Source: a virus. From it: a stretch of 30,357 nt of DNA. Made by a program: the position numbers and the translations under genes. The first letter of the stretch is position 1, and every line of letters starts with the position of its first letter. Below, one piece after another: positions 1 through 30,357 of the stretch. The DNA lies in IMG/VR virus record IMGVR_UViG_3300031569_000026, positions 1 through 30,357 of that record; one strand, given 5' to 3'. The notes beneath the pieces are model-generated. The model worked only from the letters and a program-made list of their open reading frames with translations. It was not told the origin of the DNA and ran no database searches.

Positions 1-14
1 CATACTTAAAGATA

Positions 15-41
15 ATAAAAAACCCCTGCATAAGCAAGGGC
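15..41 (-). terminator. Rho-independent terminator after uvsX
   Basis: Read on the minus strand, the sequence forms a stem CCCTTGC / GCAGGGG around a TTAT loop, followed at once by TTTTTT. One pair is G-U in the minus-strand RNA but would be a C-A mismatch in a plus-strand RNA, so the hairpin favours leftward transcription. It lies about 30 nt past the uvsX stop codon and would end the polymerase-gp32-uvsX unit. Confidence 0.88.
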
Positions 42-70
42 TAATCAAAATTTAGTTATATACTATTATA

Positions 71-1153
71 CTACTCAGGATCGTTTTGAGTTTGTACCGG
101 AGTATTATCTCCTTCTGCTAACTCTACTACTATTTCAAAGTCTCCACCTCCTAGAATAGCTGCCCATTCGTCTGTATGGTCTGATTTGTACTTCTTCAGG
201 TCCTTGTCTTCATCTAAAAGAAAGCCGTGGGGTGTCATAATAATCTTACCTCTGGTTGTTATTCCATTAATATGATTCTTATCTACCTGAATGTTAGTAC
301 GTTTAGCGAACTCTATCTGCTTACCGTTCTTTATTGCTTTAAGCTTAGAGGTACCAGCGTTCATAATATTCCCAAATGTTACAACAAGTGTTGCATCATA
401 CCACATTGCAAAGCCTCCTTTATTCATAAGCTTTGGTTGGCCCATTGGAGATTCTGGTTTCTGTGTCCATACTTTATTTACAACTACTAATGAGTTTGTA
501 TAAGGTGAGGATTCTTTCCTAGACATTACGATTCGTTGATTTACTCCGTTTCCGAATTGTGTAGACATTGCTCCTGCATTCCACTCGTTATTGTTCTTAT
601 TTGAACGTACTGAGAGTTCACAAGGTACAGATCCGATTGAATCCCATAGGAATAGTAGATCGTAAGGTAAAGAACCTTTCTTCTGTTCGTCTATTAGGTC
701 TAGTATAAAGGAAGAGACATCTTCGATAGTATGAATTGTTTCTCTATCTACATACAGGAAGAATCCTCCATAGTCTAGAACTTCTCCAGTATCTTCATCT
801 ACTGACTGTTCTACCTCTAGTCCCATCTGGATAGCATGCTCCCAGTTCCACTTCATCTCTGTAGTTATGAATACTGGGAGTATACCTGCTTTTTGAGCTG
901 ATACTGCTGCTTCAAGTAGTGCTGTAGATTTTCCTGTATCGGAATGTCCTCTCAGCATACTTATATGACCCATTGGAATCCCTGGAATGGATGTCATTTC
1001 CTGGAATGCCGGGGAGAGTGGTATCCATTTTTGATCTTTAAAACGGACGTTCTTACTTATAAGTTTCTGCTCTTTAAACTTATTAAGGTCAAAACCTTTT
1101 TTAAGTTCTTTAGATACGGCTTCTGATAATGATTTACTTTTTGTTTTTGCCAT
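71..1153 (-). CDS. uvsX: UvsX-like RecA-family recombinase
   Basis: This is a RecA-fold strand-exchange ATPase of 360 aa (T4 UvsX is about 390). It forms filaments on ssDNA and drives recombination-dependent replication and repair together with the gp32-type SSB. Walker A is GHSDTGKST at residues 69-77, the catalytic Glu is in FITTEM (E99), and Walker B is LLFLWDS with D171. The C-terminus is acidic, as is usual for RecA/UvsX proteins, ending in NDPE. The gene begins 7 nt after the gp32 stop and has no Shine-Dalgarno, so it is probably co-transcribed with gp32 from the promoter upstream of that gene. A strong terminator follows. UvsX rather than a bacterial RecA is favoured by the gp32 neighbour and by the T4-type structural genes in the window. 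Confidence 0.93.
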   Translation of the reverse strand: MAKTKSKSLSEAVSKELKKGFDLNKFKEQKLISKNVRFKDQKWIPLSPAFQEMTSIPGIPMGHISMLRGHSDTGKSTALLEAAVSAQKAGILPVFITTEMKWNWEHAIQMGLEVEQSVDEDTGEVLDYGGFFLYVDRETIHTIEDVSSFILDLIDEQKKGSLPYDLLFLWDSIGSVPCELSVRSNKNNNEWNAGAMSTQFGNGVNQRIVMSRKESSPYTNSLVVVNKVWTQKPESPMGQPKLMNKGGFAMWYDATLVVTFGNIMNAGTSKLKAIKNGKQIEFAKRTNIQVDKNHINGITTRGKIIMTPHGFLLDEDKDLKKYKSDHTDEWAAILGGGDFEIVVELAEGDNTPVQTQNDPE

Positions 1154-1160
1154 GTTTTAC

Positions 1161-1991
1161 TTAAAATGGCATTGTGTCGTCTGTTGCGTTATCAAATAAA
1201 CTAGTAAACTTATCCGCTTTTGACTCTTTAGTCTTTCCTTGATTCTCTAGAGAGAATTTATTTGAAGGAGAAGACGGAGTATCAAATGCTACTGCTGGTT
1301 TCGGTACGTCTGCTTCTTCTTCGCCTGGTGCTAGGTACTCATGGAGGATTTCTTTCATTCTATCGAACTCCATCTTAGAGAAAGATTCCATTGGATCAGG
1401 TTGAGTTTCTAAAACACTTTTAACTACATTGTTGTCTTCTGCTAAAGGTGTTTGAGCTGTTCTTGCTCTTATGGTTGTCTTATTATATCCGGTACCTGTC
1501 TGTGTTGCATCTAAGGTAGTTAGCGTCAAATCTCTTCCGGTAATAATGTCAGTATAGTCTCCTATATCTTCATCCTCTACCATAGAAAGTAACTCCATAT
1601 AAATCTCTTTTCCGAATCCCCAAAGCTTAACTCCTTCATCTTCTTTACCTCTTACGATGACTGGAACGAATACTCTCATTTTAGGTTCTAATTTTCTTGC
1701 TAGTCTCCAATTCTCCTTGTCGTTAGTTTCTCTTAACTGTTTAACAAATTCAACTATTGGATCTTTATCTCCTGTGTTGATTGGTGAGAACATCGGGAAC
1801 TTATGTATTCCGTAATGGAAGTACAATTCCGAAAATGGATTAGATTTGTTGAACTTTGAAGGTACCATTCTAATAACTTCCTTACCTACAGTCGGTCTGT
1901 AGAATGTGTTCTTACTACTAGACCCTGAAGAGCTAGTGTTTTTCTGAGTTTGCAAAGCTTCTAGCTTTGACTTGATTTCATTTATATTCAT
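1161..1991 (-). CDS. 32: gp32-like single-stranded DNA-binding protein
   Basis: This 276-aa protein is a T4 gp32-type helix-destabilising protein that coats ssDNA during replication and recombination. The N-terminus is a short basic/polar segment with a Ser-rich stretch (residues 17-27). The core contains YFHYGIHKF and the aromatic/basic OB-fold strands seen in phage gp32 relatives. The C-terminal third is acidic and low in complexity, as expected for the partner-recruiting tail. Two things are unusual. There is no cysteine in the protein, so the His-Cys3 zinc site of T4 gp32 cannot form. The last six residues are DDTMPF, nearly the tip of bacterial SSB (DDDIPF). A sigma70-like promoter lies just upstream, and uvsX follows after 7 nt. 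Confidence 0.87.
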   Translation of the reverse strand: MNINEIKSKLEALQTQKNTSSSGSSSKNTFYRPTVGKEVIRMVPSKFNKSNPFSELYFHYGIHKFPMFSPINTGDKDPIVEFVKQLRETNDKENWRLARKLEPKMRVFVPVIVRGKEDEGVKLWGFGKEIYMELLSMVEDEDIGDYTDIITGRDLTLTTLDATQTGTGYNKTTIRARTAQTPLAEDNNVVKSVLETQPDPMESFSKMEFDRMKEILHEYLAPGEEEADVPKPAVAFDTPSSPSNKFSLENQGKTKESKADKFTSLFDNATDDTMPF

Positions 1992-2011
1992 TATTATAAC
2001 TTATTTAACTT

Positions 2012-2040
2012 AATATAGAACTAATGCTGCTTAAAAGCAA
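2012..2040 (-). promoter_or_regulatory. Sigma70-like promoter of the gp32 gene
   Basis: On the minus strand TTGCTT (2035-2040) and TATATT (2012-2017) are separated by exactly 17 nt, about 20 nt before the gp32 ATG. The -10 region continues TATATTAAG, very like the TATATTAAAG of the polymerase promoter. The same stretch holds a small inverted repeat (GCTT/AAGC), which on the plus strand is followed by a T run. With no plus-strand gene nearby I read it as a promoter region. Confidence 0.5.
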
Positions 2041-2046
2041 CTTTTT

Positions 2047-2508
2047 TTATACGTTTCTTATCTCGTATATCTTTGTCTTTAGGAACTTTAAATCTCCTTG
2101 AGTAGTAAGTAGTACTGTGTTTCTGTAATGTTTCCAATCTATCCTAAATCTTGTATCTACCACTCCTTCATTTAAACTTTTTATAAGTTCGTTAAGTGCG
2201 TTTATAGTATAAAGTGTGTTGGTTTCCTTTTTCCTATGTACTAATATGGTGTTCTCTGGGAGAGTATCTATATTAGGTTCTTCTAAGTTATAGGTGCAGG
2301 CAAGTTCGTCTGAGTTTTTAATCTCTAGTACAAATATTTTTCCATATAGTATAGAATGCCTTGAAGTAATGTCTTCGATAAAGTGCTCCAGGTCATTATG
2401 GTGTACGAAAGTACATAGTAGTTTATTCTTCAACATTTCCTGGTTTTCTATTATGTCTTTATCATACATATCAGAAGGGTTGTAAAGAGTTGTAGTTTTT
2501 TCCAACAT
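2047..2508 (-). CDS. Hypothetical protein between polymerase and gp32
   Basis: This is a 153-aa protein I do not recognise. It is soluble-looking, mixed alpha/beta, without signal peptide, membrane segment or cysteine cluster. The C-terminal half carries a compact, conserved-looking block (LVHRKKETNTLYTINALNEL, then RIDWKHYRN and a beta-rich end). If Met1 is used, the gene overlaps the polymerase gene by 38 nt. Met14 (ATG at 2467-2469) starts one nucleotide after the polymerase stop and is an equally plausible start, since neither has a Shine-Dalgarno. The place between the DNA polymerase and the SSB suggests a role in replication or its regulation, but nothing in the sequence proves it. Confidence 0.7.
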   Translation of the reverse strand: MLEKTTTLYNPSDMYDKDIIENQEMLKNKLLCTFVHHNDLEHFIEDITSRHSILYGKIFVLEIKNSDELACTYNLEEPNIDTLPENTILVHRKKETNTLYTINALNELIKSLNEGVVDTRFRIDWKHYRNTVLLTTQGDLKFLKTKIYEIRNV

Positions 2509-3742
2509 TCATTGTTATTTTTAAGTTCTTATTTTTAAATACTTCTACTATTTTTCGTAGTGTATCTGTATCTTCTTTAGCTAAATCTAATAGTATTGCA
2601 TCATACGTATACAGTACCACTTTAGATTTTTTATCTTCTAAAAGATAGAGTATTTCCTTCAATAAACCAACATTACTTACAGTTTCGTAGTTCTGTATAA
2701 CGTAGTTGAATAGTTTCTGAGGGTTCATATTCAGTAAATCTTTACTGTAGAACCTATATCTAGCATCTACTCCGTCTACATACCCTTGAGTTTTGTAACT
2801 GTTCCAGAGTTCGTCTATATATTTAGTTGTTAATTTAAAGAATTCAAAGTCTTTATACTGTTCAAATACGTTACCGTACAATTGCTTAAATACTAGACTC
2901 TTAGACTCCTTTCTATCCATTCCATAAACTTCTCCAAAATCTTCGTAGATATCTCCTGTAAGGGATTCGTATCCTACTAATTTAGATATTAAAGTTGGAT
3001 GATAGGCAACCAAATCTATTTCCATTAGAAGATCGTTTCTAGGTATGAATGCGCTTCTGCATCCGTTTTCTTTATTCAGAGCAGCGAAGTTTATACTGTT
3101 AAAATTGTTAGAAGGTCTACCGGTTGTGTTATTAAGGTTGTACTGTGTTAAGACATGGTTGTTATATAGGGATAGGAAGGGTCTCTCTATGTTAAAATAG
3201 TCTCCTAATGTATCACTTACCTTCAGTCCGTTTCTTTCTATAACCCAGAATATATCTTCTACGTCTTTTCGAAAAGTATCGGATATTAAACTAGGTATTA
3301 TCTCTAGATACTGTTCTGCTATTTTCTCGCAATGTTCGTAGTGTTTGACTACGGGTATGATATTTCCTTGATCTGGGTCGGTATAGTATCTCCTAGAGAA
3401 GTACGATATGGCTTGAATGGTTTCTTCTTTTACTGCAGGGAGAGATATAGTTTTCTTACTGTGGTGGAAGTAGTTAAAGGCTTTCCTGTCTGGAGTATAT
3501 ATTTTTGATAAGGTCTCTAACCATTCTCGAATATGGTCTGCATTTATCTTCATTGCTTCACTGTGTAGGAAGTTTATAAGATACCCTTCTTGAGATAATA
3601 CATCTTTTACGTAGAGACAAAGAGGTGAGTAGATTGCAGGATGGCTGTCTGGATGTCTTCCTATAGGGATAGCTAGTATCTCTGTTAGCTTGTGACTCTT
3701 TAAGTCTTCAAACTGCTCTTGCGTCTCTATTAACCAAAACAT
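2471..3742 (-). CDS. Family A DNA polymerase (short form)
   Basis: This 423-aa protein has the polymerase signature of the PolI family. TTGRPSNNFNSINFAAL (206-222) matches the primer/template-binding TxTGRxSS region. Motif A is EIDLVAYHP with D243. Motif B (O-helix) fits RxxxKxxxFxxxYG exactly, at R277, K281, F285, Y289-G290. Motif C is LYTYDAI with D381. It would therefore extend DNA primers in phage replication. The N-terminal 170 residues are about half the usual length of the region and show no convincing DEDD 3'-5' exonuclease motifs, so proofreading is probably absent or altered. T4 itself uses a family B polymerase (gp43), so this is a replacement. It is the first gene after the structural block and has its own sigma70-like promoter. 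Confidence 0.85.
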   Translation of the reverse strand: MFWLIETQEQFEDLKSHKLTEILAIPIGRHPDSHPAIYSPLCLYVKDVLSQEGYLINFLHSEAMKINADHIREWLETLSKIYTPDRKAFNYFHHSKKTISLPAVKEETIQAISYFSRRYYTDPDQGNIIPVVKHYEHCEKIAEQYLEIIPSLISDTFRKDVEDIFWVIERNGLKVSDTLGDYFNIERPFLSLYNNHVLTQYNLNNTTGRPSNNFNSINFAALNKENGCRSAFIPRNDLLMEIDLVAYHPTLISKLVGYESLTGDIYEDFGEVYGMDRKESKSLVFKQLYGNVFEQYKDFEFFKLTTKYIDELWNSYKTQGYVDGVDARYRFYSKDLLNMNPQKLFNYVIQNYETVSNVGLLKEILYLLEDKKSKVVLYTYDAILLDLAKEDTDTLRKIVEVFKNKNLKITMNVGKNYNSLQPF

Positions 3743-3754
3743 AACCTTTTCTTT

Positions 3755-3783
3755 AATATAAGAAAGGTATGTGCAGAAGTCAA
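3755..3783 (-). promoter_or_regulatory. Sigma70-like promoter of the polymerase gene
   Basis: The 42-nt gap before the polymerase holds, on the minus strand, TTGACT (3778-3783), a 17-nt spacer and TATATT (3755-3760). That is five of six consensus bases in each hexamer with ideal spacing. Initiation about 7 nt downstream of the -10 would leave a leader of only about 5 nt, so the mRNA may be nearly leaderless. It marks the switch from structural genes to replication genes. Confidence 0.6.
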
Positions 3784-3784
3784 C

Positions 3785-4375
3785 TTATATTGTGAATTCG
3801 GTGTAGTTTGTAATGTATTGAGAGAATCCGTAAACTTTATACTTTTTCTCAGTTAGTAATACCATTCGTTTGTTTATACCTTCTACATCTGCTCCGGATG
3901 TAGTCCAAGGTAATTGAAAAGGTATATAGATTCCCCAATTGTAAAGTCTATTCTTAGTTATTATTGCTGTATAGTCTCTGTTACTTACTTCTGTGAATAT
4001 AATATTATTTGTCCTTCTTAGAAAGTATCGCGTGAAGGATGGAAAGGTGCTGGAAGGTTGTGTGTATTGAGGTTCTATAAGTTCGAGAGGCGGTCTTTTT
4101 ATCTGTTTGCTCTGTCTTACGAAATCGTAGGTAGTTTCGGATAGCGAACTTGTATTTGTTGAAGGGGTGGGATTTTCAGGGTTATCGTCAGGGTTACTAG
4201 GCCCAGCTGGCTTAAGTCTTCTCTGCTCTCCGTCTTGAGGTGTTTTTCCGGTGGTAATGTTTCCGTTCGAGAGTATATGGTACTTACCTATGTACGGCAG
4301 TTCTGTATCTATGTATATAAGTTCAGTTCCGTCAGTGGAGAGGTTTGTAATTATCTTAGTTTTAGGGAAGTACAT
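3785..4375 (-). CDS. Putative virion/baseplate-associated protein
   Basis: This 196-aa protein begins YFPKTKIITNLSTDGTEL and continues with a short beta-rich segment containing YIGKYHILSNGNITTGKTP. I associate this pattern with structural proteins next to baseplate genes in marine T4-like phages. Residues 55-80 are a Pro/Ser/Asn/Thr-rich linker, and the C-terminal 100 residues form a second, beta-rich part. No enzyme motif is seen. The gene starts 2 nt after the stop of the tail-tip lysozyme gene and is the last gene of the structural block. A baseplate or tail-tip role is inferred from position only. Confidence 0.65.
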   Translation of the reverse strand: MYFPKTKIITNLSTDGTELIYIDTELPYIGKYHILSNGNITTGKTPQDGEQRRLKPAGPSNPDDNPENPTPSTNTSSLSETTYDFVRQSKQIKRPPLELIEPQYTQPSSTFPSFTRYFLRRTNNIIFTEVSNRDYTAIITKNRLYNWGIYIPFQLPWTTSGADVEGINKRMVLLTEKKYKVYGFSQYITNYTEFTI

Positions 4376-4377
4376 AT

Positions 4378-6381
4378 TTATCCTATTAATTTTTTCGCTG
4401 TATTATAGTACTCTTTTTCAAAGTTAGCTACTACGAACTTATCATACTCCTCTACAGTAGGGTATTTGTCTTTATAACCTAAGTCGTTGTTGTTCCAAAA
4501 TAGCCGTGCTCCTTTCCCATTCCATTTCGTATACCACATAGTTGCAACTTGTGCTCCCGTGAGGGGTTTGTCAAACCCTTTTCTGGTAAATGATGCGAGT
4601 TTTACTTTGAAGAAGGATGCTGCATTTCTAAAGCTTACATAGGCGATCCTGCATTTTGTTCCTCCTTCAGTTGCGAGTACGTATCCGTTTGTATTAGAAG
4701 CTCCTATTGTAGTAAATTTCCAGCCTCCTCTAGTTATATCAAACCCTCCGTAGTTATGGTTAAATCCTGATATCTTACCTCCTCTTCCTTGTTCTTGTAT
4801 TATTACAGCTAGGATTGCTATCTGTAGATTCTTATTATCTGTTGCGGCTAGTATGGCAGCTTTAGCTTCTTGGTACGTTAATATTGTTCTTTCAAATGGT
4901 TTTGGAATCGCGTCCCATCCGTTTGATAGTATATTAGTACCCGGTGCTGGGCAGTTTTTACCTGTAGTACTAAATACACCTGTACCTCCGGTCCCTCCTT
5001 CTGTTAGTGTAAGGTCTAGTGTTAGGTTGAATGCTTCTCCCTCTATGATATTTTTCTCTGCTAGTCCCATTATAGAAGAGATGGAGGTAGACCATCTTGC
5101 ACTGTCTACAGTGTGACTGACTCCTGTGACTGTAAAGTCGTACTCCTGGTCGTAGGAGAAAGGAAGTACGTCTTTTGTAATTTTAAACTTCTGAAATATT
5201 TTTATTCCACTTATTCCGTATAGCGTCAGGTCTAGCTTGATAGGTATAAATCCTGCAGGGGTTTGGTTTGTCTGTGTATACTGTCCTAGTAGGTACTTAT
5301 ATAGTTCTACTGGTATATTTTCTAGGTTTGTCTTCTCGTCTGATTTTAGAGTTACAGGGCTGAAGAGTTCGTTAGATACGGGTTGTTGGTTGGTTATTAG
5401 TTTTACATAACTTGCTAGGTTATCCCTGAATTTAGATTCAGCTTCCTCTTTTCTTTTATCCTTTGCTTTATTCTGTATCTCTACTACCTTACGACTTATC
5501 CCTTTTGTAGGGTATACCCTATCCTCAAGTCCATTATTGAGTTTTTGAAAGGCAACTGCTTCCTGACCTAGTGCTTCTCCGTTTGCTTGCGCTCCGACGG
5601 ATATCATAGTAGCTAAGTCTGGGGTTATGGAGGATTGTGCGGATATACTTGTTACCATGCTTTTTAATCCTTGAGCATTTATAGTTGATGTTTCTCTTTT
5701 ATCAGGGGAAGCTGCTTTAACTAGTCCTTTAATCCGTACTTGCTGGTAGTCTATTATTGTGAGTATGTCTTGTTTTCCATCTACGTCACCTACTACTTGC
5801 AGGTCGTTTATACTTCCCAGCGCTTTATTGACTCCGTTGCAAAGTTCTTGTAAGAATTTTGCTATTGATACCATATTACCTTCGTTGTCTGAATGTTTTA
5901 TTAACTGTTCGGAGATATAAGAGCAGTTCAGGTATATGTTATTTATATTTCCTAGAGTAGGGGCCATTTTAATAGTACTTCCGGAGGAGTCTGGGTCTAC
6001 TATACCTGCGCTTAGTTCACTTGCTAGGGCTCCAAGTTTTTCGTTATTGAATTTATCTACTGCGTTAAACGGTGATGGAAGTGTGTTATCTTTTGTTCCT
6101 TCGAGTGTACCTCCGGTTGTATTTAGAAGACTGTTACGTATATAGCATTTTTGAAGGTTAGTTGAAACAGTAGTAGAGTACATAAACATAGGCTTGTCGG
6201 ATTCAAAGTCTATTTGTATTATCTCTGCATTTTTTGAGTACATGTTTAGGTTAGTATTTGTCCATTCCAGTAAACCTTTGAAGGATAGGTATAACTCCTG
6301 TCCTCCGTCTGCGTACTCAATAACATTAAAACCAGCATACTCTGCGGATTTTAGCTTCTCTATAAATGTTGTATTATCCAT
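4378..6381 (-). CDS. Baseplate hub protein with C-terminal lysozyme-like domain
   Basis: This 667-aa protein appears to combine a hub platform with a cell-wall-degrading tip. The middle part (about 360-450) has PAGFIPIKLDLTLYGISG and then KFKITKDVLPF and FTVTGVSHTV, a beta-barrel pattern found in hub proteins of contractile tails. A Gly/Thr linker (about 465-475) and a Cys-Pro-Ala-Pro stretch lead into the C-terminal domain. There IIQEQGRGGKISGFNHNYGG (from about 527, candidate catalytic Glu 530) resembles phage muramidases and transglycosylases with a conserved Glu and NxxYGG. The domain would locally open peptidoglycan during infection, like gp5 of T4, though it is not the T4 lysozyme type. 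It lies 12 nt after the preceding hub gene. Confidence 0.78.
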   Translation of the reverse strand: MDNTTFIEKLKSAEYAGFNVIEYADGGQELYLSFKGLLEWTNTNLNMYSKNAEIIQIDFESDKPMFMYSTTVSTNLQKCYIRNSLLNTTGGTLEGTKDNTLPSPFNAVDKFNNEKLGALASELSAGIVDPDSSGSTIKMAPTLGNINNIYLNCSYISEQLIKHSDNEGNMVSIAKFLQELCNGVNKALGSINDLQVVGDVDGKQDILTIIDYQQVRIKGLVKAASPDKRETSTINAQGLKSMVTSISAQSSITPDLATMISVGAQANGEALGQEAVAFQKLNNGLEDRVYPTKGISRKVVEIQNKAKDKRKEEAESKFRDNLASYVKLITNQQPVSNELFSPVTLKSDEKTNLENIPVELYKYLLGQYTQTNQTPAGFIPIKLDLTLYGISGIKIFQKFKITKDVLPFSYDQEYDFTVTGVSHTVDSARWSTSISSIMGLAEKNIIEGEAFNLTLDLTLTEGGTGGTGVFSTTGKNCPAPGTNILSNGWDAIPKPFERTILTYQEAKAAILAATDNKNLQIAILAVIIQEQGRGGKISGFNHNYGGFDITRGGWKFTTIGASNTNGYVLATEGGTKCRIAYVSFRNAASFFKVKLASFTRKGFDKPLTGAQVATMWYTKWNGKGARLFWNNNDLGYKDKYPTVEEYDKFVVANFEKEYYNTAKKLIG

Positions 6382-6393
6382 CTGTATCTTAAT

Positions 6394-8406
6394 CTATAGT
6401 CCGAACGCGTCTGCTATAGTATCTACTGCGTCTGCTATAGTATCTACTACTTTATCTAATGTAGATAAGTCTGGAAGTATGAAAGCGGCTACAGGTTCTT
6501 TACTTACGTAATCTGCTTCTATAAGTCGGTCGATATCTTTGTAAGGTGGTTGATATCGAGTGTTGTTTGAGAATCTTAAGTTTTTGTGTCTATAGTATCC
6601 GGATTCATCCCAGGCTCCGGAGTCGTACATTTTAAGTAATGTAGTGTTTATCTTATTGTTATCTGATTGTTTCTTTAGATAGTCTATTTCTTTTGTTGTA
6701 TCCACTCCAACGATTTCCGCTACTTCCTCTTCTGCAGCTCCAGTCAAGAATTCCGATACCGCGCTTTTGGAAGGTGTAGTAACTACTGTAGAAGGTTTTG
6801 TGATTTCAGCTTGTAGACCTACTTTTATATACTCTTGTACTTTAGTAAGTCCGGCCTTAGTATCTTTTAAGGCTTCTGTGAAATTAGTAGACTTTGTAGA
6901 TCCTACGATCTTTCGTCCTTCTAGATCTGGTTTACCGTCTCTTGCTGTTGTATATGTTCCAATCTTAAAACCTAGGTTGTTAATATACCTCTCGGTGTTG
7001 CGGTTGGTAGAGGTTACTTCTAAGAAGGCAGGGTCATCTAAGTATTGATAGGTTAGTTCTGTATTAGGAAGTGCGGCTATGAGGTTCTGGTACTTTACTT
7101 GGTGGTTTTGATCTATAAATGCCCAGACAGTACTCACACCATCCCCATAGGTAACGGATGTTATAGTAACCTCTTTGTCTTTTAAGAATGTAGTTAAAGT
7201 GTCATAGGGAGTAATGTACTTTTCTCTTTGTTCGTTTATTACGTCTAAGTACTTTTTTCTCAACTTTTCTAATACTTCTGCAGATATTTCTACACTGTTT
7301 GCATTGTCTATAAGTTCGTTTGTACCCTCTATGAGTTGTAATTGTGCTTCTGGAGAGGTGATCTGTTCGGTTAACTCGAATAGGAAGGTGTTTAGTAGTG
7401 TTGTGTTCTTAGCTAGTTGTAGGTTTAAGATATTTTGCTGATTATTATCTACAGTCCCTTGTAAAGGTGGGGTGATCATACCTCCTGCTCCTCCTAGATT
7501 CATTTTTAAAGAATCTATGATATCTCCTACGGAAATAAGATTAAGTACTATATCGTAACTGAGATCAGGGTTTAATTTCCAGGAGAAATTACTAACTTTT
7601 GCGATTATAGCGTCGTAGTTGCCACCTGTGTTTTGTTTATTCTTCTGTATAGCGGTTTGTATTCTTGCAGCGTAACTTTGGTTTCGCTCTGCTTTACCTT
7701 TAGCGATTATTGCTACAGCCATTTTTTCATACTCGTCGGTAACTTCTGCTGCGGCAGCAAGTGCTGCTGCTTCTGCTTCTTCTTTATCTACATTGGGGAG
7801 TTTATCGATAAATAGAATATTAGGTATCTCAAGAGCACTCATATTCTGCTTCTTGGTACCGTTATTGTAGTATATCGAATGGCCGTATTCAAGAGTTAAG
7901 GTATAACCTAATCTTAAGTAAAGCGTTTCGATAGCTTCAAATTGCCCTTTGCTAAAGCATTTCAAGTTAACTTGTGCTTGTTTTAACGAACCGTTGTTTT
8001 TATAATTCGTACTTATACTTGTTATTCCAGGCATTGGCTTGTACCCTTGTGTTTTTGGGTCTGTTAAAAATCCATATGCTCCTTTTAAACCTCCACGAGT
8101 AAGTCCTCCTTTCTGTGTACCGCCTGCTCCTTCTGAAGATCCTGCGAAGAGTACTAGGTTTTTTGCTAAGTTACTACCTACTACATCCTTTAGGCTTATA
8201 CCTCCTCCGATATTTCGTACTAACTTCTCAGCTCTATCCGCTCCTACAGATACTGAGGAGCTTAATCTTATCCAGGGAGTACTTGCATTGAACACAACAA
8301 GATCGTCCGAGTTTTTTTGATTCTGTCCCAGACGAGTCTGTCTTACTGTAATCTGTTTATCGACGTATTCATCGAATGGTTCTCCTAGTATTTTAGTCTT
8401 AGCCAT
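6394..8406 (-). CDS. Baseplate hub/wedge protein (gp27-like candidate)
   Basis: This is a 670-aa structural protein. Around residues 120-185 it has PMPGITSISTNYKNNGSLKQ followed by VNLKCFSKGQFEAIETLYL and LEYGHSIYYN. This strand-rich block recurs in hub proteins of T4-like and related contractile tails. Two Ala/Glu-rich or charged helical stretches interrupt it (about 200-250 and 355-395). The last residues form a repeated amphipathic heptad (VDTIADA twice), encoded by a perfect 21-bp tandem repeat. It overlaps the LysM protein gene by 8 nt and is followed after 12 nt by the lysozyme-carrying hub protein. A gp27-like platform role is likely from context and fold pattern, but the exact T4 equivalent is uncertain. 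Confidence 0.65.
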   Translation of the reverse strand: MAKTKILGEPFDEYVDKQITVRQTRLGQNQKNSDDLVVFNASTPWIRLSSSVSVGADRAEKLVRNIGGGISLKDVVGSNLAKNLVLFAGSSEGAGGTQKGGLTRGGLKGAYGFLTDPKTQGYKPMPGITSISTNYKNNGSLKQAQVNLKCFSKGQFEAIETLYLRLGYTLTLEYGHSIYYNNGTKKQNMSALEIPNILFIDKLPNVDKEEAEAAALAAAAEVTDEYEKMAVAIIAKGKAERNQSYAARIQTAIQKNKQNTGGNYDAIIAKVSNFSWKLNPDLSYDIVLNLISVGDIIDSLKMNLGGAGGMITPPLQGTVDNNQQNILNLQLAKNTTLLNTFLFELTEQITSPEAQLQLIEGTNELIDNANSVEISAEVLEKLRKKYLDVINEQREKYITPYDTLTTFLKDKEVTITSVTYGDGVSTVWAFIDQNHQVKYQNLIAALPNTELTYQYLDDPAFLEVTSTNRNTERYINNLGFKIGTYTTARDGKPDLEGRKIVGSTKSTNFTEALKDTKAGLTKVQEYIKVGLQAEITKPSTVVTTPSKSAVSEFLTGAAEEEVAEIVGVDTTKEIDYLKKQSDNNKINTTLLKMYDSGAWDESGYYRHKNLRFSNNTRYQPPYKDIDRLIEADYVSKEPVAAFILPDLSTLDKVVDTIADAVDTIADAFGL
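6407..6448. repeat. Perfect 21-bp tandem repeat (2 copies)
   Basis: Two identical adjacent 21-bp units (6407-6427 and 6428-6448) encode the repeated heptad V-D-T-I-A-D-A at the C-terminus of the 670-aa hub protein. The repeat keeps the reading frame, so a copy-number change would add or remove one helical heptad. Confidence 0.9.
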
Positions 8407-8701
8407 TGTTTATATTATTAAAACTGTTTATAACATCCTCAGGACTGCCTGGTATCCGAAGCTGTACCCCTAATGTAGGGTATAATGAGTCAGAAGGCAA
8501 GCTAGGATTAGCTGCTGCGATTATCCAGTACAGACTCCAGTCTTTATAATATTGATTTGCTAATAAATCTAATCTATCTCCGTAGGTTGTAATTACGTAT
8601 ATATCATTCTCAGTCTCCGGTATTTCCGGATACCTAGTGACTCCTTGGTATGTTTGACCATCCTCTGTCTTATATTCTTCTGTGTTTGAGTATCTGTTCA
8701 T
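8399..8701 (-). CDS. LysM-domain baseplate wedge protein (gp53-like)
   Basis: This 100-aa protein is almost entirely a LysM-like fold: IYVITTYGDRLDLLANQYY, then WSLYWIIAAANP, closing with GVQLRIPG. In T4 the baseplate wedge protein gp53 carries a LysM-like domain, and other contractile injection systems have a small LysM baseplate protein in the same neighbourhood. It probably links wedge or hub components rather than binding peptidoglycan freely. Its ATG overlaps the stop of the 614-aa gene by one base (TAATG), and its end overlaps the next gene by 8 nt, so translation of this baseplate series is likely coupled. Confidence 0.78.
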   Translation of the reverse strand: MNRYSNTEEYKTEDGQTYQGVTRYPEIPETENDIYVITTYGDRLDLLANQYYKDWSLYWIIAAANPSLPSDSLYPTLGVQLRIPGSPEDVINSFNNINNG

Positions 8702-10545
8702 TATGGAGTTATATCAATAATTTCCAGCGGTCCTGCTGTTACTACCCCTCTCTTTTTCTCTTTCGCTGCTTTAGCTTCGGCAATTCTCTTTATACTGTCG
8801 GCACTCTCTGCATTAGCACTGCTCGTAGCGATGATACTCGTTCCGTCTTTTGGAGGTAGGTAAGGGTTAGGTTGGCCGCTGTTTGCTTGGTCTGGTGTGA
8901 ATAGAGCGTAGTTTCTTGTCCCGTCCATTAATTGCGGTGCGAAGTCGTGTATAGGGGTGAAGTTCAGCTGTACATTAAAGTGTCTCGGTGTTTCTAGTTG
9001 ATTTTTTTCAGCTCCTCCTTCAGGTTCGTTATATGCTATTTCCCAAGATGCGTCTTCAGGTACGGTGTAGGTTAAGCTTGTTATAAAGCCTGGTATTCTA
9101 TAAAAGTAACTCCCTACTACTAACTTTACTATATTACCCCTCATGTAACCTCCTTTTGAACTGTAGTCAGGAGCTAGTGTTGATGCAAGGTAGGTGAGTT
9201 TTTGGTACATTGCTGCCATTTCATCTCGAGTCTGTGGGTGTACTGTAAAGCTTAAAGAGATACTTCGAGCAAATCCTTCGTAGTTATGGAAACTATCTCC
9301 TCTACCTACGTAGTTGGTAGCTCCCCATTTACCTGTGAAGTTATCTGTTATAGCTCCTAGGAAAGCTCTGAAATGTACAAATGTGCTTTTATTCGAGTCG
9401 TTATCTAATACTTCGAATCTAAATCGTATAAAATCTCTAGTGTCTCCGACTGCAGATGCAACGGAGGAGTTCTTGTATAACGGAAAGTTGGAAACTAGAT
9501 CCATACTTTCAGGATCGGGTACGTAAAGATTACTCCTATCTCTATTTCTTCTACCTGGATCCCCTAAACCTACTCTTTGTATTTTATTTACTGCAGCAGA
9601 GGAGTAATCTACTGTATTCTCACCGAAGACTCCAACTCTAGCTAAATCTACCTTGTTCTCCGGCGTTATTGTAAGCCTGCCCCTAAAGTCAGGTAGTATA
9701 GTTTTCTTTCTGTCGTTGTTTGATGCTGGTATTTCGTTGTTAAAGTCTTCCTGGTTCCAAGTGTAAATCTTTAAGTCCTTTTGTTTGTACTGGCTCTTTT
9801 CTCCACCGTTATATACGCTATGGTTTGTTGATTTAATAATGGTCTTTAGTACACCCGGGCCTCCGTTATATTCTATTAGGGTAGAGGAGTCTGTTGAAAT
9901 ACCTGTTTTCTCTAATACAGATTTGGAGCTTGGTTGTGTTTTGGTAGCGGCGGTAAGTATGTGTTTTGCTATTTTATACTTATAGAGATTATATAACCTC
10001 CCTTGGTTGTTTTTATCTAAGGCTGTATATACTGTTTCGTATTTCTCTTTGTTGTCTCCTACTCCGAGTGGTTTATTTCCTTGTTTTTCTAGATGTAACC
10101 CTGTTCCGCTTGCAGCTACTTGTACAAGAGCAGTAAGAGGGTTGTAAAAACCTTTTAGTTGTCCGGATCTATTAGGTCTTCCCGGTACTATTGGATTCTG
10201 TGTGGCGAGTACTTCTTGCTTACCTATGAACAGCAATCCTTCAGGTGTCAGTAAGAATTTAGTTATTCTTTTAAGATCTTGTGCTCTATTTACAATTTGT
10301 CTTCTTATCCCTCCTATAAGACCTGTTTTTGCAGTAGAGTCGGAATTTATATCCGGTAGAGGTGTTATAACAAACGGCTGTCTGCTACTTCCATCTGCAG
10401 GTCTGTCGTTTCCGTACTTTAGACTTCGTTGATTAAACCCGTATTTTTGAGCATAGGTAGGTCCGGCCTTAGATTTATACTTGGCTGCATATGGGTTATC
10501 TTTATAAAACGACCCTAAATCTGTTAAGAGGTCCTTTAATGCCAT
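8701..10545 (-). CDS. Baseplate/tail-tube junction protein candidate
   Basis: This is a 614-aa structural protein. The N-terminal 100 residues are basic and low in order. The C-terminal half has a clear block: FRFEVLDND, FRAFLGAITDNFTGKWG, YVGRGDSFHNYEGFARSIS, HPQTRDEMAAMYQKL, GSYFYRIPGFITSLTYTVPE and FNVQLNFTPIHDF. This tube-like beta pattern resembles proteins that cap the baseplate and start tube polymerisation (the T4 gp48/gp54 role). The match is by pattern, not by a recognised signature. Its start shares a base with the stop of the 94-aa gene (TAATG), and both proteins begin with M-x-(I/L)-x-DLL. The position between tape measure and gp53-like gene supports a baseplate function. Confidence 0.65.
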   Translation of the reverse strand: MALKDLLTDLGSFYKDNPYAAKYKSKAGPTYAQKYGFNQRSLKYGNDRPADGSSRQPFVITPLPDINSDSTAKTGLIGGIRRQIVNRAQDLKRITKFLLTPEGLLFIGKQEVLATQNPIVPGRPNRSGQLKGFYNPLTALVQVAASGTGLHLEKQGNKPLGVGDNKEKYETVYTALDKNNQGRLYNLYKYKIAKHILTAATKTQPSSKSVLEKTGISTDSSTLIEYNGGPGVLKTIIKSTNHSVYNGGEKSQYKQKDLKIYTWNQEDFNNEIPASNNDRKKTILPDFRGRLTITPENKVDLARVGVFGENTVDYSSAAVNKIQRVGLGDPGRRNRDRSNLYVPDPESMDLVSNFPLYKNSSVASAVGDTRDFIRFRFEVLDNDSNKSTFVHFRAFLGAITDNFTGKWGATNYVGRGDSFHNYEGFARSISLSFTVHPQTRDEMAAMYQKLTYLASTLAPDYSSKGGYMRGNIVKLVVGSYFYRIPGFITSLTYTVPEDASWEIAYNEPEGGAEKNQLETPRHFNVQLNFTPIHDFAPQLMDGTRNYALFTPDQANSGQPNPYLPPKDGTSIIATSSANAESADSIKRIAEAKAAKEKKRGVVTAGPLEIIDITP

Positions 10546-10829
10546 TAAGGGTAGGTAGCTCCAGTGTCAGGATTAACGTATCCTTTTGGTTTTTTTCCGT
10601 TTAAGTCTAATCCAGATGGTTGAGGTAGTGCGTTGTTATATCCATCATCATACTCGTTGTATGCTTTTTTAACTTCTCCCTTAAAGTCTCCGTCTAGAGA
10701 GTATCCTGGATCTCCATCTTTTGAATGAAGAGCAGAGGTGTTTAGTGTCAGTGGATTTGTCGGCGGAGTAGTTCCGTTGTACTTCGACAGTTCTGATCCT
10801 TTGTTCTTTAATAAGTCTTGTATGCCCAT
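10545..10829 (-). CDS. Small protein downstream of tape measure
   Basis: This 94-aa protein is hydrophilic, rich in Gly, Asp, Asn and Pro, with no membrane segment and no cysteine. I do not recognise it. It starts MGIQDLLKNKG, like the start of the following 614-aa protein (MALKDLLTDLG), which might mean a shared docking motif. The leader contains a perfect copy of the 18-nt AT-rich box described separately, so it may open a transcription unit for the baseplate genes. A minor baseplate or assembly role is a guess from position. Confidence 0.65.
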   Translation of the reverse strand: MGIQDLLKNKGSELSKYNGTTPPTNPLTLNTSALHSKDGDPGYSLDGDFKGEVKKAYNEYDDGYNNALPQPSGLDLNGKKPKGYVNPDTGATYP

Positions 10830-10836
10830 GTTTGTG

Positions 10837-10854
10837 TATTTTATTATAAATATA
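10837..10854 (-). promoter_or_regulatory. AT-rich leader box TATTTATAATAAAATA (94-aa gene)
   Basis: The minus-strand sequence TATATTTATAATAAAATA lies 7 nt before the ATG at 10829. The identical 18-mer precedes the gp26-like gene and the Cys-rich head-protein gene. It is either a late promoter element or a conserved non-SD translation leader. Confidence 0.5.
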
Positions 10855-10859
10855 AACGT

Positions 10860-13286
10860 TTATGAATTTACCGTTCTTGCACTCATATCTACAACACCTC
10901 CAGCAGCCTTCCAGTCACCGCCTACTGAGTAGCTATCTCTTGCAAATGTATTTGCTACTACTGCTCCGTTTAGCTCCAAAGTTATATTTGTATCAGAAGG
11001 TGTTATATTTACTGCACTTGCTGCTTGAGTGTTTCCTGCGGTACTTGCTTTATTGTTTTTTAATGTATTGTATTCTCCCACTATTCCAGGTCCAGCCATT
11101 ATGTCGTCGTTCGGACTCATACTGTAGATACCTCCTTCTTTTGGATCGGTAATGGTTGGTCCGTTAGCAGGCATTGAAAGGTCTCCTACAGAGGAGAGGA
11201 ATGAATATGCAGCTCCGCCTGCTATTAGTGCAGCTACTCCTGCTGCTCCAAAGGTTGTAGCGGAAGCACCGGCTATTTGAGCGATAGAGGCAGCGATGGC
11301 GGCGACTTTAAAAGCTAACATCAACGGTACAATCACTTTCATAGCGGTTACTATTCCGCCTATATTGTCTCCTATAAGCGTGAATGCTTTATCTATATAC
11401 GGAAGTATTTTCTCAGCTATTGGTATAAAAGATTCTTGAAACTTCTGACCCATTGCGGCTAGTTTCTCTTGTATGGAGACTGATTCCATTTGGTCTGCTA
11501 ATGCTTCATTTCCTAATTTCTGTCTTGCTCCTTCTATCCCGTATAACTTTACTGCGTTCTCATACTTTTCCTTTTCATTATCTCCTTCAAATTGAGATAA
11601 GGCAGCCATTGCCTCTCTCTTCATTAAAGATTCAGCAAGAGTATCTTTAGTTAACCCGACAGATTTTGCTAATGCTGCTTGCTGTATTACATTCATGTCT
11701 CCAAACTCAGCAGCACTGCCGAAGTTTGCAGCTAGTTCTTCAGCTAACATTGCTTGATCTCCTATTAGAGCTGCGTACCTTGCTCCTTCTAGATTTAACT
11801 GTTTACCTGTTAGAAGTTCTGCTGCTAGCTCATCTTCAATAGAGGATTGGAAACTTAGTAGGGAGCTGCTAATACTCTCTAGGTCTTTCATCTCAAGTCC
11901 TAATGCTTTTGCTTTAAAGACTGCAGTTGCCATAGCTTCAGCGGATCCTCCAAGTTGAAGTTTAATTGCTGCTGAGATGTCTTTAATTCCTTCTAGTATT
12001 TGTTTTTCATTTAGAGCTAAACCTGTTGTAGCTTTTAAGGCTTTCACCTGGCCTTTATACTCGACAGTTTGTTCTTCTAATGTTTTATTGGTTAAGTATG
12101 TTGTATCTTGTAATACGCCTGCTGTTTCTGCGGAAATGCCGGCTTGTTTTGTTAGTTTTGTATAGGTAGCTAGGGTTTCATTTGACATTTTTGCAAATGT
12201 TCCGTACCGGTTATTTATCTCTTGAAATGAGGCGTTTAAGTTCCCTGTAGTCATGAAGAGCCCTTCTGTGTTCTCTGCTGCTGCGGTTAGCCCTTTATTA
12301 AGCTCGTTTGCTTGTTTATTACTTATCCCGAAGTTTCTAGCAGTGCCGGACGTTAAAGCGTCCATTTTCTTAAAGATGTTTATTACCTGTGTTAAAATAA
12401 GGGCAGAGATTGCTAGGGGGTCAGTGAGGTTTTTAACTATATCTTTACCTGTCTGTTTTAATATCAGGTTAAATGTTCCGAACCTAGTGGGTAGTTTCTC
12501 TCCATTTTCAGATGCTTTTTTTAATTTTTCACTTACTTTATCTACACTTGAGGACATGAACTTAAGCCCTGGTATTTTCGCAAAGCTTTTGGAGAGTGTG
12601 CCGGTTAGTCCTAAGAGTTTTTCTATTTTCTTTAAGTCCTCCTGTTCTTTTTTTCGTAGTATGTTTTGCTTCTCTAATTCTTCACGTTGTTGTTTGGTTA
12701 AGATAAGTTGTTGAGCAGAGACACTCATATTTCCTATAGCAGTATTTATGTACTTTTCATTGCCTTCTATCAATTTGTTTAGTTCAGCTACTCTATCTTT
12801 TTCAAGGTCCCTGTCTTCTTTACTCAGTGCCATTATGCCAGCTAACTCTTGGCTTTGGGTTTTGAGTGCTTTATTTCTATTTTCTACATTTTGTATTCGA
12901 TTTGCATCTTTCTCGGAGATTTTTCCATTTACACCGCCTATTTGTTCAGTTAGAGATTTTTCTTGTATTAAGGCTTTATTTATAAGGTCGTTATTCTTTT
13001 TAATTTGTCCAGAGACAGTCTTAATGTCAGAAAGGCCGGTTTTTTGATTAAAAATGGCTCTATTAATATCTTTATGTACTTTAAGGAGGTTTTGCTCAGA
13101 AGTAGTTTGACGAGTCCTGATTCCTAAGGTTTCCTTTAGTGATTCTACTAACGAAGAAGATACACCTAAACTCTCAGACTGTAGTTCAATCCTTTTCCTC
13201 AGTAGGGCGTTTTCTTCCTCTAAAGATTTGTTCATTTCTTTTTGGGCTTCGCTTCTTTCTTTTTGGTTTTTTAAATCCTCCTCCAT
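10860..13286 (-). CDS. Tail tape measure protein (gp29 role)
   Basis: This 808-aa protein is the longest helical protein of the window and sits where contractile-tail phages keep the tape measure, after the tail-assembly chaperone genes. The first 230 residues are charged coiled coil (Glu/Lys/Gln-rich). The middle is Ala/Leu-rich helix. A long hydrophobic stretch near residues 635-700 (IVTAMKVIVPLMLAFKVAA and following Ala/Gly-rich helices) could enter or cross the host membrane during DNA ejection. At roughly 1.5 angstrom per residue it would specify a tail of about 120 nm. The leader CCTATTTATAACATATG is shared with the gp13-like gene and has no Shine-Dalgarno. The GGAGGAGG directly after the ATG is coding (Glu-Glu-Asp). 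Confidence 0.88.
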   Translation of the reverse strand: MEEDLKNQKERSEAQKEMNKSLEEENALLRKRIELQSESLGVSSSLVESLKETLGIRTRQTTSEQNLLKVHKDINRAIFNQKTGLSDIKTVSGQIKKNNDLINKALIQEKSLTEQIGGVNGKISEKDANRIQNVENRNKALKTQSQELAGIMALSKEDRDLEKDRVAELNKLIEGNEKYINTAIGNMSVSAQQLILTKQQREELEKQNILRKKEQEDLKKIEKLLGLTGTLSKSFAKIPGLKFMSSSVDKVSEKLKKASENGEKLPTRFGTFNLILKQTGKDIVKNLTDPLAISALILTQVINIFKKMDALTSGTARNFGISNKQANELNKGLTAAAENTEGLFMTTGNLNASFQEINNRYGTFAKMSNETLATYTKLTKQAGISAETAGVLQDTTYLTNKTLEEQTVEYKGQVKALKATTGLALNEKQILEGIKDISAAIKLQLGGSAEAMATAVFKAKALGLEMKDLESISSSLLSFQSSIEDELAAELLTGKQLNLEGARYAALIGDQAMLAEELAANFGSAAEFGDMNVIQQAALAKSVGLTKDTLAESLMKREAMAALSQFEGDNEKEKYENAVKLYGIEGARQKLGNEALADQMESVSIQEKLAAMGQKFQESFIPIAEKILPYIDKAFTLIGDNIGGIVTAMKVIVPLMLAFKVAAIAASIAQIAGASATTFGAAGVAALIAGGAAYSFLSSVGDLSMPANGPTITDPKEGGIYSMSPNDDIMAGPGIVGEYNTLKNNKASTAGNTQAASAVNITPSDTNITLELNGAVVANTFARDSYSVGGDWKAAGGVVDMSARTVNS

Positions 13287-13289
13287 ATG

Positions 13290-13298
13290 TTATAAATA
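13290..13298 (-). promoter_or_regulatory. TATTTATAA box before tape measure
   Basis: The minus strand reads CCTATTTATAACATATG, with the box three bases before the tape-measure ATG. The same 17 bases stand before the gp13-like gene. At this spacing a promoter would give leaderless mRNA, so a translational role is also possible. Confidence 0.4.
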
Positions 13299-13318
13299 GG
13301 AAAGGGTAGTGTTTTAAA

Positions 13319-13582
13319 CTACCCTCCGTTATACCCTACTTTTTTACCTTTCATGTAATCTGGTACTTGTATTTTACCGGACTTTATTTTTGAAGTTAGT
13401 TCTTCCGGTGTCTCTTCTGCTTTATTCTGCTTTTGGTAATGTTCAGATAGTTTATGGTATACGTACTTTCGTAAATGTATAGGCAGTTCATAGACATCGC
13501 TGAAGGAGTATCCTCCCTTACCGTTGAATACGATCTCATGTATCTGATCAAAAATGTTCTTCCTATGTTCCGGCGTCAGGCC
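13319..13582 (-). CDS. Frameshift-dependent tail assembly chaperone extension
   Basis: This 87-aa reading frame between the gp26-like gene and the tape measure has no ATG, GTG or TTG near its beginning. It reads GLTPEHRKNIFDQIHEIVF, then NGKGGYSFSDVYELPIHLRK, and ends KVGYNGG. This looks like a real protein and is the only good coding sense in the interval. It is +1 relative to the gp26-like frame and opens directly at a run of seven T (13583-13589; codons AAC TTT TTT TGG). A +1 shift there would give a fusion of about 327 aa. That copies the lambda G/GT arrangement of tail-assembly chaperones directly upstream of the tape measure. Alternatives are non-canonical initiation at CTG or ATT, or a homopolymer indel in the assembly. 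Confidence 0.75.
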   Translation of the reverse strand, partial: GLTPEHRKNIFDQIHEIVFNGKGGYSFSDVYELPIHLRKYVYHKLSEHYQKQNKAEETPEELTSKIKSGKIQVPDYMKGKKVGYNGG

Positions 13583-14303
13583 AAAAAAAGTTAGACGTTA
13601 TAGGTAGAGTAATGTCCTCCTCGCCATTACTAGTTTCTACCGTAACTGTTAAGTTTATGTCTGGCTGTATTTCGTTTATGTATGCTCTTAGTGCTCTTGC
13701 ATCTTTAGCGAGTAAGGCAGTGTCAACGAATTTTCTAATTGTAGATACTTCTGTATCTCCATCTACAGCGGTAATTGTATGTTTCATTCTAGTAGTCATT
13801 TCTGGGCTACTATCTTTATTTATCTTCTGGAGACCTGTTATTTCTCTTGCAATTTTACTATTATCTCCTATTGTTAGTAGTTTAAACCGTACTTCCAACT
13901 TTGATGTCGGTAATGTGAATGTAAACTCTCTAGTTCCGGGAGTGATTAGCGATTCATTAAATGACTTATCCTCTAAGGTAGTGAGGTCTATAGTTTGAAC
14001 CTGTCCAGCGTAACTATACTGGTAATCTTTACCGTATCCTAGTATTCTTGCTGCAATCATAATCGCATTTTGATCTCCTATTAAGAGGTCGTTGTAATCT
14101 ACTTTGGTAATAAGTAATGCTTGAAGGAGTTTATCGATAACCGTACCTTTTGCTATGTAATTTGGATTTGTTAAGATATCCTCTTCTTTAGCGGTCATGT
14201 ACTTCATTTCAATCTTACCGCTCGATAGGGGACTGTCTTTTGGATAGAGTAATCCTTTTGAGGGGAGATCTATCTCTTCTGTTGGAAACTTGAATTCTGA
14301 CAT
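13563..14303 (-). CDS. 26: gp26-like baseplate hub / tail chaperone protein
   Basis: This 246-aa protein matches the T4 gp26-type baseplate family. It begins FKFPTEEIDLPSKGLLYP, continues with KIEMKYMTAKEEDILTNP and a helical stretch (IDKLLQALLITKVDYNDLL), and has a C-terminal domain with TSKLEVRFKLLTIGD. T4 gp26 is about 208 aa. The gene ends with SNFFWPDAGT. The TTT TTT TGG just before the end is the likely slip site that extends the product into the next reading frame. Its leader contains the 18-nt AT-rich box. Proteins in this position, directly before the tape measure, act as assembly chaperones in many tailed phages, so a chaperone rather than a virion role is possible. Confidence 0.82.
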   Translation of the reverse strand: MSEFKFPTEEIDLPSKGLLYPKDSPLSSGKIEMKYMTAKEEDILTNPNYIAKGTVIDKLLQALLITKVDYNDLLIGDQNAIMIAARILGYGKDYQYSYAGQVQTIDLTTLEDKSFNESLITPGTREFTFTLPTSKLEVRFKLLTIGDNSKIAREITGLQKINKDSSPEMTTRMKHTITAVDGDTEVSTIRKFVDTALLAKDARALRAYINEIQPDINLTVTVETSNGEEDITLPITSNFFWPDAGT

Positions 14304-14314
14304 TTTAATGTAAC

Positions 14315-14332
14315 TATTTTATTATAAATATA
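14315..14332 (-). promoter_or_regulatory. AT-rich leader box (gp26-like gene)
   Basis: Perfect 18-nt copy of TATATTTATAATAAAATA on the minus strand, 11 nt before the ATG at 14303, in the 44-nt gap after the kinase-like gene. Confidence 0.5.
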
Positions 14333-14347
14333 TATGTTTTTACTTTC

Positions 14348-14869
14348 TTATAGGTCTACCATCACAAACTTATTATTATAGTTCATAAGGTTATCTGCTG
14401 AGTAATCTATTTCGTCTATGTCTAGACCTGCTCTAGTGTATGCTGTTTTTATTGCGGTTAGGAACTCTACAAGTTTTGGATACTTCTGTAGGTCGTTTAA
14501 CTCATCTTCATTATCTTCTAATAGATAAGCTTCTGCTTTCTCTCGTGTGCTTTTTATTAAACTCTTTTCCTCTTCGGATAAAGGAGTAGCATTCTCCATA
14601 ACTATATACCCTAAGTCTTTAGATAAGGTCTTAACTTTATGTATTGGTATGATAGAAGGGAAGGAGTATTTTGTAAGGGTCTCAGCGTGTTCTAACTCTA
14701 CACTGTCTGTTGTTACCTTAATTACTTTTCCATCGGGCAATTCCAAGGCTACCCCATTGTCTCCATGGCCTAAGTAGGTTGCATTATACTTGTTCTTGAT
14801 AACCCCTACTAGGTCTGTGTATTTCTTAGAAGTTTTATCTTCTGCTAGTAAGTCCTTTATCTTAATCAT
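14348..14869 (-). CDS. Mini protein-kinase-like protein
   Basis: This 173-aa protein shows kinase-fold landmarks in the right order. A Gly-rich loop LGHGDNGVALEL (G34, G36, G39) is followed by VIKVT with K51, a nearby helix Glu (E60 or E63) and a hinge YIVMENA (M91-E92). A catalytic-loop-like DYSADN (D155 and N160, fitting DxxxxN) leads to a final VMVDL in which D172 takes the place of the DFG Asp. The protein ends there, so the activation segment and most of the C-lobe are missing. It may be a minimal kinase, a pseudokinase or a nucleotide-binding protein. The first ten residues (MIKIKDLLAE) resemble the T4 capsid-targeting leader. The ATG overlaps the upstream stop (ATGA). Confidence 0.6.
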   Translation of the reverse strand: MIKIKDLLAEDKTSKKYTDLVGVIKNKYNATYLGHGDNGVALELPDGKVIKVTTDSVELEHAETLTKYSFPSIIPIHKVKTLSKDLGYIVMENATPLSEEEKSLIKSTREKAEAYLLEDNEDELNDLQKYPKLVEFLTAIKTAYTRAGLDIDEIDYSADNLMNYNNKFVMVDL

Positions 14870-15129
14870 GATTTATGTATCTTCAGTGTTAACGTCTTTG
14901 TACCTTTTATAACTCGATGCCATTCATGCTTTGGTATAAAGATAGGTGTATTTATTGAGGTAGGCAACTTATTTTCTAATTGTAGCTGCCAATCTGTATC
15001 TCCTACTATCTCTATAGTCCTATCTTCATTATCTCTATGCCATAATAATTCTATAGGATCAATAGAGTGGTTGAATTCTCTAAGTATATAGTCCTTAGTA
15101 ACTTCTATATCTGTATAGGGTTTTACCAA
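14866..15129 (-). CDS. Small cupin-like protein
   Basis: This 87-aa protein has the outline of one small cupin barrel: YILREFNHSIDPIELLWHRD, then WQLQLENKLP, FIPKHEWHRVIKGTKTLTL and a C-terminal basic strand. The His residues in LWHRD and EWHRV could be metal ligands, but the classical two-motif cupin signature is incomplete. The gene overlaps the head-protein gene by 7 nt and the kinase-like gene by 4 nt, so the three are translated as one unit. A similar trio may travel together in related phages. The function is unknown. Confidence 0.6.
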   Translation of the reverse strand: MVKPYTDIEVTKDYILREFNHSIDPIELLWHRDNEDRTIEIVGDTDWQLQLENKLPTSINTPIFIPKHEWHRVIKGTKTLTLKIHKS

Positions 15130-15890
15130 AATCCGGTATAACTTCCTTTTAGTCCAAGTAGCTTGGAGTATCTCGGCAATCTACAACTCCAGTACCCTGC
15201 CTTAGTTTTATCTTTCTTCTCAGCACAGTTGTGTCTTTTTGCAAAGTTCTGTCTTGCTTCTGAATCGTTTATCTTGGCTTTTAGTCCTGTTGTACCTCCG
15301 AAAGATACTTTCTTTATTTTCTTAGTCTTTGGATCTTTGACGTATACAAAGAACTTCTTACTGCCGCCTCTCTTAGGTTTGTTTAAATCTACTTTCTCGC
15401 CTTGGTATTCTGCTTCTTTTAAGTCTTCTTTATGACTCAGCTTTTCACTTTCACCATTAGGACCGCTCCCGTCTTTATCATGAGGGTTACCGGACATTAA
15501 CGAACCGTCAGGCATCTTATGTACTTTGCCTTTCCATTCCTTACCGTCTTTAGTGAAATGAGGGACACCTTCTTTTTCTGTTAATTCCATAGGGAAATCT
15601 AAAGGTACTTTCCTACCTTCAAATGTGCTGAAATGACCTAGGTCGGTTTCTACTAGTATATGTAAGTCATCTCCAGAGAATTCTAATATGCTTCTTGCAT
15701 ATAAGGATCTTGCTTCTGCAAATAAGTTAAAGTATTCTTCTGACCCTGCTCTATAAAGGTGTTCGGTTAAAGGTTTATTGTTATCTAAATGGTACTTTAA
15801 TCCTTCTGAGAGGATCTCCTTAGGTACTAAGCTTTCGTTTAATATCACCGCTGGTTTAGTCTCACATGTATTGCATCCGCATCCGCACAT
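15123..15890 (-). CDS. Cys-rich structural protein, possible head-associated
   Basis: This 255-aa protein begins MCGCGCNTC, four cysteines in nine residues, a possible metal or disulfide knot. A helical segment follows (LKYHLDNNKPLTEHLYRAG), with SLYARSILEFSGDDLHILVE and GKVPLDF-like strands. The C-terminal 80 residues form a separate basic domain: KKFFVYVKDPKTKKIKKVSF, ARQNFAKRHNCAEKKDKTKA, GYWSCRLPRY. I associate this domain with structural or head-core proteins of marine T4-like phages. ILSE-G at residues 26-30 fits the T4 prohead protease preference (L/I-x-E before Gly/Ala). Expression probably starts at the 18-nt box in its leader, just after the terminator of the sheath-tube unit. Confidence 0.62.
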   Translation of the reverse strand: MCGCGCNTCETKPAVILNESLVPKEILSEGLKYHLDNNKPLTEHLYRAGSEEYFNLFAEARSLYARSILEFSGDDLHILVETDLGHFSTFEGRKVPLDFPMELTEKEGVPHFTKDGKEWKGKVHKMPDGSLMSGNPHDKDGSGPNGESEKLSHKEDLKEAEYQGEKVDLNKPKRGGSKKFFVYVKDPKTKKIKKVSFGGTTGLKAKINDSEARQNFAKRHNCAEKKDKTKAGYWSCRLPRYSKLLGLKGSYTGFW

Positions 15891-15900
15891 AATTTTAGTT

Positions 15901-15918
15901 TATTTTATTATAAATATA
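15901..15918 (-). promoter_or_regulatory. AT-rich leader box (Cys-rich protein gene)
   Basis: Perfect third copy of the 18-mer TATATTTATAATAAAATA on the minus strand, 10 nt before the ATG at 15890. It lies downstream of a strong terminator, where a new promoter would be needed, which favours the promoter reading. Confidence 0.55.
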
Positions 15919-15950
15919 ATGATATCTTCTTTAAGTAGCAACTGCCGTAC

Positions 15951-15980
15951 AAACAAAAAGCCTGGAGGTGAATCCAGGCT
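15951..15980 (-). terminator. Rho-independent terminator after tail tube gene
   Basis: On the minus strand a perfect 8-bp stem AGCCTGGA / TCCAGGCT with loop TTCACC is followed by TTTTTG. It sits 35 nt past the tail-tube stop codon and would end the sheath-sheath-tube transcript. Confidence 0.92.
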
Positions 15981-16014
15981 GTAGGTAATATTAAAAATAA
16001 GTGTTTGTTTCTGT

Positions 16015-16503
16015 TTAAAAATTGAGGACACAATAGTCCATTCCTAGTGTTAGTGCAATGGTTTGTGCTGCAGAATCGTTATCGTAATCTAGATCTCCAA
16101 ATGTTGCATTTTTAATAAATGCTCCTTTTATTACCCATTCAGAAATTACATCTCCTACAGGTCCTACTAGATCTAATACTAATTCCTTTTTGTAGAAGTC
16201 AGAATATCCGTCTCTACCGGTTACAGATTCATGATGTAGTCGAGTCCATTCCATTACTGCCTGAGCTCCTGATGGAGTTATCGGATCAAATAATGTCATA
16301 GTGACGTCGTTCCATCTAAGTTTACCTTTTACTTTTCTGTATGTGTTTATATGGTTGAGTATTATTTCTCCTTGCTCGAATCCTAGACCTGATAAGCCTT
16401 TAATCATGAATGTCGGTATACCGTCCATATACATGATAAACCTATTTTGTACTTTAGGTTCGAATTGTGTGAAGAAAATCTCGTCTTGAGTTAATATTGC
16501 CAT
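16015..16503 (-). CDS. 19: Tail tube protein gp19
   Basis: This 162-aa protein is the major tail tube subunit; T4 gp19 has 163 aa. The sequence runs FEPKVQNRFIMYMDGIPTFM, GLSGLGFEQGEI, YRKVKGKLRWNDVTMTLFDP and MEWTRLHHESVTGRDGYSDF, ending with the typical beta sandwich strands. Hexamers of it stack inside the sheath and form the DNA channel. It follows the two sheath genes, as in T4 (gp18-gp19), and is closed by a strong terminator, as expected for a highly expressed protein. Its leader has a variant of the AT-rich box. Confidence 0.93.
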   Translation of the reverse strand: MAILTQDEIFFTQFEPKVQNRFIMYMDGIPTFMIKGLSGLGFEQGEIILNHINTYRKVKGKLRWNDVTMTLFDPITPSGAQAVMEWTRLHHESVTGRDGYSDFYKKELVLDLVGPVGDVISEWVIKGAFIKNATFGDLDYDNDSAAQTIALTLGMDYCVLNF

Positions 16504-16520
16504 GTCTTTGTATTATTTAA

Positions 16521-16529
16521 TTATAAATA
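16521..16529 (-). promoter_or_regulatory. TATTTATAA box before tail tube gene
   Basis: The minus strand reads ACTATTTATAATTAAATAATAC before the ATG at 16503, differing in one base from the TATTTATAATAAAATA core of the 18-mers. Distance from the box to the ATG is 17 nt. Confidence 0.45.
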
Positions 16530-16555
16530 GTTTAATTTATCTTTTAATTACGTTC

Positions 16556-18955
16556 TTAGCTTGGAAAAGCTACTCCTGTTGGTGTGATGTTAAAATCCAA
16601 GTAAACGAATTCAGCGGTCTTTGTAGGTTGTATGTACACTTGACCGACTAGTTGGTTTCTGTCTATTACATCTGATGTGTTATTTGATTCATCCATTACT
16701 ATCTTAAAAGCATATAAACCTTGGTTTTGTTGAATGCCTTCTAGGTAAGGTGTTACTTTGTTTATAAAGCTGTTTCGAGTAGCTGCAGAGTTCTGTTCGA
16801 AGACTATTCCTCCTGCTATTTGCTCGAAGTAGTTCTTCATCTCTATCAGTAGACGTCTTACGTTTATCCTATCTAAAGCAGATGCATTTGTTTGTAATGT
16901 CTTCTGTCCAAATAATACAGAACCAGTTCCGTTTATAAACGTTATAGGGTTTACTTTACTTGTGTATAGTTCGTCTCTGGAAGACTGTGTTAGTTTTCGT
17001 TCTCCTACTACTGAGGTTCCTAATACTCCTCTTTTTATACCTGCAGGTGCAAACCAGGGTGCTGATACTTTATCGGTATATGCAAATACTCCTGGTATTA
17101 GGGTTGATGGTGGTACGTTTACTCGTAGCCCTGTACTAGGATCTTGTAGTTCTAACCAAGGCCAGTATGTTGCTGCATAAGAAGAATCTAATGCCGCTGC
17201 TGCAGTTTTAACTGCACTTATTGTAGCTCCGTAGTTAACTATATCTACTATAGCGATTGCATCTCCTCTATTTTGTGTATTCTGTACTAAACTAGTTAAA
17301 GTTGAAACGTGTGCTGAGTTAGCGTAGGTTAATCCAGGTACTGTTATAACGTTGTACTTGTAGTCGTCTTTATTGGCTAGTAAGGCTATTGCTGAAGCGT
17401 AACTTGCTGCTGGTACACCTTGAGAGGTGTATATACTATTCTCTACTATGTCTTTATAGAAGGTTGAATTAGCGTTTGGCATTTCATCTCCTGATGCTCC
17501 TGCAAAGCTACCGCTCTGTACTACAGGTACATATGTTACGTATGTTGCTGAAGGAGTTCCTATATTTCCTAGGTAGTTAGGGGTTTTATAAGCTACAGAT
17601 TTAACTCTAACGTATTTAGAGTTGTTTACATAGTCTCCAGTAGTATCTAAATAGGTATCTGTTCCTTCAGTAACTAGTACTTGTGCCTGGTCTCCTATTA
17701 CTCTACTTATGTAATATCTTGAGTTCGGGTCTAGTGATAACCTAGTGTAGGTTTCTAAGACTACTTTATTATCATTTGTGTCATCACCTCTTCTAATAAG
17801 TAAACTGAATTCACCTGTAGATGTGTTTACTTCTGGGATCTCCCAACGTATATTATCTTTAGTTCCTAGTAGTAGGTTGCCATCGTTTTCTGGACCTATA
17901 CTGTTAGCTACTGTACCTTTTGTTAGAGTTTCTAATTCAAAGGCTACATCTCCGACTTGTGTTATTATATTATCTCCGGTTAGAGTTATTTCTAACGGAG
18001 TATGTGCTTCAAAGTTAGCAGCTGATAAGGTATAGTACACATAGCGGGTTCGTCTAGCGGTGCGGTCACGTGTTACGTATGACTTGTACCGTTCTCCTAT
18101 GTTAAAGTCGTCAGTATAGTCGTTTCTGTTTCCCGGTATAGATATTATCTCGAAGTTAGTTATACCTCCGTTTACATACGTTATACTACACATTCCTTTA
18201 CCCCATGCTCCGATTTGTCCGGTGAACCCTTGTGGTCCGTGTACAGATCCCATGGACTGTCCACTTCTAATATCGTAGCTATTGTCCCAGTTGTCGATAC
18301 TTTGACTTAGGTTATTCTGCCCTGGTATTAATCTACCGTCTGGGTTTAGTCCTAGTTGTGCACCTGGTATGGTTAGGACGTCTGTGGCTATGTACCCCGT
18401 ACCTGGTTTGGTTACATCTATTTGGTATTTGGTAGTTAAAGCAAAAGTAGTCCAATCGAAATACTGTTGAGGTGAATATTGTATTTCAAGTCCTTGTCCA
18501 CTTCCGCCTGTTGGTGTTACGGTATAGGATTGATTAAACCGTACTCCGATTGGGAATGTTGATATAGATGCAGATAGGTTAGTATCTGCTCCAACAGGTA
18601 TTGATGTACTTAGGGGAACAGTGTTCAGTATAGGGGTAGAGGTAGCGGCGGTAAAGGAGCCTGATACCACTCTTGTAACTAGTAGAGAAGTTCCTTCGTG
18701 GTTGAAGTAGCTCTCTGCTGAGATAGAAGTAAGGTACGTTGTATCTACAGTAGCACCCTCTCTTTGTCCGAACGTAAAACTATCTCCGAAGATGTTTACA
18801 TATTCTGAATAGCTTGTTACTAATGTGGGTATTTCTACCGGACCTTTAACAGTAGGGCCTATTATTGCTGCTCCTACTGTTGCTGGTTGGTTTCCTATTT
18901 GGGAAAAGTCTACTTCTCTAGCGACTACTCCCGGTGAGTTTAAGTATGTGCTCAT
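16556..18955 (-). CDS. 18: Tail sheath protein gp18, long paralog
   Basis: This 799-aa sheath protein starts STYLNSPGVVAREVDFSQIG and ends with the sheath C-terminus VYIQPTKTAEFVYLDFNITP. Sheath subunits form the contractile helical cylinder around the tube. It is paralogous to the neighbouring 566-aa protein at both ends, but about 230 residues (roughly 105-335) have no counterpart there. The insert is Gly/Thr/Asn-rich and contains GTGYIATDVLTIPGAQLG, a short strand pattern frequent in surface insertions of phage structural proteins. It probably forms an outward-facing domain. T4 gp18 has 659 aa. The gene starts 13 nt after the first sheath gene, with CATAAATA over that gene's stop codon. 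Confidence 0.93.
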   Translation of the reverse strand: MSTYLNSPGVVAREVDFSQIGNQPATVGAAIIGPTVKGPVEIPTLVTSYSEYVNIFGDSFTFGQREGATVDTTYLTSISAESYFNHEGTSLLVTRVVSGSFTAATSTPILNTVPLSTSIPVGADTNLSASISTFPIGVRFNQSYTVTPTGGSGQGLEIQYSPQQYFDWTTFALTTKYQIDVTKPGTGYIATDVLTIPGAQLGLNPDGRLIPGQNNLSQSIDNWDNSYDIRSGQSMGSVHGPQGFTGQIGAWGKGMCSITYVNGGITNFEIISIPGNRNDYTDDFNIGERYKSYVTRDRTARRTRYVYYTLSAANFEAHTPLEITLTGDNIITQVGDVAFELETLTKGTVANSIGPENDGNLLLGTKDNIRWEIPEVNTSTGEFSLLIRRGDDTNDNKVVLETYTRLSLDPNSRYYISRVIGDQAQVLVTEGTDTYLDTTGDYVNNSKYVRVKSVAYKTPNYLGNIGTPSATYVTYVPVVQSGSFAGASGDEMPNANSTFYKDIVENSIYTSQGVPAASYASAIALLANKDDYKYNVITVPGLTYANSAHVSTLTSLVQNTQNRGDAIAIVDIVNYGATISAVKTAAAALDSSYAATYWPWLELQDPSTGLRVNVPPSTLIPGVFAYTDKVSAPWFAPAGIKRGVLGTSVVGERKLTQSSRDELYTSKVNPITFINGTGSVLFGQKTLQTNASALDRINVRRLLIEMKNYFEQIAGGIVFEQNSAATRNSFINKVTPYLEGIQQNQGLYAFKIVMDESNNTSDVIDRNQLVGQVYIQPTKTAEFVYLDFNITPTGVAFPS

Positions 18956-18968
18956 CTAGATTTCTTAT

Positions 18969-20669
18969 TTATGCTGGAAATGCTACTCCTGTTGGTGTAA
19001 TATTGAAGTCTAAGTAAACGAATTCCGCTGTTTTAGTTGGTTGTATGTATATTTGACCTACTAGTTGGTTTCTATCTATTACAGCTGCTGAGTTATTAGT
19101 TTCATCCATTATAACTTTAAAAGCGTAAAGTCCTTGTTTTTGTTGTATGCTTTCTAGGTAAGGATTAACTTGTGCTAAGAAGTTGTTTCTTGTAGCTGCA
19201 GAATTTTGTTCGAATACTAGGTTCTGTGCTACTTGAGATATATAAGATTTCATTGTAATTAACAGTCTTCTAACATTTACTCTGTCCAAAGCAGATGCTT
19301 TAGTTTGTAATGTCTTCTGTCCGTATACTACTACCCCTGTTCCTGGGAAAGAAGCTATTGGATTTACTTTACTACTATATAGTGTATCTCTAGTTGCTTG
19401 TGCTAGTTTTCTTTCTGGTCTAACTACTTGCCCTAAACCTCCTCTGTTTATACCTGCTGGTGCAAACCAAGGATCAGAGACAGTATCATTGTATGCAAAT
19501 ACTCCGCCCATTACTGCTGATGCTGGTACCCATACTTGTTTTCCTAGGTCTGGATCTATTACCTGTACCCATGGCCAGTATGAAGATGCATATGAAGTAT
19601 TTCTACTTGCTGCTTGACCTGTTACTGCAGTTACAGTTTGTCCGTACTTAACTAGGTCTAATATATAAAGATTATCGCCTCTTTCTTGAGTGTTACTAAT
19701 TAGACTTGTAGCTTGTGATGTATAATCAGCGTTATATAGTCCTGGCGTCAGCATTATGTTGTACTTGTAGTCATCAGAGTTAGATAGTAGATTAATCATG
19801 TTTGTATAATCTGTACCTACAACGCCTTGTGTATCTGTATTGTCTATTGTATTATAAAATTTAGCTCCACCTGCTACGTCTCCAGTTGCACTTTCAAATC
19901 CACCTGCAGCAACTACGGGTATTGAACCTGTGTATGCTGTCTTAGCAGTGCCTGAATTGTCTAGGTAATTTGGTGTAGGTGAATTTACTTCGCTTACTCT
20001 TATGTACTTAGAAGCTATAGGATACGATCCTGAGGTCTCTAGGTAGTAACTAGTACCGTCAGCAGCGTAATTAAAGGATTGGTCTCCTATTAGCCTTGCT
20101 ACGTAGTTTGGAGAAAATGGATCTAGTGATAGGTTAGTCCAGGTTTCTAATACTGATTTCTCGTTTGTTGTATCGTCTCCTTGTCTAATTAGAAGGTCGA
20201 ATGTTCCTGAACCTGTATTACTTGTTGTTACTTCCCATCTAACGTTGTTTACTGATCCGCTATCCATTGATCCGTCTGAGTTTAAAGAAGATGAACTATT
20301 CATCAATAAGCCTTCTGCTAAGGTTTCAAACGTTACTGCTACAGTAGTGCTTTCTCCGTAAACGCTTGCTGCAGCTGAAGTATATGATCCAGAAACTACT
20401 CTAGATACCAATAAACTTTCTCCTCCGTTGTTGAAGTAGTTGTAAGCTGTTATTGATGTAAAGTACGTATATGCGTTACTTGCACTTGTAATTGTAGTGC
20501 CGAATACGTTTTGGTACTCGCTATACGATGTAACTACTGTTGGAACCTCTACAGGTCCTCTAGCTGTTGGTCCGATTATCGCTGCTCCTACCGTGATAGG
20601 TCCTTGAGTGATAAAAGACTGGTCATTCTCTCTTGCGAGGACCCCTGGTGATATTAAAGTTTCTGCCAT
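18969..20669 (-). CDS. 18: Tail sheath protein gp18, short paralog
   Basis: This 566-aa sheath protein starts ETLISPGVLARENDQSFITQ and shares the C-terminal block QPTKTAEFVYLDFNITPTGV with the following paralog. It contains only the conserved sheath core (N-terminal GPTARGPVEVPTVVTSYSEY, then VRWEV strands, SSYWPWVQVIDP and AQATRDTLYSSKVNPI) and lacks the large insert. It is the first gene of the sheath-sheath-tube unit and carries a TATTTATTA variant of the leader box. Whether both paralogs enter the same sheath, for example as body and terminal rings, or are alternatives cannot be told from sequence. Confidence 0.93.
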   Translation of the reverse strand: MAETLISPGVLARENDQSFITQGPITVGAAIIGPTARGPVEVPTVVTSYSEYQNVFGTTITSASNAYTYFTSITAYNYFNNGGESLLVSRVVSGSYTSAAASVYGESTTVAVTFETLAEGLLMNSSSSLNSDGSMDSGSVNNVRWEVTTSNTGSGTFDLLIRQGDDTTNEKSVLETWTNLSLDPFSPNYVARLIGDQSFNYAADGTSYYLETSGSYPIASKYIRVSEVNSPTPNYLDNSGTAKTAYTGSIPVVAAGGFESATGDVAGGAKFYNTIDNTDTQGVVGTDYTNMINLLSNSDDYKYNIMLTPGLYNADYTSQATSLISNTQERGDNLYILDLVKYGQTVTAVTGQAASRNTSYASSYWPWVQVIDPDLGKQVWVPASAVMGGVFAYNDTVSDPWFAPAGINRGGLGQVVRPERKLAQATRDTLYSSKVNPIASFPGTGVVVYGQKTLQTKASALDRVNVRRLLITMKSYISQVAQNLVFEQNSAATRNNFLAQVNPYLESIQQKQGLYAFKVIMDETNNSAAVIDRNQLVGQIYIQPTKTAEFVYLDFNITPTGVAFPA

Positions 20670-20686
20670 TTTAGATTAATGTTTAA

Positions 20687-20695
20687 TAATAAATA
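20687..20695 (-). promoter_or_regulatory. TATTTATTA box before first sheath gene
   Basis: The minus strand reads CTATTTATTATTAAACATTAATC, 17 nt from box end to the ATG at 20669, a one-base variant of the TATTTATAA box. Confidence 0.4.
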
Positions 20696-20728
20696 GATTG
20701 ATTTCTTTCGAAGTTTTAATCTCTTCCT

Positions 20729-20755
20729 AAAAAAAAAGAGAGATACTTTAAAAGT
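20729..20755 (-). terminator. Weak possible terminator after gp15-like gene
   Basis: On the minus strand a short AT-rich palindrome ACTTTTAAAGT (20745-20755) is followed after 7 nt by nine T (20729-20737). The stem is only five A/T-rich pairs, so termination would be inefficient. The 97-nt gap between the gp15-like and sheath genes contains nothing else except the leader box. Confidence 0.25.
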
Positions 20756-20766
20756 TTTTACTTATA

Positions 20767-21621
20767 TTAGATGTTGTCGATATCAGACACACTTTCTACG
20801 TTGAAAGCTACTTTACAAGCGGTACTAAATTTCTTAATAGCGTTTAGGTCTTTTTGTCTTGTATTCGGCACTATATAACCATTTAGCTTCACAGTAAAGT
20901 TACTCCTAACTACTCTTTCGCTATCTGCAGTAAGTTCTGTTTGAAATCCAAACTGCTCTATTGTTGCTCTAAATTTAAACTTTTCTGGATCTCCCCAGTA
21001 AGAGTCGGATGCGTACTGTATTGCCTCTACTATTGAGTTCTGATGTTCTACATAGTAGGTGTATAATACAAAGGTGTAGTTAATTGTAAGGTAGTCAGGA
21101 GCTACAATTGCGTAGTATTCTTTCTCCGGCTTTCTATTGTTAAGTACGTCAAAATTGGAGTATGCATTTCTAGAGGTATAACTCTTACCTGTAACCATAT
21201 AGTTATTAGGTGAGTTAGCGTCTAGTTTATTAGCAAGTGCTTTATTCTTTGCAATATTATCTCTCTTAAATAAGATGAGCGGAGCCATAATAGCTCCTTT
21301 TACATCTCTAAGGTATCCGTCTTTTTGATAGGACTTCCATTTCTCCGGTGAGGAGAACATTATAGGTACTGGTATCTTCTCTCCGTTTTGAACTACTTCT
21401 GGTTTTATTACCTCGTTAAAGTAATGCAGTATAGCTTCGTCATGGTCTTGAAGTGTTACGTTTAAAGTCTTTCCGCTTTCGCCTTTCTCTGAGATTTGTA
21501 ATCCTCTATTCTGTTCACGAGGTGATAAAGTATTAGGGTCCCCTCTCTCTACATCGTAAGGATCTACTAACGAATTGCTAATCTCTTTTTGAGTTTTAGG
21601 TATGGGTTTACGAACGCTCAT
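20767..21621 (-). CDS. 15: Tail completion / sheath stabiliser gp15-like
   Basis: This 284-aa protein resembles T4 gp15 (272 aa), which closes the tail and joins it to the head neck. Matching elements are KIPVPIMFSSPEKWKSYQ (T4: VPITYASKEHF), INYTFVLYTYYVEHQNSIVE (T4: YELSIFTRYEDDMFQIVEQ) and, near the end, RSNFTVKLNGYIVPNT (T4: SLTFEVNGWMYP). The order gp13-gp14-gp15-gp18-gp19 is as in T4, but with an extra 90-aa gene and without gp16/gp17 (terminase) between gp15 and gp18. Its ATG overlaps the stop of the 90-aa gene by four bases (ATGA). Confidence 0.85.
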   Translation of the reverse strand: MSVRKPIPKTQKEISNSLVDPYDVERGDPNTLSPREQNRGLQISEKGESGKTLNVTLQDHDEAILHYFNEVIKPEVVQNGEKIPVPIMFSSPEKWKSYQKDGYLRDVKGAIMAPLILFKRDNIAKNKALANKLDANSPNNYMVTGKSYTSRNAYSNFDVLNNRKPEKEYYAIVAPDYLTINYTFVLYTYYVEHQNSIVEAIQYASDSYWGDPEKFKFRATIEQFGFQTELTADSERVVRSNFTVKLNGYIVPNTRQKDLNAIKKFSTACKVAFNVESVSDIDNI

Positions 21622-21890
21622 TTACCGTAAGTTCTTGTTACGTGTGTTTTTAAAGACTTTTTTAACTTGCTTAATAATTCTTCGTACTGCTTTAATTTAA
21701 CGTCCTCAGGACTTGTCTTCACAGCTTTCTCCAAGAGTTCAAGAGCTTCATCTAACGCACTAATGCTTCCTTTTAGAGGTGTTGGTGATATATCCCATGA
21801 TAAAGTACCCGTCTCTTTATTAACTAAAGTAGGTTCGGATGAGGTGTACCCCATCGATGCTTCTTTTACTAGTATATCTGTTAGTTTCAT
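21618..21890 (-). CDS. 90-aa protein with capsid-targeting-like N-terminus
   Basis: This small helical, charged protein is Lys/Leu/Glu-rich, and its C-terminal 50 residues are probably one long helix (ALDEALELLEKAVKTSPEDV and on). I do not recognise the family. The first eleven residues, MKLTDILVKEA, align position by position with the T4 internal-protein leader MKTYQEFIAE-A, which is cut by the prohead protease after Glu10. Here Glu10-Ala11 is conserved and Val takes the place of Ile at the third position before the cut. It sits between gp14 and gp15 with ATGA overlaps on both sides, so it is made together with them. It could be an internal head protein or a small neck protein. Confidence 0.65.
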   Translation of the reverse strand: MKLTDILVKEASMGYTSSEPTLVNKETGTLSWDISPTPLKGSISALDEALELLEKAVKTSPEDVKLKQYEELLSKLKKSLKTHVTRTYGK

Positions 21891-22408
21891 ATTCTTTGTT
21901 TATCTAATCCGATTCTATCTGCCGGTACGTAATGTGCGTTGCATATAAGAGATAGACTTGTTCCAAAATCTGCTAAATCACTCTCTAATGGATTTGTTCC
22001 AGTACTATCGGTATTTGGATAGTCAGGATTCTTTCCTACAAAGTATTGATTCCCTATTATATTATCAATTTCCCAATAGGCGTTTTGCCATTGTATTATA
22101 TCTCCCTCTTCAGTTACTACGTTAGCATCTACCAAATCATCTCTTAAAAATCTAAAAGTGATAGGTTGATTGAAGTTAACAACTCCGTCTAGTATTGGAG
22201 AGGATTGGTCAGATCTTTCTATCAAAGTATACAGCAGTACGGGTTCTTGGAAGATTCTTCCTGAGGTTGTTTCTCCGTAGATGTTTACCTTAGTCTCTTC
22301 TAGGTTATATTTGTGGTATACTATCTGCTGGGATACAATATCGTGCATCAACTCACGGTTAATGTGTCTGAATAAACTTACATCTCTTGATCCTCCGTAT
22401 AATGCCAC
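21887..22408 (-). CDS. 14: Neck protein gp14-like
   Basis: This 173-aa protein starts ALYGGSRDVSLFRHINRELM and continues with EETKVNIYGETTSGRIFQEP, a signature I associate with gp14-like neck/head-completion proteins of marine T4-like phages (T4 gp14 has 256 aa, so this is a short form). The start codon is GTG (22406-22408). An in-frame TAG lies three codons upstream and the conserved block begins immediately, so no ATG start is possible nearby. GTG may reduce expression to the low copy number needed. The gene overlaps the 90-aa gene by four bases. Confidence 0.8.
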   Translation of the reverse strand: MALYGGSRDVSLFRHINRELMHDIVSQQIVYHKYNLEETKVNIYGETTSGRIFQEPVLLYTLIERSDQSSPILDGVVNFNQPITFRFLRDDLVDANVVTEEGDIIQWQNAYWEIDNIIGNQYFVGKNPDYPNTDSTGTNPLESDLADFGTSLSLICNAHYVPADRIGLDKQRI

Positions 22409-22439
22409 TCTTCTCTAGTTTACTTTGTTATATCTAATA

Positions 22440-23597
22440 CTATCCGATGAATATAGGCTGAGGAACCATATTCAGTTCTTTCTGCTTATAATCTGCTTCT
22501 AGTGCTCTTCTCTCTAATAACTTCTCTCTTGAGGTTTCTTCTAAGTACCCTCTTAATTTTTCCATTAATGCTGCCTTCTCTGCTGTTGCTGCTGTGATAA
22601 GGTCTCCGTGGTTTAGAGTAACTTCAGCACCGGGGATAGGTACTGTACCATATTTACCACGAACATAGCCTAAGACCTCTTTAACAATAGCTAAGGTGTA
22701 TTCAAAGATCCATTGTCTACCTATAGAGTTGATCTCTGCATAGGTTGGGTTTTGAAACGGTACATTCGATACGTTTGATACTCCTCCTGCTGTTCCTGGA
22801 GCGTTTATTGAATTCCTTTCTGATTCTTTTATATACTCAAATCTTAGTTTACCTCCGTTTACTGTTGGTATTGGGAATATTCTAAGATTGTTGTTTACAA
22901 GTTCGAATGTAAACTGTGACTTTCTTATCTGGTCATTGAATTCTATAGCTTGTATCTTCTGTAAGTCAAAATTGATAGGCATCATCATGAAACTTATTGC
23001 TGGGGACATTCCTCCCCATCCGAATGTGTCCATTAAATCAACCATCCCAGTTCCTGTTCCTGCATAAGGGTCAAAGTATCTTGTAATAGCAGGCGGTGCT
23101 TCAAAAAATACTCTCTTTATTTCTATCCTATCTGTTGAGGAGATAGATGCCGAAGCGTGTGACCATGCATTTAAGTCGTAGTTCTGCTGGTTAGCTGTTA
23201 CTACTAATGATCCTGTATACCATGTGGTGGTTCCTCCAACGCCTGCTTCTTCTCCGTATTGATGGGACATTCTAACTATAGAACTGAAGTTCGGTTGTAT
23301 TACGTCTGTATTTAAGGTAGTTGAGGTAGTTGAAGTTCCTTCTAAGGAAAGGTAATCTTGTCGTATCTTATAGGCGTATACTTCATTGCCGTATGTTGTT
23401 ACTGCTTCTTCAAAAGCTGCATAGAAGTTTACATCTTGTAATTCTATGTTCTCTATAGGGTATCCTAATCTCCTTGCACAGAAGGTTACGACCTTATCTG
23501 CGTCTGTTTGAAACTGATAATCATAATCGTAAAATCCAAAAGGCGTTTTGCCAGGATAGAATAGAGAGGTACCGTCGTATATTGCAATATTGGCCAT
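22440..23597 (-). CDS. 13: Neck protein gp13-like
   Basis: This 385-aa protein corresponds to the neck proteins of T4-like phages (T4 gp13 has 309 aa), which close the portal after packaging. Typical elements are DKVVTFCARRLGYPIENIEL, NFYAAFEEAVTTYGNEVYAY, RIFPIPTVNGGKLRFEYIKE and a charged C-terminal helix ending PQPIFIG. The identity rests on these blocks and on the following gp14- and gp15-like genes. It opens the neck/tail series and has the CCTATTTATAACATATG leader shared with the tape measure gene, 27 nt after the radical SAM gene. Confidence 0.82.
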   Translation of the reverse strand: MANIAIYDGTSLFYPGKTPFGFYDYDYQFQTDADKVVTFCARRLGYPIENIELQDVNFYAAFEEAVTTYGNEVYAYKIRQDYLSLEGTSTTSTTLNTDVIQPNFSSIVRMSHQYGEEAGVGGTTTWYTGSLVVTANQQNYDLNAWSHASASISSTDRIEIKRVFFEAPPAITRYFDPYAGTGTGMVDLMDTFGWGGMSPAISFMMMPINFDLQKIQAIEFNDQIRKSQFTFELVNNNLRIFPIPTVNGGKLRFEYIKESERNSINAPGTAGGVSNVSNVPFQNPTYAEINSIGRQWIFEYTLAIVKEVLGYVRGKYGTVPIPGAEVTLNHGDLITAATAEKAALMEKLRGYLEETSREKLLERRALEADYKQKELNMVPQPIFIG

Positions 23598-23600
23598 ATG

Positions 23601-23609
23601 TTATAAATA
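23601..23609 (-). promoter_or_regulatory. TATTTATAA box before gp13-like gene
   Basis: The minus strand reads CCTATTTATAACATATG, identical over 17 bases to the tape measure leader. It lies in the 27-nt gap after the modification genes and could start the neck operon. Confidence 0.42.
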
Positions 23610-23624
23610 GGCTACAACGTACTA

Positions 23625-24482
23625 TTACTCTACCGGCTGTATAGGATCTACTCCATTTTCACAGTATCGACACATATCGTAACAGGTGTTTAGTTTTGGA
23701 ATAACCTCCTCATACTCTTGTTCAAACATATTTCCGATAATATAACTTAGGGAATAGTCCATACAGCATAGAGATACATCTCCGTTCGGGAGCATTACGT
23801 TGTGGTATAGTTTCTCTACGCAGCCGCAAGTCTTAGGATCTTCTCCGTGGTAAATAGACTTGAACATATCTTTAATATTGAGTAGCTCTGGCTTCAGTAT
23901 AGCTTCTCCGATTAGGTTACCGGCTCTAGACCACATCTCCGGAACTCCTGCGTCTGCAAATGCATGGCGGACATCTTCGTGTACAGTTCCCATAGACATT
24001 AAATAGAAGGATGTAAGATGGTTTCTATACTCTGCGAACTTTTCTATTACTTCTATATAGCGTTTGGTTATTGGGTGTTTTGCTCTTCTTTCTTGATCTG
24101 GTAGGTGTAGTACCAGTCCTCCGTTTACTCCGTTATCAAAAGGGATATCTTTTAATCTCTCTACATCCTCCACGGTCATACCAACTCCGGTAGTGAATCC
24201 GGATATTCGATGTCCTTTTTCATGAGCATACAATACCATATCTGTACAATGTCTATTTGTCCAGGGTTCTGTAAAGCCGGCGAAGGTTATTCTAACTTCT
24301 GAAGGGATTTTATCTATTGCTTTTTTAAAGTTCTCTAAAGATAAGTGTCTGTCTCCGTTATAACTCTTAACTAAGGTTCTCTGAGGGCAAAATATGCAGT
24401 CTACAACGCAACCCTTCTTTGGGAGGTTAGTTGTGATTTCCATAGTTGCGTAGTCGGTTGTTCTCCAGTCTTGATTAGTCAT
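23625..24482 (-). CDS. Radical SAM protein with SPASM-like C-terminus
   Basis: This 285-aa enzyme has the radical SAM cluster motif CxxxCxxC as CVVDCIFC (C25, C29, C32), which binds the [4Fe-4S] that cleaves S-adenosylmethionine. The C-terminal part has further cysteines (CGCVEK, then LPNGDVSLCCMDYS and CYDMCRYC), the arrangement of SPASM-type auxiliary cluster regions in peptide- or sugar-modifying enzymes. The substrate is unknown. It overlaps the upstream FkbM gene by 8 nt, so it is probably coupled to it. GATAAATACTTATT just before the ATG resembles the T4 late promoter (TATAAATACTATT). The function may be modification of a phage structural protein, of host surface glycan, or of a host metabolite. 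Confidence 0.85.
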   Translation of the reverse strand: MTNQDWRTTDYATMEITTNLPKKGCVVDCIFCPQRTLVKSYNGDRHLSLENFKKAIDKIPSEVRITFAGFTEPWTNRHCTDMVLYAHEKGHRISGFTTGVGMTVEDVERLKDIPFDNGVNGGLVLHLPDQERRAKHPITKRYIEVIEKFAEYRNHLTSFYLMSMGTVHEDVRHAFADAGVPEMWSRAGNLIGEAILKPELLNIKDMFKSIYHGEDPKTCGCVEKLYHNVMLPNGDVSLCCMDYSLSYIIGNMFEQEYEEVIPKLNTCYDMCRYCENGVDPIQPVE

Positions 24483-25704
24483 TTAATAAGTATTTATCTG
24501 CTGCTTTTACTTTATTTGAAATATCAACCATAGTTTCTAAAATCTTAGGGTCTACTAAATCAGGATGTACCCACCAGTCCTCAAAACTACTATTGTTATC
24601 GGGGGCGATGTCGGAGACTACTAACTTATAACCTTTAGATTTTAAAAATACTCTTGATCTCTCTCTGTATCCTAATGAACGATCTGTATAGTGGTCGTGT
24701 TCGTAGGTGATTACTCTGAATTTAAGTTTATCAAAAGGGAGAGCGGTTAGGGCGTTGTAGGTAACTTCTGGAGGATCTATATCTAATTGAAGGTAGTCTA
24801 TAGTTTCTCCAAGTTTATATTCGTGTATGAGGGTGTTAAAGTTAGCTTTAGTAGCATCGAGTAGTATGCATTTGTTCTTACGTTCAGCATTAAATCTTTC
24901 AACCTCTTCGGGATCTATATCTAGCGAAAATCCTCTCCAGTTAAAGTCTGTTTCAAGTAGAGCAGTATTGTTTCCTTGGAAAGGTCCGGCAGAACCTATC
25001 TCTACATAGGTGCCATTTTCTTTTCCATCTAATATAGATAGTACAAATATATCTTGCAAGGCTTGAGAATAATTCTTCTTTATTTTTTCTAAGTTTTTGA
25101 ACTGGTACCTTAGCTTATGTTGATGCTTATCTTTGAGGTACGGTATTTTAAAGAATCTCTCCCCTCTGATGCTTTCTAAATTTCTATGGCAGGCGTCTGT
25201 AAAGATATCTTCTAAAATCCAGTTTTTTAATAGGTCTTGAAAGATGTGTCGAGCTTCACCACACTTACCTACCCACCATGCTGCTACTCCTTTTTGGAAG
25301 AGTAGGGCGTGTTCTCCGGGATAATCTATATCCGTTAAGGTCTCTTTTCTGTACTTTAAATTGTTTAATCCTTGAATAGCAGCAGTATAGGATTCTTGCC
25401 ATTCTTCTTCCTCTTGGTAATCGCGGCTTAGGTGATAGTATGCTTCTGGTCGATTTGTATCGTGGGTTATTGCGTTTAATATAGCACCTCTAGTTGAGTA
25501 AGGACGTCCTTCTGCTTCTCTCAAGCATAGCGCTATTTTCATCAATGCTTCGTAAACTAAGTCATGGTCTGTTGCGTATTCTGCGCATCTTAGGAGGTAT
25601 GTTAAAGCGGCTGCTCTATGTCCTTCTTGGTAGTATTCTTCTCCTAACTCGAAGTTTACTACTGCGTTATAGGGATCTTGTATAAAATCGTTATGTTTAC
25701 TCAT
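24475..25704 (-). CDS. TPR-FkbM-type methyltransferase fusion
   Basis: This 409-aa protein has two parts. Residues 10-180 are helical repeats of TPR type (NAVVNFELGEEYYQEGHRAA; NRPEAYYHLSRDYQEEEEWQ; FQKGVAAWWVGKCGEARHIF). Residues 213-400 are a Rossmann methyltransferase of the FkbM type: SQALQD (213-218), SAM-binding YVEIGSAGPFQGNNTALLE with E235, and FSLDID with the ribose-binding acid near D262. FkbM-type enzymes O-methylate sugars and other small hydroxyl groups. The TPR part may hold a protein or glycan partner. The gene overlaps the neighbours by 8 nt on each side. A cell-surface glycan or fibre-linked sugar is a plausible substrate, but this is inference. Confidence 0.82.
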   Translation of the reverse strand: MSKHNDFIQDPYNAVVNFELGEEYYQEGHRAAALTYLLRCAEYATDHDLVYEALMKIALCLREAEGRPYSTRGAILNAITHDTNRPEAYYHLSRDYQEEEEWQESYTAAIQGLNNLKYRKETLTDIDYPGEHALLFQKGVAAWWVGKCGEARHIFQDLLKNWILEDIFTDACHRNLESIRGERFFKIPYLKDKHQHKLRYQFKNLEKIKKNYSQALQDIFVLSILDGKENGTYVEIGSAGPFQGNNTALLETDFNWRGFSLDIDPEEVERFNAERKNKCILLDATKANFNTLIHEYKLGETIDYLQLDIDPPEVTYNALTALPFDKLKFRVITYEHDHYTDRSLGYRERSRVFLKSKGYKLVVSDIAPDNNSSFEDWWVHPDLVDPKILETMVDISNKVKAADKYLLND

Positions 25705-26689
25705 TAATTAATTCTTCTACGACTGTGTGAGGTATTCTTAATGCATAAGCTGCATTATCGTAAAATCCAAAAGTTACTATTAGATCGTTATCTACGACTG
25801 CTGCTCCGCATACGAATTCAATCCGTCCGGTCATGAACTTAAATACATTAGATTTTTTTACTATATTCCAGTTACCGTCCCACACTATTATTCTATGATT
25901 GTATATACTATCTTTATTATTATTTTCATTCATCCAAAAGTCAACTTCGTGAATAATACCTAATCGGTACTTACCCCAGTTAACTATAGAAGATCCCCCT
26001 CTTAACTCTTTAGTGAGTCCTAGCTCTTGATAAGGTTTTGATATTAGAGTTTCACTGGTTTTAGTCTGAGGGTTTACTTTGACAATCTCGGTTGGGTTTG
26101 CCCATCTAACGTAACAGTGTTCCATGTCGTTGATGGGCATCCAGTTCTTCTCACAGTAAGATTCAACATTACCGGGAGGTTCGATTCTATCTCTTGATAC
26201 TTCCTCTACGTTTTCTGGATCGATTAAGACTTCAGACAGCTCCATTCTACCTTCTCCGTTTATTTTTGTATCTCTCCTAACCCCAGTAAGGTATAGCTTA
26301 TCTGCCCATCTTACTACTCTTGCGTCCTCTAGCCCTGTAAACTCCCATACTGGTTCTTGATCTAGTGTAGAGGTATCTACTTTACGGTAGGTTTCGACTT
26401 CTAAAGTTTCTTTATTTAAGGTACAGAGGTAGTTTGTTGTTCTTAAATGCTTATCATCTTCGGGATGTAGATACGCTAAAGGCCCCCATCTTCCTTGAAA
26501 CTGTTGGTTATTTTCTGAATGGTACATGATATAACCTACATGTCTTATATTACACAGTAAGGTTCCGTCCTTATCTAAGTATAGGGAAGGGTTGCATAAT
26601 CCTGTTCCTTTAGTTTCTTCTGACGGTATTTTTAAGGGAGTTAAGGTTCCGCCTTTATCTAAAGCTATTTTAGCTAGGTTATCTATCAT
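25697..26689 (-). CDS. GH130-like five-bladed beta-propeller protein
   Basis: This 330-aa protein has repeated beta-propeller strands and motifs similar to GH130 mannoside phosphorylases and related sugar enzymes. They are GLEDARVVRW with E121-D122-R124, EKNWMPI near 180, ELRGGSS near 230 and IIHEVD near 247. GH130 enzymes cleave beta-mannosides by phosphorolysis or hydrolysis. Whether the catalytic Asp and phosphate-binding residues are all present cannot be settled by eye. It overlaps the FkbM gene by 8 nt and follows the dioxygenase after 13 nt. It could trim or sense host glycans, or be part of a glycan-transfer pathway. Confidence 0.65.
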   Translation of the reverse strand: MIDNLAKIALDKGGTLTPLKIPSEETKGTGLCNPSLYLDKDGTLLCNIRHVGYIMYHSENNQQFQGRWGPLAYLHPEDDKHLRTTNYLCTLNKETLEVETYRKVDTSTLDQEPVWEFTGLEDARVVRWADKLYLTGVRRDTKINGEGRMELSEVLIDPENVEEVSRDRIEPPGNVESYCEKNWMPINDMEHCYVRWANPTEIVKVNPQTKTSETLISKPYQELGLTKELRGGSSIVNWGKYRLGIIHEVDFWMNENNNKDSIYNHRIIVWDGNWNIVKKSNVFKFMTGRIEFVCGAAVVDNDLIVTFGFYDNAAYALRIPHTVVEELINE

Positions 26690-26702
26690 ACTAGTTAAAG
26701 TA

Positions 26703-27284
26703 CTATTTGTAGTGCTCTCCTCCTGCCCATAGAACTAAGCTTTTTCGTAGTCCTGAGGTTACAGGGGTTACTCTGTGCTGTAAATAGGAAGGGAATATCA
26801 CAACTGATCCTTTTACTTGAGGTATAGCTTTTATACCTCCGCCTGTGTTTATTTCTAAAATTCCTCCTTTATATTCTGAAGGATCGGAGAGTTGCACTAT
26901 TATGGATACTTTACGGTGGGCGATAGAGCCTGGTCCTATATCGATATGCCAGTCGTAGTGACCGCCGCCGCCTTTGTACTCTGTGTACTGTATATCGTCT
27001 ATAATAGAATAGAGATTAAACTTCCAGATACTATTAGCTTCCTGTACGTACTGCATTAGTGTGTCGTATATCCAGGAATATTCGTTATTAGGTACAAGCC
27101 ATTTAATATCACTATTCCGCGTATCTTTTCCAGCACCGTTAATAACGGTAGCTTTTTCAAGTTTAGGGGTCTTAGTAAGTGTCTTAATTTTACTGATGTC
27201 TTTGGAGGAGAATCCGTTTTCAAACCAATAGTAATTAGTTTGATCAACCTCTAAGTCCGGGTTGAATATAGGTCTAGTGTACAT
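26703..27284 (-). CDS. 2OG-Fe(II) dioxygenase, prolyl-hydroxylase type
   Basis: This 193-aa protein has the facial triad of 2-oxoglutarate Fe(II) dioxygenases: HxD in YDWHID (H113, D115), a distal His in FPSYLQHRV (H170) and a 2OG-binding Arg in GLRKSLVLW (R180). GGHYDWHIDIGPG, KVSIIVQLSDPSEYKGG and the FPSYLQHRVTPV block match P4H/PKHD-type hydroxylases. Members hydroxylate Pro or other residues, or small molecules. In T4-like phages such enzymes are common and their targets are mostly unknown. Here a collagen-like fibre rich in Gly-Pro-Thr lies about 1.3 kb upstream, an obvious candidate substrate. CATAAATA lies 23 nt before the start. Confidence 0.88.
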   Translation of the reverse strand: MYTRPIFNPDLEVDQTNYYWFENGFSSKDISKIKTLTKTPKLEKATVINGAGKDTRNSDIKWLVPNNEYSWIYDTLMQYVQEANSIWKFNLYSIIDDIQYTEYKGGGGHYDWHIDIGPGSIAHRKVSIIVQLSDPSEYKGGILEINTGGGIKAIPQVKGSVVIFPSYLQHRVTPVTSGLRKSLVLWAGGEHYK

Positions 27285-27307
27285 AGGTGTAATATAGTAT
27301 ACTTCCC

Positions 27308-27315
27308 TATTTATG
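27308..27315 (-). promoter_or_regulatory. T4-late-type CATAAATA box before the dioxygenase
   Basis: The 57-nt gap holds CATAAATA on the minus strand, matching the NATAAATA late box of T4-like phages, at a distance (23 nt) that leaves room for a short leader. It is the only NATAAATA copy in the window with such spacing. Confidence 0.4.
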
Positions 27316-27341
27316 GCAACTTCTTATGCTACTTTAGGTAA

Positions 27342-27602
27342 CTATGGAATTGGAGATACACTTCCAGACCATGCTGGGGTTATTAATAGGGCTGTAAACT
27401 CGGTATAGGTATATTCTTGAGACTTAGTAGTTAAGTTGCTTACCGAGGTAGGTTCAGGTAGGTCGTATTTAACGAAAGAGGAACTTGTATCTGTTGAAAG
27501 TCTTAATGTATTAGCGTCAGTTTCGTGAACTTGTTCGTAATTAATATCGTTCTTTTCGCTGATGTTGAAAGTTATATACCGTCTATTTGAGTAATCTGAC
27601 AT
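27342..27602 (-). CDS. Small protein downstream of LamG adhesin
   Basis: This 86-aa protein is polar, Thr/Ser-rich and mostly beta, beginning with SDYSNRRYITFNISEKND. I do not recognise it. It could be a fibre accessory or chaperone. It starts 10 nt after the adhesin stop with TATAAATA overlapping that stop codon. The reading frame is short but its codon use is like its neighbours, and it fills the interval in the direction of the operon. Confidence 0.6.
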   Translation of the reverse strand: MSDYSNRRYITFNISEKNDINYEQVHETDANTLRLSTDTSSSFVKYDLPEPTSVSNLTTKSQEYTYTEFTALLITPAWSGSVSPIP

Positions 27603-27612
27603 AGTTCTTTAT

Positions 27613-28575
27613 TTATAAGTTATACCTTGTTCTACGAGCTTCGAAGTTTTGTGCAACCTGGGTACTATTAAGGGCAGAGTTGTATATATTAAATGTTGAT
27701 ATATTCCCTGTTAGTCTCCTAAATGAATATCTAGGATCTCCTCCTACTACTAGGGTATTACTGGCGTTATTTGTAACACCTGTACCGGATATGCTTGTGT
27801 TAGTAGCAATAAGTGATCCGTTTACGTAGATTGACATTGCGGCTGGAGATGATTTGTAGGTACCTACTACCTGGTACCAGTTTCCTGCTGTTAGAGTACC
27901 TGTGTTTACATTACGTATTTGAAAACTTCCGAAAGGATTTTCATTTACATAAAAGCTAACAGTTGTACTTGCAGCAGTGGCATTTGGATGTAGTAGCCAC
28001 ATGTTAGAAAACGTCCAATCATCTACATTTAATGAAGATTGTCCTGCTAAACTGCCTTGACTAAAATTCCCTGATACTCTAAACCATGCTTCGACGCTAA
28101 AATCTGCTCCGTATGTAGGGCCGTTTGTTGTAGCTATATAATCGTCGATACCGTCTAAAATCCAAGCTCCTCCTCCATTCCCTGTAGCTGATGACCATCC
28201 CATACCGTTCTGTAATGTACCGTTACCGAAGCCTCCCATATCGGTTACAGTTGTACCAGTTCCGGGGTATGATCCTGCTGTAGGCCATGAGTCGTAAGTA
28301 AGAAGGTTGCTGTAGTTGGAGGCGTTAGGTGTAGCAGCACCGGGAGACCATCCGGTTTGATAAAACCCGGTGTATCCGTAGAAACCTGTTGGTGATATGT
28401 CGGAGGAGGTAGCGGTAGGTTGGTAGTAGCTTAAGGGGTTGTATGTATTATAGGGGCTGAAAGCGTGAGTTCCGCCGACTACGGCTTGTAGGGAGAAGTC
28501 GGCGGAAGTAGCGGTGTAGGCGGTCTGTAGAGCTACATCTCCGTATGATACTTGTCCTGAGTATGGTACTGGCAT
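27613..28575 (-). CDS. LamG-domain adhesin / tail fibre protein
   Basis: This 320-aa protein has a Tyr/Ser/Thr/Gly-rich N-terminal part (residues 1-130, with several YxPTxTSxDISPTGF-like segments) that probably attaches it to the virion. A concanavalin/LamG jelly-roll domain follows from about 135: AWILDGIDDYIATT, DFSVEAWFRVSG, GNWYQVVGTYKS, MSIYVNGSLI, ISTFNIYNSALNSTQV. Domains of this type bind glycans, so it is a likely receptor-binding protein. It starts 1 nt after the collagen-like fibre gene and is probably made and assembled with that fibre. No signal peptide is seen. Confidence 0.85.
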   Translation of the reverse strand: MPVPYSGQVSYGDVALQTAYTATSADFSLQAVVGGTHAFSPYNTYNPLSYYQPTATSSDISPTGFYGYTGFYQTGWSPGAATPNASNYSNLLTYDSWPTAGSYPGTGTTVTDMGGFGNGTLQNGMGWSSATGNGGGAWILDGIDDYIATTNGPTYGADFSVEAWFRVSGNFSQGSLAGQSSLNVDDWTFSNMWLLHPNATAASTTVSFYVNENPFGSFQIRNVNTGTLTAGNWYQVVGTYKSSPAAMSIYVNGSLIATNTSISGTGVTNNASNTLVVGGDPRYSFRRLTGNISTFNIYNSALNSTQVAQNFEARRTRYNL

Positions 28576-28576
28576 A

Positions 28577-30357
28577 TTACTTTTCTAACTTTCTAACTCG
28601 TTCTAATAATTCCTTATTAACTTGTATCAGGAATGCTACTAATCTATCATATTTTACTGCTTTATATCCATCTTGTCTAGTAGTTACTACTTCTGGTATT
28701 ATCTTTTCTATCTCTTGAGCTATTACTCCGATATCTGGACCTTCGTTTGAATGTATCCCTGCTTTTTCAATCCAATCAAAGCTAACTCCTCTTACTTTGT
28801 CTAATTTATCTAAAGCATTCGATATTTCTTTTATATTTTTCTTCAATCTAATATCAGATGTAAAGAAAGCTATTATATTACCGGTTGCTACAATTTCTCC
28901 AGGGTTACCTGTAGCGAGTGTTCCTGCTCCTAATGAATTAACTTGAGCATTTGAACCGGTAGTAAATCCACCTGCCGGCCCAGTAGGTCCGGTAGGTCCA
29001 GTAGGTCCGTTAGGGCCTGTTGATCCTGTTGTACCTTGTGATCCTGTTGGTCCGTTAGGGCCTGTTGATCCTGTTGTACCTTGTGATCCTGTTGGTCCGT
29101 TAGGTCCTGTTGATCCTGTTGTACCTTGTGAGCCTGTCGGTCCGTTAGGTCCTGTTGATCCTGTTGTACCTTGTGATCCTGTTGGTCCGTTAGGTCCTAT
29201 TGGTCCTGTTGGCCCAGTAGGGCCAGTAGTTCCTGTTGTACCTTGTGAACCAGTAGTTCCTGTTGTACCAGTAGTACCTTGTGATCCTGTTGGTCCTGTT
29301 GGTCCGTTAGGTCCTGTTGGTCCAGTTGGTCCAGTATTTCCAGTTGTTCCTTGAGATCCAGTTGATCCTGTTGTACCAGTAGTTCCTTGTGAACCTGTCG
29401 GTCCGTTAGGGCCTATTGGCCCTGTTGGTCCAGTAGGGCCAGTTGATCCTGTTGTTCCTTGAGACCCAGTTGATCCAGTTGGTCCTGTTGTTCCAGTTGT
29501 ACCTTGTGACCCTGTTGGTCCGTTAGGTCCTATTGGTCCTGTTGGTCCTGTTGTCCCAGTTGTACCTTGAGATCCAGTTGATCCAGTTGGTCCTGTTGTT
29601 CCAGTTGTACCTTGTGATCCTGTTGGTCCGTTAGGTCCTATTGGTCCTGTTGGTCCTATTGGTCCTAGTGGTCCTGTTGTCCCAGTTGTACCTTGAGATC
29701 CAGTTGGTCCAGTTGGTCCAGTGTTTCCAGTAGTACCTTGTGATCCAGTTGGTCCGTTAGGGCCTGTTGGTCCAGTTGACCCTGTTGTTCCTTGTGAGCC
29801 TGTTGATCCAGTTGGTCCGGTTGTTCCAGTTGTACCTTGAGAGCCTGTTGGTCCGTTAGGTCCTACAGGTCCTATTGGTCCTAGTGGTCCAGTCGCACCA
29901 GTTGTTCCTTGAGACCCGTTAGGTCCAGTAGGTCCAGTAGGTCCAGTAGGTCCAGTTGACCCTGTTGTTCCTGTTGTTCCTTGAGACCCGTTAGGTCCAG
30001 TAGGTCCAGTGTTTCCAGTAGTACCTTGAGAACCTGTTGGTCCAGTAGGTCCAGTTGACCCTGTTGTTCCAGTAGTACCTTGAGAGCCTGTTGGTCCGTT
30101 AGGTCCTACAGGTCCTATTGGTCCAGTTGGTCCAGTATTCCCTGTTGTTCCTTGAGAACCTGTTGGTCCAGTTGACCCTGTTGTTCCAGTTGTACCTTGA
30201 GAGCCTGTTGGTCCGTTAGGTCCCGTTGGCCCAGTTGGTCCGGTATTTCCTGTTGTTCCTGTTGTTCCTTGAGAACCTGTTGGTCCGTTAGGTCCTATTG
30301 GTCCTGTTGGCCCTGTTGTACCAGTAGTACCTTGTGAACCAGTTGATCCAGTTGGTC
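28577..30357 (-). CDS. Collagen-like tail fibre with S74 chaperone (3' part)
   Basis: The frame is open from the window edge to TAA at 28577, at least 592 codons, and its start lies beyond 30357. The TTG at 28844-28846 is not the true start. About 153 uninterrupted Gly-X-Y triplets (28979-30357) carry mostly Pro/Ser/Thr at X and Thr/Asn/Gln/Ile at Y ([18 protein letters not shown]), a collagen-type triple helix as in phage fibres and spore-surface BclA. A Gly/Ala-rich link follows. The C-terminal domain begins [12 protein letters not shown] and includes [19 protein letters not shown] and a final coiled coil. This is the S74 intramolecular chaperone, which trimerises the fibre and often cuts itself off before the conserved Ser. 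Confidence 0.93.
28979..30357. repeat. Collagen-encoding repeat array
   Basis: Imperfect 9-bp-based repeats keep the Gly-X-Y frame without a single break to the window edge. Larger blocks recur, such as the unit encoding [15 protein letters not shown], present in several nearly identical copies near 29010-29190. The pattern suggests growth by in-frame unequal exchange. Confidence 0.93.

Follow-up and report, generated by a model that had tools for sequence, protein, structure and literature searches.

Introduction

G/GT frameshifting is a classical feature of tail assembly chaperone genes: in phage lambda, a short chaperone is encoded between the tail tube and tape measure genes, and a −1 ribosomal shift gives rise to its extended form. 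According to a 2016 review (PMC5009743), its conservation extends to all long-tailed phages ‘except T4’. Forward shifts have been proposed as well for chaperone ORFs that precede a tape measure gene, namely in the chaperone gene pair of HSTV-2 (PMC5009743) and in the HF1 group, where the motif is TTT-CGC (PMC7230728); no general motif is recognised for forward frameshifts (PMC10885494).

T4 gene products 26 and 51 are tabulated as hub assembly chaperones (Virol J 2010, PMC3004832). Tail assembly chaperones of T4-like phages were identified by Vladimirov, Gautam & Davidson in 2022, as cited in PMC10885494 and PMC12846349; these two citing papers describe, respectively, some T4-like phages in which a short gene is accompanied by a fused long one, and poly-T −1 signals in T4-like phages.

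Here we analyse a viral record of 30,357 bases (‘the window’, meaning the whole stretch of DNA studied). Its putative chaperone locus resembles lambda G/GT in layout, and unlike lambda it would shift by +1, at UUU UUU UGG. It differs from HSTV-2 and the HF1 group in hosts and proteins, and the TTT TTT TGG site of its family is conserved over hundreds of contigs. On the strength of sequence comparison, we consider it very likely that the locus encodes a two-isoform G/GT-type tail assembly chaperone produced by +1 programmed ribosomal frameshifting at a P-site UUU.

Results

Two overlapping putative chaperone ORFs lie between the tail tube and tape measure genes

ORF and profile reading of the window reveals a T4-type tail region on the minus strand. 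The tail tube gene, whose product is the presumed partner of the long chaperone form, lies upstream (16015–16503; phrog_4542 tail tube, E = 1.4e-23). The gene at 10860–13286, directly downstream of the chaperone ORFs, encodes an 808-aa protein that has no profile match in Pfam or PHROGs; its size, and a position equivalent to that of the annotated tape measure of Flavobacterium phage immuto, point to a tape measure protein, the presumed client. Between the two are the overlapping ORFs, just as in G/GT-type loci. The gp26-like ORF (13563–14303) runs from an ATG at 14303 to a TAG at 13565–13563, included in these coordinates, and encodes 246 aa, the putative short chaperone (TAC-N, gpG-like). 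The second ORF (13319–13582) is in the +1 frame relative to it and comprises 87 codons from GGC at 13582 to the stop codon at 13321–13319; it would encode the C-terminal domain of the long chaperone (TAC-C, gpT-like).

The tail tube, gp26-like and tape measure genes of immuto are consecutive, except for a miscalled remnant of the second ORF. While its gp26-like gene directly follows the tube gene, the window has three additional genes at that position (14348–15890, minus strand; 255, 87 and 173 aa). By eye, the 173-aa protein from this region has a likeness to a kinase N-lobe (GHGDNGVALELPDGKVIKV), with no Pfam match. The window also carries two tandem tail sheath genes (16556–18955 and 18969–20669, minus strand), the products of which (799 and 566 aa, both PF04984/PF17482) have almost identical C-termini.

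At the junction, the gp26 frame ends with ...AAC TTT TTT TGG CCT GAC GCC GGA ACA TAG, while the second frame reads TAA CGT CTA ACT TTT TTT GGC CTG ACG ... GGA, its upstream TAA being read from the sequence at 13600–13598. ATG, GTG and TTG are all absent between this TAA and the conserved part of the second ORF. The T7 run at 13583–13589 consists of TTT TTT and the first base of TGG, and is where the P-site UUU is proposed to slip by +1. Since the single copy of TTTTTTTGG in the window, located at the junction, compares with 0.78 expected by chance, the T run alone is not significant in a single genome. The −1 slippery heptamer usual for G/GT genes, itself not a strict requirement, is not what the locus presents: the second ORF is in the +1 frame in every relative. 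Re-reading of the window upheld all coordinates of the original prediction.

The second ORF and the junction are conserved among relatives

Protein searches of IMG/VR yielded 137 loci, giving 138 sequences with the window. Both proteins are present in all 138, and every alignment that extends to the junction places the second ORF in the +1 frame, in identical register. All 97 complete +1 ORFs span 75–111 codons, an outcome with a chance probability of about 0.002 per locus. Substitutions between close pairs are distributed as 840/380/2127 over +1-frame codon positions 1/2/3, which indicates that the second ORF is translated and evolving as a protein; as judged from these alignments, it is under purifying selection in the +1 frame.

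The 15-base junction TTTTTTTGGCCTGAC (13575–13589, minus strand) is near-invariant in 100 distinct junctions; because the sequences are related, our counts are not independent observations and exaggerate significance, although the pattern is uniform. At the two Phe positions, TTT occurs 197 times and CTT three times; TTC, which accounts for 15% of the Phe codons in the rest of these genes, never does. The next codon is TGG in 91 junctions, TTC in seven and TAC in two; it is followed by CCT in 100/100 and then by GAC in 89, though GAT dominates among Asp codons elsewhere. Variant sites among these relatives read TTT CTT TGG, TTT TTT TTC and TTT TTT TAC.

Seven T in an AT-rich genome form a plausible transcriptional slippage tract. 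RNA polymerase could drop one U or add two within T7 and so produce an in-frame fusion mRNA, and the T run is indeed conserved. However, the TTTCTTTGG loci (L047, L090, L097 and immuto) keep the +1 ORF without a long T run, as do distant members with TTC TTT CGT, TTT CTA TTC, TTT TTT CAC or TTT TTT AGT, and conservation extends to TGG and the bases downstream; we therefore regard transcriptional slippage as unlikely. The original prediction had named T7 as the slip site: the T run is conserved as expected, but T7 is not essential.

Could the second ORF instead be translated independently, by reinitiation or from a non-standard start near the gp26 stop codon? We looked for start codons in the +1 frame, beginning at the upstream stop and covering the first 25 codons. 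An upstream ATG in the +1 frame is found at 23 of the 100 junctions, and the −1 lineages described below often have an ATG just behind the gp26 stop. Conversely, 43 junctions lack ATG, GTG and TTG altogether, and nowhere is the start position conserved. The conserved residues of the second ORF (GLT, R and F) begin at the junction itself, with G-L-T, and independent translation leaves the constraint on TTT TTT TGG unexplained. We thus hold independent translation to be very unlikely. A second ORF lacking a start of its own and joined to the gp26 frame by a conserved junction is, on sequence grounds, what a programmed frameshift predicts. The across-relatives comparison thereby agrees with the original prediction that the second ORF is out of frame, that the junction T's are kept and that a start codon is not.

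Downstream of the junction we detected no stimulatory RNA structure (z −0.58, equal to that inside gp26), and inspection of the junction contexts revealed no obvious Shine-Dalgarno-like stimulator.

A 15-base motif locates the gene

We scanned viral contigs for the bare 15-mer TTTTTTTGGCCTGAC, with no protein query, and obtained matches in at least 119 contigs. The 119 listed scan matches, along with three genome-contig loci, were analysed by tblastn: among the 122 loci listed, 107 have a gp26-like protein and a second ORF in +1, 14 have the gp26-like protein only and one has neither. Judged by frame alone, 105 of the 119 matches listed combine a long frame upstream with at least 70 open codons in +1. 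Of the remaining listed matches, three are cut off by the end of the contig, and most of the rest come from divergent members whose +1 ORF has 57–69 codons. The outcome of this blind scan renders the 15-mer nearly diagnostic for the gene.

One match, L333, was rejected as a family member, its frames indicating a chance occurrence of the 15-mer. Six others (L251, L273, L297, L323, L342 and L343) constitute a divergent subfamily with the same +1 junction and a second ORF of 58–63 codons, the consensus of which is GLTxxYxxxxYEQFFxLKYYGGWSxxEAYNLPIxLRxWFV.

The predicted short and long products correspond to T4 gp26 and gp51

The gp26-like protein matches PF12322 (E = 1.5e-5; 25.2 bits, with a curated cut-off of 24.5) and phrog_150 (E = 2.1e-12; 48 bits). 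T4 gp26 and T4 gp51 both match PF12322 strongly and are therefore paralogues, of which gp51 bears an additional C-terminal stretch. Searched singly against Pfam and PHROGs, the second ORF gave nothing significant; among pooled second ORFs, 13/32 have weak matches to phrog_32580 ‘tail assembly chaperone’ and 4/32 to phrog_634. A T4-free profile of the small ORFs of cyanophages and pelagiphages matches the C-terminus of T4 gp51 (E = 1.6e-8 for a nominal database of 1000). Alignment by hhalign of 153 +1-ORF representatives with the cyanophage/T4 gp51 C-domain is co-linear and scores 33.1 (probability 91%), as compared with 14.6 for the best of 40 column shuffles. Membership of the PF12322 family and homology of the C-domain together equate the gp26-like product with T4 gp26 and the predicted frameshifted product with T4 gp51. 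T4 differs in that its short and long forms are made from two separate genes, without a frameshift.

The AlphaFold2 model of the gp26-like protein is confident, with a pLDDT of 89.5. Foldseek against 350,542 PDB chains ranks the HK97 tail assembly chaperone 2ob9 first, as a weak match (E = 0.86, probability 0.54), and the top ranks of VIA-align are 3klu, 2ob9 and 5ir0 (Z = 6.0, 4.7 and 4.1, each weak; residues 1–92). We take 3klu to be YqbN, a tail assembly chaperone homologue. The individual scores being weak, it is the agreement of the two rankings that suggests a chaperone fold. The second domain alone is modelled as helical with low confidence (pLDDT 65.8), and a PDB sequence search with a profile of the fused form found no match. 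Comparative, profile and fold evidence thus all lend support to the original prediction of a G/GT-like locus ahead of the tape measure gene with a chaperone function. That gp26-type proteins are chaperones is, however, not new, having been tabulated earlier (PMC3004832) and, according to PMC10885494 and PMC12846349, addressed in the 2022 work.

Isolates and distant members share a UUU that can re-pair one base forward

Among isolates, Microcystis phage Mel-JY01 and Rhodothermus phage RM378 have TTT TTT TGG with the second ORF in +1, and Flavobacterium phage immuto has TTT CTT TGG, also in +1. Three further isolates differ at the +1 junction: Bacillus phage SP-15 has TTT TTT CAC, Listeria phage LIS04 has TTT TTT AGT, and the predicted +1 site of Streptococcus phage GXN1 (L142) reads TTC TTT CGT C. 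In a 484-kb phage known from uncultured material the junction is TTT CTA TTC. Since TTT CTT TGG, TTT TTT CAC, TTC TTT CGT and TTT CTA all occur, what these phages have in common is not T7 but a UUU, by inference in the P site, that is able to re-pair one base forward on UUN. This favours a ribosomal +1 shift over transcriptional slippage and over a −2 ribosomal shift. The latter would lead to the same final frame, with the product ...SNFFFGLT..., and T7 would permit re-pairing two bases back; re-pairing is nevertheless poor in TTT CTT TGG, TTC TTT CGT and TTT CTA TTC, where a +1 shift gives UUU/UUC, and we judge −2 shifting very improbable.

In GXN1, a bacterial phage, the site coincides with the core of the +1 motif of influenza PA-X. 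In influenza A PA-X, as in the amalgavirus UUU_CGN motif, a P-site UUU slips by +1; these are eukaryotic RNA viruses with unrelated proteins, and the A-site codon in the family of the window is mostly UGG.

Homopolymers are error-prone, and we also considered a sequencing or assembly error, or a decayed gene. But over 200 contigs, as well as sequenced isolates, repeat the frame and the motif, and the +1 frame is under purifying selection. As isolates carry the same junction, we consider error or decay refuted. Neither of the outcomes that would have spoken against the original prediction, a plain fusion with six T or a conserved start codon for the second ORF, was seen among relatives.

The predicted direction of the shift differs between lineages

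The gp26 gene and the ‘baseplate hub assembly catalyst’ ORF of cyanophages and pelagiphages encode the same two domains, joined at the same Phe-Phe end, which is nearly invariant in both +1 and −1 lineages. Unlike in the window, their second ORF lies in the −1 frame in 90/90 contigs scored, and gp26 ends with an in-phase T TTT TTC or T TTT TTT. The gp26 genes of the cyanophage-like contigs (L166–L245) end in the −1 slippery heptamer T TTT TTC with hardly any variation. Frequently these loci also have an ATG (M-A/S-H) directly after the gp26 stop, in the −1 frame, so the second domain may be reached by two routes side by side. A 595-kb phage (LR756511.1, L145) similarly has the second ORF in −1 at about 4654–4926. 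Its heptamer T TTT TTC is in phase, and the gp26 stop is overlapped by an ATG (TAATGG); frameshifting and coupled initiation are both possible.

In a tree built from the gp26 domain, two changes are needed for the +1 members relative to the −1 members, and the −1 lineages XacN1, L246 and LR756511 fall among or beside +1 members. Long branches make the deep order unsure, and +1 shifting may have had a single origin.

Discussion

We propose that most ribosomes translate the gp26-like ORF normally up to the UAG and yield the 246-aa short form. In a minority of ribosomes, peptidyl-tRNA-Phe on UUU, with UGG in the A site, would move one base forward, from UUU to UUU; these ribosomes would go on to read GGC CUG AC..., bypass the UAG and produce a 327-aa long form with the added C-terminal domain. 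Homology and the analogy with lambda G/GT suggest that the shared domain coats the tape measure protein, and that the added domain recruits tail tube subunits; in assigning these client roles to the short and long forms we follow the lambda model as summarised in PMC5009743. The shift itself, the slip in the P site, the efficiency of the shift and the client interactions are what we infer from the computational picture of +1 frame, conservation, coding constraint and homology.

G/GT frameshifting, the chaperone role of gp26 and gp51, and proposals of haloviral +1 shifts are already known. In the literature we found no +1 shift described for the gp26/gp51 family, the 2022 study of T4-like chaperones being represented here by the papers that cite it. 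The original prediction regarded such a shift as unusual; for this gene pair there are precedents in the +1 proposals for haloarchaeal myoviruses (PMC5009743, PMC7230728). What appears to be new is that predicted +1 shifting is widespread in T4-type phages, as opposed to apparent −1 shifting in cyanophages and pelagiphages and to gene duplication in T4.

There is a practical consequence for annotation. Automated gene calling overlooks the second ORF or gives it a wrong start, as with immuto, where it is miscalled as a 36-aa fragment, and Mel-JY01, where it is started at a TTG inside gp26; the 15-base motif locates the gene.

The family offers a large natural set of predicted bacterial +1 sites with a sense codon in the A site, represented in hundreds of contigs and several isolates, and it brings the T4 gene products 26 and 51, long a puzzle, under a single mechanism. 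Probably the need for two isoforms has been kept within one chaperone family while the route to them varies, be it −1 or +1 shifting at the same Phe-Phe end or duplication as in T4. UUU UUU UGG would then be a site at which bacterial ribosomes shift efficiently by +1 with a sense codon in the A site, stimulated by neither a stop codon nor an RNA structure. This suggests that the direction of recoding can switch while the logic of the proteins is kept.
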